From contig NZ_JAFBCM010000001.1 of the NCBI RefSeq assembly GCF_016907715.1, positions 5,022,001 to 5,086,000 of the forward strand: a stretch of DNA of 64,000 nt. Direction: 5' to 3'. Each line of letters starts with the position of its first letter. Within the stretch, counting starts at the first letter, position 1. Below, piece by piece: positions 1-64,000 of the stretch. Below the pieces are notes generated by a model, which saw nothing but the letters and a program-made list of their open reading frames with translations, was not told where the DNA came from and made no database searches. The position numbers were made by a program, and so were the translations under genes. The stretch comes from Tenggerimyces flavus. GTDB lineage: Bacteria; Actinomycetota; Actinomycetes; Propionibacteriales; Actinopolymorphaceae.

Positions 1-112
1 CGGCCCTTGCGGCGACATCGCGGGTACGGAGATTGGCCAACCCGTGCTGGCGGATCACCTCGTACCCGGCCACGATCAGCCGCTCCCGCCGTTCCTCCGA
101 GCGCGGCCACGG
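1..112 (-). CDS. TetR-family regulator, N-terminal part only (window edge)
   Basis: Reading the minus strand from about 112 to the edge gives SEERRERLIVAGYEVI then RQHGLANLRTRDVAARA, the helix-turn-helix start typical of TetR repressors. The gene runs off the left edge, so ligand domain and target are unknown. No ATG or GTG lies in frame at the expected start; upstream codons run straight into the inverted repeat at 117-160, where only TTG codons are available. Either a TTG inside the repeat is used or the repeat has displaced the original start. The family call rests on about 33 residues. Confidence 0.5.
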
Positions 113-116
113 AGAG

Positions 117-160
117 TTGTTGGACAGATCTCGGCCTCTATCCCGACATCTGTCCAACAA
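117..160. repeat. Dispersed 44-bp palindrome, family 3, copy 1
   Basis: Two 18-nt arms (117-134 TTGTTGGACAGATCTCGG, 143-160) pair with one mismatch around the 8-nt loop CCTCTATC. The second copy at 23748-23791 lies in opposite orientation with the same arms and a nearly identical loop. It sits directly upstream of the TetR reading frame. Confidence 0.85.
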
Positions 161-199
161 CTCCCGGGGCGCCGGCGAGCAAGCAGCCTGGACACGACG

Positions 200-235
200 A
201 AACCCCGCCCGGAGGGGTCGGGCGGGGCTTCGTTG
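200..235 (-). terminator. Intrinsic terminator after the rpf-like gene
   Basis: A GC-rich hairpin (AACCCCGCCC 201-210 pairing with GGGCGGGGCTT 220-230) lies about 20 nt past the Rpf stop codon. The minus strand continues with a weak T/C tract. The stem is nearly symmetrical and could work in both directions. Confidence 0.75.
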
Positions 236-254
236 TTACTTCAAGAGGGCCGGA

Positions 255-1195
<941 letters not shown>

Positions 1196-1214
1196 CCGAG
1201 GCGCGACCGGACAG

Positions 1215-1243
1215 ACTCTACGTCGTGACCTTTTCGTTAACAA
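1215..1243 (-). promoter_or_regulatory. Promoter of the riboswitch-rpf transcript
   Basis: On the minus strand, -35 TTGTTA (1238-1243), a 17-nt spacer and -10 TAGAGT (1215-1220). Transcription would start near 1208, just upstream of the riboswitch. Confidence 0.65.
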
Positions 1244-1273
1244 CCGGGGGGATCGGGCATGTGGATAGCGGGG

Positions 1274-1795
1274 TCACGTCCGTCCGTCTCGTTCCTGAGC
1301 ATCACTGAGCGCGTCGAATAGTCCGATTTGACCGGGGTCGTCCTGGGTGTTCGACGGCTTTCCCCAGGTCGCCTCGAGCACTGTGAAACCCTGCGCGCGG
1401 GCGGCCGAACACACCTCAAAATCGTCGTCGACGAGCAGTGCGACTCGGCGTGTCGCGGCGATTCTCTTGAGAATTTCGACCTTTGTTATGCGCGCTGGGC
1501 GACGGTCGTTCGGCCGTCGCAGCAACAGTTCTCCGGCCGGGATTCCGTGGGTGGAAAACCACTTCTCGGTGTCGCGGCGACAGTGTTCCGGCCGCCCGGA
1601 CAAATAGGTCACGTCGTACCGTTCCGCCAGCTCTCGCGCGACCGCGAGCCCCTCGGGAAGGAGCGGATCGTCGACAGCTGCGGCAAAGAACGCGTCCCAG
1701 TTCTTCGGGCGTTTCGCTACGTGATGTAGTCGGTGGGTGACGTCGGCGAGGACGCCGTCGATGTCGACCACCGCGACGGCTCGGGGCTCAGGCAT
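1274..1795 (-). CDS. HAD-family phosphatase
   Basis: A 173-aa protein with the HAD signature VVDIDGVLADV near the N-terminus (Asp11 nucleophile, Asp13 acid/base), the motif-II region VTYLSGRPEHCR (Ser of LSGR), Lys in ARITKVEIL, and acidic motif LLVDDDFEV. Length and order resemble the phosphatase half of polynucleotide kinase-type HAD proteins, so a phosphomonoester or nucleic-acid 3'-phosphate substrate is possible but not shown. It follows the S9 peptidase gene by 60 nt on the same strand and may be a loose operon member. The substrate remains unknown. Confidence 0.8.
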   Translation of the reverse strand: MPEPRAVAVVDIDGVLADVTHRLHHVAKRPKNWDAFFAAAVDDPLLPEGLAVARELAERYDVTYLSGRPEHCRRDTEKWFSTHGIPAGELLLRRPNDRRPARITKVEILKRIAATRRVALLVDDDFEVCSAARAQGFTVLEATWGKPSNTQDDPGQIGLFDALSDAQERDGRT

Positions 1796-1855
1796 GAGAG
1801 AAGAATCCCAGGAGCGGTCCTCAACCGGCCAGCCGCTCCCGGTCAGCTCGAGCGT

Positions 1856-3754
1856 TCAGACGTACTTGGTGATCCAGGCGCGGACCTCGGCGAGCAGGTG
1901 CCGCTGGTGCGCGGCCTCGGCGATCGCGTGGCCCTCCCGCGGATAGGTGACCAATCGCACAGTGGCGTCGTGGTCGAGCAGCGCCCGGTGGAAGCCGATC
2001 CCCTGCGAGACGGGCACGCGGACGTCGCTCTCCCCGTGCACGATCAGCACCGGCGTCGACACGTTCTTCGCATACGAGATCGCCGACCGTACGGCCGTCT
2101 CGTGCGGCCCCGGCCCGTCCCACGGCCGGTCGCCGCCGAGCGTGGCGGAGAACGTCGGGATGTCGCACTCCCGAACCATGCCCGCCCAGTCGGTCACGCC
2201 GGCGCCGACGATCGCGGCCTTGAACCGGTCGGTATGCGAGACCGCCCAGGCGGTCAGCATGCCGCCGCCGCTCCACCCGCAGATCGCGAGCCGATCCGGA
2301 TCGGCGATGCCACGTTCGACGGCGACATCCACCGCGGCGATGACGTCGCCGTAGTCGGCACCGCAGATGTCGCCGCGGACCGTCGCCGCGAACGTGTGGC
2401 CGCGGCCGAATCCGCCACGGAAGTTGGGCATCAGCACCGCGTACCCGGCCGTCGCCAACCACTGGCCCCAGCCCATCGCGTTCTCCAACTGCAGTGACGG
2501 GCCGCGCCGGGTGTATGGACCGCCGTGCGGGATCACGACCGTGGGCAGCGGGTCGTTGCCGGCGTTCGGCGGCCGGAGCAGGATGCCGTCGAGCTCCCAC
2601 TCGTCGTGCGTACGCCAGCGGAACTCCTCGACCGAAGCGAGCGCCACACCGTCCAACGAGTCGCCGTGCGAGCTGATGCGGCGGACCGCGCCGGGCGGGC
2701 CGGCCCACACCTCGCGGGTACGGTCGCTGGTCGGGCAGCTGTAGGCGATCACCGGACCGTTCGGCGTCTGGCGCGCGGCGACCCACCACGGGTTGTCCGG
2801 CAGCTCGGTGACGACCTCCACCACGCCGGTCCCGAGGTCGCGCCACTCCAACCGCGTGCCGAGTCCTCCGGCGACGATCACGAGCACGCGCCGTTCGCCG
2901 GGTACGGCACTGGTCGCGAGCGTGCTGCAGTACGGGTCGGACTGCTGCGACCCGATCACGACGGGTTCGCCGCCCTCGAGATCGACCGCCCACACGGTCG
3001 AGCCTGCTTGCGGAATCCGCTCGTGCTCGGCGGCGAACGCGAGCCGGGACCCCTCGGACGGCCAGGCGACCGTGCTGGCGTCGGCCGCCGTGCAGAGGCG
3101 CTGAGACTCGCCGCCTTCGATCGGGCAGACGTAGACGGTGCTCAGGGTGCCGTCGCCCAGCACGCCCGTCGTCGTCGCCGAGGCGGTGTAGGCGAGCCGC
3201 GTACCGTCCGGCGACCAGGTGAGAGCGGCGACGTGGACGTCACCGGTCGGGAGCTGGGTCACGTCGCCGGAGGCGACGTCGACGAGCCAGAGGCGCCGGA
3301 ACGGTTGGCGTTCGCCGTACACCGCCGGGTCGTCGCGCTCCTTCTCCCTGCGCTCGTCCTCCTCGTCGGGTTCGGCGACACCGAGGAAGGCGATGCGTGT
3401 GCCGTCCGGCGACCACTCGTACGCCTCGACACTCTTCTTCCGCACGACGAACGGCCGTGCCTCGCCGCCGTTCGCGGACATGAGGTAGAGGCCGTTCTTG
3501 CTGTGCTCCTTGCGATCTGACAGGAACGCGAGCTGCTCGCCGTCGGGCGACCAGCGGGGTTGGAGGTCCACGCCGCCGTACGTCCAGCGACGCGGCGGCG
3601 TGGAGCCGTCGACAGCGGCGACGAAGATCGCGGCCTCACCGCGTTCGTCCGGCTTGCCGATCGGGGCCGCGCCCCAGGCGACGCGCGAGCCATCGGGGGA
3701 CAGGTGGACCTCGGTCGGCAGCCAGAGGCCGGCGACCTGCTCAGCGGTCAGCAC
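1856..3754 (-). CDS. S9 family peptidase (acylaminoacyl-peptidase type), second of tandem pair
   Basis: A 632-aa prolyl-oligopeptidase-superfamily enzyme: an N-terminal WD/TolB-like beta-propeller with repeated WSPDG motifs (about 1-380) and a C-terminal alpha/beta-hydrolase domain. The catalytic triad is visible: Ser495 in GWSGGG, Asp in HGESDVRVP, His in YPREGHAI. No signal peptide, so it probably trims peptides in the cytoplasm. The GTG at 3754 shares one base with the TAG stop of the upstream paralogue, implying translational coupling; the open frame further upstream is a shadow of that paralogue. The two proteins are colinear along their whole length and clearly arose by duplication. Confidence 0.92.
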   Translation of the reverse strand: MLTAEQVAGLWLPTEVHLSPDGSRVAWGAAPIGKPDERGEAAIFVAAVDGSTPPRRWTYGGVDLQPRWSPDGEQLAFLSDRKEHSKNGLYLMSANGGEARPFVVRKKSVEAYEWSPDGTRIAFLGVAEPDEEDERREKERDDPAVYGERQPFRRLWLVDVASGDVTQLPTGDVHVAALTWSPDGTRLAYTASATTTGVLGDGTLSTVYVCPIEGGESQRLCTAADASTVAWPSEGSRLAFAAEHERIPQAGSTVWAVDLEGGEPVVIGSQQSDPYCSTLATSAVPGERRVLVIVAGGLGTRLEWRDLGTGVVEVVTELPDNPWWVAARQTPNGPVIAYSCPTSDRTREVWAGPPGAVRRISSHGDSLDGVALASVEEFRWRTHDEWELDGILLRPPNAGNDPLPTVVIPHGGPYTRRGPSLQLENAMGWGQWLATAGYAVLMPNFRGGFGRGHTFAATVRGDICGADYGDVIAAVDVAVERGIADPDRLAICGWSGGGMLTAWAVSHTDRFKAAIVGAGVTDWAGMVRECDIPTFSATLGGDRPWDGPGPHETAVRSAISYAKNVSTPVLIVHGESDVRVPVSQGIGFHRALLDHDATVRLVTYPREGHAIAEAAHQRHLLAEVRAWITKYV

Positions 3755-5634
3755 TAGACGTACTTCTCGATCCAGGCGCGGACCTCGGCGAGGAGGTGCC
3801 GCTGGTGCTTGGCTTCGACGATGCCGTGGCCCTCGCGCGGGTACGTGACGAACCGGACGGTCGCGTCGTGGTCCTTCAGCGCGCGTTGGAAACCGGTCGC
3901 CTGGGGGAGCGGCACGCGGGCGTCCTTCTCTCCATGCAGGATCAGCAGGGGGGTGGTGACGTTCTTGGCGTACGAGATCGGCGACTTCTTCGCCGCCTCG
4001 TGCGGACCCGGACCGTCCCACGGACGGTCGCCGCAGAACTCGGCCTCGATCCCGCCGATGTCACCCTGCAGGACCATGCCGCCCCAGTCGCTGACGCCCG
4101 CGCCCATGATCCCGGCCTTGAACCGATCCGTCTGCGTCACGGCCCATGCGGTCAGGAAGCCGCCCTGACTCCAACCGCCGATCGCGAGCCGGTCCGGGTC
4201 GGCGATGCCGCGCTCGATCGCGGCGTCGACGGCCGCCATCACGTCGCCGAACTCGTCACCGCCGACGCCGTTGCGAGCGAGCTCCGCGAACGCGTGGCCG
4301 TGGCCCATTCCGCCACGGTAGTTGGGCATCAGGGCCGCGTAGCCGATCGTGGAGAGCCACTGTCCCCAGGTCCACCAGCCGAGGATCTCGCTCCGGTCGA
4401 CGCGACCGTACGGGCCGCCGTGGGGGACGACGATCAGCGGGTACGGGCCGTCGCCGGCGTTCGTGGGCCGGATCAGGATGCCGTCCAGCTCCAGGCCGTC
4501 GGCGGAGCGCCAGGTGAAGTTCTCCAACGCTCCGACGGCCACGTCGGCGACCGGCTCGTGGTGGTCGCTGACCAGCTCGAGTGCTCCGGGCCGGCCTGTG
4601 CGTACCTCGTGGCCGCTGGCGATCGCGAGCACGATGCCGTCGTCGGTCACCCGGGCGGCGGTGCCGTTCGGGAACGAGTCCAGTTCGGTGATGGGCTCGG
4701 CGTCGCCGGTCGTTGGGTCGCGCCATTCGAGGCGGGTGTCGAGACCTTCCGCGACGAGGACGAGCGCGCGCCGTTCGCCGGGGATGGCGGTGGCGAGGAC
4801 GGTGCAGAACGGGTCGTCGGTGCTCGAGCCGATGATCCGCGGCTCGCCGCCCTTCGGGTCGACCGCGTGAACCGTGAGACCGCCCAGCACCGAGGCCTTG
4901 TGGTAAGTGGTGAACACGATGGGCTCGGCGTCGTCGTTCCAGCTGATCGTGCTCGCCCAAGCTGCCGGGCAGAGGCGTTCGGGCTCGCCGCCGTCGAGGG
5001 CGATGACGTACAGCGCGTTGGTGCCGGTGTGGTCGAGTTCGGGGTTCGTTCGCGCGATGTAGGCGAGCTTCGTCCCGCTCGCCGACCAGGCGATCCCGTC
5101 GACGTGGACCTCGCCGGTCGCGACCTCGGTGACCTCGCCGCTCTCGACGTCGACGAGCCAGAGGCGCCGGAACGGCAGGCGCTCGCCGTACACCGCCGGG
5201 TCGTCCCGCTCCTTCTCGCGGCGCTCGTCCTCCTCGTCGGGCTCGCTCGGCGCGAGGAACGCGATCCGCGTCCCGTCCGGGGACCAGGCGTACGTCTCCA
5301 TACTCTTCTTGCGCACCACGATGGGGCGCGCCTCGCCGCCGTCGGCGGACATGACGTACAGGCCGTTCGTGCCGCGCTCCTTGCGGTCGGAGAGGAACGC
5401 GAGCCGCGTCCCGTCGGGCGACCAGCACGGAATGCGGTCGGCGCCGCCGTACGTCCAGCGCCGCCCCGACCCCGCGACCCCGACGTCCGCGACGAAGATC
5501 GCGGCCTCGTGGTGCTCGTCCTCCTTGCCGAACGGGCCCGCGCTCCAGGCGACTCGGGTGGCGTCGGGGGACAGGTCGATGGACTGCGGGATCCACAGGC
5601 TGGTCAGGAGCTCGGCGGTGAGTTCGGTCGACAT
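3754..5634 (-). CDS. S9 family peptidase (acylaminoacyl-peptidase type), first of tandem pair
   Basis: A 626-aa paralogue of the next gene: beta-propeller with WSPDGTR repeats, then the peptidase domain with Ser489 in GWSQGG, Asp in HGEKDARVP and His in YPREGHGI. The start is ATG 5634 (MSTELTAELL) behind GCGAGGATC; an open frame that continues upstream overlaps the alpha/beta hydrolase in another phase and is not coding. Lying 14 nt behind the hydrolase and overlapping the following paralogue, it is the middle gene of a three-gene unit. The nucleophile elbow differs from the partner (SQGG against SGGG), which may reflect different substrate choice. Confidence 0.92.
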   Translation of the reverse strand: MSTELTAELLTSLWIPQSIDLSPDATRVAWSAGPFGKEDEHHEAAIFVADVGVAGSGRRWTYGGADRIPCWSPDGTRLAFLSDRKERGTNGLYVMSADGGEARPIVVRKKSMETYAWSPDGTRIAFLAPSEPDEEDERREKERDDPAVYGERLPFRRLWLVDVESGEVTEVATGEVHVDGIAWSASGTKLAYIARTNPELDHTGTNALYVIALDGGEPERLCPAAWASTISWNDDAEPIVFTTYHKASVLGGLTVHAVDPKGGEPRIIGSSTDDPFCTVLATAIPGERRALVLVAEGLDTRLEWRDPTTGDAEPITELDSFPNGTAARVTDDGIVLAIASGHEVRTGRPGALELVSDHHEPVADVAVGALENFTWRSADGLELDGILIRPTNAGDGPYPLIVVPHGGPYGRVDRSEILGWWTWGQWLSTIGYAALMPNYRGGMGHGHAFAELARNGVGGDEFGDVMAAVDAAIERGIADPDRLAIGGWSQGGFLTAWAVTQTDRFKAGIMGAGVSDWGGMVLQGDIGGIEAEFCGDRPWDGPGPHEAAKKSPISYAKNVTTPLLILHGEKDARVPLPQATGFQRALKDHDATVRFVTYPREGHGIVEAKHQRHLLAEVRAWIEKYV

Positions 5635-5648
5635 GCACCGATCCTCGC

Positions 5649-6524
5649 CTATCGGTGCAAGCGGCCGAGGAAGTCGCGGGTCAGGTCGACGATCTCGGCC
5701 AGGTGCGTCTCGATCGCCCAGTGCCCGGCGTCGGGAAGCAGGTGGAACTCGGCGTTGGGGAGGTCTTGGAGGTAGGCGCGGCCTGAGTTTGCCGGCATGT
5801 AGCCGTCGTTCGGGCCCCAGATGATCAGCGTCGGCGGCTGGAGCTTGCGGAGGGCTGCTCGGTAGGCGGGGTAGCGCTTGATGCTCTCGCCGAGGTCGAG
5901 GAAGAGGTCGACCATGGCTTCGCGGTTGCGTTCGAGGATCGGCCAGGAGAGCTGCCACAGGTCGGGGCTGATGCGTTGCGCGATGTCTGGTGCGACCTCG
6001 CCGAGGACTTCTTCTTTGAGGCCTTCGAACGTGACGTTCTCCCTGAGCTGTGCGCGCTTGTCCTCGGTGGGGTCTGCCCAGAGCTCCTTGAGGGCTTGGT
6101 ACTTCGGGCCGAGCGCGTCTTCGTACAGGTCGCCGTTCTGGATGATCAGCGCGTCGATGCGTTCGGGGTGTCTGGCGGCGAGGTCGAAGCCGACGTCTGA
6201 GCCGTAGTCGAAGATGTAGAGGGTGTATTTGTCGATGCTGAGGACCTCGGTGAAGCGCTCGAGTCCGTCGGCGTAGGCCTGGAAGGAGTAGGTGAAGGTG
6301 TCGCGCGGCGGCGCTTCGCTGTAGCCGAAGCCCGGGTAGTCGGGGGCGATGAGGTGGTAGCGGTCGCCTAGGGCGCGCATGAACATGCGGTACTGGAACG
6401 ACGACGACGGATAGCCGTGGGGGAGGAGCACTACTGGTGCGTCTGGTGGGCCGGCTTGGCGGTAGAAGATCTCGATGCCATCGACGTCGATGGTGTGATG
6501 AGTGACCGGTACGAGACTGGACAT
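5649..6524 (-). CDS. Alpha/beta hydrolase, epoxide hydrolase/haloalkane dehalogenase-like
   Basis: A 291-aa cytoplasmic alpha/beta hydrolase. Its nucleophile elbow reads YIFDYGSDVG with Asp106 where esterases have Ser. An Asp nucleophile, the HGYPSSSFQYR oxyanion segment, WGPNDGYMP (acid) and DAGHWAIE (His base) match the epoxide hydrolase/dehalogenase branch. I chose ATG 6524 (MSSLVPV) because GGGGAGGATCGAGGC precedes it; an upstream in-frame start at 6557 lacks such a site. It leads the unit with the two S9 peptidases. The substrate is unknown, and both an epoxide and a haloalkane are possible. Confidence 0.85.
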   Translation of the reverse strand: MSSLVPVTHHTIDVDGIEIFYRQAGPPDAPVVLLPHGYPSSSFQYRMFMRALGDRYHLIAPDYPGFGYSEAPPRDTFTYSFQAYADGLERFTEVLSIDKYTLYIFDYGSDVGFDLAARHPERIDALIIQNGDLYEDALGPKYQALKELWADPTEDKRAQLRENVTFEGLKEEVLGEVAPDIAQRISPDLWQLSWPILERNREAMVDLFLDLGESIKRYPAYRAALRKLQPPTLIIWGPNDGYMPANSGRAYLQDLPNAEFHLLPDAGHWAIETHLAEIVDLTRDFLGRLHR

Positions 6525-6703
6525 GCCTCGATCCTCCCCAGCTGTTACCTGCTTCATCCGCCGCGGCCACGCTCCGGGGCGTGGAGGCCCCTCCCGACCG
6601 GGCGAGGCTCACTGTCCTCGCGATGGAGCTGTCCGGCTAGCGGGTCCGTCAGCGCGCTCTGCGGGGTGTGGGTGCTCCGCCTCGTCATCTCGTCCGCCAG
6701 TGT

Positions 6704-6814
6704 CCGGTCGCGGCGGAGCGAGTAAAGGGCGCCTCTCTAGGTGGCGCTTCGCGCGGGAGAGAGGCGTCGCTTCGCGACCGCTTTGCGGCCCTTGACTAGC
6801 TCCGCCGCGACCGG
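6704..6814. repeat. 111-bp nested inverted repeat with 27-bp terminal arms
   Basis: Outer arms 6704-6730 and 6788-6814 pair at 25 of 27 positions (they begin CCGGTCGCGGCGGAGC). Inside are a second stem (GCCTCTCT 6731-6738 with AGAGAGGC 6758-6765) and a small hairpin (GTCGC TTC GCGAC 6766-6778). It could be a small MITE-like element or fold as RNA. No second copy was seen in the window. Confidence 0.8.
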
Positions 6815-6947
6815 AAAGGCGCATGGACGAGATCGACGTGGCGCCTGATCGACTCCCTGCCAGCTCCCTGGCGACAGCGCTCCCCGTCGACCAGCTGGCG
6901 CACCCAGCTCTGCCGCGCCCCATCCCCTTCGCCACCCCTCCCGCTGT

Positions 6948-6972
6948 TTGGATGAAGGGCACCTTCATCCAA
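6948..6972. repeat. Lone palindromic arm related to the family-1 hairpin
   Basis: Two perfect 11-bp half-sites around GCA: TTGGATGAAGG-GCA-CCTTCATCCAA. This matches one arm of the family-1 element at 7163-7219 with covarying changes (GGAT/ATCC in place of GAAT/ATTC), so it looks like a half element. Confidence 0.7.
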
Positions 6973-7027
6973 CGCACTCCCTCCACCGGCGGCTGAGCTG
7001 CCCCGCTGCCCTCATGCGTCATCCACT

Positions 7028-7090
7028 TTGCCCCTGAAGGGGGCGTTCCGAGGGTGCTCGCAGGGGTGGGAACGCCCCCTTCATGGGCAA
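7028..7090. repeat. Inverted repeat with 22-bp arms
   Basis: Arms 7028-7049 and 7069-7090 pair with one mismatch (core TGAAGGGGGCGTTCC) around a 19-nt loop. It is a single copy within the window, next to the other palindromes. Confidence 0.75.
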
Positions 7091-7162
7091 TGTCACGATG
7101 CGGGATCAGCTGATCGCTGCCTACAACCTGCACGACTCACCCACCGTGCGCGCTCCCCGTCG

Positions 7163-7219
7163 TTTGAATGAAGGGCACCTTCATTCGAACCTATTGAATG
7201 AAGGTGCCCTTCATTCAAA
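7163..7219. repeat. Family-1 hairpin, copy 1 (stem variant A)
   Basis: Perfect 24-bp arms (7163-7186, 7196-7219) around the 9-nt loop GAACCTATT. Each arm is itself nearly palindromic (GAATGAAGG-GCA-CCTTCATTC), so a cruciform or clover form is possible. It lies in a divergent intergenic region, so it is not simply a terminator. Confidence 0.92.
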
Positions 7220-7244
7220 ACCGCGCCCGCCGCCGCCCCAGCCG

Positions 7245-7320
7245 GTGATCATGAACGTGATCATGAAGCCTGACCGGTCGTATTCGCCGGGTTTGGCTTC
7301 ATGATCACGTTCATGATCAC
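7245..7320. repeat. Family-2 palindromic element, copy 1
   Basis: Perfect 24-bp arms (7245-7268, 7297-7320) made of two TGATCATG blocks each (GTGATCATGAACGTGATCAT and onward) separated by a 28-nt spacer. The spacer resembles those of the copies at 28150 and 57213 (shared ACCGGT/GTAT and GTTTGG blocks). Confidence 0.92.
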
Positions 7321-7522
7321 GGCGAGACCGCGCTTCGTCCACAGGTGGCTGGCTTGGCGAGTTGTCCACAGGTTGCGCTCCCCGTCCCTCGTTCGCCACT
7401 CCCACCGGCGAGTCTTGAGGCCCATGAAACCGCCGGAAGGAGCTCCGAGATGAGTAACTGCGACGCCCACTGGGCGTGGCACCGAGGTCCTGTCGGTCCG
7501 CTCGGTTAGCGTGCGAGGAACC

Positions 7523-8650
7523 ATGGCAGTCACCTTTCTGCACTCGGCCGACTGGCAGCTCGGGATGCTTCGCCGCTTCCTGGGTCCAGAGGCGCAGGCG
7601 AGGTTCGGCCAGGCTCGGATCGACGCGATCGAACGGATCGGGCGGGTCGCGACCGAGACCGACGCGGCGTTCGTCGTCGTGTCCGGCGACGTGTTCGAGG
7701 CCAACCAGGTCGACCGGCAGATCGTTCGTCGCGCCGGGGAGGCGCTGCGGGCGATTACTTGTCCGGTCTTCCTGCTGCCCGGCAACCACGACTCGCTCGA
7801 GCCGGGCTCGGTCTGGACCAGCCCCGCCCTGACCCAGGCGCTGCCCAGTCATGTCGAGGTGCTCACCGACGCGCGGCCGCGGACTCCGGTCCCGGGCGTG
7901 GAGGTGATCGGCGCGCCCTGGCGGAGCCGGCGGCCCGAGGAGGACCCGGTCGGCGAGCCGGCCGCCGCGCTGCCACCGCCGAACGACAACCTGCGCGTCC
8001 TGGTCGGCCACGGGCGGTTCGACGGGCTCGTGCCCGGGGTGGTCGACGGCGAGCTCGTCGACCTCGACAAGGTCGAGCGAGCCGTCAAGGAACGCCGCGT
8101 CGACTATGTCGCGCTCGGCGACCGGCACTCGGTCACGTCGGTCGGCGACACGGGGCGGATCTGGTACGCCGGGACGCCCGAGGTCACGCGACCCGAGGAA
8201 GAGCTGCCCGGCCAGGTGCTCCGCGTCCGCCTCACCGACGACAGCTGCGACGTCCAACCCATCCCGATCGGCACCTGGCGGATGCACTCGCACGTCGTCG
8301 AGGTCGACGACGGCGAGGGGCTCGAGGCGCTCGCGAACTGGTTCGGCGACCAGCCGGACAAGGCCCGTACGTACGTCCGCCTCGGCGTCCGCGGCAGCCT
8401 CTCGGTCACCGGCATGGCGCGGCTCGACATGCTCGTCGACGCGCAGGACGAGGTGTACGCCGCGGTGCAGCGGTGGCCGAAGCGGTGGGACGTGACGATC
8501 CGCCCCGACGACCTCGCGCTCGACCGGCTCGGCGTCACCGGCCCTTCGCGCGCGGCGCTGGACGAGCTGCGCATCGCCACCGGCAACGGCGATGCCGAGG
8601 CCGCGGACGCCCTCGCGCTGTTCCATCGGCTGGTGGGCGGTGTCGCATGA
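7523..8650 (+). CDS. SbcD/Mre11-like DNA repair nuclease subunit
   Basis: A 375-aa calcineurin-like metallophosphoesterase. Motifs in order: FLHSADWQLGM (metal site I), VVVSGDVFEANQ (GDxxE/D), LLPGNHDSL (GNHD), LVGHGRF, and YVALGDRHSV. Canonical SbcD has DWH and GHLH in the first and last motifs; here they are DWQ and GDRH, marking a variant subgroup. It would form the nuclease part of a Mre11-Rad50-like complex with the next gene, whose ATG overlaps its stop (ATGA). ATG 7523 follows GAGGA closely; a GTG at 7511 is the alternative. Role in double-strand-end processing is inferred from family. Confidence 0.85.
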   Translation: MAVTFLHSADWQLGMLRRFLGPEAQARFGQARIDAIERIGRVATETDAAFVVVSGDVFEANQVDRQIVRRAGEALRAITCPVFLLPGNHDSLEPGSVWTSPALTQALPSHVEVLTDARPRTPVPGVEVIGAPWRSRRPEEDPVGEPAAALPPPNDNLRVLVGHGRFDGLVPGVVDGELVDLDKVERAVKERRVDYVALGDRHSVTSVGDTGRIWYAGTPEVTRPEEELPGQVLRVRLTDDSCDVQPIPIGTWRMHSHVVEVDDGEGLEALANWFGDQPDKARTYVRLGVRGSLSVTGMARLDMLVDAQDEVYAAVQRWPKRWDVTIRPDDLALDRLGVTGPSRAALDELRIATGNGDAEAADALALFHRLVGGVA

Positions 8651-11256
8651 GGCTGCACCGGCTGGCGCTGAGTGACTTCCGCGGGGTCGAACGCCGCGAG
8701 CTGACCCTCGCCGACACCGGCGTGACCGTCGTCGTCGGCAACAACGAGACCGGCAAGTCGAGCCTGCTCGAGGCGTTGGCCCTGCTGTTCGACCTGCCCG
8801 ACGACTCCAAGGCCACCCGGCTGCGGGTCGTTCAGCCGGTGGGTCGCGACGTCGGCACCGAGGTCGAGGCGGACCTGTCGCTCGGGTCGGCACGCATGCG
8901 CTACCGCAAGCGCTGGTTCCGGCAGCGCGCCACCGAGCTGTCGGTGCAACCGGGCAGCCACACCTGGATCGGCCGCGAAGCGCACGACGAGGCGCACCGG
9001 TTGTTCACCCAGCACGTCGACGCCACGCTGTGGAATGCGTTGGTCGTCGGCCAGGGCGACGCGCTCGTCGCTCCGGTCGCGGGCAACGTGGCGCCCGTTC
9101 TCACCGCGTTGGACGAGGCGGCCGGCGGCGAGGTCGACCACGGCGCGTCGGTGCCGCTGGTCGAGGCCGTGCAGCGGGAGTATCTCCGCTACTTCACCCG
9201 GCTCGGCCGCACGACGGGGGAGTACGCGGCGGTGATCGTCGCGCACACTGACGCCGAACGAGTGGCCGCGACCGCCGACGCGCGGCTCGCGGAGGTCGAG
9301 CAGGACGTCGAACGAGCCCAGCGACTCGCGCGGGAACGAGCCGCGCTCCTGCACCGCATCTCCGACCACGCCGCGACGGTCGCCGACCTGGACAAGCGCC
9401 GGCAGCAGACCGCGGACCTGGTGACGGCCGCCGAGCTGGCGCGGACGGCGGTCGAGCTGGCCTCCGAACGCCACGCCGCCGCGACCGGGTTGGCCGAGCG
9501 CCGAGTCGTCCTGGTGAAGGCCGCGGACCAGCGCGCGAAGGCCGTGGCGGGCGCGACCGTGCAGGCACGCGAGGCCGCGGCCACGCTCAAGACGGCGGAA
9601 CGCGAGCTGGACAAGGCGAGTTCGGCCCTCCGCAAGGCGCGCGAGAAGCACGCGGCCGCCCGCGCCGACGCCGACGAGCTCGACCGCCAGGTGTCCCGGC
9701 AGCGCGACCGCGCCGACCTGGCCGAGCTGGACGCGACGCTCACCGCCGTGCAGGAGGCCTACGCGGCCGAGCGCGCCGCGAACGACATGCTCGAGCAGAA
9801 TCCGGTCGACGAGCGCTGCCTGGAGCGGGCCGAGTCCGCGCATCGTGCGGTGTTGGTGGCACGTTCGGCGTTGACGGCCGGCGCCCCGAAGGTCGAGATC
9901 CAGCGGCTCGGCGCGGCCGACGTCGTAGTGGGTCCGGACAAGGTGACGTCGGAACGTTCGATCACGGTCGACCGCACGGTGACCGTCGCTGTCGATGGCG
10001 TGGTCGAGGTGCGGATCAGCCCCGGAGACGGCGTCGCCGGGCTCGCCGCCGCGTTGTCGTCGGCGGAGCAGGCCGAACGAGCCGTCCTCGCCGACCTCGA
10101 CTGCGCCGACGTCGAGACGGTCCGGGCGACGGCGAAGAAGAGGGCGTCCGCCGTACGAGACCTGCAGGCGGCGCGGAAGCGGCTCGCCGAGCGGCTGCGC
10201 GGCTCGACGATCGAGCACCTGATCGCGCGTCAAGCCCAGCTTGCGGCGCGACTGGAGGAGTCGGCGGAGTTCGACGGCATGCTGCCGCTTGAGCTCGACG
10301 ACCTGCGGACCGATCTCGGCGCGGCGCGCACCGTCGAGGCCGACGCGGCCAAGGTGCTCGCGGTGGCCGAGAGTGAGGAATCCCAAGCCCGTAAGGCGTT
10401 CGAGACCGCAAGCAGCAACGCGACGGCGACGCGGGTACGAGCCGAGCAGGAGAACGAACGGCGCGACGACGCCGTCGCCGCCCTCGCCACGGCTCGTGAT
10501 GCGCAGACCGACGCCGTGGTCACCGAGCTCGTACGATCGGCGACAGCTACGCTCGCGGAGGCGAACGCGTCGTGCGGCAAGGCCGAGGCCGCACTCGCGG
10601 CGAGCGGCGCCGAACGCGTGGTGGCCGAGCTCGCCGCGGCGGTGGAGTTGCGCGACCAACTGGCCGAGGAGGCCGAAGAACTGCACGGCGAGCTGCGGCG
10701 GATCGAAGGCCGGCTGGAGATGGCCGGCGCGCAGGGCCTGGCGTCGGAGCGAGACCGGCTGCAGGCCGAGCTGGCCCAGGCAGCCGCGCGCCGTTCGGTG
10801 ATCGAGCGCCGTGCGCTCGCCGCCCGACGGCTCTCCGAGACGCTCGCCCGGCACCGCGCCGACACGCGTCGCCGGTTCGCCGCGCCCTTGCGCGACCAGG
10901 TGGAGTCGCTCGGCCGGGAGCTGTACGGCCCGACGTTCTCGGTGACGCTGGGGGAGGAGCTCGAGGTCGCCTACCGCCAGATCGAGGGCGTCCAGCTCCC
11001 CGTGACCTCACTGTCCACCGGCGCCCGCGAACAGCTGGCCATCCTGGTCCGCTTGGCGATCGCCGGCCTGACCGCGACCGACGGCACCGGCGTCCCGGTG
11101 ATCCTCGACGACGCCCTGGGCTGGTCCGACCCCAGCCGCCTCAAGTCCATGGGCTCCCTGCTCGCCAAGGTCGGCGAGTCCTCCCAAGTCCTGCTGCTGA
11201 CCTCGGTCCCCGACCGCTACGCCTGGGTCCCGAACGCCAAGGTCATCCACTTCTAG
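8647..11256 (+). CDS. SbcC/Rad50-like AAA ATPase without zinc hook
   Basis: An 869-aa partner of the SbcD-like nuclease. The N-terminal ATPase lobe has Walker A GNNETGKSS (residues 31-39), two long Ala/Glu/Arg-rich coiled-coil arms follow (about 200-395 and 480-720), and the C-terminal lobe has an ABC-like LSTGAREQL signature and Walker B VPVILDDALGW (about 816-826). Between the arms, where Rad50/SbcC carry a CxxC zinc hook, there is a Val-rich, probably beta-structured insert (VEIQRLGAADVVVG and ITVDRTVTVAVDGVVEVRI) and no CxxC. It is also shorter than typical SbcC (over 1000 aa). A related YhaN-type assignment is possible. Confidence 0.85.
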   Translation: MRLHRLALSDFRGVERRELTLADTGVTVVVGNNETGKSSLLEALALLFDLPDDSKATRLRVVQPVGRDVGTEVEADLSLGSARMRYRKRWFRQRATELSVQPGSHTWIGREAHDEAHRLFTQHVDATLWNALVVGQGDALVAPVAGNVAPVLTALDEAAGGEVDHGASVPLVEAVQREYLRYFTRLGRTTGEYAAVIVAHTDAERVAATADARLAEVEQDVERAQRLARERAALLHRISDHAATVADLDKRRQQTADLVTAAELARTAVELASERHAAATGLAERRVVLVKAADQRAKAVAGATVQAREAAATLKTAERELDKASSALRKAREKHAAARADADELDRQVSRQRDRADLAELDATLTAVQEAYAAERAANDMLEQNPVDERCLERAESAHRAVLVARSALTAGAPKVEIQRLGAADVVVGPDKVTSERSITVDRTVTVAVDGVVEVRISPGDGVAGLAAALSSAEQAERAVLADLDCADVETVRATAKKRASAVRDLQAARKRLAERLRGSTIEHLIARQAQLAARLEESAEFDGMLPLELDDLRTDLGAARTVEADAAKVLAVAESEESQARKAFETASSNATATRVRAEQENERRDDAVAALATARDAQTDAVVTELVRSATATLAEANASCGKAEAALAASGAERVVAELAAAVELRDQLAEEAEELHGELRRIEGRLEMAGAQGLASERDRLQAELAQAAARRSVIERRALAARRLSETLARHRADTRRRFAAPLRDQVESLGRELYGPTFSVTLGEELEVAYRQIEGVQLPVTSLSTGAREQLAILVRLAIAGLTATDGTGVPVILDDALGWSDPSRLKSMGSLLAKVGESSQVLLLTSVPDRYAWVPNAKVIHF

Positions 11257-11262
11257 TTCTGC

Positions 11263-12126
11263 CTAGTCCAGCGCGACGCGTTCGGGGTGGGAGTAGAGGA
11301 CGAAGCGTTCGTTGCGGACGAAGCCGGCGAGGGTCATGCCGAAGCGCTTGGCGAGGTCGACGGCGAGGCTGGAAGGCGCCCCCACCGCGGCGATGAAGGG
11401 GATGCCGGCGGCGAGGGCCTTCTGGGTGATCTCGTAGCCCGCACGCCCGCTCACCATCAGCACGGTGTCGGAGAGCGGCAGCTTGTCGTTCAGCAGCGCC
11501 CAGCCCACCAGCTTGTCCACCGCGTTGTGCCTCCCGATGTCCTCCCGCGCACACAGCAATGTGCCGTCGGCGGAGAACAAGCCCGACCCGTGCAGGCCAC
11601 CGGTACGCGTGAACACGTTCTGCGTCTCGCGAAGCCGATCCGCCAACGTGTGCAGGACTTCCGGCTCCACCACCGGCCCCGAAGCAACCGGCGAGCACCC
11701 GCGCAGCTCCAGCTCGTCGAGGCTCTTCTTCCCACACACCCCGCACGCCGACGTCGCCGCGCCGTACCGGGGCGCGGGCAGGTGCTGGGCCGGGCGAGTG
11801 AGCTCGACGGTGACCACGTTGTACAGCTGCTCCGGCGTCAGCGACGCATCCACGCAGTACGCGACCCGCCGTACGTCCGACGACGAGGCAATGATCCCCT
11901 CCGACGACAGAAACCCTGCCGCGAGCTCGAAGTCCGCCCCCGGAGTCCGCATCGTCACGACCAACGAACGGGCCTCCGACCCCGGCTGCGCCAGCCGGAT
12001 CTCCAGCGGCTCCTCGGTCGCCAGCTGGTCGTCGCGGTACCGCGAGTCGGAGCCGTTCACCTCGCGCACCCGTACGCGCACGACGGTGCCCGGTCGCTTC
12101 CGCCCGACCGTCAGCTCCTCGGTCAT
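11263..12126 (-). CDS. fdhD: FdhD, formate dehydrogenase accessory sulfurtransferase
   Basis: A 287-aa protein that carries sulfur from a cysteine desulfurase to the molybdenum cofactor of formate dehydrogenase. The active-site loop is SACGVCGKK (Cys128, Cys131). Other family landmarks are FELAAGFLSSEGII, REDIGRHNAVDKLVG and MVSGRAGYEI. ATG 12126 overlaps the stop of the upstream dioxygenase gene (ATGA), so the two are translationally coupled. No formate dehydrogenase gene lies in the window, so its client must be elsewhere. Confidence 0.95.
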   Translation of the reverse strand: MTEELTVGRKRPGTVVRVRVREVNGSDSRYRDDQLATEEPLEIRLAQPGSEARSLVVTMRTPGADFELAAGFLSSEGIIASSSDVRRVAYCVDASLTPEQLYNVVTVELTRPAQHLPAPRYGAATSACGVCGKKSLDELELRGCSPVASGPVVEPEVLHTLADRLRETQNVFTRTGGLHGSGLFSADGTLLCAREDIGRHNAVDKLVGWALLNDKLPLSDTVLMVSGRAGYEITQKALAAGIPFIAAVGAPSSLAVDLAKRFGMTLAGFVRNERFVLYSHPERVALD

Positions 12127-13082
12127 GCCTGCTCCGGAAGGTGCAGAGCCGGAAGGTTGCGCTGGATCTCCTCGCGGTTCGGCTCCAACCACGGCGGCAG
12201 CCGCAGGTGCCGGCCCAGCTCGAGCAGCGGCTCGTCCACCGCGAACCCCGGCGGATCCGTCGCGATCTCCAGCAGTACGCCGCCCGGCTCGCGGAAGTAG
12301 ATCGAACGGAAGTAGTTCCGGTCGAGGATCTGCGTCACGTTCAGCCCCTGCTCGACGAGCTCGTCGCGCCACACCTCCTGTGCCGCGTCGTCCGGCGCCC
12401 GCCAGGCGATGTGGTGCACCGTTCCGGCGGCGACCAGACCGCGTGGCGCCGACGGGTCGCTGACCAGGTCGACCAGAGCGCCCGAGCCGCCAGAACCACC
12501 GTCGGCGGAGAACCGCACCCCGTCGCCCGACTCCTCGACGAGCCCGAACCCGAGGTCGTCGGCGAACAGCCCGGCCGTCTTCTCGTGGTCGTCCTCGGTC
12601 AGCGTCACCGCGTGCAGCGCGCGGACGGCGTACGAGTCACCCACCGGCCCCTTCGTCCACGGCACGCTGCGGCCGTCCTCCTCGTGCTCGACCAGCTCGA
12701 CGATCAACCCGTCCGGGTCGTGCAGCGACAGCGCCACCTCCGAGCCGCGGTCCTCGATCTCCGACGTCGCGATGTCGAGCTGGGCCAGCCGCGACCGCCA
12801 CCAGCCGAGCGAGCCCTCCGGCACCGTGAACGCGGTCCGCGTGACCTGCCCGGTGCCGTGCACACCCGGCTTGGCGTTCGGCCACGGGAAGAACGTGAGG
12901 ATCGTGCCGGGCGTCCCGACCTCGTCGGCGTAGTAGAGGTGATAGGTGTCGGGGGCGTCGAAGTTCACGGTCTGCTTGACCAAACGCATGCCGAGCACGT
13001 TCAGGTAGAAGTCGGCGTTGGCCTGCGGGTCGGTCGCTATCGCCGTGACGTGGTGCAGGCCAGCGGGACGAACGGTGGTCAT
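12123..13082 (-). CDS. VOC-family ring-cleaving dioxygenase (MhqO/LinE-like)
   Basis: A 319-aa protein with two glyoxalase/vicinal-oxygen-chelate modules: LHHVTAIATDPQANADFYL (about 9-130) and ALHAVTLTEDDHEKTA (about 150-290). Metal ligands are likely His10 and the Glu in VLLEIATDPPGF. The family includes hydroquinone-specific ring-cleaving dioxygenases linked to quinone or electrophile stress. Start ATG 13082 (MTTVRPAG) follows GGAGGGCGCG; an upstream in-frame start at 13142 lacks such a site. It is coupled to fdhD. The substrate is inferred only. Confidence 0.88.
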   Translation of the reverse strand: MTTVRPAGLHHVTAIATDPQANADFYLNVLGMRLVKQTVNFDAPDTYHLYYADEVGTPGTILTFFPWPNAKPGVHGTGQVTRTAFTVPEGSLGWWRSRLAQLDIATSEIEDRGSEVALSLHDPDGLIVELVEHEEDGRSVPWTKGPVGDSYAVRALHAVTLTEDDHEKTAGLFADDLGFGLVEESGDGVRFSADGGSGGSGALVDLVSDPSAPRGLVAAGTVHHIAWRAPDDAAQEVWRDELVEQGLNVTQILDRNYFRSIYFREPGGVLLEIATDPPGFAVDEPLLELGRHLRLPPWLEPNREEIQRNLPALHLPEQA

Positions 13083-13207
13083 CGCGCCCTCCGGTGGGTC
13101 GACACGGTTGGTCGACACCGCCCATCTTGCTCCCTCGGGCACGAAAACCGAATGACTCGGCGGCCTCGCGCCGCCTACGATCGCGCCCGTGATGAGAACC
13201 CTTGGCT

Positions 13208-13227
13208 AGTGCGGTTTAGACCGCACT
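13208..13227. promoter_or_regulatory. Perfect 8-bp inverted repeat, possible operator
   Basis: AGTGCGGT-TTAG-ACCGCACT lies in the 245-bp interval between the divergent dioxygenase and TrmH-family genes. It is too short and lacks a T-run to be a good terminator, so an operator for either gene is more likely. Confidence 0.4.
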
Positions 13228-13327
13228 GCCACGCCTGGGTGACCGTCGGGAGACGCCCACCCTCACATGCTGTTGCCGCGGCTTAGGAAGGGCCGCCGCC
13301 AGCCTCACGCCTTCTCTTCACCGCATC

Positions 13328-14161
13328 ATGCCTTCCTGGAGCGCATCCATCATGGCGCTGCTACACATCGGCCTTCAGCACCCTGTCTTCCGCGAGCTCC
13401 TCACGCTGCGCAGGAACGAAGGCCGCTCCACACCCGACCGCATCGTCGTCGAGGGAGCCTGGGAGCACGAACAGCTCCTCACCAGCGGCGCCGTAGTCGA
13501 GTCGTTCTTCTGGTGCCCGGAAGCCTCGCAGAGCGAACGGGCCCAGAAGTACGCCGCCGAGACGAGCACGACCGCGCTCGCGTCGTACCGGATCTCCGAA
13601 CGGGCGCTCGCCCGGCTGACCCGCCAGGGCCGGCCGGACGGGTTGCTCTCGGTCGCCCGGCTCCCCAGCTGGGAGCCCTCGGAGTTCCGGTTCGGCCGGT
13701 CCGGGCTCGTGCTCGTCGCCGACGGAGTCGAGTACGCCGGCAACCTCGGCACGCTGATCCGTACGGTCGATGCCGCGCGCGCCGACTGCCTCGTCCTCAC
13801 CAACCGCCGGGCCCGCCGCAGCCACCCGAAGGTGCTGTCAGCGAGCCGGGGGATGGTGCTCCGGACGCCGGTCGTCGAGTTCGACACGGTGTCGGCGTCG
13901 GCCGACTGGCTTCGCGAGCACGGCTTCCACGTGCTGCTCGCGGATCCGGGGACGAGCGTGAGCTACCGGTCCGTCGACTACGCGGCCGCCCCCACGGCGA
14001 TCGTGGTCGGTTCCGAGGGCTCCGGCCTGCCACCGGAATGGCGATCGCAGGGCTTCGAGGCCGTCTCGATCCCCATGCTCGGCTTGGCGGACTCGCTCAA
14101 CGTCGCCCTGTCTGCTGGGATCCTTCTATTCGAGGCACGGGCACACAAGAACGGCTGGTAG
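13328..14161 (+). CDS. TrmH/SpoU-family RNA 2'-O-methyltransferase
   Basis: A 277-aa SPOUT-class RNA ribose methyltransferase. The C-terminal catalytic domain shows the three SpoU motifs: NLGTLIRTVDAA (motif 1, catalytic Arg), IVVGSEGSGLP (motif 2, SAM-binding knot), and IPMLGLADSLNVALSAGIL (motif 3). The N-terminal about 110 residues form a substrate-binding domain. The fold is shared by tRNA, 23S rRNA and thiopeptide-resistance methyltransferases; the N-terminus is too unlike TsnR to claim resistance. An alternative start at 13352 (MALLHIGL) is equally plausible. Confidence 0.9.
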   Translation: MPSWSASIMALLHIGLQHPVFRELLTLRRNEGRSTPDRIVVEGAWEHEQLLTSGAVVESFFWCPEASQSERAQKYAAETSTTALASYRISERALARLTRQGRPDGLLSVARLPSWEPSEFRFGRSGLVLVADGVEYAGNLGTLIRTVDAARADCLVLTNRRARRSHPKVLSASRGMVLRTPVVEFDTVSASADWLREHGFHVLLADPGTSVSYRSVDYAAAPTAIVVGSEGSGLPPEWRSQGFEAVSIPMLGLADSLNVALSAGILLFEARAHKNGW

Positions 14162-14162
14162 G

Positions 14163-14266
14163 AAGGATCCCCTCAGGATGCCGCGCCGTCGACTGTTGTC
14201 ATCGCCGGGCCGGTACCGGATGTTCACCGCGCTCCTGGTCTGGCGTGGCGTCCGGAGGGGATCCTT
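14163..14266. repeat. 12-bp inverted repeat downstream of the methyltransferase gene
   Basis: AAGGATCCCCTC (14163-14174) and its exact complement GAGGGGATCCTT (14255-14266) flank about 80 nt just past the SpoU stop codon. It may form a long-range hairpin at the 3' end of the mRNA; no coding signal was found inside. Confidence 0.5.
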
Positions 14267-14277
14267 ACTTGGGAGTC

Positions 14278-14316
14278 ACCGGATCGTCGACCCCGACCAC
14301 GGGCCGACGATCCGGT
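14278..14316. terminator. Hairpin between convergent genes
   Basis: Perfect 12-bp arms (ACCGGATCGTCG 14278-14289 and 14305-14316) with a 15-nt loop lie 6 bp from the VWA gene stop, between two convergent genes. There is no U-tract, so termination is inferred from position and stem strength. Confidence 0.55.
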
Positions 14317-14321
14317 GGGAG

Positions 14322-16067
14322 TCAGCTACGGCAGGAGCCGCGGCACTCACGGCTGAGCAGGGCGTCGATGACGATGCTCTGCATGTCCTCGGTGTTCTGC
14401 GCCTTGAACGCCTGGCCACCCATCGCGTCGGCCAGCTGGCGGAGCACGCCGATGTCGGCGTCCGGGCCGAGGCCCACCAGGATCACCTGGATCGGCTTGT
14501 CCGCGGTCGTCTCGTTCCGCAGCTGCCGGACCAGCGTCTCCAGGTTCGTGTTGGAGACGTTGTCGTCCTTGCCGTCGGTCAGCAGCACCATCGTGTTCGA
14601 CCGGCCGCTCTCGAAGTTCTGCCTCGCCGAGCGGTACGCAGCCAGCACGGTGTCGTAGAGGCCGGTGTTCCCGGCGACCTGGCGCGGCAGGCCGTCCAGC
14701 GCCTTCACGGCGTTCTGGCGATGAACGGGATCCAGCGCGTTCACCTCGACCAGCGAACGGTAGTCCTCGTCGTTCGGACCCAGGTTCTGGGAGAAGATCC
14801 ACAGACCGAACTTTGCCGAGTTCGGGTAGTACGTGAGCGCCGTCTTCGCGGCCTGGCGGGCGAGCTCGATCCGGGTCGAACCGCTGCCCTCGGCCTTGCT
14901 GCCCATCGTCCCGGACACGTCGACCACCGTGAGCAGGCGCGGGTCGAGCGTGACCGCGGCCCACGTACGCAGGATGTCGTCGGCGTCGGTCGGCGCCAGC
15001 ACCGGCTTGAGCTCGGGCGGCAGCTTCACCGCCTTCGGGTCCGGTACGGTCTTCGACACCGAGTCGCGGAAGCCGGCGTCGTGCAGGACCTTCTTCCCGG
15101 CCTCGCTCTCGGCGTACCGGATCAGCGTCTTGCCGGCCTCGATCGTCGGGTCGAGCTCGACGTCCTCGTTGCCGAGCATCACCGCGTAGATCGGATAGTC
15201 GAACATCACCGTTCCGGTCGTCGGAACGATCGCCGTCAGGTCGGCGTCCGGGTTGGCCTTGGCAGTCTTCAGGAACTGCTGCTCCGACGTCGGCACCGCG
15301 TGCTTCAGCCCGGTCGACGCCCGGCCGAGTTCCTCGGTCAGGTCCTTCACCCGGTCCTGCGCGCGCTCGATGATCGTGCGGCCGATGCGTTCACGGGACT
15401 CCACGCGGTCGCCGCGGATCGTCCGCCGGATGCCGAGCAGCGCCTGCAGCGTGGTCATCGACTTGTCCGGGTCGGCCAGCGCGACCTTGCCCTTGGCGGT
15501 CATGTCGGCCCAGTTCCCGGCGATCGGCCGCAGCTGCGCGGCCTGCGCCTTCGTGGTCGCGACCACGAGCGGGGACAGCGCCATCGACGCCTTCATCGGC
15601 AGCAGGCGGTCACCGAGGATGCCGGTCCGGCCGAGCCACGCCTCCGAGTCGGGGATCCACAGGTTCGGCGTGTCGCTCTCGTCGTCGCCGTTCGCGAGCA
15701 GGTTGAAGACCTCGATCGACGTGACGCCGCGGACCGTGAACGACAGACAGATGTCGTTCACCGAAGCCTTGTCGTCGGTGATCTGCTTGGTGATCGCGCG
15801 AACGGGAGCCTCGAGCTCCGGCGTGACCGAGATCGCGACCTCCTGCGAACCCGTGCAGGTCGGGCGCTTGGCCACGTTGTTCTTGTTGTCGAACACCTGA
15901 ACCGCGACGTACGCGACGAGCACGACGCCGAGAATTGCCGCCGCGGCAGCAAACACCCGACCGTGGCCACGAAGGCCCCGGCTGGGCGCGCTGTAGGCCT
16001 GCTGACGATCCGGCGACGGTCCACCGGGTCGACGAGGCCCGTTTGACGCGGCATGACGTCCGGGCAT
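14322..16067 (-). CDS. Membrane-anchored solute-binding/VWA hybrid protein, paralogue 1
   Basis: A 581-aa protein. A short basic N-terminus and one membrane helix (about residues 36-57) lead to an extracytoplasmic region resembling bacterial extracellular solute-binding proteins (about 75-360), then a C-terminal von Willebrand factor A domain with the MIDAS motif DVSGTM (Asp383) and the later TGLYDT and LLTDGKDDN elements. VWA domains bind ligands through a metal ion. The start is ATG 16067 (MPGRHAASNG), behind GGAGG; the next gene starts with the same MPGRH. The two genes are tandem duplicates, each apparently with its own upstream region. The ligand is unknown. Confidence 0.85.
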   Translation of the reverse strand: MPGRHAASNGPRRPGGPSPDRQQAYSAPSRGLRGHGRVFAAAAAILGVVLVAYVAVQVFDNKNNVAKRPTCTGSQEVAISVTPELEAPVRAITKQITDDKASVNDICLSFTVRGVTSIEVFNLLANGDDESDTPNLWIPDSEAWLGRTGILGDRLLPMKASMALSPLVVATTKAQAAQLRPIAGNWADMTAKGKVALADPDKSMTTLQALLGIRRTIRGDRVESRERIGRTIIERAQDRVKDLTEELGRASTGLKHAVPTSEQQFLKTAKANPDADLTAIVPTTGTVMFDYPIYAVMLGNEDVELDPTIEAGKTLIRYAESEAGKKVLHDAGFRDSVSKTVPDPKAVKLPPELKPVLAPTDADDILRTWAAVTLDPRLLTVVDVSGTMGSKAEGSGSTRIELARQAAKTALTYYPNSAKFGLWIFSQNLGPNDEDYRSLVEVNALDPVHRQNAVKALDGLPRQVAGNTGLYDTVLAAYRSARQNFESGRSNTMVLLTDGKDDNVSNTNLETLVRQLRNETTADKPIQVILVGLGPDADIGVLRQLADAMGGQAFKAQNTEDMQSIVIDALLSRECRGSCRS

Positions 16068-16109
16068 GTAGGTACAGTCCTCCAGTTCCCCCCTGTACGA
16101 CGCGCCGAC

Positions 16110-16138
16110 AGTACAGGAAAGTGACACTCCGTGGTCAA
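16110..16138 (-). promoter_or_regulatory. Promoter of VWA hybrid paralogue 1
   Basis: On the minus strand, -35 TTGACC (16133-16138), a 17-nt spacer and -10 TGTACT (16110-16115). The leader to ATG 16067 is about 36 nt. The rest of the 273-bp interval up to 16340 shows nothing else recognisable. Confidence 0.55.
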
Positions 16139-16340
16139 TGGGGCGAATCTGTGCCTGATCGACTACACGGCGTCATAACTGCCGGTCAAGGCGGTGAAAC
16201 AGCGCACATTGAGGACATCCGGGACAGCCCGTTTTGGCCGTGGTTAACAATATGCGTCGCCTCTGCGGCATCGCCACGGGTTCGACCGACCTGTCTCGGA
16301 GCGGCCAAACAGATCAATTCAGACACTTCTCACTCCGCCC

Positions 16341-18011
16341 TCAGCAGCCATTGGCGCACTGCCGCCGAAGTAGGGCGTCGATGATGATGCCTTCCATGAA
16401 CCGTGGATCCTCGGCCTTGTACGCCCGGCCACCCGTCGTCGCGGCGATGCGTTGGAGCGTGGCGACATCGGTGCCCTTACCGATGCCGACCATGATCAGC
16501 TCCACCGGACGGGCCGGGTCGTTCAGGCGCTTCAGCTCGGCCAGCAGCGGCTCGAGCTTGATGTTGCTCCTGTTGTCGTCCTTGCCATCGGTGATTAGGA
16601 CGACCGCGTTGAACCGGGACCCGTCGAAGTTCGAACGGGCGGTCCGGTAGCCGGCCAGGATGGTGTCGTAGAGCGCGGTGTTCCGGCCCACGCGTCCCGA
16701 CAGGCCGGCGATCCGGCTTGTCAGCGTGGCCCGGTGGACCGCGCCCAGTGGCTCGATCCCGGTGAGCCCGAGGTGGTCGATCCCCTCCGGCCCGAGGCCT
16801 TCGGAGAACGCCCACAGGCCGAGCTCGGCCGTGTCCGGCAGGTACGTCATCGCGGCTCGCAGGGCATCCTCGGCGAGGTCGATCCGCGTCTTCAGCCCGG
16901 CCGACTCGTTCATCGAACCGGACACGTCCATGATCGCGAGCATCTTCGGCTCGATCGTCATCGCGGCCCAGCTCCGCAGCACGTCGTCCGCGTCGAAGTC
17001 GAGCGGGTTCAGCACCTTGAGGTTGCCGGTCTTCACGTTGGAGTTGGGTGGCGCGAGGTCGCGGTAGTCGCGGAAGCCGGCGTTGTGGATGGTGCTCCGC
17101 GAGCGGTCGGCGTCGACGTACCGCAGCAACGTCGCGCCGGCGTTGTTGATCTGGTTCCGCTTGCCTTCCGGACCGAGGATCGCGAGCAGCGGGTACTCCA
17201 TCAGCACGGTCCCGGCGGTGGGGATCGTCTGCACGATGTCCGCGTCCGGGTGGACCTTGAGGTACGAGAGCACCTGCTGCTCGGTCGTCGGGATCGCCGA
17301 CTTCAGCCCACTTGGGTCCGAGGAACGGTCGAGCTGGCCGGCGAGGCTCGGGACCCGGTACGGCGTGTTCCGGACGATCGTGCCGCCGAGATTCCGGCGC
17401 GCCTTCTCGGGCGTGTCGTCCGGCGCCGACCGGCGGACGCCGAGCAGTGCCGAGAACGCGGTGCCCGAGGTCTCCGGGCTGCTGAGCATCGTCGGTGCCG
17501 AGCCCGCGAGCGAGGCCCACGAGTTCTTCTTCGACGCGAGCTGGGCGGCCGTGGCCTGAGTGGAGGCCAACACGAGCGGCGTCGCCGCGACCGAGGGGCT
17601 GAGCGAGGTCACGCGGCCTGGCGGGATGCCGGTGCGGTTGATCCACTCGACGGTGTCGGGGATCCAGAGCTCGGGAAGGTCGCGCGGCTCCGGCTGCGCC
17701 AGCTTTCCGAACGTCTCCGCCGGGTCCTCCGCGCGCACCTCGAACACCAGACAAGCCCCACCGATCGAGACGTTGTCGTCGGCGATCTCGTCGGCGAACG
17801 CGCGCACCGGAGCCACGACCTCGGGTGCGGCGGCGACATCGACCCGGAACGTGCCGGAGCAGACGTCGTCACGTGCCGCGGCAGGGCGGTCGAGAGCGCG
17901 GGCGCCAATGAAGGCGATGAGAACAACCGCTACCGTTCCGCCCGCGGCCGCGAGAAGGCGGCTCGGTCGGATCGTTCTGCGGCGGGCGGCGCCTGAATGG
18001 CGTCCGGGCAT
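16341..18011 (-). CDS. Membrane-anchored solute-binding/VWA hybrid protein, paralogue 2
   Basis: A 556-aa paralogue of the downstream gene with the same plan: MPGRH start, one membrane helix (about residues 22-42), binding-protein-like region containing LWIPDTVEWINRTG, and a C-terminal VWA domain with MIDAS DVSGSM (Asp362), TALYDT and LITDGKDDN. The start is set at ATG 18011 because it aligns with paralogue 1. A 273-bp gap with its own promoter separates the two, so they can be regulated separately. Both C-termini end in a Cys-containing tail (RQCANGC here, RECRGSC in the other), perhaps a disulfide. Confidence 0.85.
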   Translation of the reverse strand: MPGRHSGAARRRTIRPSRLLAAAGGTVAVVLIAFIGARALDRPAAARDDVCSGTFRVDVAAAPEVVAPVRAFADEIADDNVSIGGACLVFEVRAEDPAETFGKLAQPEPRDLPELWIPDTVEWINRTGIPPGRVTSLSPSVAATPLVLASTQATAAQLASKKNSWASLAGSAPTMLSSPETSGTAFSALLGVRRSAPDDTPEKARRNLGGTIVRNTPYRVPSLAGQLDRSSDPSGLKSAIPTTEQQVLSYLKVHPDADIVQTIPTAGTVLMEYPLLAILGPEGKRNQINNAGATLLRYVDADRSRSTIHNAGFRDYRDLAPPNSNVKTGNLKVLNPLDFDADDVLRSWAAMTIEPKMLAIMDVSGSMNESAGLKTRIDLAEDALRAAMTYLPDTAELGLWAFSEGLGPEGIDHLGLTGIEPLGAVHRATLTSRIAGLSGRVGRNTALYDTILAGYRTARSNFDGSRFNAVVLITDGKDDNRSNIKLEPLLAELKRLNDPARPVELIMVGIGKGTDVATLQRIAATTGGRAYKAEDPRFMEGIIIDALLRRQCANGC

Positions 18012-18222
18012 CGTGACGTTCCTCCCCACTGACCCGATTGCTGCCCCCGCAACGCTGGGGAGCGTATCCAAAATGACGCTCAGTGGCCATCTTCAGCGGA
18101 AGGTGCCGTGGCGACTACAAACGGTGACGAATAGGCCCGGGAACTGGGCGGAGAACACCGCGTGACGACCGGGCGAACGCGAGTGGACCGGTCCGGCCAG
18201 TGGCGCGCGTCGCCCAGCGTAC

Positions 18223-19590
18223 TCACTCCGGCTGGCGAGCCCGGCGCAGCAGAATCGCCATGGTGAGCAGGAGAACCGCCAGAACGGTCATCACCCAGCC
18301 CACGTGATGCAGCCCGCGATCGCTGAGATCTTGCTCGAACACGATGCCCAACACGCTGGTCGACATGATCGCGCCGAGATAGCGGAACGTTTGGAACAAA
18401 CCGCCCGACGACCCAGTCCGGTTCGGCGGACTCGCCTCGTACAAAGCGGTCTGCAGACCGAAGTTGTTGAACCCGTTGGGGATGCCGAGCAGCAGCGCGA
18501 TGCCGACGAGCAGGACGATCGGCGTACTGCTGTCGATGAACTGGACCAGCAGCGTGGCGGCGAGCACGACCGCGGTGCCGAAGACCAGCGCGGTGCGCGA
18601 GCTGCGGCTCCGGACGACGCGGGCCGCCAACGGCACGGTAAGTACGCCCATCGCGGCGATCGGGAGCACGAGCAGGCCGACCTGGTTCGCGCCGAAGCCG
18701 CGCACGGACTCCAGCCACATCGGCAGGCCGAAGAACACGCAGTAGAAGATCAGGTTCGTCAGGCCCTGCTGGAGCAGGACCGAGGTCAGCGCCGGGTTGG
18801 CGGCGAGTCCGCGGACGTCGAGGAACGGCTCGTCGACCGACCGTTCGCGTAGCACCAGCAGCACCGCCAGCACGGCGAACGCGATCAGCAGCCACCAGCG
18901 CGGCTGGTCGTCGAGGTAGAGCAGGAAGACCAGCAGGCTGCCGAGGCCGCAGGTGAACAGCGCGATGCCGGGGAAGTCGACGGTGATCTTCGCGGCGGGC
19001 CGGGCGTACTGCTGCTCCTTCGGCAGGAACCGCAGGCCGAGGATCACGCCGGTGATCGTGAGCGGGATGTTCACGAGGAAGACGGCCTGCCAGCCGGCGA
19101 ACGCGACCAGGAAGCCGCCGATGACCGGTCCGAGCGCCGCGCTGGTCGACGCGGCCACGGTGAGCGCGGCCATCGCGCTCGCCGGCGGCCTGGTCGCGTC
19201 CGGCCCGTCGGCCTGGCGGAGCAGGACGAGCGCGGAGGGGAACGCGGCCGACGTACCGATCGCCTGGATGACCCGGATCCCGACCAGCCACCAGAACCCG
19301 GGGACGAACGGCGCCAGGATCGAGGCGATCGCGACCAGCACGAGCCCACCGACGAACAGCCGCCGCGCGCCGAACAGGTCCGCGAACCGTCCCATCAGGG
19401 GCTGCCCGACCGCCGCGGCCAGGTAGAAGCCGGAGACCAGCCAGCTCGCGGTCGCGACGCCGACCTCGAAGTGCCGCTCGAGGCTGATGAGGGCGACGGC
19501 GATCATGGAGGAGTTGAGCGGGTTGAGCACAGTGCCGAACGCGAGCGACACGATCAACGTCGTCGGAACGCCGAACCGGTAGCGAGGCAC
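18223..19590 (-). CDS. MFS transporter (drug/proton antiporter type)
   Basis: A 455-aa polytopic membrane protein of the major facilitator superfamily. Visible are the motif-A loop GRFADLFGARRLF after the second helix, GIRVIQAIGTSAAFPSALVL and GPVIGGFLVAFAGWQAVFLVNIP (motif C region), and about 12-14 hydrophobic segments, fitting a DHA2-type exporter. GTG 19590 follows AAGGATGATCAC. It diverges from the toxin-antitoxin operon across about 97 bp. The substrate is unknown. Confidence 0.88.
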   Translation of the reverse strand: MPRYRFGVPTTLIVSLAFGTVLNPLNSSMIAVALISLERHFEVGVATASWLVSGFYLAAAVGQPLMGRFADLFGARRLFVGGLVLVAIASILAPFVPGFWWLVGIRVIQAIGTSAAFPSALVLLRQADGPDATRPPASAMAALTVAASTSAALGPVIGGFLVAFAGWQAVFLVNIPLTITGVILGLRFLPKEQQYARPAAKITVDFPGIALFTCGLGSLLVFLLYLDDQPRWWLLIAFAVLAVLLVLRERSVDEPFLDVRGLAANPALTSVLLQQGLTNLIFYCVFFGLPMWLESVRGFGANQVGLLVLPIAAMGVLTVPLAARVVRSRSSRTALVFGTAVVLAATLLVQFIDSSTPIVLLVGIALLLGIPNGFNNFGLQTALYEASPPNRTGSSGGLFQTFRYLGAIMSTSVLGIVFEQDLSDRGLHHVGWVMTVLAVLLLTMAILLRRARQPE

Positions 19591-19651
19591 GTGATCATCC
19601 TTGCGCTGACCACGGGCTGAGACACATGGGGTCTCCGCCGATACGCAGGTG

Positions 19652-19681
19652 TTAACAGACGTGTTGACGGCGAGGTAGACT
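19652..19681 (+). promoter_or_regulatory. Promoter/operator of the toxin-antitoxin operon, leaderless
   Basis: -35 TTAACA (19652-19657), 18-nt spacer, -10 TAGACT (19676-19681), then 6 nt to the GTG start, so the mRNA is probably leaderless. The -35 lies in TGTTAACA (a palindrome) repeated as GTGTTAAC and GTGTTGAC 12 bp apart, a plausible autoregulatory site for the antitoxin. Confidence 0.55.
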
Positions 19682-19687
19682 GTCGTT

Positions 19688-19936
19688 GTGCTGCGCGTGA
19701 GTGACGAGACCCGAGAGGAAGTCCTGCGGATCGCCCGCGAGGACTACGGCGGCGTGTCCGCCGACGAGACGATCCGGCGGCTCATCGACGAGCACTGGGA
19801 ATCGATGGCCGTGGCGGCGGTCCGGGAGTTCCGCGAGGACGACCCGCGAGGCTGGGCCGACTACCTCGCCGAGGCCGATCAGCTCGCCGGCGCGGACGCC
19901 GCGATCGCCGACGGCTGGTCGGGCAAGCGCGAGTGA
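19688..19936 (+). CDS. Antitoxin of MazEF-like system
   Basis: An 82-aa protein with an N-terminal MLRVSDETREEVLRIA segment that looks like a ribbon-helix-helix or MazE-type DNA-binding start. The acidic, Trp/Ala-rich C-terminus should wrap around the toxin. Its GTG lies 6 nt after a -10 box with no ribosome-binding site, and its stop overlaps the toxin start (GTGA), the usual antitoxin-first layout. The toxin's clear family makes the antitoxin role likely; the exact antitoxin family is not certain. Confidence 0.8.
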   Translation: MLRVSDETREEVLRIAREDYGGVSADETIRRLIDEHWESMAVAAVREFREDDPRGWADYLAEADQLAGADAAIADGWSGKRE

Positions 19937-20271
19937 AGCCGCCCGTCGAGCCGGGTCAGGTGTGGTTCGTCGACCTCGAGCCCATCCGCGGCCACGAACA
20001 GGGCAAGGACCGCCCGGCGCTGGTCGTGTCCTCGCGGTTCCATCTCGCGCTCACCAACGCCGAGCTGGTCACGATCCTCCCGTTGACGACGGTCGAACGC
20101 CCGCGCTGGCTGCACCGGGTGCACGTCGCGTCGGCCGCGAGCTGGGTGATCACCGAGCAGGTGCGTACGGTCTCGGTGAACCGCTTCCGCCGGTACGCGC
20201 CGGAGATCGACCTCTCCGAGGAAGAACGGGCAACAGTGCGCCGCATCCTGTCGAGGATGATCGACGTCTAG
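19933..20271 (+). CDS. MazF/PemK-family toxin endoribonuclease
   Basis: A 112-aa member of the MazF/PemK/CcdB-fold toxins that cleave mRNA. Family features: GQVWFVDLEPIRGHEQGKDRPALVVSS at the N-terminus (Arg/Gly region of the catalytic loop), VTILPLTT in the middle, and TEQVRTVSVNRF near the C-terminus, where the catalytic Thr/Ser lies. The GTG start overlaps the antitoxin stop. The gene is followed at once by two palindromes that separate it from the convergent ABC operon. Confidence 0.93.
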   Translation: MKPPVEPGQVWFVDLEPIRGHEQGKDRPALVVSSRFHLALTNAELVTILPLTTVERPRWLHRVHVASAASWVITEQVRTVSVNRFRRYAPEIDLSEEERATVRRILSRMIDV

Positions 20272-20278
20272 CCGGGCC

Positions 20279-20302
20279 AATGATCATGTTTACATGATCA
20301 TT
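20279..20302. terminator. Palindrome at the 3' end of the toxin gene
   Basis: Perfect 10-bp arms AATGATCATG and CATGATCATT around TTTA, 8 bp after the toxin stop. The TGATCATG core is the same block used in the family-2 elements. The AT-rich run before TTTGCC could allow termination, but there is no long T-tract. Confidence 0.45.
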
Positions 20303-20360
20303 TGCCGCTCTACCTGGGATACACCCCGCGTAGAGCACCCACTCGCCAGGTAAAGCGGCA
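20303..20360. repeat. Inverted repeat with 15-bp arms between convergent genes
   Basis: TGCCGCTCTACCTGG (20303-20317) and CCAGGTAAAGCGGCA (20346-20360) pair at 14 of 15 positions around a 28-nt spacer. The geometry (long arms, 27-28 nt spacer) copies that of the family-2 elements, but the sequence is unrelated. Confidence 0.7.
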
Positions 20361-20418
20361 TCGGTGCCCATCCGCCAACACGCCCGACCTACCCCACGGG
20401 TCCTCGTGGCATCGCGCC

Positions 20419-21387
20419 TCAAGGTGTTGGCCGGGTGATCCCCTCGGCGTAGATCCGCCCGATCACCGCCTCGATTGCCGGCTCCTGGATCGACAGGTCC
20501 ACCAAGGGGTACCGCTCGGCCACCGCGGCGACGAGTGGCGCGGCGCTCTGGGCGGCGGGGAACGCGAGCCACTGCCGCGGGCCGTCGACCTTCACCACGC
20601 GCGCGCCCTCGATCGAGACCGGGCCCTGGGGTTCGGCGAGGTCGACGACCAACGTCCGTTCGCTCTCACCGAGCTCGTGCAGCCCCTCCAGCCCACCGTC
20701 GTACACGAGCTGCCCGTGGTCGATCACCATCACCCGCTTGCAGAGGTGCTCGATGTCGGTCAGGTCATGGGTGGTCAGCAGCACGGTGGTGCCGGACGTG
20801 GTGTTCAGCTCGCGCAGGAAGTCGCGTACGCGCGCCTTGCTGACGATGTCGAGCCCGATCGTGGGCTCGTCGAGGTAGAGCACCTCGGGGTCGTGCAGCA
20901 ACGCGGCCGCGATGTCGCCGCGCATGCGTTGTCCCAACGACAGTTGACGAACGGGTACGTCGAGCAGGTCGCCGAGCTCGAGCAGCTCGACCATCCGCTC
21001 GAGGTTCTCCGCGTACCGCTGGTCCGGGATCTTGTAGATGCGCCGAAGCAGTCCGTACGAGTCGCGCAGCGGCAGGTCCCACCACAGCGTGGTCCGCTGA
21101 CCGAAGACGACACCGATGCGTCGGGCCAGCGCGATCCGGTCCCGCGAGGGCTCGATCCCGGCGACCCGGAGCGAACCGGAGGAGGGAACGAGGATGCCGG
21201 TGAGCATCTTGATCGTGGTCGACTTGCCGGCGCCGTTCGGCCCGATGTAGCCGACCATCTCGCCGCGTTCGACCGCGAACGAGAGCCCGGCGACCGCGTG
21301 CACCTCTGACCTCGTGCGCCGGAGCCGGCCGGATTTTCGCCGTACGACGAAGGTCTTGGCGACGTCTTGCAGCTCGATGAGGGGCAT
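20419..21387 (-). CDS. ABC transporter ATP-binding protein (ABC-2 exporter)
   Basis: A 322-aa nucleotide-binding subunit with Walker A GPNGAGKSTTIKML, Q-loop region GQRTTLWWDLP, signature LSLGQRMRGDIA, Walker B VLYLDEPTIGLD and the H-loop TTHDLTDIE. The subgroup is the large ATP-binding proteins paired with two DUF990-type permeases. It is the last gene of a three-gene operon, 1 bp after the first permease. The cargo is unknown; relatives of this three-gene layout export toxic or self-made compounds. Confidence 0.92.
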   Translation of the reverse strand: MPLIELQDVAKTFVVRRKSGRLRRTRSEVHAVAGLSFAVERGEMVGYIGPNGAGKSTTIKMLTGILVPSSGSLRVAGIEPSRDRIALARRIGVVFGQRTTLWWDLPLRDSYGLLRRIYKIPDQRYAENLERMVELLELGDLLDVPVRQLSLGQRMRGDIAAALLHDPEVLYLDEPTIGLDIVSKARVRDFLRELNTTSGTTVLLTTHDLTDIEHLCKRVMVIDHGQLVYDGGLEGLHELGESERTLVVDLAEPQGPVSIEGARVVKVDGPRQWLAFPAAQSAAPLVAAVAERYPLVDLSIQEPAIEAVIGRIYAEGITRPTP

Positions 21388-21388
21388 G

Positions 21389-22192
21389 TCAGCTCCCGGT
21401 GCTTCGGTAGTTGCGAACGCCGGTCCGCCAGGCGAGCGCGGCGACAGCGGAGAGCAGGAGGGCGGCGACCGGCGACGCGAACTGGAACGCCGTCGGCAGG
21501 CCGAGCGGGTCGGGGTGGCTGAGGATGTAGAGCGCCGGCATCCAGTTGACGAAGCCGAGCGGGATCACGAACAGCGCGAGCAGGACGACCTCGCGGGCGA
21601 AGAGCGTCGGTGGGTACTGGGTGAGGAAGTTTCCCCCGTACGTGAAGGCGTTCGCGACCTCGGCAGCGTCGGTCGCCGCGAACTGGAACGCGCCGCCGAG
21701 TACGAAGATCGCGCTGAAGATCACCGTTCCGCAGACCACCATGACGATCGTCAGCAGGACGCGGTCCCAGGTCCAGTGCACGTCGAGCGCGGCGATCGAC
21801 CAGGCGAAGATGACGCTTGCCTGGATCACGCGGCCGAGCCGGTGGATGCCGAAGTTGTCGGCGGCCGACTGGATGAACACGGGCACGGGCCGGATCATCA
21901 TCGCGTCGAACTCGCCGGTGCGGATCTTCCGCCCGATCCGTTCGCTGTTGCCGACCAGCAGGTCCGCGAGCCCCATCGCGACGCCGGACGCGCCGTACAG
22001 GAAGGCGACCTCCGCGAGATCGAAGCCGCCGAGCTGTGGCGTGTGGCTGAACATGATGAAGATGACGACGAAGTCCAGCCCCGTGATGACGAACTGGCTC
22101 CCGACCAAGAGCAGGAACGAGCCGCGGTAGATCAGCGCGGAGCGGATCCAGAGGATCGACATCCACCAGAACGCGCGAAGTCCGTCAACCAC
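21389..22192 (-). CDS. ABC-2 type permease (DUF990-like), subunit 1
   Basis: A 267-aa membrane protein with six predicted hydrophobic segments (for example SFLLLVGSQFVITGLDFVVI and LLTIVMVVCGTVIFSAIFVL). The internal GRKIRTGEFDAMMIRPVPVF motif is shared with the other permease (ERIRTGDVAIDLYRPVDM), showing they are a homologous pair. GTG 22192 overlaps the upstream permease gene by 8 bp. It forms the membrane half of an exporter with the neighbouring ATPase. Confidence 0.88.
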   Translation of the reverse strand: MVDGLRAFWWMSILWIRSALIYRGSFLLLVGSQFVITGLDFVVIFIMFSHTPQLGGFDLAEVAFLYGASGVAMGLADLLVGNSERIGRKIRTGEFDAMMIRPVPVFIQSAADNFGIHRLGRVIQASVIFAWSIAALDVHWTWDRVLLTIVMVVCGTVIFSAIFVLGGAFQFAATDAAEVANAFTYGGNFLTQYPPTLFAREVVLLALFVIPLGFVNWMPALYILSHPDPLGLPTAFQFASPVAALLLSAVAALAWRTGVRNYRSTGS

Positions 22193-22985
22193 CTTGGACC
22201 ACCACCTTCGACGTGGCGACCGCAGTGATGGCCCGTCCGACGAGAAGGAGGACGAGTGCCCAGGCTGCCTGGAATCCGAACGCCTCCAGCACCTCGACGC
22301 CCTGATGCTTGCCGAGCAGGATGTCGACGGGTATCTGCAGGACGCTGGCCCAGGGCAGCAGCAGGGCCGTCCGGGCCAGCACGTCGGGGAAGAGCGTGAG
22401 GGGGAGGAGCATGCCGGACATGAACATCCCGACGAGCCCCGCCGCGGTCTGGATCCCGCGGAGGTCGAGGAGCCAGAACGTGAACAGCGTGACGATGTAG
22501 CGGATCGCGAAGCTCACCATGAGGCCGAGGACGACCGCGACGAGGAACGCGAGCCAGGTGAGGGGGTTCACCGGAAGCGCGAGGGGGAAGATCAGCGCAC
22601 CCACGATGGTGGGTGGGATTCCCCTTGCCAGGAACTGGAATCCGGCTCGCCCGAGATCGGCGGCGAACCACCAGGTCTGCATGTCGACCGGGCGGTAGAG
22701 GTCGATGGCGACGTCTCCGGTGCGGATGCGCTCGGCGAGCTCGTCGCCGAATCCGCCGCCGAACAGCGCCATCGGCGCGAGCAGTGACTGGCCGATGAAG
22801 ACGTACGTGAGGGCCTCGGCGGTGTCGTACCCGCCGAGCCCGGGTCTGGCCTCCCACAGCGCGATGTAGGTGTAGGCCATGATGAATCCGAAGATCGTGT
22901 TGGTGAATGCTCCGGCGGCTGTTGCCGCGCGGTAGGTCGAGTACCGGCGAAAACCTCGCCAGGCGACCGCCGCGTAGAGCCGCAT
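22185..22985 (-). CDS. ABC-2 type permease (DUF990-like), subunit 2
   Basis: A 266-aa membrane protein, first gene of the exporter operon, with six hydrophobic segments and the ERIRTGDVAIDLYRPVDM cytoplasmic motif. I chose ATG 22985 (MRLYAAVAWRG) because AAAGGAGGCGATA lies in front; a longer open frame to 23042 has no such site. Together with the second permease and ATPase it makes a complete ABC-2 exporter. The interval 22986-23159 shows no further gene. Confidence 0.88.
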   Translation of the reverse strand: MRLYAAVAWRGFRRYSTYRAATAAGAFTNTIFGFIMAYTYIALWEARPGLGGYDTAEALTYVFIGQSLLAPMALFGGGFGDELAERIRTGDVAIDLYRPVDMQTWWFAADLGRAGFQFLARGIPPTIVGALIFPLALPVNPLTWLAFLVAVVLGLMVSFAIRYIVTLFTFWLLDLRGIQTAAGLVGMFMSGMLLPLTLFPDVLARTALLLPWASVLQIPVDILLGKHQGVEVLEAFGFQAAWALVLLLVGRAITAVATSKVVVQGG

Positions 22986-23159
22986 GGGTATCGCCTCCTT
23001 TCCTTTGGTCGGGTGATCGCGCGCACGCCGAAGTTCCCCCATGCCAACGGGCAGGGGGGTTCAGGGTGGTGCGGGCGTCACTATGCCCCGGAGAAGGGTG
23101 AGCCGGGGATTTGTCGGGCCGGCCAGGATACGGGAACGAACGGGGGAGCGCGACCCGAA

Positions 23160-23699
23160 TTAACGCGGCGGTGCCATGCGGGCGTCGGGCCAGACGACGC
23201 GGAGGCCGTACGGGTCGCCGTTCAGCCTGTCCTTGGGCTGGCTGTTGACCGCCTCGCGGCCGGCGAGCTGGCCGCCTTGGGCCTGGTAGAACGCCTGGGC
23301 TCGGGTGTTCTGCTCGAGCACCCACAGGTAGAAGGTGGGCCTCGCGGCTCGGGCGACGACGCCCTCGGCAGCGCGGACGATCAGCGCGCGCCCGATGCCG
23401 GACCGCTGCCGGTCGTGCGCGACGTGCAGGTTGTCGAGGAGGCTGCCGTACACCGGGTCGTGGTCGAGCATGACGTGCACGAACCCGGCGAACCCTCGCG
23501 CGTCCTCGGCCACGACCGTGACGGTCCCGCTGGGCTCGCCGAGCCGCCCGGCCCAGACGCTACGGCGTTCGGTCTCGAGGTCGCCGTCGAGGTACGAGTC
23601 GGCGAACGCTCCGCGATAGAACCGCCGCCAACTGTCCGCGTGCAGCAGCGCCACCGCCTCGGCATCGGCCGGCGTAGCGGGGCGGAACGTGACACTCAT
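23160..23699 (-). CDS. GNAT-family N-acetyltransferase
   Basis: A 179-aa acetyltransferase. N-terminal MSVTFRPATPADAEAVALLHADSWR is a typical GNAT opening; the acetyl-CoA loop is HDRQRSGIGRALI (Q/RxxGxG/A) and the motif-B region is NTRAQAFYQAQGG. ATG 23699 has AGAGGTG upstream. Substrate unknown. A 28-nt copy of its first codons recurs 150 bp upstream (23827-23854) with the family-3 palindrome between the two. Confidence 0.9.
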   Translation of the reverse strand: MSVTFRPATPADAEAVALLHADSWRRFYRGAFADSYLDGDLETERRSVWAGRLGEPSGTVTVVAEDARGFAGFVHVMLDHDPVYGSLLDNLHVAHDRQRSGIGRALIVRAAEGVVARAARPTFYLWVLEQNTRAQAFYQAQGGQLAGREAVNSQPKDRLNGDPYGLRVVWPDARMAPPR

Positions 23700-23854
23700 C
23701 GGGCACCTCTTCTGCGAATGAGCGGCCGGTGCTGGCTGGCAACCGACTTGTTGGACAGATCTCGGGATAGAGACCGAGATCTGTCCAACAACTCACGGCA
23801 GCGCACAGGTGGCTGGTGGTGGTGGGGTGGCGGGGCGGAACGTGACGCTCATCG
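23674..23854. repeat. 28-bp direct repeat of the GNAT gene start flanking a palindrome
   Basis: Positions 23674-23701 (first codons of the GNAT gene) and 23827-23854 are identical at 26 of 28 bases. The family-3 palindrome sits between them. The upstream copy has no usable reading frame beyond about ten codons and is a remnant. Confidence 0.75.
23748..23791. repeat. Dispersed 44-bp palindrome, family 3, copy 2
   Basis: Perfect 18-bp arms (23748-23765 and 23774-23791) with loop GATAGAGA. Its reverse complement matches the copy at 117-160 in arms and loop. It lies about 49 bp upstream of the GNAT start. Confidence 0.88.
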
Positions 23855-23885
23855 ACGCCTACTCGCCTTCCGTGGCTTGCCCCGT

Positions 23886-23940
23886 TTGAATGAAGGGCAC
23901 CTTCATTCAATAGGTTGGAATGAAGGTGCCCTTCATTCAA
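23886..23940. repeat. Family-1 hairpin, copy 2 (stem variant A)
   Basis: Perfect 23-bp arms (23886-23908, 23918-23940) around loop AATAGGTTG, the complement of CAACCTATT. It is inverted relative to the copy at 7163 and ends 10 bp before the amidohydrolase stop codon. Confidence 0.92.
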
Positions 23941-23950
23941 CTCGTGGCGG

Positions 23951-24778
23951 TCAGGCGAGGCCGAGGACCGCGCGGGGGTCGGAGTCCAGCAGGTGCTCGA
24001 TGGTCGACGGCTCGATCCACGGCAGTCCCGCCGGCTTCATGTCACCCAGCCCACGCAGGCCCGCGACCGCCTCGGCCGGCGTCCACACCGGATAATCCGA
24101 GCCGAACAGCAGCTTGTCGACCACGCCCCACTCCTGCGCCCGCACCAACGCGTGGAACCCGTCCTGCGGCCGCGCCCAGTTCGCCGACACGTCGGAGAAC
24201 ACCCGCCGGTTCTTCCGCAGCACCACGATCGTCTCGCGCTGCCACGGATGCCCCATGTGCGCGATGATCTGCACCAGGTCCGGGAACCGCCGCGCCACCT
24301 CGTCCACGACCAGCGGCTGGCTCACCGACAGGTCACCGACCGGGCTCGGCGTCGCGCCCATGTGCCACAGCAACACCAGCCCAGCATCGAGAGCCGCCTG
24401 GTAGAACGGGTCGAAGCGCGCGTCCCGCGGGTCGAACAGAGCCAACACCGGGTACAGCTTGATCCCACGCAGCCCCCGCGCGACACCGTCGGCCAGTTGC
24501 TCCAACACGTCCGGGTCCGTCGGGTCCAACGACATGAAGCCGATCGTCTCGGTACGCGTGGACGCGCAGAACTTCTCCACGAAGTCGTTCGGCGTCCCCA
24601 CCCCCGCGGCCGTCGCGCGCAGCCCGAAGACGAACGCCGCCTTCACCCCGACCATCGCCGCGTCGTACGCCTCGGGCGTCACGTCCACCCACGGGTCGCC
24701 GTACACCGGTTGCCAGTGGTCGTGGTACTCACACCCCCAGTGCTCCGCGGTCAGACAGTGCGTATGAACATCGATCAC
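23951..24778 (-). CDS. Amidohydrolase-2 (ACMSD-like) family hydrolase
   Basis: A 275-aa metal-dependent TIM-barrel hydrolase. Metal ligands expected for the family are visible: MIDVHTHC (HxH), LLWHMGATPS (His), QIIAHMGHPW (His) and LLFGSDYPVW (Asp). Members hydrolyse or decarboxylate carboxylated compounds. It is the last gene of the 12-kb catabolic operon, overlapping the IclR gene by 4 bp. Its natural substrate is unknown but probably lies on the same route as the D-aminoacylase and the FAH-family enzyme. Confidence 0.88.
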   Translation of the reverse strand: MIDVHTHCLTAEHWGCEYHDHWQPVYGDPWVDVTPEAYDAAMVGVKAAFVFGLRATAAGVGTPNDFVEKFCASTRTETIGFMSLDPTDPDVLEQLADGVARGLRGIKLYPVLALFDPRDARFDPFYQAALDAGLVLLWHMGATPSPVGDLSVSQPLVVDEVARRFPDLVQIIAHMGHPWQRETIVVLRKNRRVFSDVSANWARPQDGFHALVRAQEWGVVDKLLFGSDYPVWTPAEAVAGLRGLGDMKPAGLPWIEPSTIEHLLDSDPRAVLGLA

Positions 24779-25647
24779 GACTTGCCACCCTGTTCAGCCG
24801 GCAACAACGACTTGTACGTAATGCTCAACACCGCAACGAGATCCGCGTCCGCCGCCATGGCCGACGCCGCCTCGCGCAGCGACTCCAGATACCCCGCGTG
24901 CCGATCGTTCACGAACTCCGCCGCCGGACCCGCCACGCTCAGCGCAGCCACGCCGACGTCCGCGATCGGCACCGGCACCGCGAGGCAGCGCAGCCCGATG
25001 CTCCACTCGTTGTCGTCGAACGCGTAGCCACGACGCTGGATCTTCCGCAGCTCCTTGCTCAGCTGCTCCACCGTGGTGACCGTCGCCTCCGTCCGCGGCG
25101 GGAACGGCTCCTCCGGCACGTGCAGCTCGATCCGGTCCGCCGCGACGTTCGCCAGCAGCACCTTGCCCAGACCCGTGCAGTACGCCGACGCGCGCGACCC
25201 GGCCATCGCGGTGAAGCGGATCGGCCGGTCGGGCTCGTGCACGCACAGGTGCAGCACCTGGTCGCCATCGAGGATTCCGAGGTTCGCGGTGTGCCCGGTC
25301 TTGGCCGACAGCTCGGCGAGGTACGCCCCCGCTGTCTCCGACACGTCGAGGCTCGCGACGTACGCAGTCGACAGCGTCAGCACCTTGTGCGCGAGCCGGA
25401 ACGCCGGACGCTCGTCGACACGCACGATGAACTCCGCCTCGGTGAGCACCGCCAGCAGCCGGACGAGCGTGCTCTTCGGCATCTTCGTTCGCCGGTGGAA
25501 CTCGGTGAGCGTCATCGGCTGCGGCCCGTTCGCCAACAGCTCGAGCAGCGCGAGGCCGCGCGCCAGCGCGTGCGCGTGATAGTTGGCCGATGCCGGCTTC
25601 TCGTCGTCGACCACCGCGGTTGGCCCGGTCCTGACTACTCGTGCCAC
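24775..25647 (-). CDS. IclR-family transcriptional regulator
   Basis: A 290-aa regulator: N-terminal winged helix (about 25-90, ARGLALLELLANG and KSTLVRLLAVLTEAEFIV) and C-terminal IclR effector domain (about 100-280, SAYCTGLGKVLLA and GLRCLAVPVPIADVGVAALSV). GTG 25647 overlaps the D-aminoacylase stop by 13 bp. It lies inside the operon it most likely controls, which is unusual for IclR genes (more often divergent). Effector unknown; a breakdown intermediate is the natural guess. Confidence 0.92.
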   Translation of the reverse strand: MARVVRTGPTAVVDDEKPASANYHAHALARGLALLELLANGPQPMTLTEFHRRTKMPKSTLVRLLAVLTEAEFIVRVDERPAFRLAHKVLTLSTAYVASLDVSETAGAYLAELSAKTGHTANLGILDGDQVLHLCVHEPDRPIRFTAMAGSRASAYCTGLGKVLLANVAADRIELHVPEEPFPPRTEATVTTVEQLSKELRKIQRRGYAFDDNEWSIGLRCLAVPVPIADVGVAALSVAGPAAEFVNDRHAGYLESLREAASAMAADADLVAVLSITYKSLLPAEQGGKS

Positions 25648-27104
25648 GACTGTCTCCGATCCTGTTTGAGCCTCAGCACCACACCGGCCGGCGTCGACGC
25701 GTGATCCTCGTTGTGTACCACAACCGACCCGTTGACGATCACGAGTTCCACGCCCTCGGGATAGGCATGCGGGGTGACGTACGTCGAACGATCGGCGAGC
25801 CGCTCGAGGTCCAGCACGACCAGGTCCGCCGCGTACCCCTCCGCGACGGCCCCGCGGTCGGTCAGCCCGATCCGCCGCGCGGGCAGCGACGTGCACTTCG
25901 CGATCGCCTGCTCCAGCGTCGACCGGCCGGCGCCGACGTAGTCGGTCAGCAGCCGCGGATAGCAGCCGTACGAACGCGGATGCGTCAGCCCCTCGCCGGT
26001 CGGACCAGCGGCGTCGAGCGCGAACCCGTCCGACCCGACCACCGCAGCCGGATGGGTGAGCACCGCGAGCAGGTCGTCCGCGCTGCGGCCGCCGGCGATC
26101 ATCGTCGCGGTCGGGTGCGCGGCGACCAACGTACGTACGACGTCCGCGCCGTCCCCGTCGAGGTCGGCGATCGTCCGGCCCACGAGCTCGTCCGGCACAC
26201 CGGTCGCGAGCGTGATGTCGCTCCACTCCAGCGGATGGTCGTCGAGGTCGGGGAGCAGCTGGGCGAGCACGGTGCTGCCGGCGAGGTACGGGTAGATGTC
26301 GACGCCGACGTCGATGCCGCGATTCAGCGCCTCGTCGACGCGGTCGAGCGCGAGCTTGACCTTGCCCCAGTTGCGGCGGCCGACACCGACGAGATGGGAG
26401 ATCTGCGTACGGCAGCCCGTGCGTTCCGCGACGCGGACCGCCTGCTCGACCGACGGGAGCAGCTCGTCGGCGTAGTCCCGGAGGTGCCAGGCGAACAGCC
26501 TGTCCGCCGCAGCGACGGTCTCGCCGATCGCGACGAGCTCGTCCTCGCCGACGTCGTGGAGCGGCGCGTACGCCAGACCGGTCGACGCACCGGCGGCACC
26601 CGCGGCCAACGCGTCGGCGAGCAGCCCGCGGAGTCGCACGAGGTCGCCACCACTGGCCAGGCGAAGAGGGATGTGGGCGACGAGCGCTGCGACGTTCACC
26701 GCCGGACCCGCCGCCGACAGCGCCGCGACGTACCCGACGAAGTCCGTCCAGTCCCACGCCACCGCGGGATCGCGGTCGAGGAAGCTGACAGCGCCTCGCA
26801 GTTCGCCGACGGAACCACCGAACGGGAACGTGCCGAGCCCGCAGTTGCCCACGACCTCGGTCGTCACCCCCTGCCGGACCTTGCTCGGCGCGGACGGGTT
26901 GCTCAGCAACGTGACGTCGGAGTGGCTGTGCAGGTCGACGAACCCGGGTGCGACGACCCGCCCGGACACGTCGATCGTTCGCGTCGCAGGGCCGACCGAG
27001 CCGACCGCCGACACGTGGCCGCCGCTGATCGCGACGTCCGCCAAGCGCGCGGGTGCACCCGTCCCGTCGACCAGCAACCCACCGCTCAACACCAGATCCG
27101 TCAC
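25635..27104 (-). CDS. N-acyl-D-amino-acid deacylase-like amidohydrolase
   Basis: A 489-aa amidohydrolase of the D-aminoacylase/D-hydantoinase superfamily. It has the N-terminal beta-sandwich start (LVLSGGLLVDGTGAPARLADV), the HxH metal motif GFVDLHSHSD, VGNCGLG, QISHLVGVG (His), SDGFALDAAGP (Asp), and the C-terminal GAVAEGYAADLVVLD. Known relatives release free D-amino acids from N-acyl derivatives. GTG 27104 overlaps the OppF stop by 4 bp. Next to a peptide-type importer it suggests uptake and hydrolysis of an N-acylated amino compound; the exact substrate is not shown. Confidence 0.9.
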   Translation of the reverse strand: MTDLVLSGGLLVDGTGAPARLADVAISGGHVSAVGSVGPATRTIDVSGRVVAPGFVDLHSHSDVTLLSNPSAPSKVRQGVTTEVVGNCGLGTFPFGGSVGELRGAVSFLDRDPAVAWDWTDFVGYVAALSAAGPAVNVAALVAHIPLRLASGGDLVRLRGLLADALAAGAAGASTGLAYAPLHDVGEDELVAIGETVAAADRLFAWHLRDYADELLPSVEQAVRVAERTGCRTQISHLVGVGRRNWGKVKLALDRVDEALNRGIDVGVDIYPYLAGSTVLAQLLPDLDDHPLEWSDITLATGVPDELVGRTIADLDGDGADVVRTLVAAHPTATMIAGGRSADDLLAVLTHPAAVVGSDGFALDAAGPTGEGLTHPRSYGCYPRLLTDYVGAGRSTLEQAIAKCTSLPARRIGLTDRGAVAEGYAADLVVLDLERLADRSTYVTPHAYPEGVELVIVNGSVVVHNEDHASTPAGVVLRLKQDRRQSWHE

Positions 27105-28117
27105 GACGGAGCCCTCCCGGAGGAGGTGGCGAGGATGTCGATCCGCTCCGGGTAGTGGCAGGCGCTCGGGTGCCCCTCGCCGAGCCGGTCGATCAGCGCC
27201 GGCTCCTGCCCGGCGCACAGCTGGTCGGCCTTGGGGCAGCGGGTACGGAACCGGCAGCCCGACGGCGGATTCGCCGGGTTGGGCACGTCGCCCTTCAGCA
27301 GCACGCGTTCGCGTTCGTCCCGCCCGACGGGATCCGGAACGGGCACCGCCGACAGCAACGCCTGGGTGTACGGATGGGTGGGCCGCTCGAAGATGTCCTG
27401 GCGCGTCCCGATCTCCACGATCTTGCCGAGGTACATCACCGCGACGTCGTCACAGATGTGCCGCACGACCGACAGGTCGTGGGAGATGAACAGGTACGCC
27501 AGATCGAGCCGTTTCTGCAACTGAGCAAGCTGATTCACGACCTGGGCCTGGATCGAGACGTCCAACGCGGACACCGGCTCGTCGAGCACCAGCACCTTCG
27601 GATCGAGCGCCAAAGCCCGCGCGATGCCGATGCGCTGCCGCTGCCCGCCGGAGAACTCGTGCGCGTACCGGTTGGCGTGCTCGGGGGAGAGGCCGACGAG
27701 CTCGAGCAGCTCACCGACCCGCCGCTTGCCGCCGTCCTTGTACCGCCCGTGGATCCGCAGCGGCTCCGCGACGATCTCGTGCACGGTGAGGCGCGGGCTG
27801 AGCGAGGAGTACGGGTCCTGGAAGACGATCTGGATCTCGCTGCGCAGCCGCCGGATCGCCGCCGGATCCATGGACGCGAGGTCCGTGCCCTGGTAGACGA
27901 TCCGGCCCGACGTCGGCGGGAGCAGCCGGACGAGCATCCGCCCGGTCGTCGACTTGCCGCAGCCCGACTCGCCGACGAGGCCCAGCGTTCGCCCACGTTG
28001 CAAGGCGAAACTCACGTCGTCGACCGCCTGCACCGCGCCGGTCTGCCGTCGCAACAGTCCCTTGCGGATGGGGAAGTGCTTGACCAGGTTGTGCGCCTCG
28101 AGGATCGGATCGCTCAT
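27101..28117 (-). CDS. Oligopeptide-type ABC importer ATPase (OppF-like)
   Basis: A 338-aa ATPase with Walker A GESGCGKSTTGRML, signature FSGGQRQRIGIARAL, Walker B VLVLDEPVSALD and the C-terminal oligopeptide/dipeptide domain with Cys residues (CRFRTRCPKADQLC). It pairs with OppD to energise import. A family-2 palindrome fills most of the 103-bp gap to oppD, so this gene sits after a strong hairpin inside the operon and may be expressed less. Confidence 0.94.
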   Translation of the reverse strand: MSDPILEAHNLVKHFPIRKGLLRRQTGAVQAVDDVSFALQRGRTLGLVGESGCGKSTTGRMLVRLLPPTSGRIVYQGTDLASMDPAAIRRLRSEIQIVFQDPYSSLSPRLTVHEIVAEPLRIHGRYKDGGKRRVGELLELVGLSPEHANRYAHEFSGGQRQRIGIARALALDPKVLVLDEPVSALDVSIQAQVVNQLAQLQKRLDLAYLFISHDLSVVRHICDDVAVMYLGKIVEIGTRQDIFERPTHPYTQALLSAVPVPDPVGRDERERVLLKGDVPNPANPPSGCRFRTRCPKADQLCAGQEPALIDRLGEGHPSACHYPERIDILATSSGRAPS

Positions 28118-28149
28118 GCCGACACCTCGCTCCCCACCGGCAAGACCCG

Positions 28150-28224
28150 GTGATCATGTACGTGATCATGAAGGGAAACCGGTGCATACGGCCAGTAAGG
28201 CTTCATGATCACGTACATGATCAC
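28150..28224. repeat. Family-2 palindromic element, copy 2, inside the opp operon
   Basis: Perfect 24-bp arms (28150-28173, 28201-28224) with a 27-nt spacer, in the gap between oppD and oppF. The TGA stop of oppD (28221-28223) lies inside the right arm. Position within an operon argues for a mobile or mRNA-processing element rather than an operon-end terminator. Confidence 0.92.
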
Positions 28225-29240
28225 GCGGTCACCTCCTGGTGCGAGGGCTCAGGGGCGAGCTCGGCGTGGAAGTGGCAGGCGCTGAGCTGACCCGTCGCGG
28301 CGACGGCGAGCTCCGGACGTTCCGTACGACAGCGTTCCCGCCCCCGGCTGATCGCGCAGCGCGGATGGAACGCGCACCCGGACGGCACGTCGATGAGGCT
28401 CGGCGGGCTGCCCGCGATCGGCCGCAGCTCGTCGGTGTCCTGGTCGAGCCGGGGGAGGCTGTCGAGCAGGCCGCGGGTGTACGGGTGGCGCGGGTTGGCG
28501 AAGATGCTGCGGACGTCGCCGGTCTCGACGATGCGGCCCGCGTACATCACCACGATCCGGTCCGCGAGCTCGGCGATCACGCCGAGGTCGTGGGTGATGA
28601 GGATCGTCGCGGCCCCGGTCTCCCGCGCGGCCTTGCGGAGCAGCGCCAACACCTGGGCCTGGATCGTCACGTCGAGCGCGGTCGTCGGCTCGTCGGCGAT
28701 GAGCAGCGCGGGGTCGTTCGCGATCGCCATCGCGATCATCGCGCGCTGCCGCATGCCGCCGGAGTACTCGTGCGGATACTGCCGGAACCTCGCCGGCGGA
28801 TCGGGTACGCCGACCAGCGCGAGCAGCCCGATCGCCCGCTCCCGCGCGCCGCCCGGGCTGAGGTTGCCGTTGTGCAGGTGCAGCGCCTCGGTGATCTGCT
28901 GCCCGACGGTGATGACCGGGTTGAGCGCGGTCATCGGGTCCTGGAACACCATCGCGATGTCGCCGCCGCGGACGCGCCGCAGCTCCTTGGTCTTCATCCG
29001 CAACAGGTCCTTGCCGCGGAAGCCGATCGTGCCGCCGGTGATCTTGCCGGGCGGCTGCCGGATCAGTCCGAGGATGCTCATCGCGGTGACGCTCTTGCCC
29101 GAGCCGGACTCGCCGACGACGCCGAGCACCTCGCCGGGGAACACGTCGAAGCTGACGCTGTCGACAGCCCGGACCACACCGTCGTCGGTGTTGAACTCGA
29201 CGCGAAGATCGCGAATCTCCAACAGGGGTTGCTCGTTCAT
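28221..29240 (-). CDS. Oligopeptide-type ABC importer ATPase (OppD-like)
   Basis: A 339-aa ATPase with Walker A GESGSGKSVTAMSIL, signature YSGGMRQRAMIAMAI, Walker B LLIADEPTTALD and the Cys-containing C-terminal domain (CAFHPRCAISRGRERC). It follows the permease gene by 4 bp. Its stop codon is built from the first bases of the family-2 repeat (GTGATC), as also happens to the AraC gene near 57.3 kb. Confidence 0.94.
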   Translation of the reverse strand: MNEQPLLEIRDLRVEFNTDDGVVRAVDSVSFDVFPGEVLGVVGESGSGKSVTAMSILGLIRQPPGKITGGTIGFRGKDLLRMKTKELRRVRGGDIAMVFQDPMTALNPVITVGQQITEALHLHNGNLSPGGARERAIGLLALVGVPDPPARFRQYPHEYSGGMRQRAMIAMAIANDPALLIADEPTTALDVTIQAQVLALLRKAARETGAATILITHDLGVIAELADRIVVMYAGRIVETGDVRSIFANPRHPYTRGLLDSLPRLDQDTDELRPIAGSPPSLIDVPSGCAFHPRCAISRGRERCRTERPELAVAATGQLSACHFHAELAPEPSHQEVTA

Positions 29241-29244
29241 CGCC

Positions 29245-30141
29245 TCACCCCTGCCTCGGGTCGACGGCGTCCCGCAGGCCGTCGCCGACGAAGTTGACCG
29301 ACAGTACGGTGAGCGCGATCGCGATGCCCGGCGGCAGCCACAGCCACGGCATCGTCTGGACGAGCGTGAGGTTCTGCGCGTCGATCAGCATGTTGCCCCA
29401 GCTCGCCTGCGGTGGCTGCACCCCGAGGCCGAGGAACGACAGCGCGGCCTCGACGAGGATCGTTCCGGCGACGGTCAACGTACCGACGACCGTCACCGGC
29501 GCGAGAACGGCAGGCAGGATGTGCCGCCGGATCAGCCACCAGTTGCTCGCGCCTACCGCGTTCGCGGCCAGGATGAACTCGTGCTCGCGGAGCGACAACG
29601 TCGCGCCACGGACGACGCGACCGGTGACCGGCCAGCCGAACACCCCGATCGCGACGATCAGCGTGACGAGGCTCGGCCCGAGGATGCCCGCCACCACGAG
29701 GATCACGACCAGCGACGGCAGCGACATCATGATGTCCGCGAACCGCATGATGACCGCGTCGACCCAGCCGCCGAGCAGCCCGGCGACGGCACCGAGCAGC
29801 GTGCCGAGCACGATCGCGATCAGTGACGCGGACAGCCCGATGCCGAGCGACACCCGGCCCGCGAAGATCGCGCGGGTGAAGACGTCCCGGCCGGAGGAGT
29901 CCGTGCCGAACAGGTGCTCAGCCGACGGTGCCTGCCGGAACGCGCGCAGGTCGACGGCGTTCGGGTCGTACGAGGAGACCAACGGCGCGAAGATCGCCAA
30001 CGCGACGACGACGATCAGCACGACCGCGCCGCCGACGGCGATCTTGTTGCGGAAGAACCGCCGGACTGCCATGCCGCCGGGGGTCCGGCTGCGGATCCCG
30101 CGCGGCACCGCCGACGCGGCGGTCAGGTCGGCGCCGGTCAT
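29245..30141 (-). CDS. ABC importer permease (OppC-like)
   Basis: A 298-aa inner-membrane permease with the N-terminal OppC-type cytosolic segment (FFRNKIAVGGAVVLIVVVAL), periplasmic HLFGTDSSGRDVFTR motif and the EAA loop SLREHEFILAANAVGASNWWLI. About six membrane segments. ATG 30141 overlaps the OppB stop (ATGA). It forms the translocation pore with OppB. Confidence 0.93.
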   Translation of the reverse strand: MTGADLTAASAVPRGIRSRTPGGMAVRRFFRNKIAVGGAVVLIVVVALAIFAPLVSSYDPNAVDLRAFRQAPSAEHLFGTDSSGRDVFTRAIFAGRVSLGIGLSASLIAIVLGTLLGAVAGLLGGWVDAVIMRFADIMMSLPSLVVILVVAGILGPSLVTLIVAIGVFGWPVTGRVVRGATLSLREHEFILAANAVGASNWWLIRRHILPAVLAPVTVVGTLTVAGTILVEAALSFLGLGVQPPQASWGNMLIDAQNLTLVQTMPWLWLPPGIAIALTVLSVNFVGDGLRDAVDPRQG

Positions 30142-31097
30142 CCGAGCCGCACCCGGGGATCGACGACCGCGTACAGCAGGTCGGCCGCGAGGTTGCTCGC
30201 GATCACGAGCACCGAGATGAGCAACGCGAACCCGGTGATCACGGGGTAGTCCTGCGCGTTCGTCGCGGCGACCGCGAGCTGTCCCATGCCTGGCCAGGAG
30301 AACACCGTCTCGACGACCACCGCACCTCCCAGCAGGTTGGGGATCGAGAGCGCCGCCACGGTGACGAGCGGGATCAACGCGTTCCGCAGCGCGTGCCGTA
30401 CGACCGCGCGCAACCTGCTCGCTCCCTTCGCCATCGCGGTGCGGACGTAGTCGGCGTACAGCTCGCTGAGCAGTCCGCTGCGGACGTACCGGACGTACGG
30501 TCCCGCGCCGGCGAGCCCGAGCAGCACGGCCGGCATAGCCAGGTGGCGCAGGATGTCGAGCCCGCTGCCGTCGTCGGGCGACGACATGCCCGACGACGGG
30601 AGCACCTGCAGCTTCAGCGAGAACACGTAGATCGCGCCGATGCCGAGGAAGAACGTCGGGATCGAGATCGCGCCGAGGCTGAACGCGGCGGTCACGTAGT
30701 CGACCGCCGAGTTGCGCCGCAGCGCCGCGAGGATGCCTAACGGGAACGCGAGCAGCCAGGAGATCAGCAGCGCCGTGCCCATCAGCAGCACGGTCGGCCC
30801 GACCCGCTCGAGCAGCATGCCGGTGACCGACCGGTTGTACTGGAACGACATCCCGAAGTCGCCGGTCACCGCGTCGCCCAGCCACCGCCCGAACTGGACC
30901 ACCAACGGTTGGTCCAGTCCGAGCTCGTGGCGTTTCAGCTCGAGGAACTCCGGTCCGGCGGAGCCGCGTACCTCGGGCGGGACGAGCACGTCGATCGGGT
31001 CGCCGGGAACCGCGCGGACCAGGATGAACAGTCCGACGCAGATCACGAACAGCACGCCGATGTTGGTGATCAGCCGCCTGATGAGGTACGCGCCCAT
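30138..31097 (-). CDS. ABC importer permease (OppB-like)
   Basis: A 319-aa permease with the OppB-type start MGAYLIRRLITNIGVLFVIC, the VRAVPGDP motif, LGLDQPLVVQFGRWLGD and the EAA loop LYADYVRTAMAKGASRLR. Six membrane segments. It lies 16 bp after the binding-protein gene in the order SBP-B-C-D-F usual for peptide/nickel/opine importers. Confidence 0.94.
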   Translation of the reverse strand: MGAYLIRRLITNIGVLFVICVGLFILVRAVPGDPIDVLVPPEVRGSAGPEFLELKRHELGLDQPLVVQFGRWLGDAVTGDFGMSFQYNRSVTGMLLERVGPTVLLMGTALLISWLLAFPLGILAALRRNSAVDYVTAAFSLGAISIPTFFLGIGAIYVFSLKLQVLPSSGMSSPDDGSGLDILRHLAMPAVLLGLAGAGPYVRYVRSGLLSELYADYVRTAMAKGASRLRAVVRHALRNALIPLVTVAALSIPNLLGGAVVVETVFSWPGMGQLAVAATNAQDYPVITGFALLISVLVIASNLAADLLYAVVDPRVRLG

Positions 31098-31113
31098 GTG
31101 CCGTTTCTACTGT

Positions 31114-32751
31114 CTACTTGGCTGCGTCGTCGATGGTCCACTCCGCGGCGTTCCAGAAGATGCCGGTGAAGTCACCGGTCGCCTTCACGCCCTTGAGCCG
31201 GCTGCTCGTCGCCCAGATCGCGTCCGGGCTGAACAGCCACAGGTAGGAGACCTCGTCGTTCTCGATCTTCGCCGCCTGCTGGTACAGCTTCATTCGCTCG
31301 TCGCGATCGAGCGTGCCGTTCGCCTGCTCCATCAACGTGTCGATCTGCTCGTTGCAGTAGCGGGGCAGGTTGCCACCGTTCGGCACCCAGGTCTTGCAGC
31401 TGATCACGACCCGGTCGTTGTACGGCTCGACGATGTAGTTGCCACCACCGAACAGGGTCGCGTCCTGCGGAGGCGGCGGGGGGAGCGTCTGGGTCTGGTT
31501 CAGCTTGACCTTCATGCCGACCGCGTTGAGCTGGCTCTCCACGATCGTCGCCGCGGCGTCGCGGTCGCGCTGGCCGGGGATCCAGTTGATCGTCACGACC
31601 TCCTTGGGATCCCACCCCGCTTCCTTCAGCAGCGACTTCGCCTTCTCCGGGTCGTACTCGTACTGGTTGATGTCGGCCGGCACGGCGTCACCCATGAACA
31701 CGCCGTTCTGCACGGTGCCCTTGCCGCCGAGGATCGTCTCGACCATCGACTTGCGGTCGATCGCGTAGACCATCGCCTGCCGGACCCGCTTGTCCTTGAA
31801 CCGCGGCTGCTGCAGGTCGAACGCGATCCGGATGAAGCCCGGCCCGGGACCGGACGAGACCGTGATGCCTTCCATCTGCTCGACGCGCTGGAGGTCGGTG
31901 GGGGAGACCTGCACGAGGTCCATCTCACCGTTCTGCAGCGAGGCGGTGGCCGCGTCGGAGGTGACCGGCCGCAGGTACATCCGGTCGACGGCGACCTTCG
32001 TCCGGTACTTCGGGTTGGCCTTCACCTCGACGTACTGGTCGGTCTTGTACGTGACGAACGAGAACGGTCCGGTGCCGACGGTCGGGTTGGTCCAGAACGC
32101 GTTCTTGTCGAAGCCGGCGACCGGCACGTCCTTCAGCGGCGCCTCGGGGAAGATCAGGTAGACCCCGATCTGCGCGACCAGGCCGACGTTGGGCTTGGTC
32201 GACTTGACCACGAACGTGTTGTCGTCCGGCGTCTGGAAGCCGGTCACGGTCTGTGCCTTGCCGCTCTGGAAGTCGTCGATGCCCTCGACGCCGGCGAAGT
32301 TCAGCGCGTACCCGCTGCCGGACTTCGCGTCGGCGAACTTGTGGAAGGAGAAGCTCACATCCTTGGAGGTGAACGGCGTACCGTCACTCCACACCACGCC
32401 CTGGCGCAGGTTGAACGTGATCGTCTTGCCATCGGGGGAGATCTCCCACTTCTCGGCGAGCTTCGGGATCAGCTCGTACTTCTCGTTCGTCCCGAGCAGC
32501 GGCTCGAAGATCGTCGTCATCACGAGTTGGTTCGCACCGGCGGCCGGAGCAGCGGGGTAGAACGTGGTCGGCTTCTGGTAGAGGTAGACGTTCACTGTCT
32601 TCGGGCCAGCGGCCGCGCTGGGGTTGCCGCTCTTCTCGCCACCGGGATCGGTGCCGCCGGCGGTCGGGTCGGTGCAGGCCGCGGCTACGGTGGCGACCAG
32701 CGCGAGTCCGGCCGCTGCCGCCGCTGCCCTGCGGAGGAGGGTCCTTTTCAT
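31114..32751 (-). CDS. ABC importer substrate-binding lipoprotein (OppA/SBP_bac_5)
   Basis: A 545-aa extracytoplasmic solute-binding protein. It has a lipoprotein signal peptide ending in VAAAC (Cys26 as lipid anchor) followed by a Gly/Thr/Pro-rich tether, then the family-5 fold with LAEKWEISPDGKTITFNLRQGVVWSDGTPF and VRQAMVYAIDRKSMVETIL. Members bind peptides, opines, glycosides or other amphipathic ligands. The enzymes around it point to an N-acylated amino or sugar-like ligand, but the sequence alone does not decide. Confidence 0.94.
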   Translation of the reverse strand: MKRTLLRRAAAAAAGLALVATVAAACTDPTAGGTDPGGEKSGNPSAAAGPKTVNVYLYQKPTTFYPAAPAAGANQLVMTTIFEPLLGTNEKYELIPKLAEKWEISPDGKTITFNLRQGVVWSDGTPFTSKDVSFSFHKFADAKSGSGYALNFAGVEGIDDFQSGKAQTVTGFQTPDDNTFVVKSTKPNVGLVAQIGVYLIFPEAPLKDVPVAGFDKNAFWTNPTVGTGPFSFVTYKTDQYVEVKANPKYRTKVAVDRMYLRPVTSDAATASLQNGEMDLVQVSPTDLQRVEQMEGITVSSGPGPGFIRIAFDLQQPRFKDKRVRQAMVYAIDRKSMVETILGGKGTVQNGVFMGDAVPADINQYEYDPEKAKSLLKEAGWDPKEVVTINWIPGQRDRDAAATIVESQLNAVGMKVKLNQTQTLPPPPPQDATLFGGGNYIVEPYNDRVVISCKTWVPNGGNLPRYCNEQIDTLMEQANGTLDRDERMKLYQQAAKIENDEVSYLWLFSPDAIWATSSRLKGVKATGDFTGIFWNAAEWTIDDAAK

Positions 32752-32769
32752 CTCTAGCCCTTCTTGGGT

Positions 32770-33642
32770 TCAGGCGACGCGATTGGTCAGGATCCCGAAG
32801 TCGACACCGGGACCGGTGATGCTGACCGACACCTCGTCGCCGGACTTGAGGTAGTCCCCCGTGGTCGAACCGACACCGGCCGGCGTGCCGGTGAGAATGA
32901 CGTCGCCCGGCTCCAGCGTCATCAGCCTGGAGGCGTGGGCGACAAGCTCCGCGACGTTGAAGATCATGTGTTTCGTGCTGCCCTGTTGGCGGATCTCGCC
33001 GTTGCGGCGCAGCTCGATCAGGAGATCCTGCGGGTCGGGGATCTCGTCCGCGGTGATGAGGTACGGGCCGACGGGCGCGAAGCCGTCGAGCCACTTCCCG
33101 GCGAGCCAGTCGAAGAACCACACGGCCTTGTCGTCGGTGTCGCGCGGGTAGCCGTAGTCCATCGAACGCGCGGAGACGTCGTTGCTCGCGGCGTACCCGG
33201 CGACGACGTTCAACGCGTCCTGCTCGGCCACATCTCTTGCCTGCTTGCCGATCACGACCGCGAGCTCGGCCTCCCAGTCGACCTCTTGGCTGACCTTGGG
33301 GTACGGGATGTCGTCGCCCGGGCCGATCAGCGCGGTCGGCGGCATCAGGAACAGGCGAGGGGAGATGCGGGAACGGTCGAGCGGCGGTCCGCCCGATTCG
33401 ACGACGTGGTCCTGGTAGTTCGCCGCGACGCCGAGCAGCTTGCCGGGACGCGCGATCGGGGTGACGACCTTGACGTCCTGGAGCCTGTGCGTGCTGCCCG
33501 TGGTGGGGGTCCAGGTCGCGAAGTCGGGCTCCTGGGCGAGCAGCTCTGTCAGGTCACCGGGGCCGAGCTCTCGTACCTCGTCCGCGCCGACGAGCTGGCC
33601 GTGGTACCTCCGGCCGTCGCGCTCGAAGCTCAGCAGCCGCAC
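32770..33642 (-). CDS. Fumarylacetoacetate hydrolase-family protein
   Basis: A 290-aa FAH-superfamily enzyme (hydrolase, isomerase or decarboxylase of 2-oxo acids with 4-oxo or 2-hydroxy groups). Conserved pieces: GKLLGVAANYQDHV, metal ligands in VDWEAELAVVIGK (Glu-x-Glu) and ASNDVSARSMDYG (Asp), and LEPGDVILTGTPAGVG. GTG 33642 follows the upstream oxidoreductase stop directly. In the operon it would act late, cleaving or reshaping a keto-acid made by the oxidoreductases. Substrate not assignable. Confidence 0.9.
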   Translation of the reverse strand: MRLLSFERDGRRYHGQLVGADEVRELGPGDLTELLAQEPDFATWTPTTGSTHRLQDVKVVTPIARPGKLLGVAANYQDHVVESGGPPLDRSRISPRLFLMPPTALIGPGDDIPYPKVSQEVDWEAELAVVIGKQARDVAEQDALNVVAGYAASNDVSARSMDYGYPRDTDDKAVWFFDWLAGKWLDGFAPVGPYLITADEIPDPQDLLIELRRNGEIRQQGSTKHMIFNVAELVAHASRLMTLEPGDVILTGTPAGVGSTTGDYLKSGDEVSVSITGPGVDFGILTNRVA

Positions 33643-34566
33643 TCAGGACACCTCCTCGAGATGGATGGGAACGCCTTTGGCGATGGACTCTTGGGCGGCC
33701 TCGACGACCTGCTGGGTCGCGAGGGCGTCCTGCGGGCCGACGGCCGGTCTGCTGCCGGTCTCGATGGCTCGTTGGAGGTCGTCGAGCATGCGCGTGACCG
33801 TGCTCTGACCCAGCCAGCGCGAGCTCTTGCCGGCCTCGTTGCGCACTGTCAAGGCTGGCTTGGCAGCGTCGACCAGCAGGACTCCGTGCGAGCCGCTGAC
33901 CCGGTACCTGTGCACGGCGAAGCCGGACTCGTCCTTCGTCGCGGTGCGTCCCACGGTGAGCGTGGCGGTCACGTCGTGGTCGAGGTCGAGGCAGATCACC
34001 GCGAGGTCGTCGGGGGAGTCGTCGTGCCAGAACGTCCCGCCGGTGGCCCAGACCTTGCGTACGGCGAGGCCGGTCATCGCCCGGAGCACGTCGATCGGGT
34101 AGAGCGCGAAGTTGACGAGCTCGCCAGCGGGGCAGGGGTCGCCGCCGGCGACGAGGAAGTCGCCCTGCACGTTCCACGGCAGCCCGATCCTGCCACCGGC
34201 GATCGCCGCGCTGGTGGACTGGATCGTGGGGTGATACCGCAGGTGGTGCGCGGGAAGACAGATCGTGCCGGCCTGCTTGAAGGCCTCGTCGATCGTCCGG
34301 AGGTCCGCGGCGGAGCCGGCCAGCGGCTTGTCGACGAGGGCGTGCTTGCCGGCGTTCGCGATCCGCGTGAGCGTCTCGACGCGTTCGTCGAGCGGAACGC
34401 AGACGCTGACCAGGTCGACCTCGTCCGAGGCCAGACCTTCAGCCAGGGTGGGGAATTCGACGAGCTCGAAGCCGGGGTGAGCCTCGAACGCGGGCGCGTA
34501 CATTTGCCGCTGGTGGTCCTGGGTCGGACCCAGGCCGGCGTTGCCGGCGAGCAGGACGTGGATCAC
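33643..34566 (-). CDS. Gfo/Idh/MocA-family oxidoreductase, second copy
   Basis: A 307-aa NAD(P)-dependent dehydrogenase-like protein. The C-terminal domain is typical and the EKP-type motif appears as ALVDKPLAGS (Lys contributes to catalysis), followed by PAHHLRYHPTIQS. The nucleotide-binding start is VIHVLLAGNAGLGPTQDH, a degenerate Gly loop compared with the first copy. GTG 34566 overlaps the upstream homologue stop by 4 bp. It may have an altered cofactor site or a different substrate from its neighbour. Confidence 0.87.
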   Translation of the reverse strand: MIHVLLAGNAGLGPTQDHQRQMYAPAFEAHPGFELVEFPTLAEGLASDEVDLVSVCVPLDERVETLTRIANAGKHALVDKPLAGSAADLRTIDEAFKQAGTICLPAHHLRYHPTIQSTSAAIAGGRIGLPWNVQGDFLVAGGDPCPAGELVNFALYPIDVLRAMTGLAVRKVWATGGTFWHDDSPDDLAVICLDLDHDVTATLTVGRTATKDESGFAVHRYRVSGSHGVLLVDAAKPALTVRNEAGKSSRWLGQSTVTRMLDDLQRAIETGSRPAVGPQDALATQQVVEAAQESIAKGVPIHLEEVS

Positions 34567-35594
34567 GCCGCCTCCTCGAGCTGAACGGGGAGCCCGGTCT
34601 GGATGGACCGTTCGGCGGCGACACCCATCGCGACCGCTCGCCTGCCCTCTTCCGCGGACATCGCGCTCGGTTCGCCCATGATCGCGGCGAGGAACGCCTC
34701 GAGCTGCGCCTGGAAGCCGTTCGTGGAGACCGGCGGGACCTGACCAGTGCCTCGTTCGTCGATCACGAGCGAGGACTCGCCGTCCCAGGCGAGCGCTAGC
34801 TCGCCCTTCGTTCCCGCGACCAGAACGTCGCGGTGTCCGATGTTGGCCGGGCGGTGTCCCCGGCTCATCTCGCAGATCGCGGTGGCTCCGTTCTCGAACC
34901 GCAGCACCATCTCGAGGTAGTCGTAGACGCCGAGCGTCGCGCCGGTCTGCTTCTGCCCGCGCACGTAGACGGTGGCGGGCTTCTCGCCGAACCACCAGGT
35001 CACGAGGTCGAGCAGATGGACGCCGTTGTGCAGGCTGTGTCCGCCGGACTTGACCGGGTCGATCATCCACGCGCGCCAGTCCGGCCAGATCCAGCCGCCG
35101 AGGATCGCGAACCGCGCCAGGACCGGGCGCCCGATCGTTCCGTCGTCGATGGCGGCCTTGACAGCGCGTGCGTAGTCGTAGTGGCGGTGGGTGTGCGCGG
35201 CCATCAACACGGTGTGCTGGTTGGCGAAAGCCTCGACCAGCGCGGTCGCGTCCTGAACGGTGGTGGCGAGCGGCTTCTCGACCAGCATGTGCTTGCCGGC
35301 TTGGGCGATCTGCTGTCCGATCGCTCCGTGGGTGTGGTTCGGCGTGCAGACGATGCAGGCGTCGACCTCGGGCCAGCTGAGGGCCTCGGCGAGGTCGGTG
35401 GCCCAGCGGGCGCCGCCGTTCGCGTGTGCCGAGGCCGATGCTCGTCCCGCGTCGACGTCGACGATTCCGGCCAGTGTCGCGGTCCCCGCGGCCTGGATGG
35501 CGCGCAGGTGTTCGTTGGCGATCGCGCCGGCCCCGACCACGAGCACGCCGGTCTGCTCGGGTCGACTGTCGAGAGTTGCGGAACCACGTTCCAT
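34563..35594 (-). CDS. Gfo/Idh/MocA-family oxidoreductase, first copy
   Basis: A 343-aa oxidoreductase with a clean Rossmann start VLVVGAGAIANEHLRAIQAAG, the signature MLVEKPLATTV (catalytic Lys) and HSLHNGVHLLDLVTWWFGE in the C-terminal domain (His/Asp pair for hydride transfer). Relatives oxidise sugars, inositols or aminated sugars. First gene of the 12-kb operon; its ATG lies 8 nt after a GATCAT -10 box, so translation is probably leaderless. A CATGTC-AC-GACATG palindrome covers the start codon. Confidence 0.9.
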   Translation of the reverse strand: MERGSATLDSRPEQTGVLVVGAGAIANEHLRAIQAAGTATLAGIVDVDAGRASASAHANGGARWATDLAEALSWPEVDACIVCTPNHTHGAIGQQIAQAGKHMLVEKPLATTVQDATALVEAFANQHTVLMAAHTHRHYDYARAVKAAIDDGTIGRPVLARFAILGGWIWPDWRAWMIDPVKSGGHSLHNGVHLLDLVTWWFGEKPATVYVRGQKQTGATLGVYDYLEMVLRFENGATAICEMSRGHRPANIGHRDVLVAGTKGELALAWDGESSLVIDERGTGQVPPVSTNGFQAQLEAFLAAIMGEPSAMSAEEGRRAVAMGVAAERSIQTGLPVQLEEAA

Positions 35595-35605
35595 GTCACG
35601 ACATG
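35592..35605. promoter_or_regulatory. Palindrome over the operon start codon, possible operator
   Basis: CATGTC-AC-GACATG, a perfect 6-bp inverted repeat that contains the ATG of the first Gfo/Idh gene and touches its -10 box (35603-35608). A repressor bound here would block the whole catabolic operon; the IclR protein in the operon is the obvious candidate. Confidence 0.45.
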
Positions 35606-35631
35606 ATCGGAGTGACCTGGGGCGCTGTCAA
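35603..35631 (-). promoter_or_regulatory. Promoter of the catabolic operon
   Basis: On the minus strand, -35 TTGACA (35626-35631), exactly 17 nt, -10 GATCAT (35603-35608). Transcription would begin within a base or two of the ATG at 35594. Confidence 0.7.
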
Positions 35632-35667
35632 GAATGTGAGCTGCGTTTCAACGTGGTCGTGATCCGA

Positions 35668-35696
35668 TTGACACGACCCGTGGCCACACCTATGGT
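35668..35696 (+). promoter_or_regulatory. Promoter of the aminotransferase gene
   Basis: -35 TTGACA (35668-35673), exactly 17 nt, -10 TATGGT (35691-35696), with a leader of about 49 nt and GGAGG 7 nt before GTG 35752. It is back to back with the operon promoter (35603-35631), so both may be controlled together. Confidence 0.75.
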
Positions 35697-35751
35697 CCGG
35701 AGTTGGAACAGCATTCCGTGTCGCGCGAACGGGAACGTCGGAGGACCAACG

Positions 35752-37068
35752 GTGACCAACGCCAAGCCCCGCGGGCAGAGCCTCTACGAGGAAGCGTGCG
35801 AGGTGATCCCCGGCGGGGTGAACTCGGCGACGAGGTACGTCGGGCGGCCGTACGCCTTCACCGGTGCCGACGGCGCGTACATCACCGACGCCGACGGCGG
35901 CCGGTACGTCGACTACCACGCGGCGTTCGGCGCGATCCTGCTCGGCCACAACGAGCCGCTGGTCAACGACGCGGTGCGTGGCGCGCTGGACGGCGTCGAC
36001 CTGATCGGGGCCGGCGTGACGCCGATCGAGATCGAGTTCGCGAAGCTGATCTGCTCGGTGATCCCGTCGGCGGAGATGGTCACGAACGCGATGAGCGGGT
36101 CCGAGGCCACCGCGTACGCCATCCGGTTGGCGCGGGCTGAGACCGGTCGGTCGCTGATCGTGAAGTTCCAGGGCGGCTACCACGGCTGGCACGACGCGGT
36201 GGCGCGGAACGTGATCTCGCCGCCGTCGCTGGCGTACGGGATGGACCCGGTGTCGGCCGGCATCCTGGAGCAGGCCCTGACCTCGACGCTGATCGCGGAG
36301 TTCAACGACCTGTCGTCGGTGCAGGCCCTGTTCGACGAGCATCCGGAACAGATCGCCGCGGTGATCCTGGAACCGATCCCACACAACGTGGGCGCGTTGC
36401 TTCCCACGCAGGAGTTCGTGGAGGGCTTGCGTTCGCTGACGTCGTCCGCGGGTGCGTTGCTGATCTTCGACGAGGTGATCACGGGATTCCGGCACACGCT
36501 GGGCGGCTACCAGTCGGTGTGCGGGATCACGCCGGACCTGACGACGTTCGGCAAGGCCGTGGCTAACGGTTTTCCCCTTGCGGGGTTGGCGGGTCCGCGT
36601 TCGTTGATGTCGCGTTTCACCTCGGCCGGCGGCGACGTGGCGCTGTTGGGAACGTTCAACGGCTACCCGATCGGCTGCGCCGCGGGCATCGCGACGGTGT
36701 CGTACCTGCGCGACAACCCCTCCTTCTACGCGCGCACCGAGACGCTGGGGGAGCGGATGCGGTCGGGGCTGCGGTCGATCGTGGACGAGTTCGGCTTCGC
36801 CGGCCAGGTGCGCGGCTTCGGCTCGGTCTTCGTTCTGTACTTCATGGACGCCCCGGTGCTCGGGTATCGGGACCTGATGCGGAACGACGACAAGGCCTAT
36901 CTGGAGTTCCACCGCCGGATGGCCGACGCCGGCTTCTTCATGCTGCCGATGAGCCTGAAGCGCAACCACGTGTCGGGCGCGCACACCGAGGACGACATCG
37001 ACCGGACGCTGGAAGCCTCGCGCGACGTGCTCAAGGGCATGCTCCATGACGGGGTGCTCACGACCTGA
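35752..37068 (+). CDS. Class III aminotransferase, glutamate-1-semialdehyde aminomutase-like
   Basis: A 438-aa PLP enzyme of fold type I. Opening LYEEACEVIPGGVNSATRYV is GSAM-like; the cofactor site has GSEATAYAIRLARA, FQGGYHGWHD, Asp240 in LLIFDEVITGFR and the Schiff-base Lys268 in TTFGKAVANGFP. True heme-pathway HemL sits in heme gene clusters; here the gene diverges from a catabolic operon, so a transaminase or aminomutase acting on a dedicated amino substrate is more likely. GTG 35752 is chosen from the GGAGG spacing. Confidence 0.9.
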   Translation: MTNAKPRGQSLYEEACEVIPGGVNSATRYVGRPYAFTGADGAYITDADGGRYVDYHAAFGAILLGHNEPLVNDAVRGALDGVDLIGAGVTPIEIEFAKLICSVIPSAEMVTNAMSGSEATAYAIRLARAETGRSLIVKFQGGYHGWHDAVARNVISPPSLAYGMDPVSAGILEQALTSTLIAEFNDLSSVQALFDEHPEQIAAVILEPIPHNVGALLPTQEFVEGLRSLTSSAGALLIFDEVITGFRHTLGGYQSVCGITPDLTTFGKAVANGFPLAGLAGPRSLMSRFTSAGGDVALLGTFNGYPIGCAAGIATVSYLRDNPSFYARTETLGERMRSGLRSIVDEFGFAGQVRGFGSVFVLYFMDAPVLGYRDLMRNDDKAYLEFHRRMADAGFFMLPMSLKRNHVSGAHTEDDIDRTLEASRDVLKGMLHDGVLTT

Positions 37069-37095
37069 GGACCCGGCCCGAAGTAGGGTCGGAGC

Positions 37096-37431
37096 ATGTC
37101 GCAGGTCCTGTTCATCGTCTACCGCATCACCGCGTGGGCGACCGGCTGCACGTTGCTCGCTCTGGTGTTCTGGGCGATGCCGCTGAAGTACATCTGGGAC
37201 GACCCGTGGGGCGTGCAGTTCATCGGCGTGAAGCACGGGTACCTGTTCGCGTTCTACGTCGTGCTCGTGCTGGTCGTCGCGTACTCGCGGCGCTGGTCGC
37301 TCAAGCAGACCGCGCTCGTCGTGCTCGCCGGCACGATCCCCTTCGCGTCGTTCTATGCCGAATGGAAGGTCGCCCGGCTCGAGCGCGCGAAGGAGCGTGC
37401 GGCGGAACCGGTCGACGAGGCCTCGCGCTGA
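37096..37431 (+). CDS. DUF3817 family membrane protein
   Basis: A 111-aa integral membrane protein with three hydrophobic segments and the landmark EGxxHG-like stretch FIGVKHGYLFAFYVVLVL seen in DUF3817 proteins of actinobacteria. No biochemical function is established. ATG 37096 lies 6 nt after TAGGGT, so the mRNA is probably leaderless. It is followed closely by a 2'-5' RNA ligase-like gene. Confidence 0.8.
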   Translation: MSQVLFIVYRITAWATGCTLLALVFWAMPLKYIWDDPWGVQFIGVKHGYLFAFYVVLVLVVAYSRRWSLKQTALVVLAGTIPFASFYAEWKVARLERAKERAAEPVDEASR

Positions 37432-37438
37432 CGTCATC

Positions 37439-37966
37439 ATGGGGTTCGTGTTGTACGAACCAGGTCAGACCGCGCTAGTCGTCCTCTTCCCGGCGGCCGA
37501 CGCCGTCGTCCAGGGCTGGCGAGCCGAGCACGACGATGCCGCGGCGCGGGGTGTGCCCGCGCATGTGACCGTGCTCTTCCCGTTCCTCCCGGAGGACTTG
37601 ATCACCGACCGGGACCTGGACGAGCTCCGGGTGATCTGCGCGGGGCAGCAGGCGTTCGAGGTGAAGTTCGGCAGCTGCGGCAGGTTCACCGACCTGCTCT
37701 ATCTCGCGCCCGAGCCCGCCGAGCCGTTCCGCGCGCTGACCCAGGCTGTGACGACTCGCTGGCCGGAGGCGCCGCCCTATGGCGGCGCGTACGACGAGGT
37801 GGTCCCGCATCTCACGGTGGCGAACGGCGTCGACGGCGCCGCGATGGACGCCGTCGAGGCCGAGCTCTCCCCGCGCCTCCCCGTGCGGGAGCGGGTCGAG
37901 CAGGTGGACCTGTTCACGTTCGACGGCGCGACCTGGCGGTCGCGCCGTCGATTCCCGTTGAGTTAG
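37439..37966 (+). CDS. 2'-5' RNA ligase superfamily (2H phosphoesterase) protein
   Basis: A 175-aa protein of the 2H phosphoesterase fold, with its two HxT motifs HVTVLFPF (about 41-48) and HLTVANG (about 123-129). Family members hydrolyse or ligate 2',3'-cyclic or 2'-5' phosphodiesters in RNA or nucleotides. ATG 37439 (MGFVLYEPG) is taken; the frame further upstream overlaps DUF3817. Its stop overlaps the stop of the convergent MFS gene. Confidence 0.88.
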   Translation: MGFVLYEPGQTALVVLFPAADAVVQGWRAEHDDAAARGVPAHVTVLFPFLPEDLITDRDLDELRVICAGQQAFEVKFGSCGRFTDLLYLAPEPAEPFRALTQAVTTRWPEAPPYGGAYDEVVPHLTVANGVDGAAMDAVEAELSPRLPVRERVEQVDLFTFDGATWRSRRRFPLS

Positions 37967-39438
37967 ACGTTCTCGAGCTCGGGCAGCCGATCGTCGACCG
38001 GCTCCTCGACCGGCCGGGCACGGCGACCCCGGAACAGCAGGCCAGCAGCGATGATCGCCAACCCGATCGTCGCGACGATCGCGACCACGCCGATGGCCGG
38101 GTGGTACGCCGCGATCGGGTCGGCCCCGGCCGCGAACCCGGAGGTCAGCACCGCCGTGACGACCGCCAGGACGATCGCGCCGCCGACCTGGAAGGAGGTC
38201 TGCACCAGGCCGGACGCGAGGCCCTGCTCGTGGTCGGCGACCCCGTTCGTCGCCTCGATGTTCAGCGCCGGGAACGCCAGCCCGAACCCGATGCCGATCA
38301 GCACCATCGTCGGCAGGACCACCGCGACGTACAGCGGGTCGAGGTCGATCCGCAGGAACAGCAGGTACCCCGGAACGAACGCCGCCAGCCCCAGCAGGGT
38401 GATCTTCGCCGCACCGAACCGGTCGACCAGCTTGCCGGTCTGCGGCCCGCCGAACGCGACGATCAGGCCGCCCGGCAGCAGCGCGAGCGCCATGATCATC
38501 GGCGACCACTGGAGCGTCTGCTGCATGTAGAGCGTGGTGACGAACTGGAAGCCGACATACGAGCCGACGACCGTCATCGCCGCGATGTTCGCTCGTACGA
38601 TCGCGCGGTTCTTGAAGATCCCGAGCCGCACCAGCGGATGCGGTGATCGTTTCTCGATCGCGACGAACGCGAACAGCAGGGCGACGATCAGGACCAGCGT
38701 GCCGAGCGTCCGCAGGCTGAGCCAGCCGGCGTGGGGCGCTTCGACGACGCCGAAGACGAGCAGCAACATCGCGCCGGTCAGGGTGGCGGCACCGGCGAGG
38801 TCGTACTTGCCGCGCGTCACCGCCCTGTCCTGCGGCACCAGCTTGATGCCGGCGATGAGAACGGCGATCGCGATCGGGACCGGCAGCAGGAACGTCCAGC
38901 GCCAGCCGATCTCGGTCATCAGGCCGCCGAAGATCAGTCCGGACGAGAACCCACTCGCGCCGAACACGGTGTAGATGCTGAGGGCCTTGTTGCGTGTCGG
39001 GCCCTCGGGGAACGTCGTGGTGATGATGGACAGGCCAGCGGGAGCGGTGAATGCGGCGCTGACACCCTTGATGAAGCGGGTGACGATCAGCAGCGTGCCG
39101 TCGTCGACCAGGCCGCCGACCAGACTCGCCACCGCGAACACCCCGATCGCGATGAGGAAGATCTTGCGCCGGCCGAGCAGGTCGGCGGTGCGTCCGCCGA
39201 GCAGCAGCAGGCCGCCGTACCCGAGGACGTAGCCGGAGACGACCCACTGCAGGGCGCTCGTGGACAGGCCGAGGTCGGCTTGGATGGAGGGGAGAGCGAC
39301 GCCCACCATGGAGACGTCGAGGCCGTCTAGGAACAACGCGCCGCAGAGAACGAAGAGGGCGCCCCACAGACGTGGGCTCCACTTCTCCGTGTTTCCGCCT
39401 GCGGGCGCGGTAGTCGAGGGTTGTGTTGCTGAAGCCAT
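37963..39438 (-). CDS. MFS transporter (DHA2, EmrB-like exporter)
   Basis: A 491-aa transporter with about 14 membrane segments: FLDGLDVSMVGVALPSIQADLG (helix 1), LQWVVSGYVLGYGGLLLLGGRTADLLGRRKI (motif A) and SGLIFGGLMTEIGWRWTFLLPVP (motif C). Multidrug exporters of this family are usually controlled by a divergent regulator, as here (MarR at 39527). ATG 39438 lies 7 nt after a possible TAGCTT -10 box. Confidence 0.9.
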   Translation of the reverse strand: MASATQPSTTAPAGGNTEKWSPRLWGALFVLCGALFLDGLDVSMVGVALPSIQADLGLSTSALQWVVSGYVLGYGGLLLLGGRTADLLGRRKIFLIAIGVFAVASLVGGLVDDGTLLIVTRFIKGVSAAFTAPAGLSIITTTFPEGPTRNKALSIYTVFGASGFSSGLIFGGLMTEIGWRWTFLLPVPIAIAVLIAGIKLVPQDRAVTRGKYDLAGAATLTGAMLLLVFGVVEAPHAGWLSLRTLGTLVLIVALLFAFVAIEKRSPHPLVRLGIFKNRAIVRANIAAMTVVGSYVGFQFVTTLYMQQTLQWSPMIMALALLPGGLIVAFGGPQTGKLVDRFGAAKITLLGLAAFVPGYLLFLRIDLDPLYVAVVLPTMVLIGIGFGLAFPALNIEATNGVADHEQGLASGLVQTSFQVGGAIVLAVVTAVLTSGFAAGADPIAAYHPAIGVVAIVATIGLAIIAAGLLFRGRRARPVEEPVDDRLPELENV

Positions 39439-39450
39439 GGCTGGGAAGCT

Positions 39451-39517
39451 ACATGCACGTGCATTGATTGCACAAGCAAAATATTCTTTAACAGCTTGTT
39501 CGCGTGCATGTGATAAT
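39451..39517. promoter_or_regulatory. Divergent MFS/marR control region with palindromes
   Basis: Contains the perfect palindrome TGCACGTGCA (39454-39463) and distant inverted blocks ACATGCACG ... CGTGCATGT (from 39451 to 39512) and ACAAGC ... GCTTGT. An extended -10 TGTGATAAT (39509-39517) serves marR. MarR proteins bind such palindromes, so autoregulation and control of the exporter are likely. Confidence 0.55.
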
Positions 39518-39526
39518 CTGCTCGCC

Positions 39527-39943
39527 GTGACGCCTGAAGCATCCGCCGATGCCACGCTCGAGCTGGAGTGGCATCACCTGCACGCCCGCTACGCGCTGCT
39601 GTCCTGCGCGCTGGACCGCGCGCTGGGGGAGTACGGCCTGGGCGTGAGCGACTTCGAGGTCCTGGACCGCCTGTCTTCGGCCCCGAAGGCGCGGGTGCAG
39701 GAGCTCGCGTCGTCCGTTCACCTGAGCCAGAGTGCGCTGTCCCGCGTGGTGGCGCGGCTGGAGCGGGACGGCCTGGTCGAACGGGCGATGTGCCCCGACG
39801 ACCGGCGGGGAATCTTCGTGGCGATCACTTCAGTCGGCCGCGCCCGCCACGCCGAAGCGGCGCCGACGCGCCAGCGGGTGCTGACCGAGCACCTCAGCGG
39901 CCCCGCGCAGGAGAACCACGAAGGCTGCGTCTGCCTGTCCTGA
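39527..39943 (+). CDS. MarR-family transcriptional regulator
   Basis: A 138-aa winged-helix protein: YALLSCALDRALGEYGLGVSDFEVLDRLSS (dimer helix), VHLSQSALSRVVARLERDGLV (recognition helix) and DDRRGIFVAITSVGRA (wing). Probable repressor of the divergent MFS exporter. GTG 39527 is set 9 nt after the -10 box; the frame is open further upstream but lies in promoter DNA. Ends in a Cys-containing tail (EGCVCLS). Confidence 0.9.
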   Translation: MTPEASADATLELEWHHLHARYALLSCALDRALGEYGLGVSDFEVLDRLSSAPKARVQELASSVHLSQSALSRVVARLERDGLVERAMCPDDRRGIFVAITSVGRARHAEAAPTRQRVLTEHLSGPAQENHEGCVCLS

Positions 39944-39993
39944 TCCACCCGCGCTCGCCTCACCCTCATTCGCCGCGCCTCCGCACGTCCTTC

Positions 39994-40046
39994 TGGGTCG
40001 GGGGCACCCTCGTCCCATAGGTTCGGACAAGGGTGCCCCCGACCCA
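39994..40046. repeat. Family-1 hairpin, copy 3 (stem variant B)
   Basis: 22-bp arms (39994-40015, 40025-40046) with one G-T wobble, loop CATAGGTTC (complement GAACCTATG). Stem sequence TGGGTCGGGGGCACCCTCGT differs from variant A but keeps the loop and the GGGCACC/GGTGCCC positions. Confidence 0.9.
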
Positions 40047-40243
40047 AGCTCAGGTGGCGGCGACGTTTTGGTGAGGTTGGCGGCGACGTTTTGGGTGAGG
40101 GGCACCTTGGTCCCATAGGTTCGGACAAGGGTGCCCCCGACCCAAGCTCAGGTGGCGGCGACGTTGGCGGTGAGGTTGGCGGCGACGTTTTGGGTGAGGG
40201 GCACCTTGGTCCCATAGGTTCGGACAAGGGTGCCCCCGACCCA
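40047..40243. repeat. Two tandem 98-99 bp units, each ending in a family-1 hairpin (copies 4 and 5)
   Basis: Units 40047-40144 and 40145-40243 are almost identical and contain GGTGGCGGCGACGTT blocks followed by a variant-B hairpin (arms 40092-40113/40123-40144 and 40191-40212/40222-40243, loop CATAGGTTC in both). Together with copy 3 they fill the 317-bp interval between the convergent marR and DUF559 genes, which contains no gene. Confidence 0.88.
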
Positions 40244-40260
40244 AGAGCGCGCGCCCTGGA

Positions 40261-41241
40261 CTAGGCGGCGGTCTGGGCTTGGACCTGTGGGCGCACTCGG
40301 AGAGTCGGCGGCACGCGTTGTCTTGCGGTCTCCAGCGTTTGCCGTATCTCGTCGAGAATCTCGCCCAGTCGAGTCTCGACATCTCCCGGTGCCACGGGAA
40401 GAACCAGCAAGCCGTACTTGGTCATCCGCCGTTGTCGTGCCTGTGTTCGCCGGTACGACTGCGGCGAGAGGTGCCAGGCGAGCGAATCGAGCTCGAGCGC
40501 CACTCCGAGGTCTGGCCAGACAGCATCGGGTCTGGCGAGCCAGTCATCCGCGGCCGAGAACAGGTCACAGTTCCAGTGTGGTTGAACGATCTTCGCGTCG
40601 AGGAGAGCGCGTCGCAACTTGGCCTCGGCCACCGATCGAATGCCCGCCGCGATCTCGCGCACCGCCAGGCGCGGGAGCCTACTGCCAGCGGAGGGGGCTG
40701 CCCGAAGTTCGAGGATGAGCTCAGAGACGCTGCAGAGGTTCCGCTGCACGACTTCGGCGACGAGTTCTCTGACAGCGTCGATCGAGTCCAACCGGCGGGT
40801 GGCGTCGATGGTTGCTCGCGCGACAGGAGAGCAAGGCAGAGTGATCCGCCACCGATGGCTCGGGAGCCTTCGAGTCCGCTCGACGACGACATAGGACCGA
40901 GCTGCGCGTCGCCGATCATGCGGGATGAGCAGGTGGGCCGTCGTGCAGTTCGCCGCGGCTCGTACGCCGTAGAGCCTCAGGGCGGTCAGGCCGGTGAGGA
41001 TCGAGCCGGTACCGGCGTACAGGTGCGCCGCGATCAGGCGCTGGGTCATCGTGGTGGGACCGCTATGAGTAGCGACGATGCCCGGAAGGACCCGTTGCCA
41101 GCTGCCGTTGACCGCAGTTCGGTAGCTGATCGTTTGGCGTGCGATGCCGAGTCGCTCCAACTCCCTGCCGCGCACGACGCCCTGGTGTCGGGCGACAAGG
41201 CTTTCCAACGCGTGGTGGTCGATCTTGCGACGTCGGGGCAT
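40261..41241 (-). CDS. AbiEi-like antitoxin domain plus DUF559 endonuclease-fold protein
   Basis: A 326-aa protein. The N-terminal winged-helix-like part (about 5-60, VARHQGVVRGRELERLGIARQTI) resembles the AbiEi antitoxin domain. The C-terminal part (about 215-315) resembles DUF559, a Vsr/PD-(D/E)XK-related fold: AEAKLRRALLD, RPDAVWPDLGVALELDSLAWH and RQRRMTKYGLLVLPV. Such proteins are common in actinobacteria and usually stand alone, without an AbiEii toxin, as here. The ATG at 41241 (MPRRRKIDHH) is chosen; the frame further upstream passes through hairpin copy 6. Function unproven. Confidence 0.75.
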   Translation of the reverse strand: MPRRRKIDHHALESLVARHQGVVRGRELERLGIARQTISYRTAVNGSWQRVLPGIVATHSGPTTMTQRLIAAHLYAGTGSILTGLTALRLYGVRAAANCTTAHLLIPHDRRRAARSYVVVERTRRLPSHRWRITLPCSPVARATIDATRRLDSIDAVRELVAEVVQRNLCSVSELILELRAAPSAGSRLPRLAVREIAAGIRSVAEAKLRRALLDAKIVQPHWNCDLFSAADDWLARPDAVWPDLGVALELDSLAWHLSPQSYRRTQARQRRMTKYGLLVLPVAPGDVETRLGEILDEIRQTLETARQRVPPTLRVRPQVQAQTAA

Positions 41242-41330
41242 CAGACCATGATGCGACGTCCGGATAGGTGCGCGTCGCCCGTCCGGGCTCAGGTTGTGGA
41301 CGACCGCCCCTGTCCCGTGGTCCGTCGTTC

Positions 41331-41381
41331 GGGTCGGGGGCACCCTCGTCCGAACCTATGGGACGAGGGTGCCCCCGACCC
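41331..41381. repeat. Family-1 hairpin, copy 6 (stem variant B)
   Basis: Perfect 21-bp arms (41331-41351, 41361-41381) around loop GAACCTATG. It lies between divergent genes, upstream of both, so it is not a terminator. The left arm differs from copy 3 only by a wobble-resolving base, supporting selection for pairing. Confidence 0.92.
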
Positions 41382-41398
41382 AAACGAGGGGCGCGGAC

Positions 41399-41430
41399 TT
41401 GCGGAACTGAACCGTACGCTGTACGGTTCA
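41399..41430 (+). promoter_or_regulatory. Promoter with overlapping 10-bp palindrome, leaderless
   Basis: -35 TTGCGG (41399-41404), 17 nt, -10 TACGGT (41422-41427), 6 nt to ATG 41434. The inverted repeat TGAACCGTAC-GCT-GTACGGTTCA (41408-41430) covers the -10, a likely repressor site. Confidence 0.65.
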
Positions 41431-41433
41431 AGC

Positions 41434-42078
41434 ATGTTCGATGCTGCGCTGGAGTTCGATCGTCAGGTCCGCGTCCTCGATGAGCTCGACTATCCCGCGC
41501 TCGCGGGCCTCACCCCCGAAGCGTTCACCGACCTCGTGACACCACTGCGCGAGAAGGCGGTCGCGCGCACCCACGAGGAGCCGACGCGCGAGCGGGTCCC
41601 GTTCCTGCTCGTCCTCGCGCCCGGCATGGTCCGGCCCGAGCAGACCGTTCCGCACCTCACGCTGGCCGGCAAGGCCAAGTCCGGCGTCATCGACCGCCAC
41701 TTCAAGGAGGGCGAGCTCAAGAACTTCGTTCCGATCGAAGGCCTCCCGGTCCCGACGACCGGTGCCTATCTCGCGTTCGGCATCGACCGCGGCCCGGAGT
41801 TCCTGAACGTCACGCCCGACGAGGCGATGCCGACGATCGCCGAACGGGGGAGGACGCCGCTCACGATGGAGGAGGGCATCGCGTTCGCCACGCTGTTCCC
41901 CGAGTCGCTCGAACCCAACAACTGCTGGATGATGCCCGGCTCGCGCTGCGGCGACCGCCGTGTGCCGGCGGTCTGGATCAGCGACAAGGCGCCGAAGCTC
42001 GGCTGGTGCTGGGCGGGCAATCGCCATACCTGGCTAGGTATCGCGTCCTGCGCCGACCGGGTGACGACCTCGAGCTAA
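41434..42078 (+). CDS. DUF5701-like protein of unknown function
   Basis: A 214-aa cytoplasmic protein: MFDAALEFDRQVRVLDELDYPALAGLTPEAFTDLV at the start, a beta-rich middle (PFLLVLAPGMVRPEQTVPHLTLAGK), and a Cys/Trp-rich end (NNCWMMPGSRCGDRRVPAVW then GWCWAGNRHTWLGIASC). The pattern matches my memory of the DUF5701 family of actinobacteria; no activity is known. Leaderless start under a palindromic operator; 29 bp upstream of soxR and on the same strand. Confidence 0.65.
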   Translation: MFDAALEFDRQVRVLDELDYPALAGLTPEAFTDLVTPLREKAVARTHEEPTRERVPFLLVLAPGMVRPEQTVPHLTLAGKAKSGVIDRHFKEGELKNFVPIEGLPVPTTGAYLAFGIDRGPEFLNVTPDEAMPTIAERGRTPLTMEEGIAFATLFPESLEPNNCWMMPGSRCGDRRVPAVWISDKAPKLGWCWAGNRHTWLGIASCADRVTTSS

Positions 42079-42094
42079 GTCGAGGTTCACCGGG

Positions 42095-42107
42095 TACGGT
42101 GGACAAC
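42095..42107 (+). promoter_or_regulatory. Leaderless -10 box of soxR
   Basis: TACGGT (42095-42100) then 7 nt to GTG 42108. The 15-nt context TTCACCGGGTACGGT recurs exactly before the AlkZ-like gene at 43765. No ribosome-binding site precedes the start. Confidence 0.6.
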
Positions 42108-42605
42108 GTGACCACCGTTGCCTGGAACGCCAAGGAGCTCACCGTCGGCCAGCTCTCCACGAGGAGCGGGGTCGCGGTGAGCGCCTTGCACTTCTACGAG
42201 TCCAAGGGCCTGATCCGCAGCCGCCGTACGTCCGGCAACCAGCGCCGCTACAGCCGCGACACCCTCCGCAGAGTCGCGTTCATCCGCCTGTCCCAGCAGG
42301 TCGGCATCTCGCTCGGCGCGATCCGCGACGCGCTGTCGACGCTGCCCGCCGAACGTACGCCGACGCGCGAGGACTGGGCCCGCCTGTCCGGCGGCTGGCG
42401 CGCCGAGCTCGACCATCGGATCCTGCACCTGCAACAGCTCCGCGACGACCTCACCGACTGCATCGGCTGCGGCTGCCTGTCGCTCGACAACTGCCTGCTC
42501 GCCAACCGCTACGACAAGCTCGGCGAGGAGGGCCCCGGCCCGCGCCGCCTGCTCGACGCCCACCCCGGCAGCTGCGCGACCACGGTCACCTGCCAGCCGG
42601 CCTAA
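42108..42605 (+). CDS. soxR: SoxR, redox-sensing MerR-family regulator
   Basis: A 165-aa MerR-type regulator: winged helix LTVGQLSTRSGVAVSALHFYESKGLI (about 11-36), dimerisation helix, and the iron-sulfur motif CIGCGCLSLDNC with Cys118, Cys121, Cys123 and Cys129 that holds the redox-active [2Fe-2S] cluster of SoxR. Actinobacterial SoxR senses redox-active small molecules rather than superoxide. The overall layout is family-typical. Targets cannot be read from this window; no clear SoxR box was recognised. Confidence 0.95.
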   Translation: MTTVAWNAKELTVGQLSTRSGVAVSALHFYESKGLIRSRRTSGNQRRYSRDTLRRVAFIRLSQQVGISLGAIRDALSTLPAERTPTREDWARLSGGWRAELDHRILHLQQLRDDLTDCIGCGCLSLDNCLLANRYDKLGEEGPGPRRLLDAHPGSCATTVTCQPA

Positions 42606-43180
42606 GGTCGCAGACCGTCCGAGATCACGGTCAGCACGCGCCCAGCGATCGCGTCGTCCTGGTCGTGTCGCTGTGCCGCGAGAACGGCGCCGGCGATCAG
42701 CGCGACGACGTCAGGAACCTGGACGTCGTCGCGTACGGCGCCCGCCTCCTGGGCGCGCGTGAGCAGTACGCCGAGCGTCGAGCGGAACTCCGCCTGCGCC
42801 CCGTCCTTGAACGAGTGCCCGACCATTGCCATCGGCGCCCCGGTGCTCGCCTCCAACGCGTCGCACAGCGCCCGGTTGAAGCGCGCCTGCTCGACCATCG
42901 ACGAGAAGAACTCGAAGAACGCCGCCCCCGGATCGGACGCGGTCAGCAGCGACTCCGATCGGGCGACGAGGTCCTCGAGCCCACCCGCGACGACCGCCTC
43001 GAACAGCGCTTCCTTCGTCGGGAAGTGCCGGTAGATCGTTCCAGCGCCCACGCCGGCCCGCCGCGCGATCTCGTCCAGCGGCACCGCGGCGCCCAGGTCG
43101 GCGAACGCCGAACGTGCCGCCTCGAGCACGCGGGCACGGTTCCGGCGCGCGTCGGCGCGCAGCGGCTTCGCGTCGGTCAT
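42602..43180 (-). CDS. TetR-family transcriptional regulator
   Basis: A 192-aa repressor: DNA-binding domain ARRNRARVLEAARSAFADLGAAVPLDEIARRAGVGAGTIYRHFPTKEALFEAV (about 11-60) and an alpha-helical ligand domain. ATG 43180 follows GGAGGTGG. It diverges from the SnoaL-like gene, and the shared region contains repeated GTTCCGYAT half-sites, so it probably represses that gene. It overlaps the soxR stop by 4 bp, convergently. Confidence 0.92.
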   Translation of the reverse strand: MTDAKPLRADARRNRARVLEAARSAFADLGAAVPLDEIARRAGVGAGTIYRHFPTKEALFEAVVAGGLEDLVARSESLLTASDPGAAFFEFFSSMVEQARFNRALCDALEASTGAPMAMVGHSFKDGAQAEFRSTLGVLLTRAQEAGAVRDDVQVPDVVALIAGAVLAAQRHDQDDAIAGRVLTVISDGLRP

Positions 43181-43200
43181 GCGACCGCCACCTCCACTCG

Positions 43201-43230
43201 TTGACAACCGGGGCGCGCGTTCCGTATCGT
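43201..43230 (+). promoter_or_regulatory. Promoter of the SnoaL-like gene, with TetR-type half-sites
   Basis: -35 TTGACA (43201-43206), 18 nt, -10 TATCGT (43225-43230). The motif GTTCCGTAT overlaps the -10 and recurs as GTTCCGCAT about 27 bp downstream; imperfect CGTTCCG...CGAAACG symmetry suggests the TetR operator. Confidence 0.6.
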
Positions 43231-43278
43231 CGAAACGGGGCCAACGTTCCGCATTCTAGCCAACAGGAGATCTGACCA

Positions 43279-43713
43279 GTGACACCACGCGAAACCGTCG
43301 AACGCATGCTGCAAGCCTCGGTGGACAACGCCTGGGACGAGTTCGCCGACCTCTACGCCGAGGACGTCGTCATCGAGATCCCGTTCACGCCGAACGGACA
43401 GACCGCCCGCGCCGTCGGTCGCGAAGGACTTCGCGAGCGCGTGAAGTCGTTCGGCACGATGCGCGAGCTGACCAAGGTCGACAACGTCGTCCTGCACGAG
43501 ACCGTCGATCCCGAGGTCGTGATCGTGGAGTACGACCTGCACGGCCAGTTCCGCGACCAGAAGCCGTTCGTGCTCTCGTACGTGATGGTCGTCCGCGTTC
43601 GCGACGGGCTCATCGTGAGCTCGCGCGACTACGGCAACCCGGTCATGACGTCTCGCGCCATGGGCATGGACGTCGACCAGTTCGCCGCGCTGCTGGAGCA
43701 GGCGGCCAGGTAG
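43279..43713 (+). CDS. SnoaL/NTF2-like protein (ketosteroid isomerase fold)
   Basis: A 144-aa single-domain protein of the NTF2-like fold: RETVERMLQASVDNAWDEFADLYAEDVVIEIPFTPNG at the start and a beta-sheet with HGQFRDQKPFVLSYVMVVRVRDGLIVSSRDYGNPV. Members act as small isomerases, cyclases or binding proteins. GTG 43279 has AGGAGA 8 nt upstream. Divergent from a TetR repressor, it is likely inducible. The ligand is unknown. Confidence 0.85.
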   Translation: MTPRETVERMLQASVDNAWDEFADLYAEDVVIEIPFTPNGQTARAVGREGLRERVKSFGTMRELTKVDNVVLHETVDPEVVIVEYDLHGQFRDQKPFVLSYVMVVRVRDGLIVSSRDYGNPVMTSRAMGMDVDQFAALLEQAAR

Positions 43714-43751
43714 CCGCGCGAAACAGGACAGCCGCTGGCTTGTTCACCGGG

Positions 43752-43764
43752 TACGGTCGCGGGC
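43752..43764 (+). promoter_or_regulatory. Leaderless -10 box of the AlkZ-like operon
   Basis: TACGGT (43752-43757) exactly 7 nt before ATG 43765, in the same TTCACCGGGTACGGT context seen upstream of soxR. Confidence 0.6.
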
Positions 43765-44745
43765 ATGGTGAAGGTCACGTACGACCAGGTCGTCGCCTAC
43801 CGCCTGCACGTCAACCACCTGGTCGATCGGTTGCCGCCCGGCGAGTACGAGCGCGCCGTACACGCCGGGTTGCAGGACACCGGTCCGCGCGACGCGCTGG
43901 TCAGCCTGCACGCCCGCGTCACCGACTGCCCGCCGGACTCCTGGGAGGACGAACGGCTCGTCCAGGCCTACAGCCCTCGGCAGGCCGTCTACCTGCTGCC
44001 CAAGCGAAATCTCGGCGTGTTCACGATCGGGCGACTTCCCAGCGATCCCCAAGCACGTAAGGAGTTCGACGAGCTCACCGACCGTGTCTGCCGCGAGCTC
44101 GCCGGCCACGAGCGACGAGGCAGCGGACCGGTGGACATGCGGCAGGCGACCTGGACCGGGCGCGTGGTGATCCGGTGGACCGCGAGCGCGATCTTCACCC
44201 GCGAAGTCCCGGCACAGGACATCGATCCGAGCGAAGCCCGTCGCGAACTGTGCCGGCGCCACGTCCACGCGTTCGGCCCGACCACCACTGCCGCGTACGC
44301 GTGGTGGACCGGCCTTCCACCGGCGGATGCCCAACGTACGTGGGAAGAACTCGCCGACGAGCTCACGCAAGTCGACGTTGACGGCACCACCGCCTGGATC
44401 CTCACCACCGACAAGGACACCTTGACAGCGGCTCCGGAGCCCAAGGGAATCCGCTTGATCCCGGCTCCGGAGCTGAGGCTGTTCGGCCAGGACAAGACCG
44501 GGCTGTTCGTCGGCCCGGGCGAACGCCGCAAGCCGCCCGGTCGCGACTCGTTCCACGCGCACGGCGTCGTCGTCGACGGCGAGCTCGCCGGAGCGTGGGG
44601 GAGGAGCAAGGGCAAGGTCCGCGTCCGGCTCGCCCGCGCGCTCACCGCCGAGCAGCTGGCGCGGCTCGAACACGAGGTGCTCACGATGCCGATCCCGAAC
44701 GCGACGATGTCGCTCGTTCTGGAACGTGATGAGATGCCTGCATGA
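43765..44745 (+). CDS. Winged-helix DNA-binding (AlkZ-like, HTH_42) protein 1
   Basis: A 326-aa protein of the AlkZ/YcaQ-like winged-helix family, whose studied members are DNA glycosylases that remove bulky or crosslinked bases, some protecting producers from their own genotoxins. Opening VTYDQVVAYRLHVNHLVDRL and GLQDTGPRDALVSLHARV are family-like, but the catalytic QxQ motif of AlkZ appears as LQDT, so activity may differ. It leads a tightly coupled four-gene unit (all stop-start overlaps), translated from a leaderless mRNA. Confidence 0.82.
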   Translation: MVKVTYDQVVAYRLHVNHLVDRLPPGEYERAVHAGLQDTGPRDALVSLHARVTDCPPDSWEDERLVQAYSPRQAVYLLPKRNLGVFTIGRLPSDPQARKEFDELTDRVCRELAGHERRGSGPVDMRQATWTGRVVIRWTASAIFTREVPAQDIDPSEARRELCRRHVHAFGPTTTAAYAWWTGLPPADAQRTWEELADELTQVDVDGTTAWILTTDKDTLTAAPEPKGIRLIPAPELRLFGQDKTGLFVGPGERRKPPGRDSFHAHGVVVDGELAGAWGRSKGKVRVRLARALTAEQLARLEHEVLTMPIPNATMSLVLERDEMPA

Positions 44746-45602
44746 GCTTGCAGACCATCCCCGCCAACGGCGCCGAGCTGTGCGTCGAGACGTTCGGCGA
44801 CCCCAGCGATCCGGCCATCCTCCTGATCGGTGGGGGAGGCGCCTCGATGGACTGGTGGGACGCGGAGTTCTGCGCGCGGCTGGCTGCGAGTGGGCGTCTC
44901 GTGATCCGGTACGACCTGCGCGACACCGGGCAGTCGACGACGTACCCGCGCGGCAACCCCGGCTACTCGTTCCCCGACCTGTCCACCGACGCGATCGGCG
45001 TGCTCGACGGCCTCGGCATCGCGAAGGGGAACATCGTCGGGATCTCGATGGGCGGCACGATCGCGCTGGGCGCCGTCCTCCGCTATCCCGACCGGGTGAG
45101 CACGCTCACGCTGATGTCGACCAGCCCCGCCGGACCGGGCTCGCCCGCGAACGGGTTGCCGCCGGTCGCGCCGCGGCTGCGGAAGCACTGGGCCAACCCC
45201 GTTCCCGACCCGGACTGGAACGACCGGGACGCCTACATCGACTACCTCGCGGCTGACACGGCGGTGTACGCCGGAACCGTCAGCCTGGACGAGCAGAGCC
45301 AGCGGGAGCTGATCGGCCGGGCGTTCGACCGCAGCATCGACCCGGGCGCGGCGGGGAACCACGGCGTGCTCAAGGGCGGCACCGACGTCCGTCCGAGGCT
45401 CGGCGAGATCAAGGCGCCGACGTTGGTGATCCACGGTACGGTCGACCCGCTGTTCCCGCTCGCGCACGGCGAGGCGTTCGTCGCCGAGCTGCCTCAGGCG
45501 ACCTTGCTTCCGCTCGAGGGCGTTGGACACGAGGCGCCGCCGCCCGCGACGTGGGACGTCGTCGTACCAGCGCTGGTGGAGCACACGGGAGGATCGCGGT
45601 GA
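44742..45602 (+). CDS. Alpha/beta hydrolase (RdmC-like esterase fold)
   Basis: A 286-aa alpha/beta hydrolase: LIGGGGASMDWWD (oxyanion loop), IRYDLRDTGQSTTYP, nucleophile elbow VGISMGG (Ser), acid Asp in HGTVDPLFPL and His in GVGHEAPP. It resembles aclacinomycin methylesterase-type and related esterases. ATG 44742 overlaps the AlkZ-like stop (ATGA). The substrate is unknown. Confidence 0.9.
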   Translation: MSLQTIPANGAELCVETFGDPSDPAILLIGGGGASMDWWDAEFCARLAASGRLVIRYDLRDTGQSTTYPRGNPGYSFPDLSTDAIGVLDGLGIAKGNIVGISMGGTIALGAVLRYPDRVSTLTLMSTSPAGPGSPANGLPPVAPRLRKHWANPVPDPDWNDRDAYIDYLAADTAVYAGTVSLDEQSQRELIGRAFDRSIDPGAAGNHGVLKGGTDVRPRLGEIKAPTLVIHGTVDPLFPLAHGEAFVAELPQATLLPLEGVGHEAPPPATWDVVVPALVEHTGGSR

Positions 45603-46210
45603 CCGTCGAGTTCCTGCTGACCACGTTGATCGTCGTCGCGACGCCGGGCGCCGGCGTGGTCTACACGCTCGCGGCGGCGCTGTCGCGCGGCGGCCGCGCG
45701 AGCGTGATCGCGGCCGTTGGCTGCACCCTCGGCATCGTTCCGCACCTGGTCGCGGCGATCACCGGGCTCGCGGCGCTGTTGCACGCGAGCGCGACCGCGT
45801 TCCAGGTGATCAAGTACGCCGGTGTCGCGTACTTGTTGTACATGGCGTGGTCGACGTGGCGTGACAAGGGCGCGTTGACGGTGCAGGAGGACCAGACGCC
45901 GAAGTCGGCGCTGAACGTGATCCTCAGCGGCATCGTGGTCAACCTGCTCAACCCGAAGCTCACGATCTTCTTCTTCGCGTTCCTGCCGCAGTTCGTGCCC
46001 GCCAACTCGGCGAACGCCTTGCCGCGGATGCTCGAGCTCAGCGGCGTGTTCATGCTGGCGACGCTGGTGATCTTCGCGATCTATGGTTTGTGCGCGGCGG
46101 CCGTGCGGTCGCAGGTGATCTCGCGGCCGCGGGTGATGACGTGGATCCGGCGGGTCTTCGCCGGCTCGTTCGTGGCGCTGGGTGCGCGGCTGGCGGTGAC
46201 GGACCGATGA
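45599..46210 (+). CDS. LysE/RhtB-family amino-acid exporter
   Basis: A 203-aa membrane protein with six hydrophobic segments. Family marks: LIVVATPGAGVVYTLAAALSRGGRASVIAA (the PGP-type motif as PGAG) and NPKLTIFFFAFLPQFV. Exports amino acids or related compounds. The GTG at 45599 overlaps the hydrolase stop; an earlier in-frame start would sit inside that gene. Confidence 0.92.
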   Translation: MTVEFLLTTLIVVATPGAGVVYTLAAALSRGGRASVIAAVGCTLGIVPHLVAAITGLAALLHASATAFQVIKYAGVAYLLYMAWSTWRDKGALTVQEDQTPKSALNVILSGIVVNLLNPKLTIFFFAFLPQFVPANSANALPRMLELSGVFMLATLVIFAIYGLCAAAVRSQVISRPRVMTWIRRVFAGSFVALGARLAVTDR

Positions 46211-46899
46211 GCTCGACGTTCCAGCACTCTTCTGAGCTGTGGCGGGATTATCCGGCGTTGGTCGCGGGTGTCGTGCGGGTCGACGGGATCACCGCTGACG
46301 TGTCGGTGTCCGTGGACTCGTTCTACGCGCGGGCTTCGGAGCGGCTGGCTTCGTCGTCGGAGAGCGAGCTGCCGGAGATCCGGGCCTGGCGGCGGACGTT
46401 CTCGTCGATGGGGTTGAAGCCGACGCAGTATCGGTGCGCTTCGGAGGCTTTGCTGCGGCGGTTCAAGAAGGAGAGCGCGCTGCCGTCGATCCATCCGTTG
46501 ATCGATGTGTGCAACGCGATCTCGTTGGCGTACGCGATCCCGGTGGCGGTCTTCGATCTCGCACACGTCGTGGGGTCGTTGGAGGTGCGGCGCGCGGTGG
46601 GGTCCGAGCTGTACCTGACGTTCGGCGGGACGGTGGAGTCGCCGGAGACTGGTGAGGTGATCTTCGCCGACGCCGACGGGCAGGCGCATGCTCGGCGGTG
46701 GACGAACCGGCAGAGCGCCCGTTCGGCGATCCAGCCGTCGAGCTCGCGCGTGCTGATCGTCGCGGAGGCGCTGCATTCCTCGGCGGACAAGGACGTCGCC
46801 GAGTTGGTCGCTTCCGTCGTGTCTGCTCTTGGGGCCGCGTGGTCGGTGGCGCCGCGGTCGGCGGTCCTGTCCGCCGCGGCGCCCTCGTTCGACCTGTAG
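46207..46899 (+). CDS. B3/B4 tRNA-binding domain protein
   Basis: A 230-aa stand-alone B3/B4 domain, the editing-type domain of phenylalanyl-tRNA synthetase beta. Landmarks: RTFSSMGLKPTQYRCASEALLRRF, LPSIHPLIDVCNAISL and PETGEVIFADADGQAHARRW. Free-standing versions may bind or deacylate mischarged tRNA. ATG 46207 overlaps the LysE stop, the fourth coupled gene. Pairing with an amino-acid exporter would fit defence against a toxic amino acid, which is inference only. Confidence 0.88.
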   Translation: MSSTFQHSSELWRDYPALVAGVVRVDGITADVSVSVDSFYARASERLASSSESELPEIRAWRRTFSSMGLKPTQYRCASEALLRRFKKESALPSIHPLIDVCNAISLAYAIPVAVFDLAHVVGSLEVRRAVGSELYLTFGGTVESPETGEVIFADADGQAHARRWTNRQSARSAIQPSSSRVLIVAEALHSSADKDVAELVASVVSALGAAWSVAPRSAVLSAAAPSFDL

Positions 46900-47298
46900 C
46901 TACTGGGAGATCCACATCGAGCTGAAGTAGTCGTTCCAGTCGAAGCCCATGACCGCCCACTCGCCGTTGGGCTCGACGCCGCTGAACGGGCGGCCGGAGT
47001 CGGGCGGGGCGTCGATGAAGAGCGTGACCCACTTGCCGGTCCGGTTCTTGACCGAGCTGACAGCGTCGTTGAGCCGGTGGCCGTTGCCGAACGTCCACGA
47101 GGTGAAGCTGCGAAACTCGCAGTAGTTGCTGCCGCATCGGAAGTCGGCCACGCCGCCGCCGAAGCGCTCGTGCTCGAACAGGCAGACCTCGTTGGCATCG
47201 CATCTTCCATTCCCCGGCGCCGCGGCGTACGCGGGTCCTGGAGTGAGGAAGATCGCGAGGAGACCGAGGATCGCGGCCAGAGCGATTTTTCGTACCAT
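46900..47298 (-). CDS. Secreted peptidase inhibitor family I36 protein
   Basis: A 132-aa secreted protein with signal peptide (KIALAAILGLLAIFLTPGPAYA) and a crystallin-like inhibitor I36 domain with Cys pairs (RCDANEVCLFEHERFGGGVADFRC and NYCEFRSF). The founding member is a Streptomyces metalloprotease inhibitor. ATG 47298 follows AGGAGGTGC. A 95-bp piece of this gene is copied at 52067-52161. Confidence 0.88.
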   Translation of the reverse strand: MVRKIALAAILGLLAIFLTPGPAYAAAPGNGRCDANEVCLFEHERFGGGVADFRCGSNYCEFRSFTSWTFGNGHRLNDAVSSVKNRTGKWVTLFIDAPPDSGRPFSGVEPNGEWAVMGFDWNDYFSSMWISQ

Positions 47299-47442
47299 TC
47301 GCACCTCCTGGTCAGACAAGTCCCTTGTAATGTGACATGTCCTGATGGCGCGACCATGGCGCGGCGCTTAGAAGGCGTTGATCGTCTTGGGTGCGCTGAC
47401 GGCGGGATCCGCGAGTTCGGCGTCCGGTGACCCGGGGCCAGG

Positions 47443-48156
47443 TTAAACGGGGCCCGGCGACACGGGATCCGTCGGCCCGGGGTCCTGTGGCGCCGGATAC
47501 CGCACGGCTGCGGGAAAGCAGCGCAGCAGGGCGGCGAGCCGCGCGGTGTCGCCCGCCACCTCGGTGTCTGCCCGCTCGACGGCGTCGTGCAGCGCCGCAC
47601 CGGCGAACACCAGATCGCGCAATGTCGCCGCCTCTGGCACGGTCAGCCACGCATCGGGTTCGGCGTGCTCACCGCGGTCCAATTCGAGGCGCCCGCCAGC
47701 AACGGTGATGCGGAACCGGTCGCCCGCGACGTCCAGCTGGCAGCGCACCGACAGCTCACCCGCCAGTTCCGGATCGAAGGTGGCGCGCAGGGCGAACAGC
47801 AGCGCGTCGACGCTCAGTTCCGCCGCGCCGTCCTCGGGCAGCGGTGCGCGGCTGCCCCAGTGGGCGAGCGCGCGGAGCACGGGCTCCAGTTCCTGCCCGC
47901 GCTCGGTGAGCTCGTACACGGCGGCGGACGCAGGCGGCCCCAGGCGCCTTCGCCGCACCAGGCCGTCGGCTTCGAGCTCGCGCAACCGCTGCGCGAGGAC
48001 GTTCTGGCTCATCTGCGGCAGCCCGCGGTGCAGGTCGGAGTAGCGCTTCGGGCCGAACACCAGTTCCCGCACAACCAGCAACGCCCACCGCTCGCCGACC
48101 GCGTTCAGCGCTCGCGCGATGCCGCAGGGGTCGTCGAACAGCCGCTTCTTACTCAT
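47443..48156 (-). CDS. HxlR-family transcriptional regulator
   Basis: A 237-aa regulator: N-terminal HxlR winged helix (DPCGIARALNAVGERWALLVVRELVFGPKRYSDLHRGLP, then NVLAQRLRELEADGLV) and a C-terminal SCP2-like extension (about 120-220). ATG 48156 lies 6 nt after TACACT, so it is probably leaderless. It diverges from a hydrolase gene reduced to a fragment, so its original target may be gone. Confidence 0.9.
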   Translation of the reverse strand: MSKKRLFDDPCGIARALNAVGERWALLVVRELVFGPKRYSDLHRGLPQMSQNVLAQRLRELEADGLVRRRRLGPPASAAVYELTERGQELEPVLRALAHWGSRAPLPEDGAAELSVDALLFALRATFDPELAGELSVRCQLDVAGDRFRITVAGGRLELDRGEHAEPDAWLTVPEAATLRDLVFAGAALHDAVERADTEVAGDTARLAALLRCFPAAVRYPAPQDPGPTDPVSPGPV

Positions 48157-48168
48157 GCACCGAGTGTA
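48157..48168 (-). promoter_or_regulatory. Leaderless -10 box of the HxlR gene
   Basis: On the minus strand TACACT (48163-48168) lies 6 nt before the ATG at 48156, with no ribosome-binding site between. Confidence 0.5.
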
Positions 48169-48205
48169 CTTGCACAACAGGTGTGAACGCTACTAACTTA
48201 GGAGC

Positions 48206-48343
48206 GTGAACCCTGTGACCTCCGCCGACGGCACCGTCATCGGCTACACACGGCACGGCGACGGGCCCCCGGTGATCCTGGCCGGCGGCGGTCTCGACGA
48301 CGGAACGGAGAACGCCCCACTCGCCGAGGCGCTGGCCGCGCAC
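48206..48343 (+). pseudogene. 5' fragment of an alpha/beta hydrolase
   Basis: About 46 codons encode VTSADGTVIGYTRHGDG then PPVILAGGGLDDGTENAPLAEALAAH, the opening of the alpha/beta hydrolases normally found divergent to HxlR genes. After AAH the sequence stops resembling the family, and catalytic Ser, Asp and His are absent. By chance the frame stays open into the following serine hydrolase (to 49639), but the join is not a natural fusion. Start could be GTG 48206 or 48215. Confidence 0.7.
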
Positions 48344-48484
48344 CGTGCTCAACTCATCCGTTCACCGGTTGGCTGCGCGGCGGGTGGTCCGAGGTGCAGT
48401 GGTGTCCTCCCACTGAGGTTGATCCGCTTACGGCACGTCGACAGAGGGCTACCAGTCGGCGCCATTGACGAAGGGAATGACGGG

Positions 48485-49639
48485 ATGACGCTCGACGTGG
48501 AGGTGCGTGACCGGGTCGACGCGACCGTCGCGCAGGCCATCGAGGAGGGCCAGGTGCCCGGTGTGGTCGCGGCCGTGGCGCGAGGCGAGGCGGTGCACGT
48601 GGCGACGGCCGGCGCGAGCGCGGTCGGCGGGCCGCCGATGGCGCGGGACACGCTGTTCCGGATCACCTCGATGAGCAAGCCGATCACGGCGGCCGCCGTG
48701 CTGTCGCTGGCCGACGACGGTGTGCTCGATCTGGACGAGCCGGTCGATCGCCTGCTGCCCGAGCTCGCCGACCGTCGGGTGCTGCGCAGGCCGGACGGCC
48801 CGCTCGACGACACGATGCCGGCGCTGCGCTCCCCGCTGGTCCGCGAGTTGCTCACCTTCACGTGGGGCTTCGGGTTGCTGGGCGCGATGCTCACGGCGGA
48901 GCAGCCGTGGCCGATCGTCGCCGCGGCCACGGAGCGCCAGGTCATGACGTTCGGTCCGCCGCAATCGGCCGCCGCGCCGGACCCGGACACCTGGCTGGCC
49001 CGACTGGGTGAGCTGCCGCTGGTCGCCCCGCCCGGCGAGCGGTGGCTCTACCACACCGGTTCACAGGTGCTCGGCGTGCTGGCGGCACGAGCAGCGAGCA
49101 TGCCGTTCCCGGACGTCCTGCGCGAACGGGTGCTCGACCCGCTCGGGATGCGCGACACCGCGTACACCGCAGAGACCGGCCGCCTCGCCACCGCGTACGC
49201 CCTGCGCGACGGGCGGCTCGTGGAGACCGACCCGCCGGGCGGGCAGTGGTCCCGACCCCCGGCGTTCCCGGACGGCGGCGACGGGCTGGTGTCCTCGGTC
49301 GACGACCTCGTCGCGTTTGGGCGGATGCTCGCCCGCGGGGGCGCGCCCGTGCTGCGCCCGGAGACGGCCGCGGCCATGACCGGCGACCAGCTCACCCGCG
49401 AGCAGCGGGCGCGGGTGTGGCCGGGCTTCGACATGCTCCTCGGCCGCGGCTGGGGTTTCGGCGTCTCGGTACTCGACGACGGGGGCTACTCGTGGCACGG
49501 CGGGCAGGGCACGGCGTGGTGGAACGTGCCCGCGCAGGACCTGACCGTCGTCGTGCTCACCCAGCGCGAGTTCGACGAGAACGGCCCGCCCGCGGTCTGC
49601 GACAAGGTACTCGCGGCGGCCCGACCGGTGCGCCAGTAG
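48485..49639 (+). CDS. Serine hydrolase, class C beta-lactamase fold
   Basis: A 384-aa protein of the beta-lactamase/D-Ala-D-Ala carboxypeptidase superfamily: nucleophile motif RITSMSKPI (SxxK), a Tyr motif WLYHTGSQVLG, and the HGG-like YSWHGGQGTAWW near the C-terminus. No signal peptide, so a cytoplasmic esterase-type role is likelier than antibiotic resistance. ATG 48485 (MTLDVEV) is preferred over upstream starts, which lie in the hydrolase remnant. Confidence 0.88.
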   Translation: MTLDVEVRDRVDATVAQAIEEGQVPGVVAAVARGEAVHVATAGASAVGGPPMARDTLFRITSMSKPITAAAVLSLADDGVLDLDEPVDRLLPELADRRVLRRPDGPLDDTMPALRSPLVRELLTFTWGFGLLGAMLTAEQPWPIVAAATERQVMTFGPPQSAAAPDPDTWLARLGELPLVAPPGERWLYHTGSQVLGVLAARAASMPFPDVLRERVLDPLGMRDTAYTAETGRLATAYALRDGRLVETDPPGGQWSRPPAFPDGGDGLVSSVDDLVAFGRMLARGGAPVLRPETAAAMTGDQLTREQRARVWPGFDMLLGRGWGFGVSVLDDGGYSWHGGQGTAWWNVPAQDLTVVVLTQREFDENGPPAVCDKVLAAARPVRQ

Positions 49640-49929
49640 CCTCGCCACCCGACCCCGACTAGCTTGTTGCTGGGTCAGGAGCTTTGGTGACACGGCGTCG
49701 GAGAGACGGGACTTCGGAGATCAGGGCTTGGTGGATCGTGGTGCCCGGGTCACGCCGTGCCCGACGCCGGAACGGAACCAGGCATGGTTCTCTGAACACG
49801 TGGATCCGCTTACGGGGCGTTCAGCCCTGATCCACCGAAGAGCGGGTAGGTGAGCGTGGCGTAGAACGAGAATGCCCTTGCCGGGCGGGAGGATCGGGCT
49901 TGTCTCAAGGTCCGATCGTCTACCGAGCG
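49640..49929. other. Intergenic accessory DNA upstream of an IS1380 remnant
   Basis: No gene recognised. A GATCCGCTTACGG block at about 49802 also occurs at about 48420, after the hydrolase fragment. GGTGGATC and GATCCACC face each other near 49732 and 49834. These may be remains of mobile-element ends. Confidence 0.45.
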
Positions 49930-50277
49930 AAGTGCATCTCGCGGGTGCAAGCATCGCACAGGATCCGGCCGGTGTTCGACGACCCCAATCTGGTGTCGGC
50001 GGCGGGTCTGGTGCCGCTGCCGGGGCTGGCCGAGTCGGCCGGTCTGGGTGATCTGCTCGCCGAGGGGCTGACGGTGGCCTCGCCGAACGCGGCGGTGAAG
50101 GCGACCGGCGTGGTCGGTGGGATGCTCGCCGGCGCGGACAGCATCGATGACCTGGGTGTGCTCCGGCACGGCGGGATGGCCCGGCTGTTCACCGGGGGGT
50201 GCGGGCGCCATCGACGCATGGGACGTATCTGCGGTCGTTCACCCACGGGCATGTGCAGCAGCTGGATGCGGTCGGGG
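49930..50277 (+). pseudogene. Degenerate N-terminal part of an IS1380-family transposase
   Basis: VFDDPNLVSAAGLVPLPGLAE followed by ADSIDDLGVLRHGGMARLF matches the start of IS1380-family DDE transposases. The frame breaks at about 50197 in a run of six G; homology continues in another frame as VRAPSTHGTYLRSFTHGHV and QQLDAVGA, then ends near 50277. The catalytic domain is missing. It is a dead insertion-sequence fragment. Confidence 0.8.
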
Positions 50278-50331
50278 CGCGGCCGCCGTCCAGGCCACCA
50301 CCGCGTTCTACGCCCCCGGAGGGAACGCTTG

Positions 50332-50661
50332 ATGAAGTACACCACCTCGATCGAGATCGCGCTGCCGCGGGAGAAGGTGCGCCAGCTGCTCGCGGGCCCG
50401 GCGCACATGCCGAAGTGGCTGCGGGGCCTGGTGCTGCACGAGCCGGTGGACGGAGGGCACGGCCAGCTCGGCACCATCTCGCGAGTCGTGTTCAAGATGG
50501 GGAAGCAGAGGATGGAGGCCACCGAGACCATCACGCGCCTGGAACCTGAAGACCTGCACGCCATCCCCAGTTCGGTCGTCGTGCACTACGACCGCGAGAT
50601 CGCCGGCGAGGGCATGTGGCAGGCCCAGCGCGACCGGCTGATCGCAGCCGGTCCGTTCTAG
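50332..50661 (+). pseudogene. Truncated SRPBCC-family protein
   Basis: A 109-aa frame: MKYTTSIEIALPREKVRQLL then MPKWLRGLVLHEPVDGG, the polyketide-cyclase/START (SRPBCC) fold. Family members run to about 150 residues; this one ends at DRLIAAGPF, so the C-terminal helix that closes the ligand pocket is missing. Its ATG overlaps the stop of a short preceding frame (ending AFYAPGGNA), perhaps the tail of a lost upstream regulator. May be expressed but is probably non-functional. Confidence 0.6.
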
Positions 50662-50698
50662 CTGGGGCTGGCGCTGCAGCTGAGATAGGCGACCGGGG

Positions 50699-51172
50699 GT
50701 GTGGCGACCGTCGCCGCTGGTCGGCGCCCTGCTCGGCGATGTGATGCGCTACTCGATCGGGTCGGTGGTCGTGATCACGCTCGGCCTGGTCCTCGGGTTC
50801 CGGCCGGAAGGTGGCGCCGTCGGGGTGGTGCTGTCGGTGGCGCTACTGCTGGTGTTCTCGTTCTGCCTGTCGTGGCTGTGGACGATGCTCAGCCTGATCC
50901 TGCGCACGCCGAACTCGGTGGCGGGAGTCAGCATGATGGTGATGTTCCCGCTGACGTTCGTGAGCAACATCTTCGTGGACCCGACGACGATGCCGGGGTG
51001 GTTGCAGGCGGTCGTCGAGGTCAACCCGATCACCCACCTGGCGACCGTGGTACGCGGCCTGATGCACGGTTCGGTGCCCGCCGGGGAAATCGGCTGGGTG
51101 CTCGTGTCGTCCGTACTTCTCGTCGCGGTCTTCGGTCCCATCACCATGGTCCTCTACCGCAACAAGAAGTAG
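50699..51172 (+). pseudogene. C-terminal half of a DrrB-like ABC-2 permease
   Basis: A 157-aa frame with WRPSPLVGALLGDVMRYSIG, LRTPNSVAGVSMMVMFPLTF and MPGWLQAVVEVNPITHLATV, the C-terminal region of daunorubicin-resistance-type permeases (usually 250-280 aa). The first two or three membrane helices and the partner ATPase gene are absent. A truncated remnant. Confidence 0.75.
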
Positions 51173-51246
51173 GTGAGCTGGGTTTACACCGGTGCTTAGG
51201 TTCCGGGGTCATGCGGGACAACATGGGGACACGACAAGGAGAGACG

Positions 51247-52014
51247 ATGAGCGAGTTGACCACCACGCAGCCGGCCGGCACACCGACCTGGATCGACCTG
51301 GGCATCCCGGATCTCGACCGCGCGATGACCTTCTACGGCGCGTTGTTCGGTTGGGAGTTCGATGTGGGACCGGCGGAGTACGGCCACTACACCCAGTGCT
51401 TGCTACGGGGCAGACCCGTCGCGGCCATCAGGCCGAACCCCGATCCCGACGCCACGGAATTCTGGTGGAACGTCTACTTCGCGACGGATGACTGTGACGC
51501 CGCGGCCGCCCGAGCGCGGAACGCGGGCGGCTCGATCATCACCGGCCCGATGGACGTGCTGGACCAGGGCCGGACGGCGATCATCAAGGACACCACCGGT
51601 GCGCAGTGTGGACTGTGGCAGGCCGGTGCCCACATCGGCTGCGAGATCGTCAACGAGCCGAACGCCCTGCTCCGCAACGACCTGGTCACCGCGGAATCCG
51701 GGCCCGCGCGCGACTTCTACGTCGCGGTCTTCGGCTACACGTTGGATGCCAACCCGGACATGCCCGAGCTCGACTTCACGTTCCTGCGCAGACCGGATGG
51801 CCACGAGATCGGCGGCATCGTCGGTGACCCAAAGGCCACGAAGTCCCGTTGGGGGACCTTGTTCCAGGTGGACGACGCCGATGCGGCGGCGCGACGAGCG
51901 ATCGACGCGGGTGGGACCTCGGCCGAGCCCTACGACACGATCTACGGGCGGGTCGCGAACATCACGGACCCGTTCGGCACGGAGTTCGATGTCGGTGCGG
52001 CGATGACGAGCTGA
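51247..52014 (+). CDS. VOC-family protein, two glyoxalase-like modules
   Basis: A 255-aa protein with two repeated VOC modules: WIDLGIPDLDRAMTFYGALF (about 15-120) and a second one from about 140 (ARDFYVAVFGYTLD) ending FGTEFDVGAAM. Such proteins bind small molecules or metal and include bleomycin-resistance and CFP30B-type proteins. ATG 51247 follows AAGGAGAG. It is intact despite lying among gene fragments. Confidence 0.88.
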   Translation: MSELTTTQPAGTPTWIDLGIPDLDRAMTFYGALFGWEFDVGPAEYGHYTQCLLRGRPVAAIRPNPDPDATEFWWNVYFATDDCDAAAARARNAGGSIITGPMDVLDQGRTAIIKDTTGAQCGLWQAGAHIGCEIVNEPNALLRNDLVTAESGPARDFYVAVFGYTLDANPDMPELDFTFLRRPDGHEIGGIVGDPKATKSRWGTLFQVDDADAAARRAIDAGGTSAEPYDTIYGRVANITDPFGTEFDVGAAMTS

Positions 52015-52055
52015 ACCGGCGGCGCCTGGCTCGTCTGCACCTGGTGACACGATCC

Positions 52056-52161
52056 TTACCAGCGCCCCCACTCGCCGTTGGGCTCGACGCCGCTGAACGG
52101 GCGGCCGGAGTCGGGTGGGGCGTCGATGAAGAGCGTGACCCACTTGCCGGTCCGCTTCTTG
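52056..52161 (-). pseudogene. Fragment of an I36 inhibitor gene
   Basis: Positions 52067-52161 copy 46956-47050 of the I36 gene at about 93 of 95 bases. The frame reads RTGKWVTLFIDAPPDSGRP and ends EPNGEWGRW-stop; signal peptide and the first half are missing. The right border falls directly before the phosphotransferase start. A recent partial duplication. Confidence 0.88.
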
Positions 52162-52181
52162 GTTGCCTTAGCGTCGGGCGG

Positions 52182-53162
52182 GTGGAGCTGCCGCGGTTCG
52201 GATCCGATGAGGAGTACGCGGCGGGGCGGAACCATCCGACGTTGTGGCTCCCGGTCTTCCGCCGCGCGCTTCGGGCAGCGGGCTTGTCGCCCGACGGGCC
52301 TCTCGAACTGCTCGCACCCTCGCAGTACCCGACGGCGGCGGCGCGTGACCACGGTCTCGTGGCCACGGTTTACCCCTCGCACTGGGGCGGGTTCGATGCG
52401 TACCGGTTGGAGCTCGACGCGCACGCCTTGCTCGAGCCGACAAGCTTGCCGATCCCGCGTCTGGTGGCGCACGGAACGCTGCTCGCCAGCACGTCCGATC
52501 ACCCGTGGCCGTGGCTGATCGAGACCGAGGTCGTCGGCAGACCGTGGTCGGAGGTCGTGCCGACCTTGCCGCCGTCCGTTCAGCTCCGGAGCGCGGCCGA
52601 GCTGGGGGCGACTCTCCAGCGGTGGCACTCCGTTCCGCACGATCATGGACAGATCGTGAACGCTCGTTGGGATAACTTCCTGCGCCTGGTCACCGAGGAG
52701 CGCGACACCCTGGGCGCGGACGACGACCGGCTCGCGCTTCTAGGTCCCGTTCCCGAAGGCGCCCTGCACGCCTTGGCCGCGTCAACCTTGAGCGAGGTCG
52801 ACACAACTCGGTCGACGAGCCTGCTACACAGCGACGTCCACGGCGGGAACGTGCTGCTGGATCCAGGGACCGGTGCCTTGGTCGGCATCATCGACTTCAA
52901 CGAGGTCCAGGCAGGGCATGCGTGGTACGACCTCGCCGATGCCTGCTTCCGTCTCCTGCATGGCGATCCCCACCTGGTGCCGGCATTCCTCAACGGGTAC
53001 GGGCTTTCCGAGGCCGACCTGGCCGACGGTGCGGCACTGCGGCTGCTCGGGTGGGGTCTGCTCCACGACTTCGACGTCCTCACTCCGGCAGCCGAGGCGC
53101 GCCGCCCGACACAGACTTCGGTGGCCGCCCTCGCCCTGCACCTCACCGGGCTCGGCGATTGA
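52182..53162 (+). CDS. Aminoglycoside phosphotransferase (APH)-like protein
   Basis: A 326-aa kinase-fold protein. LLHSDVHGGNVLLD (catalytic loop HxDxxxxN) and GIIDFNEVQAGHAWYDLAD (metal-binding Asp) are diagnostic; the opening LPRFGSDEEYAAGRNHPTLW fits the family, so the N-terminus is complete. GTG 52182 lies 7 nt after TAGCGT (52169-52174), suggesting a leaderless mRNA whose promoter overlaps the I36 fragment. Substrate could be an antibiotic, a sugar or another metabolite. Confidence 0.85.
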   Translation: MELPRFGSDEEYAAGRNHPTLWLPVFRRALRAAGLSPDGPLELLAPSQYPTAAARDHGLVATVYPSHWGGFDAYRLELDAHALLEPTSLPIPRLVAHGTLLASTSDHPWPWLIETEVVGRPWSEVVPTLPPSVQLRSAAELGATLQRWHSVPHDHGQIVNARWDNFLRLVTEERDTLGADDDRLALLGPVPEGALHALAASTLSEVDTTRSTSLLHSDVHGGNVLLDPGTGALVGIIDFNEVQAGHAWYDLADACFRLLHGDPHLVPAFLNGYGLSEADLADGAALRLLGWGLLHDFDVLTPAAEARRPTQTSVAALALHLTGLGD

Positions 53163-53174
53163 GGTCGCGCCGCG

Positions 53175-53708
53175 CTATTTGCCTTGTGTGGTGGGGAACA
53201 TGATCGGGCTGAGCAGGTGTCGGGTGCGTCCGTCGGTGGGGGAGTTGCCCAGTCGCGGCACGATGGCGGCGCGGAGGTCGTCGATCAGTGCTGCGCGTTC
53301 GTCGGGGGTGAGCCACAGGGCGTGCTGGCGGTAGCCGACCTCGTCGCGTACGGGATCGGAAGCGTCGACGTCGAGGTACGCGTTGTACTCCGCCGTGAGA
53401 ATCGCCATCGCCAGGGCGAAGATGCGCCGGTGCTCGTCCTTGTCGACCGACGCCACCTGCTCGGCGTCGATCACCGCCTGTTCGCGCCGCAGTTGGTAGC
53501 TGCGCTCGACCGCGCCGCGCACGCGGTGCTCGGAGGACACCTCGAGCACGCCGCCGTCGGCGAGTAGCGCGACGTGCCGGTACACGGTCGCCTTCGACAC
53601 GTCCGGCAGCCGCGCGCACAGCTGGGCGGTGGTCAAGGCCTGGCCGCCCGACATCGCGTGCACGATCCGCAGCCGGACCGGGTGAACGAGCAGGTCAGCG
53701 GTGTCCAT
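53175..53708 (-). CDS. ArsR-type winged-helix regulator
   Basis: A 177-aa regulator: VHPVRLRIVHAMSGGQALTTAQLCARLPDVSKATVYRHVALLADGGVLEV is an ArsR/YdhM-like winged helix (about 8-60), followed by a helical C-terminal domain. It diverges from a damaged hydrolase gene with a perfect 9-bp palindrome at 53735-53754 between them, its probable operator. Confidence 0.85.
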   Translation of the reverse strand: MDTADLLVHPVRLRIVHAMSGGQALTTAQLCARLPDVSKATVYRHVALLADGGVLEVSSEHRVRGAVERSYQLRREQAVIDAEQVASVDKDEHRRIFALAMAILTAEYNAYLDVDASDPVRDEVGYRQHALWLTPDERAALIDDLRAAIVPRLGNSPTDGRTRHLLSPIMFPTTQGK

Positions 53709-53734
53709 GGACCGAACGATCTCACATCTGATAC

Positions 53735-53754
53735 CGTTCTCAAAGTTGAGAACG
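53735..53754. promoter_or_regulatory. Operator-like palindrome between regulator and hydrolase
   Basis: CGTTCTCAA-AG-TTGAGAACG, perfect 9-bp half-sites, centred between the regulator start (53708) and the hydrolase start (53772). Confidence 0.7.
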
Positions 53755-53771
53755 TAACGGGAGGGGCCGGC

Positions 53772-54116
53772 ATGGAGATCGGACAGCGGTACGACACCAA
53801 CGGGCGGCAGCTGTGGCTGCACCGGTCCGGCGCGGGGACGCCGAGCGTGGTGTTCGTACCCGGGGGAGGCCTGGTCGGGCTCGACTTCCTGCAGGTGCAG
53901 GAACGTGCGGCCGAGCGGACGACGAGCGTCATCTACGACCGCGCCGGGACGGGCTGGAGCGACGCGGTGTCGTTGCCACGCTCGGCGGCCGACGTCGCGG
54001 GGGAGTTGCACGCGCTTCTGGCGGCGGCGAACGTGCCAGCGCCGTACGTGCTCGTCGGACTGCACATCGAGCAGCCGGATGCGGTCGTGGAGGCGATCGG
54101 TGATGTGGTGGGGTAG
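53772..54116 (+). pseudogene. Alpha/beta hydrolase with internal deletion
   Basis: A 114-aa frame beginning QLWLHRSGAGTPSVVFVPGG, SVIYDRAGTGWSD and YVLVG, then jumping straight to HIEQPDAVVEAIGDVVG. In intact relatives VLVGHS opens the nucleophile elbow, and the H.I...QPD.VV segment is the C-terminal catalytic-His region. The central half (nucleophile and acid) has been lost in frame. It cannot be a working hydrolase. GGGAGG precedes ATG 53772. Confidence 0.8.
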
Positions 54117-54208
54117 TGACTGTGCTGTCCGCCGACCACATCGCCGCCGACCGGGCGTCGTCCGACCCTGGGAGGGGCCAGCCTGCACTCGTTCAAAGCC
54201 AAGTTGAC

Positions 54209-54222
54209 ATAATGTACATTAT
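54209..54222. promoter_or_regulatory. Perfect 14-bp palindrome beside a TTGACA box
   Basis: ATAATGTACATTAT immediately follows TTGACA (54204-54209). The AT-rich block stands out from its surroundings and looks like a regulator site; the gene it served may have been lost, since the next start (54289) has its own -10 box. Confidence 0.45.
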
Positions 54223-54275
54223 CGGCACTGTCTTGCCAGGCGTAAGAGGAGCGAGCGGGGTCGCGTGCTGGTGGG

Positions 54276-54288
54276 TACGGTGCGGGCT
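54276..54288 (+). promoter_or_regulatory. Leaderless -10 box of AlkZ-like gene 2
   Basis: GGGTACGGT with TACGGT at 54276-54281, exactly 7 nt before ATG 54289; same hexamer and spacing as the AlkZ-like gene at 43765 and soxR. Confidence 0.6.
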
Positions 54289-55410
54289 ATGACGGTGACC
54301 GCACGAGCGCTCAACCGCGCCACGCTCGCGCGGCAGTTGCTGCTGGAGCGCTCCACGTTGCCGGTCGCCGACGCGGTAAGGCAGATCGTCGGCATTCAGG
54401 CTCAACAACCCGCGTCGCCTTATGTCGCGTTGTGGAACCGACTCTCCGGTTTCGATCCCACCGACCTGGACGCCGCGTTCGCCGAGCTGCGGGTGGTCCG
54501 GTCGACGCTGATGCGGATGACGCTGCATGCCGTGCACGCCGACGACTATCCGACGTTCCGCGAGGCCGTCGATCCGGGACTGCGCGCATCGAGGCTGGAC
54601 TCCCGGTACACGATCAGCGGACTGAGTCCCGCGGACGCAGACGCGCTGACGCCCGAGCTGCTGGCGTTCGTTGCCCAGCCGCGCACTGCCGCCGAGTGTG
54701 CGCGATGGCTCGAACGCAGGTTCGAGCGTGAGTTGCACGAGGGTGCGTGGTGGGGTGTGCGCTCGTACGCGCCGATGCTGCGGGCACCGACGGGTGCGCC
54801 GTGGCAGTTCAACGCGAAGGTCTCCTACGTCGCCCCGCCGGCGCGGCCGACCGTCGGCGACGCCGGCGTTTCCGCCGAGTCGCTGAAGGTTCTGCTGCAG
54901 CGTTATCTGGCGGGCTTCGGGCCGGCGTCGATCGCGGACATGGCGCAGTTCACGCTGGTGCCGCGGACGCGGGTGAAGGCCGCGGTGCGGGAGCTCGAGC
55001 TGGAGCCGGTGACCGACGTTCTGTACGACGTACCGGACGCGCCCCGACCGGACGAACGCACGCCCGCGCCGCCGCGGCTGATGGCGATGTGGGACAGCAT
55101 CCTGTTCGCGTACGCGGATCGCAGCCGTGTCATTTCGCCCGAGTACCGCAAGCACGTGACCCGTGTGAACGGTGACACGCTGCCGACGCTGCTGGTCGAC
55201 GGGTACGTGGCCGGCGTCTGGCGCGCGGTCGACGGGGGAATCGAGGCGACGGCGTTCCATCCGTTGCCGGCGAAGGTCTGGAAGGGGCTCGAGACGGAGG
55301 CCGGCGGACTGTTGGCGCTGCTGTCCGAACGAGAGCCGCGCGTGTACAGCTTCTACGAACGCTGGTGGAGCCAACTCCCCCACGCCGAGGTGCGGGTACT
55401 CGGCGGCTAG
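54289..55410 (+). CDS. Winged-helix DNA-binding (AlkZ-like, HTH_42) protein 2
   Basis: A 373-aa protein of the AlkZ/YcaQ-like family. ALNRATLARQLLLERSTLPVADAVRQIVGIQAQQPASPYVALW carries the Gln-x-Gln element (QAQ) where AlkZ has its catalytic QxQ motif. MTLHAVHADDYPTFREAV and RLMAMWDSILFAYADRSRV are also conserved family stretches. Probable DNA glycosylase for bulky or crosslinked lesions, though many members are untested. ATG 54289 is preferred over GTG 54265 because of the leaderless box. Differs from protein 1 (43765), which lacks QxQ. Confidence 0.85.
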   Translation: MTVTARALNRATLARQLLLERSTLPVADAVRQIVGIQAQQPASPYVALWNRLSGFDPTDLDAAFAELRVVRSTLMRMTLHAVHADDYPTFREAVDPGLRASRLDSRYTISGLSPADADALTPELLAFVAQPRTAAECARWLERRFERELHEGAWWGVRSYAPMLRAPTGAPWQFNAKVSYVAPPARPTVGDAGVSAESLKVLLQRYLAGFGPASIADMAQFTLVPRTRVKAAVRELELEPVTDVLYDVPDAPRPDERTPAPPRLMAMWDSILFAYADRSRVISPEYRKHVTRVNGDTLPTLLVDGYVAGVWRAVDGGIEATAFHPLPAKVWKGLETEAGGLLALLSEREPRVYSFYERWWSQLPHAEVRVLGG

Positions 55411-55619
55411 ACGTCCTGCCTGGGCTTGCTGCCTCGGAAGCCTCGGAAGCCGAACGCCGCCAGACCCAGGCCGGCGAGCGCGATGATCGGGCCCAGCACC
55501 GCCCACAGGGTCGAGCCGGTCATCCCACTGCCGCCGAGGACGCCGATGCCTTGGAAGAAGAAGATCGTGCCCATGACGGCTACGAGCAGGCCGACCGCGA
55601 TGAGAACGGGCTTGCGCAT
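55407..55619 (-). CDS. Small two-helix membrane protein
   Basis: A 70-aa protein with two hydrophobic helices (VLIAVGLLVAVMGTIFFFQG and TLWAVLGPIIALAGLGLAAFGF) and a basic tail. Resembles small actinobacterial membrane proteins of unknown function. ATG 55619 follows TTGGAG. It overlaps the AlkZ-like stop convergently by 4 bp. Confidence 0.75.
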   Translation of the reverse strand: MRKPVLIAVGLLVAVMGTIFFFQGIGVLGGSGMTGSTLWAVLGPIIALAGLGLAAFGFRGFRGSKPRQDV

Positions 55620-55667
55620 CGTTGGCTCCAAGGATCAGGTCGACCAGGGACGTGCTCAGGCTACGGC

Positions 55668-56663
55668 CTACTCGGAGAACTCCTTGCGCAGGTGCACGAT
55701 CGTGGTCTCGTAGCGGCCGAACGTGCCGTCCGGCAGTTGCTGGTCCCAACCGCCGGGCTTCCGCGCGTACTCGACGTAGCCGAGGCGTTCGTACAGAGCC
55801 TGCGCACGGGGGTTGTTCGTCTCGGCTCCGATCTCGATGCGGCGCACTCCCCTGGCTCGAATCCGCCGCTCGCACTCCTCGACCAGGGCGGTGCCGATGC
55901 CGCACGAGTGGAGCAGCCCCTCGACGTCGAACATGGTCAAGGTGCCGGCGCCGGGATCCTGCTCGTAGTCGATCACGCCCTTGCCGACGAGTACGCCGGA
56001 CGGCAGGCAGGCCGTCACACACTCCGCGCCGCCGGACGGGACGCGGTCGAGCACCTTGATGACGGCCTCGACATGGCCGGGATACGGTGCCCACGGGCCG
56101 GGCAGGTCGGCCGGTCCCAAGTCGCGGATCGTCAACCCCAGCAGGAGATCCGAGCTCCCGCCAACGTCGCGAGCTGGCACGAGCTGCTTGTTCAGATCGA
56201 CCAGCATGGTCTCGTAGCGGCCGGTGCTGCCATCGGGCAGCTCGTAGTTCCACCCGCCGAGCTTCCGCGCGTACTCGACGTACCCGAGGCGTTCGTACAG
56301 CGCCTGCGCGCGAGGATTGTCCGTCTCGACGCCGATCTCCGCGCGGGACAGTCCCCTGGTCAGGATCCGGCGCTCGCACTCGACGATCAGTGCGGTGCCG
56401 ATGCCACACGACTGCACCAGGCCGTGCACGGAGAACATGATCAACGTTCCCGCGCCCGGGTTCTCGTCGTACCGGAGAGCGCACTTGGCGACCGACCCAC
56501 CAGAGGGGAGACAGACGAGAAGATTCTCCGCCTCGCCGGCGGACGCGAGCTCGAGCATCTCCGCCACGGCCTTCAGATGGCCGGGGTCCCCCGACCACGC
56601 CAGGCCGGGCAGGTCGGCCGGGACCATGTCGCGGATCGTCAACCTCAGCAGGAGATCCGACAT
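55668..56663 (-). CDS. Tandem-duplicated GNAT acetyltransferase
   Basis: A 331-aa protein made of two full GNAT domains in line (about 1-165 and 166-331). Each has the acetyl-CoA loop (SCGIGTALIVECERRI and SCGIGTALVEECERRI) and the PRAQALYERLGYVEYARK motif, identical in both. The internal identity shows duplication of one domain. Both loops look intact, so both halves could be active. ATG 56663 lies 6 nt after TACGTT on the minus strand, suggesting leaderless translation. Substrate unknown. Confidence 0.9.
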   Translation of the reverse strand: MSDLLLRLTIRDMVPADLPGLAWSGDPGHLKAVAEMLELASAGEAENLLVCLPSGGSVAKCALRYDENPGAGTLIMFSVHGLVQSCGIGTALIVECERRILTRGLSRAEIGVETDNPRAQALYERLGYVEYARKLGGWNYELPDGSTGRYETMLVDLNKQLVPARDVGGSSDLLLGLTIRDLGPADLPGPWAPYPGHVEAVIKVLDRVPSGGAECVTACLPSGVLVGKGVIDYEQDPGAGTLTMFDVEGLLHSCGIGTALVEECERRIRARGVRRIEIGAETNNPRAQALYERLGYVEYARKPGGWDQQLPDGTFGRYETTIVHLRKEFSE

Positions 56664-56848
56664 CCCGCGAACGTAGCAACCCGCTCCACCCGCGTCGACC
56701 GAATTCTTCGACCCCACGCATGGCCAAGCTTTCAGGGACCGTTTACCGACATGACTCCTGACGCAACCGTCGCATTAGCCAGTGTCGCGACCATGGAGAA
56801 GTAGCTTTTGCGGACAGATGTGTTCTCTTGCGGGGAAGGCAGGGGCCC

Positions 56849-57271
56849 ATGGCCAGCGGTGAGTACCTGCGGTACGTCGCGCTCGGCGACAGCCAGACCG
56901 AGGGGCTCGGCGACGGGGACGAGATCAGAGGACTGCGTGGCTGGGCGGACCGGCTCGCGGAGCTGGTCGCCGCGTTCAGCCCGGAGTTGTCGTACGCGAA
57001 CCTGGCGGTACGTGGTCGCGTCGCCGCGCAGGTGTTCGAGGAGCAACTCCCGGCGGCGTTGGCGATGCGCCCGGATCTGGCGACGGTGGTGGCGGGTGTC
57101 AACGACCTGTTGCGCCCGCGGTGGGACCTGGACGCGGTGATGCGTCACCTCGAGGCGATCTTCGCCGCGCTCACGGCGCAGGGTGCCCGGGTGGCGACGA
57201 TCGCACACGGCCGTGATCATGTACGTGATCATGAAGGTAACCCGCCGTATACGACCAGTTTGGCTTCATGA
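56849..57271 (+). pseudogene. SGNH/GDSL hydrolase truncated by a family-2 repeat
   Basis: A 140-aa frame with the GDSL block VALGDSQTEGLGDGD (nucleophile Ser) and VAGVNDLLRPRWD (block III GxND). Intact relatives are about 200-260 aa and end with a DxxH block, absent here. From residue about 123 the frame runs through the palindrome at 57213-57287 and stops inside it. The 3' half of the gene is gone. ATG 56849 follows AAGGCAGGGG. Confidence 0.82.
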
Positions 57272-57287
57272 TCACGTACATGATCAC
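57213..57287. repeat. Family-2 palindromic element, copy 3
   Basis: Perfect 24-bp arms (57213-57236, 57264-57287) and a 27-nt spacer resembling that of copy 2. It joins the truncated SGNH gene to the AraC gene; the AraC stop codon (57284-57286) is part of the right arm. Confidence 0.92.
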
Positions 57288-58051
57288 TGGGCTCGGAGGG
57301 CGCGAGGTGAGGTGCCGAGCTCGCGGCGGCAGGTCTTGTTGAACGCCTGCAGGTCGCCGATCCCCACGGCCGTCGCGATCGAGGCGATCGGCAGGGTGGA
57401 CTCACGGAGCAGGTGGCGGGCTCGTTCCATCCGGCGCCGGCGTACGTGCGCCACGATCGTGTCGCCGGTCTCGGCGCGGAACAACCGGGTCAGGTGGTTG
57501 TGCGAGACACCCGCCGCCGCGGCGATGTCGGGGACCGCCAACGGCCCGGCGAGGTGGGACTCGATGTACGCGACCGCCGCCGCTACCGCCGCGTGCGGCC
57601 GCTCGGACCGAGACGGCGCCGCCAGCGACGCCACCCGCCACAGCGCGGCCCAGACATCGGACTCGGTACGGCGCGGGGCGCTCGACCACGCCGCGATCGC
57701 CGACAACAACAGTGCCGACAGTATCGGCGTCTCTGCCCCGGCGTCCTGCATGATCGGCAGCGACCGCGGCTCCCCCGTCCGGCCGAGCCGCAGGTGCGCG
57801 TACAGGTGCTGCGACCGCCCCTGATACCGGTACTGCACCACCGCGCCCGGCGGCACCAGGCTCACGTGACCGGGACGGATCGGGTACGGCGTGCCGTCGA
57901 CGGTCAGCTCCGCCACGTACTGGTAGAGGTGCAGCTGCCACAGGTCCGGCAGCCGGAACACGTCCCGGTCCCGCTTCACCCCGTGCAGCCCGACGCCGAC
58001 GTTCGCGACCTGCGGCGGCCGGTCCAACCGCACGGTTATGGACACCACCAT
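57284..58051 (-). CDS. AraC-family transcriptional regulator
   Basis: A 255-aa regulator: N-terminal cupin-like sensor (YQYVAELTVDGTPYPIRPGHVSLVPPGAVVQYRY) and C-terminal double helix-turn-helix (AVPDIAAAAGVSHNHLTRLFRAETGDTIVAHVRRRRMERA, then IASIATAVGIGDLQAFNKTCRRELG). It diverges from the PhyH dioxygenase gene and probably activates it. Its TGA stop is supplied by the family-2 repeat. Confidence 0.92.
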   Translation of the reverse strand: MVVSITVRLDRPPQVANVGVGLHGVKRDRDVFRLPDLWQLHLYQYVAELTVDGTPYPIRPGHVSLVPPGAVVQYRYQGRSQHLYAHLRLGRTGEPRSLPIMQDAGAETPILSALLLSAIAAWSSAPRRTESDVWAALWRVASLAAPSRSERPHAAVAAAVAYIESHLAGPLAVPDIAAAAGVSHNHLTRLFRAETGDTIVAHVRRRRMERARHLLRESTLPIASIATAVGIGDLQAFNKTCRRELGTSPRALRAQ

Positions 58052-58158
58052 GGTGAAAACGTACCAGTACTGGGTGAATACAACCCACGCGTGAAGGCCC
58101 GAAGCCGCCTAGCGTGAGTGGTATCCGACCACCACGTTGGCCAACACTGGAGCGGCCC

Positions 58159-58983
58159 ATGACAGCTCATCCCGCCCGCGACCACCTGCTCACCTCCGTG
58201 CAGCTCGCCCACTTCGTCTCGCACGGATCGGTGCGGATGGACGCGATCGTTCCCGACGACCTGAACGAGCAGGCGATCGAGGTCTTCAAGGCGGGCATCC
58301 CCGCGGTCCCGTACGGCACACCGATCCCCGAGGCGTTTCCCGAGGGCTCGTTCGCCCGCCGACTCATCGAGCTGCCGCAGGTCGCGGGCGCGATCCACAG
58401 CCTGGTCGGCCCCGGCCCGACGATCGACCACCACGCCGTCCACATCCGCCGACCGAACGAGGGGCACGCGCAGCCGCTGCACGGCGACGCGATCATCGAC
58501 GCCCGGCTCGACGCGTTCGACGTCCAGCTCATGTACTACCCGCAGAAGGTCACGCTCGACATGGGCGGGACACTGAGCGTGCCGGGCAGCCACCTGCGGC
58601 GGACGAACGAGAGCGACACCGGCCGCTACCAGAACCTGCGCGGGCAGACGCGCCTCACCTGCCCGGCCGGGACCGTGGTGATCCTGCATCACGGGATCTG
58701 GCACGGCGGGCGGCGGAACGACAGCGACATCGAGCGCTACATGTTCAAGATCCGCTTCAACCCGACCGTGAAGCAGCGCCGGCTGTGGAACACCGACGAC
58801 CTGAACGACCCGGAGGTCGGCGCCGAACTGCGGACGCGGTTCCCGTGGTACGAGGGCGCGACCGGGCGGCTCGAGATCTACAACCGGGTACAGATGTGGC
58901 GGGCGCTGACCGGCGACGACACGTTCGACCTCGACTACTGGGTCACCCGCGTGTCCAACCGTCCGCAGCGCGTCGTGGTGTGA
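58159..58983 (+). CDS. Phytanoyl-CoA dioxygenase (PhyH)-family oxygenase
   Basis: A 274-aa Fe(II)/2-oxoglutarate-dependent oxygenase. The iron triad is visible: His108 and Asp110 in PLHGDAI and His182 in HHGIWHGG; Arg191-region residues could bind 2-oxoglutarate. TLSVPGSHLRRTNE is typical of the double-stranded beta-helix. ATG 58159 (MTAHPARD) has GGAG upstream. Such genes next to AraC-type sugar-sensing regulators often act on small metabolites; the substrate is unknown. A 99-aa gene follows by 11 bp. Confidence 0.88.
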   Translation: MTAHPARDHLLTSVQLAHFVSHGSVRMDAIVPDDLNEQAIEVFKAGIPAVPYGTPIPEAFPEGSFARRLIELPQVAGAIHSLVGPGPTIDHHAVHIRRPNEGHAQPLHGDAIIDARLDAFDVQLMYYPQKVTLDMGGTLSVPGSHLRRTNESDTGRYQNLRGQTRLTCPAGTVVILHHGIWHGGRRNDSDIERYMFKIRFNPTVKQRRLWNTDDLNDPEVGAELRTRFPWYEGATGRLEIYNRVQMWRALTGDDTFDLDYWVTRVSNRPQRVVV

Positions 58984-58994
58984 AGGAGCCCTTG

Positions 58995-59294
58995 ATGAGT
59001 ACGGAAACCCTTGTGCAGCAGCGCGTCCGCCAGCAGGTGCTGGTGCTGTACCTCTCGACGTCGGCGCTCGACGCGTCCGTGGTCGGCTGGTCGGTGTACG
59101 ACGGCACCGGCGCGACGTCGCCGACGACCGGCGACTCCGACGAGCCGCCGTACACCTCCGGCCTCGAGGCGCTGCTCGACGGCTGGCGGCTGATCCAGGT
59201 GTCGCCGCTCCACCCCCCGTACCCGGGGCACGAGTACGACGTGTCGTTCCTCAAGCACGAGTTCTTCTTCGAGAAGTTGGTGTCGGTGGAATAG
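58995..59294 (+). CDS. Small protein of unknown function downstream of PhyH
   Basis: A 99-aa protein (MSTETLVQQRVRQQVLVLYL start, HEYDVSFLKHEFFFEKLVSVE end) with no recognised domain, signal or membrane segment. AAGGAGCCC precedes ATG 58995 and it follows the PhyH gene by 11 bp, so co-expression is likely. A partner or assembly role is a guess. Confidence 0.7.
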   Translation: MSTETLVQQRVRQQVLVLYLSTSALDASVVGWSVYDGTGATSPTTGDSDEPPYTSGLEALLDGWRLIQVSPLHPPYPGHEYDVSFLKHEFFFEKLVSVE

Positions 59295-59307
59295 ATCTTG
59301 GGGCTGG

Positions 59308-59438
59308 TACCTTCTACCTAGCGGTCGGTGTGGTCAGTGTCCCCGGGCCTCACCTATTGCCTTCGCGGAATACCGTTCGGCTGGAGCCGCGTCGCGCCAC
59401 TCGCCGAGAGGCGACCGCCACACCGGCCGTGTACGTCG
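59308..59438 (+). ncRNA. Candidate structured RNA ahead of a strong terminator
   Basis: The 186-bp gap between convergent genes contains long-range complementarity: CGGTCGGTGTGG (59321-59332) with CCACACCGGCCG (59418-59429), plus an internal hairpin ATTGCC-TTCG-CGGAAT. TACCTT (59308-59313) could be a -10. The region ends in the 59439-59475 terminator. It may be a small RNA or simply the 3' UTR of the preceding gene. Confidence 0.35.
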
Positions 59439-59475
59439 CCAACGGGCGGGTCTTCGGACCCGCCCGTTGGCTTTT
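59439..59475 (+). terminator. Strong intrinsic terminator with UUCG tetraloop
   Basis: Perfect 14-bp stem CCAACGGGCGGGTC-TTCG-GACCCGCCCGTTGG followed by CTTTT. It ends the PhyH unit (or the candidate RNA) just before the convergent GH27 stop. Confidence 0.93.
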
Positions 59476-59480
59476 GTCCG

Positions 59481-61970
59481 CTACCTCGCGAGCTGGTAGC
59501 GGATCACGTCGTTCCGCAGCGCCTCGCCGGACACCTTCACGATGCGCAGCGTGTGCTGCTTGTCCTTCAGTCCGGTGGCGGTGAAGGCCACGCGGTTGGT
59601 CACGCGCGTCGGGTTCTGCAGCGAGACCCGGCGGACGAGCTTGCCGTCGACGAACACGTCGGCCTCGCCCTGGTCGGGACCCAACGCCGTCAGCCAGTCG
59701 ACCTTCGTGCCGCGGAACGAGAACGACACCGCGGCACCGTTCGCCTTCGCGTAGTGGACGTCGTTCGCGTTGTCGCCGCGGAACGAGAAGTCCAGCGCCA
59801 CGTCGCCGGCGGGCAGGGAGGCGAGGTACGACTTCGAGATCGTCACCACCGAACCCGCCACCGTGTAGTCCGAGCCACGCACGAGAGCCGTACCGCCACG
59901 CGAGACCGAGACGAGCTCGGCTGGGTCGCGCGCGACAGTGACAGCGATATCGGCCGGGGCAGCCGGGTCGAACGTCGCCGAGCCCGGATCGAGCAGGCTC
60001 TCCTGCCGCACGCTCAGCTTGTCCAGCAGCATGAATTGCCCGGTCTTCTTCACTCCGCGGATCGTGTGCGTCCCGTTCGGCAGGTCCGAGATCCCGTACA
60101 CGACCTGCTGCGCGCCCCGGCCCTCGGCCTGGAACGTCGAGACGGTCTGCTTGAACTCACCGTCGACGTAGATGTCCACGTCGCCCTGTGAGTTGTGCGT
60201 CTCCGTCACGTAGTCGACGCCGGTCCCGACGAACGTGTACTGGAACGCGTCCCCGTTCGCTTCGGTGTACTGCACGTCGTCCAGGTAGTCACCCAGCCCG
60301 CGCCCGGTGCTTCGACTCCACGAGCCTGTGTAGGTGATCTGCGGGTCGTCGTTGTTCACCTGGATCGTCCGCACCCCGGCGGCGTTCACCTTCGAGGCCT
60401 TGGCCGACGGCTCGGGGGTGGCGTTCAGCTTGGACCTGGGCGCGGCAGCGCGAGCCGCCGGACCCTTCACCGTCACCGCGAGCGGTTCCGAGACGGCCGG
60501 CACCTCGAAGTTCTCGTTCCGCTTCCAATCGCCGTCGTAGGAGACCCGCAGGTCGTCGTCGTTGACCGAGATCGACGCGCCCTTCTGCGGCGTCACCTTG
60601 AACAGCCGGGTGCCGTTGATCGGCACGTCCTTCGCGACGTACGTGCCCTTCGCCGAGCCGAGGTCCTTCTTCGCCCACAGGTCACGCACCTTCGCGGTGC
60701 CGTCGAGGCCGAGGTCCGCGAAGTTCACCGTGACATCGGCGTCGGTACGCCCGAGGTTGAACACCGCCACGGTGTAGGAGCTGTCCGCGTTGAGCGCGTA
60801 CCACACCTGCCGGTTGGTCTGCATCGACACCGGCCGCGCGGGAACGCCCGCCTGGTTGACCGCGATCACCTCGCGGTTCGTGAGGAGCTCGAGGCCGTAC
60901 GAGTCCAGCCGCGTCATGTCGTTGCCGATGTAGAACGGGGCCGCCGACACCGCCCACAACGTCGCCGCCGTCCGCCGCTCGTCCTTGGTGAGCCCGTCCA
61001 TCGAGCCGTTGCCGACGTTCAGCGAGTCGAGGTCGTTCCACCCGCCCGGCCCGCCGTGGCGCCACCAGTCGGCCAGCTTGGGGAACAGCCGTGCGATGTT
61101 CTGCCACTGCGTCAGCGCCACGCCGGTGCAGTAGCACTCGACGTCCCAGTCGATCCGCCAACCGTTCGCGTACTGCTTCCAGTAGTCGGCATAGCGGATG
61201 TCCAACGCCCACGACAGCTCGAGCCAGATCTTGTGCCGCGCGAGGGCCTGCGACCACGCCTTGACGTCGTCGCGCGCGTCGAGCGAGAGGTCGCCGATCC
61301 CGGAGCCGGGCGTCACGCTGTCGAACTTGAGGAAGTCGATCCCCCACGACGCGAACAGGTCGGCGATCGAGTCGATGTACTTCTGCGCACAGGGCTTGGA
61401 GAAGTCGATCTTGTGCCCGATCCCCCAGTAGTCCGCCTGCTTCAGCGGCAGGACCGGCAGGTCACCCGTCGAACATTCGGGCGCGCCGTAGACAGGAAGG
61501 TCGGCGTCGATCACGGACTTGCTGATGCCGGGAATCGCGTAGATCCCGATCTTCTGCCCGTTGTCATGAACGTGGTCGATCACTTCCTGGAATCCGTTCG
61601 GATACAACGTCGTGCTCGGCACCGGCCGGCCGTAGCCGTCGATGCCGCCGTTCCAGGCCGCGTCGATGTTGATCCGGTCGTACCCGAACCGCTGCAGCTT
61701 GGTGTGCATCGCGTCCGACTGCGCCTTGATCTGGGCAGCGGTGATCCACGTCCCGCCGTTGGGGACGAACACCTGCATGCTGTAGCTGCTCCAGCCCATG
61801 TACGGCTTCCGTGCCACCTCCCCCGCCGGTGGGAACGCAGCGGCGACTACCGGCGCGGCAGGCAGTGCCACGGCCGGTTCGGGAACGGCCGACGCCGGTG
61901 TAGTGGTCAAGCCGAGCGGAACGAGGGCGGCCACGAGCAGGCCTCGGATCGCCTTGTTTCGTAGGGACAT
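59481..61970 (-). CDS. Secreted GH27 alpha-galactosidase with C-terminal accessory domains
   Basis: An 829-aa exported glycosidase. Signal peptide (GLLVAALVPLGLTTTPASA), then the GH27 barrel (about 55-430): MGWSSYSMQVF, INIDAAWNGG, nucleophile Asp217 in DFLKFDSVTP, and acid/base region RIDWDVECY (Asp274/Asp276). A beta-sandwich follows (about 430-500), then two similar accessory modules in the last 330 residues (TYTGSWSR and VSYDGDW type motifs, YVDGEFKQTV and FVDGKLVRRV), plus an X2-like segment. Acts outside the cell on terminal alpha-galactose or beta-L-arabinopyranose. It follows the GH95 gene by 16 bp. Confidence 0.92.
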   Translation of the reverse strand: MSLRNKAIRGLLVAALVPLGLTTTPASAVPEPAVALPAAPVVAAAFPPAGEVARKPYMGWSSYSMQVFVPNGGTWITAAQIKAQSDAMHTKLQRFGYDRINIDAAWNGGIDGYGRPVPSTTLYPNGFQEVIDHVHDNGQKIGIYAIPGISKSVIDADLPVYGAPECSTGDLPVLPLKQADYWGIGHKIDFSKPCAQKYIDSIADLFASWGIDFLKFDSVTPGSGIGDLSLDARDDVKAWSQALARHKIWLELSWALDIRYADYWKQYANGWRIDWDVECYCTGVALTQWQNIARLFPKLADWWRHGGPGGWNDLDSLNVGNGSMDGLTKDERRTAATLWAVSAAPFYIGNDMTRLDSYGLELLTNREVIAVNQAGVPARPVSMQTNRQVWYALNADSSYTVAVFNLGRTDADVTVNFADLGLDGTAKVRDLWAKKDLGSAKGTYVAKDVPINGTRLFKVTPQKGASISVNDDDLRVSYDGDWKRNENFEVPAVSEPLAVTVKGPAARAAAPRSKLNATPEPSAKASKVNAAGVRTIQVNNDDPQITYTGSWSRSTGRGLGDYLDDVQYTEANGDAFQYTFVGTGVDYVTETHNSQGDVDIYVDGEFKQTVSTFQAEGRGAQQVVYGISDLPNGTHTIRGVKKTGQFMLLDKLSVRQESLLDPGSATFDPAAPADIAVTVARDPAELVSVSRGGTALVRGSDYTVAGSVVTISKSYLASLPAGDVALDFSFRGDNANDVHYAKANGAAVSFSFRGTKVDWLTALGPDQGEADVFVDGKLVRRVSLQNPTRVTNRVAFTATGLKDKQHTLRIVKVSGEALRNDVIRYQLAR

Positions 61971-61986
61971 GAGCGGTGCACCTCTT

Positions 61987-64000
61987 TCATGGCAGGAGGA
62001 GGCGGTCCTTCAGATCGGTCGAGTCACCGAGCCCGAGAACGAGCTCGACCTCGCGGTCCCTGTACACCACACGAACAGCCACCGGCCGCGAGCCGGCGAG
62101 CTTGCGAACCGACACGGCTACCAGCTCGCCGTCGCGCCAGGACAGGTCCACGGCCAGCCCACCTCGAGCTCGCACGCCGCGGACCGAGCCGTCCGGCCAG
62201 TCCGAAGGCAACGCGGGCAGCAGCACCAGCGAGTCGTCGAGACTCCGCACGAGCAGTTCGACGACCGCCGCGACGAAGCCGTAGTTGCCGTCGATCTGGA
62301 ACGGTGGATGGGTACTGAACAGGTTCGGCAGCAGTCCGCCCCAGCGGGAGCCGTCGACCGGCGCGTACCGGCCGGCGTCGCCCTCGAGTGGCATCGTCGC
62401 CTCGCGGAACAACGACAGCGCGGTCTCGCCGTCGCCGAGCCGTGCCCGCAACGCGATCTTCCACGCCCACGACCAGCCCATCGCCCCCGGCCCGCGCGCG
62501 TCCAGCACCTTCGCGGCAGCCGAAGCCAGCGGCGAGCCGGGCGCGATCTGACCGAGCGGATACAGCGCGACCAGGTGCGACATGTGCCGGTGCAGCGGCT
62601 CTTGCTCGACGAGGTCCTCGCTCCACTCCCCCAGCCGGCCGTCGGCGATGACCGGAGGCTCCGGCAGCCGAGCGAGCGCGGAGGTCAGCTCCTCCCGCAA
62701 CGGATCGGACAGGCCGAGAACGTCCAACGCCGCAAGGCAGTTCGTGAACAGATCCCGCAGCAGCGCGATGTCCATCGGCGTGGAAGTGCTGAGCGACTCG
62801 CCGTGCCCGTCCGGGCCGACGAACAGGTTCTCCGGCGACGTGGACGGGCTCGTACGAAGGACCCCGTCGGCGTCCTCGTGCAGCCAGTCCAGGCCGAACT
62901 CCGCCGCGCCGCGCAGGATCGGCCATGCCTGGTCACGCAGGAACGACTCGTCCAGCCCGTACACGTAGTGGTCCCACAGCTGGCGCGCGAGCCAGACGCC
63001 GCCCATCATCCAGATCGCCCACGACGTGGCGCCGTGGCCCATCCCGACCGGCAGCGCCCAACCCCACAGATCCGTGTTGTGGTGCGCGACCCAGCCGCGC
63101 GTCCCGTACAGCTCCTTCGCGACCGCAGTGCCCTGCGCGGCCATCCTGGACAGCAGCTCGGCGAGCGGCAGCTGACACTCACCGAGTCCGGTCGGCTCGG
63201 CGCCCCAGTAGTTCATCTCGGTGTTGATGTTGATCGTGTAGTTCGACGACCAGGGCGGGCGGAGCTGGTCGTTCCAGATGCCCTGCAGGTTGGCCGGCGG
63301 ACCACCCGGCCGGGACGCGGACACCAGCAGGTAGCGGCCGAGCTGCACCATCACGGTCGCCATCAGCGCGGCGTCGTCGCCCTCTAGCAGCGACGCGACG
63401 TCGACGGGCTCCGCAGGCTCCGGCCCGATCCGTACCGACGCGGTACCTAGCAACGGTCGTACATCGGCCAGGTGCGCGGCCAACAACGCCTCACCGCCCA
63501 ACGCGGCGGCGGAACGCGCCTGCTGCCGAGCCGCCTCGAGGTGCTCCGGACGGGAACGGGCAGCACCCGACGTCCACCAGTCCGCGGCCGACGTCGAGCT
63601 GCTGATCGTCACCAGCAAGCGCGTGGCCTGCTCGATCACCAACCCGCCGTGGTACGACGACCGGCCGTCGGTGTCGATCGCGACCGCCACTGCGGCGAAC
63701 GGGTCGTACCCGTCCACGAGCTCACCGAGCTCGAGATACCGCAACGGCTCCTCGACGTCCGGCTCGTGTTGCGGCGCGCCGTCGACCGGCACCGCCACGC
63801 CGACGACCAGCGTGTGCGGGTCGCCTTCGCGTACGTCGACCCGCAACGGCGACGACAGCCGCAGCCGGACGTCGACCGGAGCATCAGCGATCAGCTCGAC
63901 GCACAGCGCGCCGGCTGGCCGGCTCGCGAACGTCCGTCGCCGCAGCCCGGCGAAGGACTCCTCGACAAGCGCGTCGTCGAGGTCGAGCACGCGACCTTCG
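61987..64000 (-). CDS. GH95-family glycosidase (alpha-L-fucosidase/galactosidase), 5' end outside window
   Basis: At least 670 aa of a GH95 enzyme; the N-terminus lies beyond the right edge (family length about 750-800). Catalytic-region blocks are present: NLQGIWNDQLRPPWSSNYTININTEMNYW (Asn pair), STSPENLFVGPDG (Glu) and FQIDGNYGF (Asp). Members remove alpha-L-fucose or alpha-L-galactose from plant polysaccharides such as xyloglucan. Co-transcribed with the GH27 gene, suggesting joint trimming of side chains. Confidence 0.9.
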   Translation of the reverse strand, partial: EGRVLDLDDALVEESFAGLRRRTFASRPAGALCVELIADAPVDVRLRLSSPLRVDVREGDPHTLVVGVAVPVDGAPQHEPDVEEPLRYLELGELVDGYDPFAAVAVAIDTDGRSSYHGGLVIEQATRLLVTISSSTSAADWWTSGAARSRPEHLEAARQQARSAAALGGEALLAAHLADVRPLLGTASVRIGPEPAEPVDVASLLEGDDAALMATVMVQLGRYLLVSASRPGGPPANLQGIWNDQLRPPWSSNYTININTEMNYWGAEPTGLGECQLPLAELLSRMAAQGTAVAKELYGTRGWVAHHNTDLWGWALPVGMGHGATSWAIWMMGGVWLARQLWDHYVYGLDESFLRDQAWPILRGAAEFGLDWLHEDADGVLRTSPSTSPENLFVGPDGHGESLSTSTPMDIALLRDLFTNCLAALDVLGLSDPLREELTSALARLPEPPVIADGRLGEWSEDLVEQEPLHRHMSHLVALYPLGQIAPGSPLASAAAKVLDARGPGAMGWSWAWKIALRARLGDGETALSLFREATMPLEGDAGRYAPVDGSRWGGLLPNLFSTHPPFQIDGNYGFVAAVVELLVRSLDDSLVLLPALPSDWPDGSVRGVRARGGLAVDLSWRDGELVAVSVRKLAGSRPVAVRVVYRDREVELVLGLGDSTDLKDRLLLP

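Follow-up and report, generated by a model that had tools for sequence, protein, structure and literature searches.

REP/BIME elements, as part of PMC3733652 describes them, come with RAYT transposases, are tagged with GTAG or CGTC, and occur in many palindromic copies that lie mostly 3' of genes, between convergent or unidirectional genes. MITEs and other small mobile repeats, such as RUP, ERIC and the enterobacterial RU-1/2/3, are short inverted-repeat units with many dispersed copies (sections of PMC2229807 and PMC2759123), and RU units are found at gene 3' ends, where they replace or extend the C terminus (PMC2759123, same section). Dispersed copies of IS and REP are regarded as recombination hot spots in a portion of PMC11708052, which also reports deletions adjacent to IS. 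Palindromes are treated as sites of breakage and deletion in parts of PMC3315005 and PMC4245961; the 460-bp palindrome in the latter part is far larger than the 75-bp interrupted palindrome considered here.

The locus lies in a window of 64,000 bases, the whole stretch of DNA that was analysed (positions 5022001-5086000 of a single 8,519,422-base contig). In this window, an SGNH/GDSL-type frame and a convergent AraC-family gene end in the same palindromic element (Table 1). We favour, with a probability of about one-half, the reading that the SGNH frame is a gene remnant: the element would already have stood at the AraC stop when a deletion, or another rearrangement that loses DNA, took the 3' half of SGNH. 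The finding is minor as far as the single gene is concerned, an ordinary remnant beside a repeat and an instance of ordinary genome wear, and it corrects the tempting reading of an element inserted into a gene. The arrangement resembles the IS-adjacent deletions in the portion of PMC11708052 cited above in that a gene remnant abuts a repeat with no target-site duplication; unlike in those deletions, the repeat has no transposase gene and the junction is 10 bases away.

Table 1. Features of the locus in window coordinates, with the basis of each assignment
Feature	Position	Strand	Basis
SGNH/GDSL 5' remnant; homology to relatives over 118 codons, retains GDSQTEG and GVND	56849..57202	+	Pfam; 73-80% identity to 80 loci; end of homology
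Continuation of the SGNH frame by read-through; filler, arm and loop supply 22 codons, stop in right arm	57203..57271	+	Frame, alignment
Ten filler bases; no match to SGNH nor (beyond the last two) to the repeat family	57203..57212	.	Comparison with 80 relatives; flank information
Palindromic element of 75 bp; a 27-nt loop flanked by 24-bp arms, each made of two 12-mers	57213..57287	.	Inverted-repeat search, alignment of copies
AraC-family regulator, essentially complete; TGA stop is palindrome bases 2-4 read from the AraC side	57284..58051	-	Pfam; orthologues
PhyH-family dioxygenase gene, divergent from AraC	58114..58983	+	Pfam; pair conserved in 9/9 relative loci

The palindromic repeat family

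The two arms (57213-57236 and 57264-57287) form a perfect 24-bp inverted repeat, and the stretch folds strongly both as DNA (z -6.9) and as RNA (z -6.0). The arm sequence occurs six times in the window, where no occurrence is expected, and with up to 3 mismatches it is found 154 times forward and 148 times reverse in the genome (reversed control, 0 + 0). Full copies that are perfect number 62, at least 104 copies have perfect inner 12-mers, and several copies share identical loops. For comparison of copies we used 63, namely those of the window and of 60 regions chosen from the listed matches; these are mostly perfect rather than a random sample, and the imperfect ones are confined to the initial third of the chromosome. 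A T/A position of the arm pairs in 51 of the 63 and is unpaired in 12. Outside this genome the repeat is scarce: among 57 relatives searched at ≤2 mismatches, the same-family genome G005 has 20 + 13 arms and G015 has one, with none in the six remaining same-family genomes. In 296 genomes of the class, one (G168) carries a single copy and the 294 others besides G000 carry none; G005 was outside this draw.

No Rfam match was obtained in 56600-58200, and among the papers listed in literature searches no title or opening of an abstract concerned this repeat. The palindrome is a REP/MITE-like repeat without a name. It shares with the REP/BIME elements in the cited part of PMC3733652 the many palindromic copies, their position mostly 3' of genes and their placement between convergent or unidirectional genes; unlike them, it is 75 bp long and built of 12-mers. 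GTAG or CGTC at the stem foot, a feature of REP with RAYT, was present in 0 of 63 left arms, and a search for RAYT (Y1_Tnp, PF01797) gave 0 matches in the genome itself, with a control search that was positive in 5 of 14 genomes. Like MITEs, RUP, ERIC and RU as the consulted sections of PMC2229807 and PMC2759123 present them, the family consists of short inverted-repeat units in many dispersed copies; unlike MITEs and RU, it has a different sequence and no cognate transposase was identified, Y1_Tnp being the sole domain sought. For the target-site duplication typical of MITEs, no flank repeat rose above shuffles in 72 tests over the 63 copies (largest z 2.1).

Larger and related structures were also seen. 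At 1426-1524 of region L010 (genome 451740-451838), the left arm has four 12-mers and the right arm two, so that arms grow by whole 12-mers. The G005 copies in L165, L167 and L169 are larger, with arms about 130 to 150 bases apart, inner half-arms between them and a differing 12-mer spacer (GATCATGATC). The window also contains long palindromic repeats of other families, at 7164-7219 and 23885-23940, at 39994-40045, 40090-40143, 40189-40242 and 41331-41382, and at 114-163 and 23745-23794; some have a common CATAGGTTCG-like centre and different arms.

The truncated SGNH gene and its junction with the repeat

The frame at 56849-57271 (+) matches Pfam Lipase_GDSL_2 with an E value of 1.9e-18 over profile positions 1 to 111 of 178. 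A preliminary description had stated that the gene keeps its GDSL and GxND blocks, ends within the palindrome and has lost the catalytic DxxH block, and all of this was borne out. Like the SGNH/GDSL family (PF13472), the frame has GDS, in a block I with the catalytic Ser (GDSQTEG), and GxND (GVND); unlike the family, it has no DxxH and is missing the final third of the profile, and its stop at 57271 is inside the right arm of the inverted repeat. The missing block reads DRLH in 80 of the 80 relatives aligned. An apparent retention of DxxH through the palindrome-encoded residues R-D-H arose when MAFFT slid these three under the block through long gaps and was read as chance. Without DxxH the product should not work as a hydrolase.

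The same description proposed a comparison with relatives that carry a full-length gene. A scan of genome contigs confirmed 270 relatives, of which the best 80 were retained; they belong to Streptomyces, Streptosporangiales and others and are 73 to 80% identical over the homologous part. When the frames were followed from the first matched position, 75 of the 80 proved complete (255 to 291 aa), and the other 5 are cut by contig ends after 212 to 288 codons. No short frame was found among the best 80 of 270, and hence no relative with the same short gene and no palindrome, which the preliminary description had named as the observation that would speak against it. As it also suggested, the lost part was sought elsewhere in the genome, with the second half of a relative as the query; the four matches at E ≤10 were not convincing (best, 0.087). 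The truncation is real, and the missing half is thus gone from the assembly rather than moved. The description's claim that the 3' half is absent beyond the element, so that DNA must have been lost, holds; since that half did not turn up elsewhere in the genome, a simple inversion between copies is disfavoured as well.

No decay is visible in what is left. Over 67 columns conserved at ≥95% the remnant has 1 change, and intact relatives have 0 to 3. The lack of decay across 118 codons would suit a functional short protein rather than a remnant, but we regard this as very improbable, since the protein has neither the catalytic DxxH block nor the final third of the fold, 0 of 80 relatives are short and the tail is encoded by the repeat. 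The pattern of identity would also suit a fragment that was truncated before it was imported or relocated beside the AraC-element end, so that nothing was deleted at the locus itself: compared with the 73 to 80% for Streptomyces and Streptosporangiales, the best identity is 58% within the 57 relatives searched and 49% in the family. However, the genus is sampled by one genome, and the SGNH 5' end still aligns with relatives together with about 20 upstream bases; an import is, in our judgment, rather improbable.

The gene is not, as the preliminary description had it, cut off exactly at the palindrome. In all 89 DNA alignments the homology to SGNH ends at 57202 (codon 118) at the latest, ten bases before the palindrome. 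Compared in register with SGNH of the 80 relatives, 57193-57202 matches at 5 to 10 of 10 positions, and 57203-57212 matches at just 1 to 3 of 10 in all 80. The residues expected next are proline in 80 and aspartate in 79 of the 80. Over the 63 copies of the repeat, a flank preference is clear only at the two bases beside each arm (0.37 and 0.93 bits), and the next twelve bases carry 0.00 to 0.27 bits. Given this narrow preference, about eight junction bases belong to neither the gene nor the repeat. The filler could also be SGNH sequence that drifted after the truncation, which would allow a direct insertion.

On the other side, the convergent AraC 3' end does lie in the same palindrome, as had been claimed: its stop (57284-57286) falls within the arm that also holds the SGNH stop. 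The protein ends R-A-Q-stop, and five same-family orthologues end R-A/S-G-H-stop, one residue longer. In three of these five, a TGA with TC after it is likewise the native stop, aligned with the TGATC of the repeat. Accordingly, one of 19 AraC-side DNA alignments (L066) extends to 57270 because the TGATC of the repeat coincides with the old TGATC; the other 18 begin at 57290 or beyond. By these comparisons, AraC is essentially intact and undamaged. In nine AraC loci compared for synteny, only AraC and PhyH are common and the DNA downstream of AraC differs between genomes; a breakpoint in this nonconserved region is therefore plausible.

Gene ends at copies of the repeat

With a simple gene caller, 30 of the 63 copies were placed between convergent, 22 between tandem and 8 between divergent genes, and 3 inside a predicted frame; these three may be miscalls. 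Stricter calling left 56 gaps that carry an element (27 convergent, 22 tandem, 7 divergent). The 27 of 56 convergent gaps compare with 17 of 195 among element-free gaps of the same stretches (Fisher p 3.6e-10). The element was within 12 bases of the nearest gene end in 18 of 49 cases, against 29% for random placement in gaps, and within 40 bases in 34 of 49, against 56%; both values differ little from random.

Of 22 gene ends that lie at most 15 bases before the element or inside it, 9 (AraC and 8 others) use the first TGA of the element as the stop, and a single one, SGNH, reads through. Use of this TGA by 9 of 10 frames would have a p of 3.6e-4 if frames were random, in a test picked after the data had been seen. 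For 10 other gene ends at copies, taken from the 22, completeness was checked, and 8 look complete or nearly so: those of OppD-like, aldo-keto reductase, glyoxalase, xanthine dehydrogenase-like, MmyB-like regulator and APH/homoserine-kinase-like proteins, of a DUF6596 sigma factor that is near-complete at 3 to 7 codons shorter than its orthologues, and of an F420 LLM oxidoreductase whose last residue is identical in 6/6 orthologues. The two others were uninformative; one belongs to a VanY-domain protein, the other to another LLM protein, whose match ends at 260 of 314. SGNH is the only clear mid-domain truncation among the gene ends examined. The family usually sits at gene ends and does so without harm.

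In orthologues, the native stop is TGA for the LLM protein (6/6, at the same residue) and for the glyoxalase (3/3). Replacement of a native TGA by the element is not a general rule: orthologues of two genes end with TAG (6/6 loci) and with TAG or TAA (2 loci). When the element was excised in silico, 2 of the 9 gene ends that take their TGA from it (both in L215) reached a stop within 5 codons; the remaining ones needed at least 9 codons or met no stop in the stretch read. Insertion into the loop of a hairpin or terminator was also considered and rejected; the flanks look palindromic by eye, but over the 63 copies the observed values were below the shuffled ones at every length.

A broader reading, which we consider possible but doubtful, is that these repeats form a mobile family, restricted to the lineage, whose members settle at the stop codons of convergent genes, provide the TGA themselves and act as an end signal in both directions; rearrangement at such a docking site would then have left the SGNH remnant as a by-product. 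The enterobacterial RU units are a precedent for a repeat that encodes the last codons of a gene (part of PMC2759123). The ends of the repeat are the stop codons of essentially complete genes, and if this reflects an insertion rule rather than selective tolerance, the family would be a useful case for short palindromes that spread without an obvious transposase.

History of the locus

In our preferred history, a copy of the lineage-specific repeat would first have come to sit at the AraC stop codon, a common position for the family. A deletion, or some other rearrangement that loses DNA, would then have taken the last half of SGNH and the DNA up to near the repeat, with endpoints in SGNH codon 118/119 and at a point some 10 bases before the repeat, and the truncated frame would from then on have read through the repeat to the stop in the right arm. 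The simplest history has the repeat at AraC first because its place there is usual, AraC has been left working, and the damage is ten bases off on the other side. We infer this order of events and a single deletion, and likewise a role of the hairpin in provoking it; the genus is sampled by one genome, no empty or full-length site of the locus was seen, and at the locus itself no deletion scar or partner endpoint could be named.

The preliminary description had offered two routes, insertion followed by deletion or recombination between two copies. The loss of DNA common to both stands; insertion into SGNH as the first step is not supported, since the homology ends 10 bases outside the element and the repeat commonly occupies sites like the AraC stop. 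Recombination between an element in SGNH and a second one at the stop of AraC would in one event remove the 3' half of SGNH together with all DNA between and leave a single element, and the raw material exists in at least 104 near-identical copies, several with identical loops; part of PMC11708052 regards dispersed copies of IS and REP as recombination hot spots. However, SGNH should then continue up to the arm and instead ends 10 bases short, and a prior insertion into the middle of a gene is required, a position called for 3 of the 63 copies, maybe wrongly. A shared stretch of 75 bp is, moreover, short for homologous recombination. We regard this route as unlikely. Insertion into SGNH with an outward deletion that removed the 3' half as far as the AraC stop would explain why the SGNH frame ends inside the element, and deletions beside mobile elements are known for IS (same portion of PMC11708052). 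But the deletion must have ended at the AraC stop so that the element supplies the AraC TGA, as it does at 8 other gene ends, and ten non-SGNH bases separate gene and element, which makes this sequence of events quite unlikely in our estimate. Both routes fit less well than a deletion beside a pre-existing element because both predict SGNH up to the arm, although drift over ten bases could hide it.

Around the locus, a few further features were noted. A 95-base direct repeat (46956-47050 and 52067-52161) is 98% identical over a distance of 5.1 kb, and the GNAT protein encoded at 55668-56717 carries two acetyltransferase domains in tandem, whose 300-base halves are 76% identical in DNA. In G005, about 4 kb separate a 48% relative of SGNH and a 34% relative of the gene at 54265-55410 in the window (L239, 9414-9725 and 13984-14916), a pairing that may reflect an old neighbourhood or chance.
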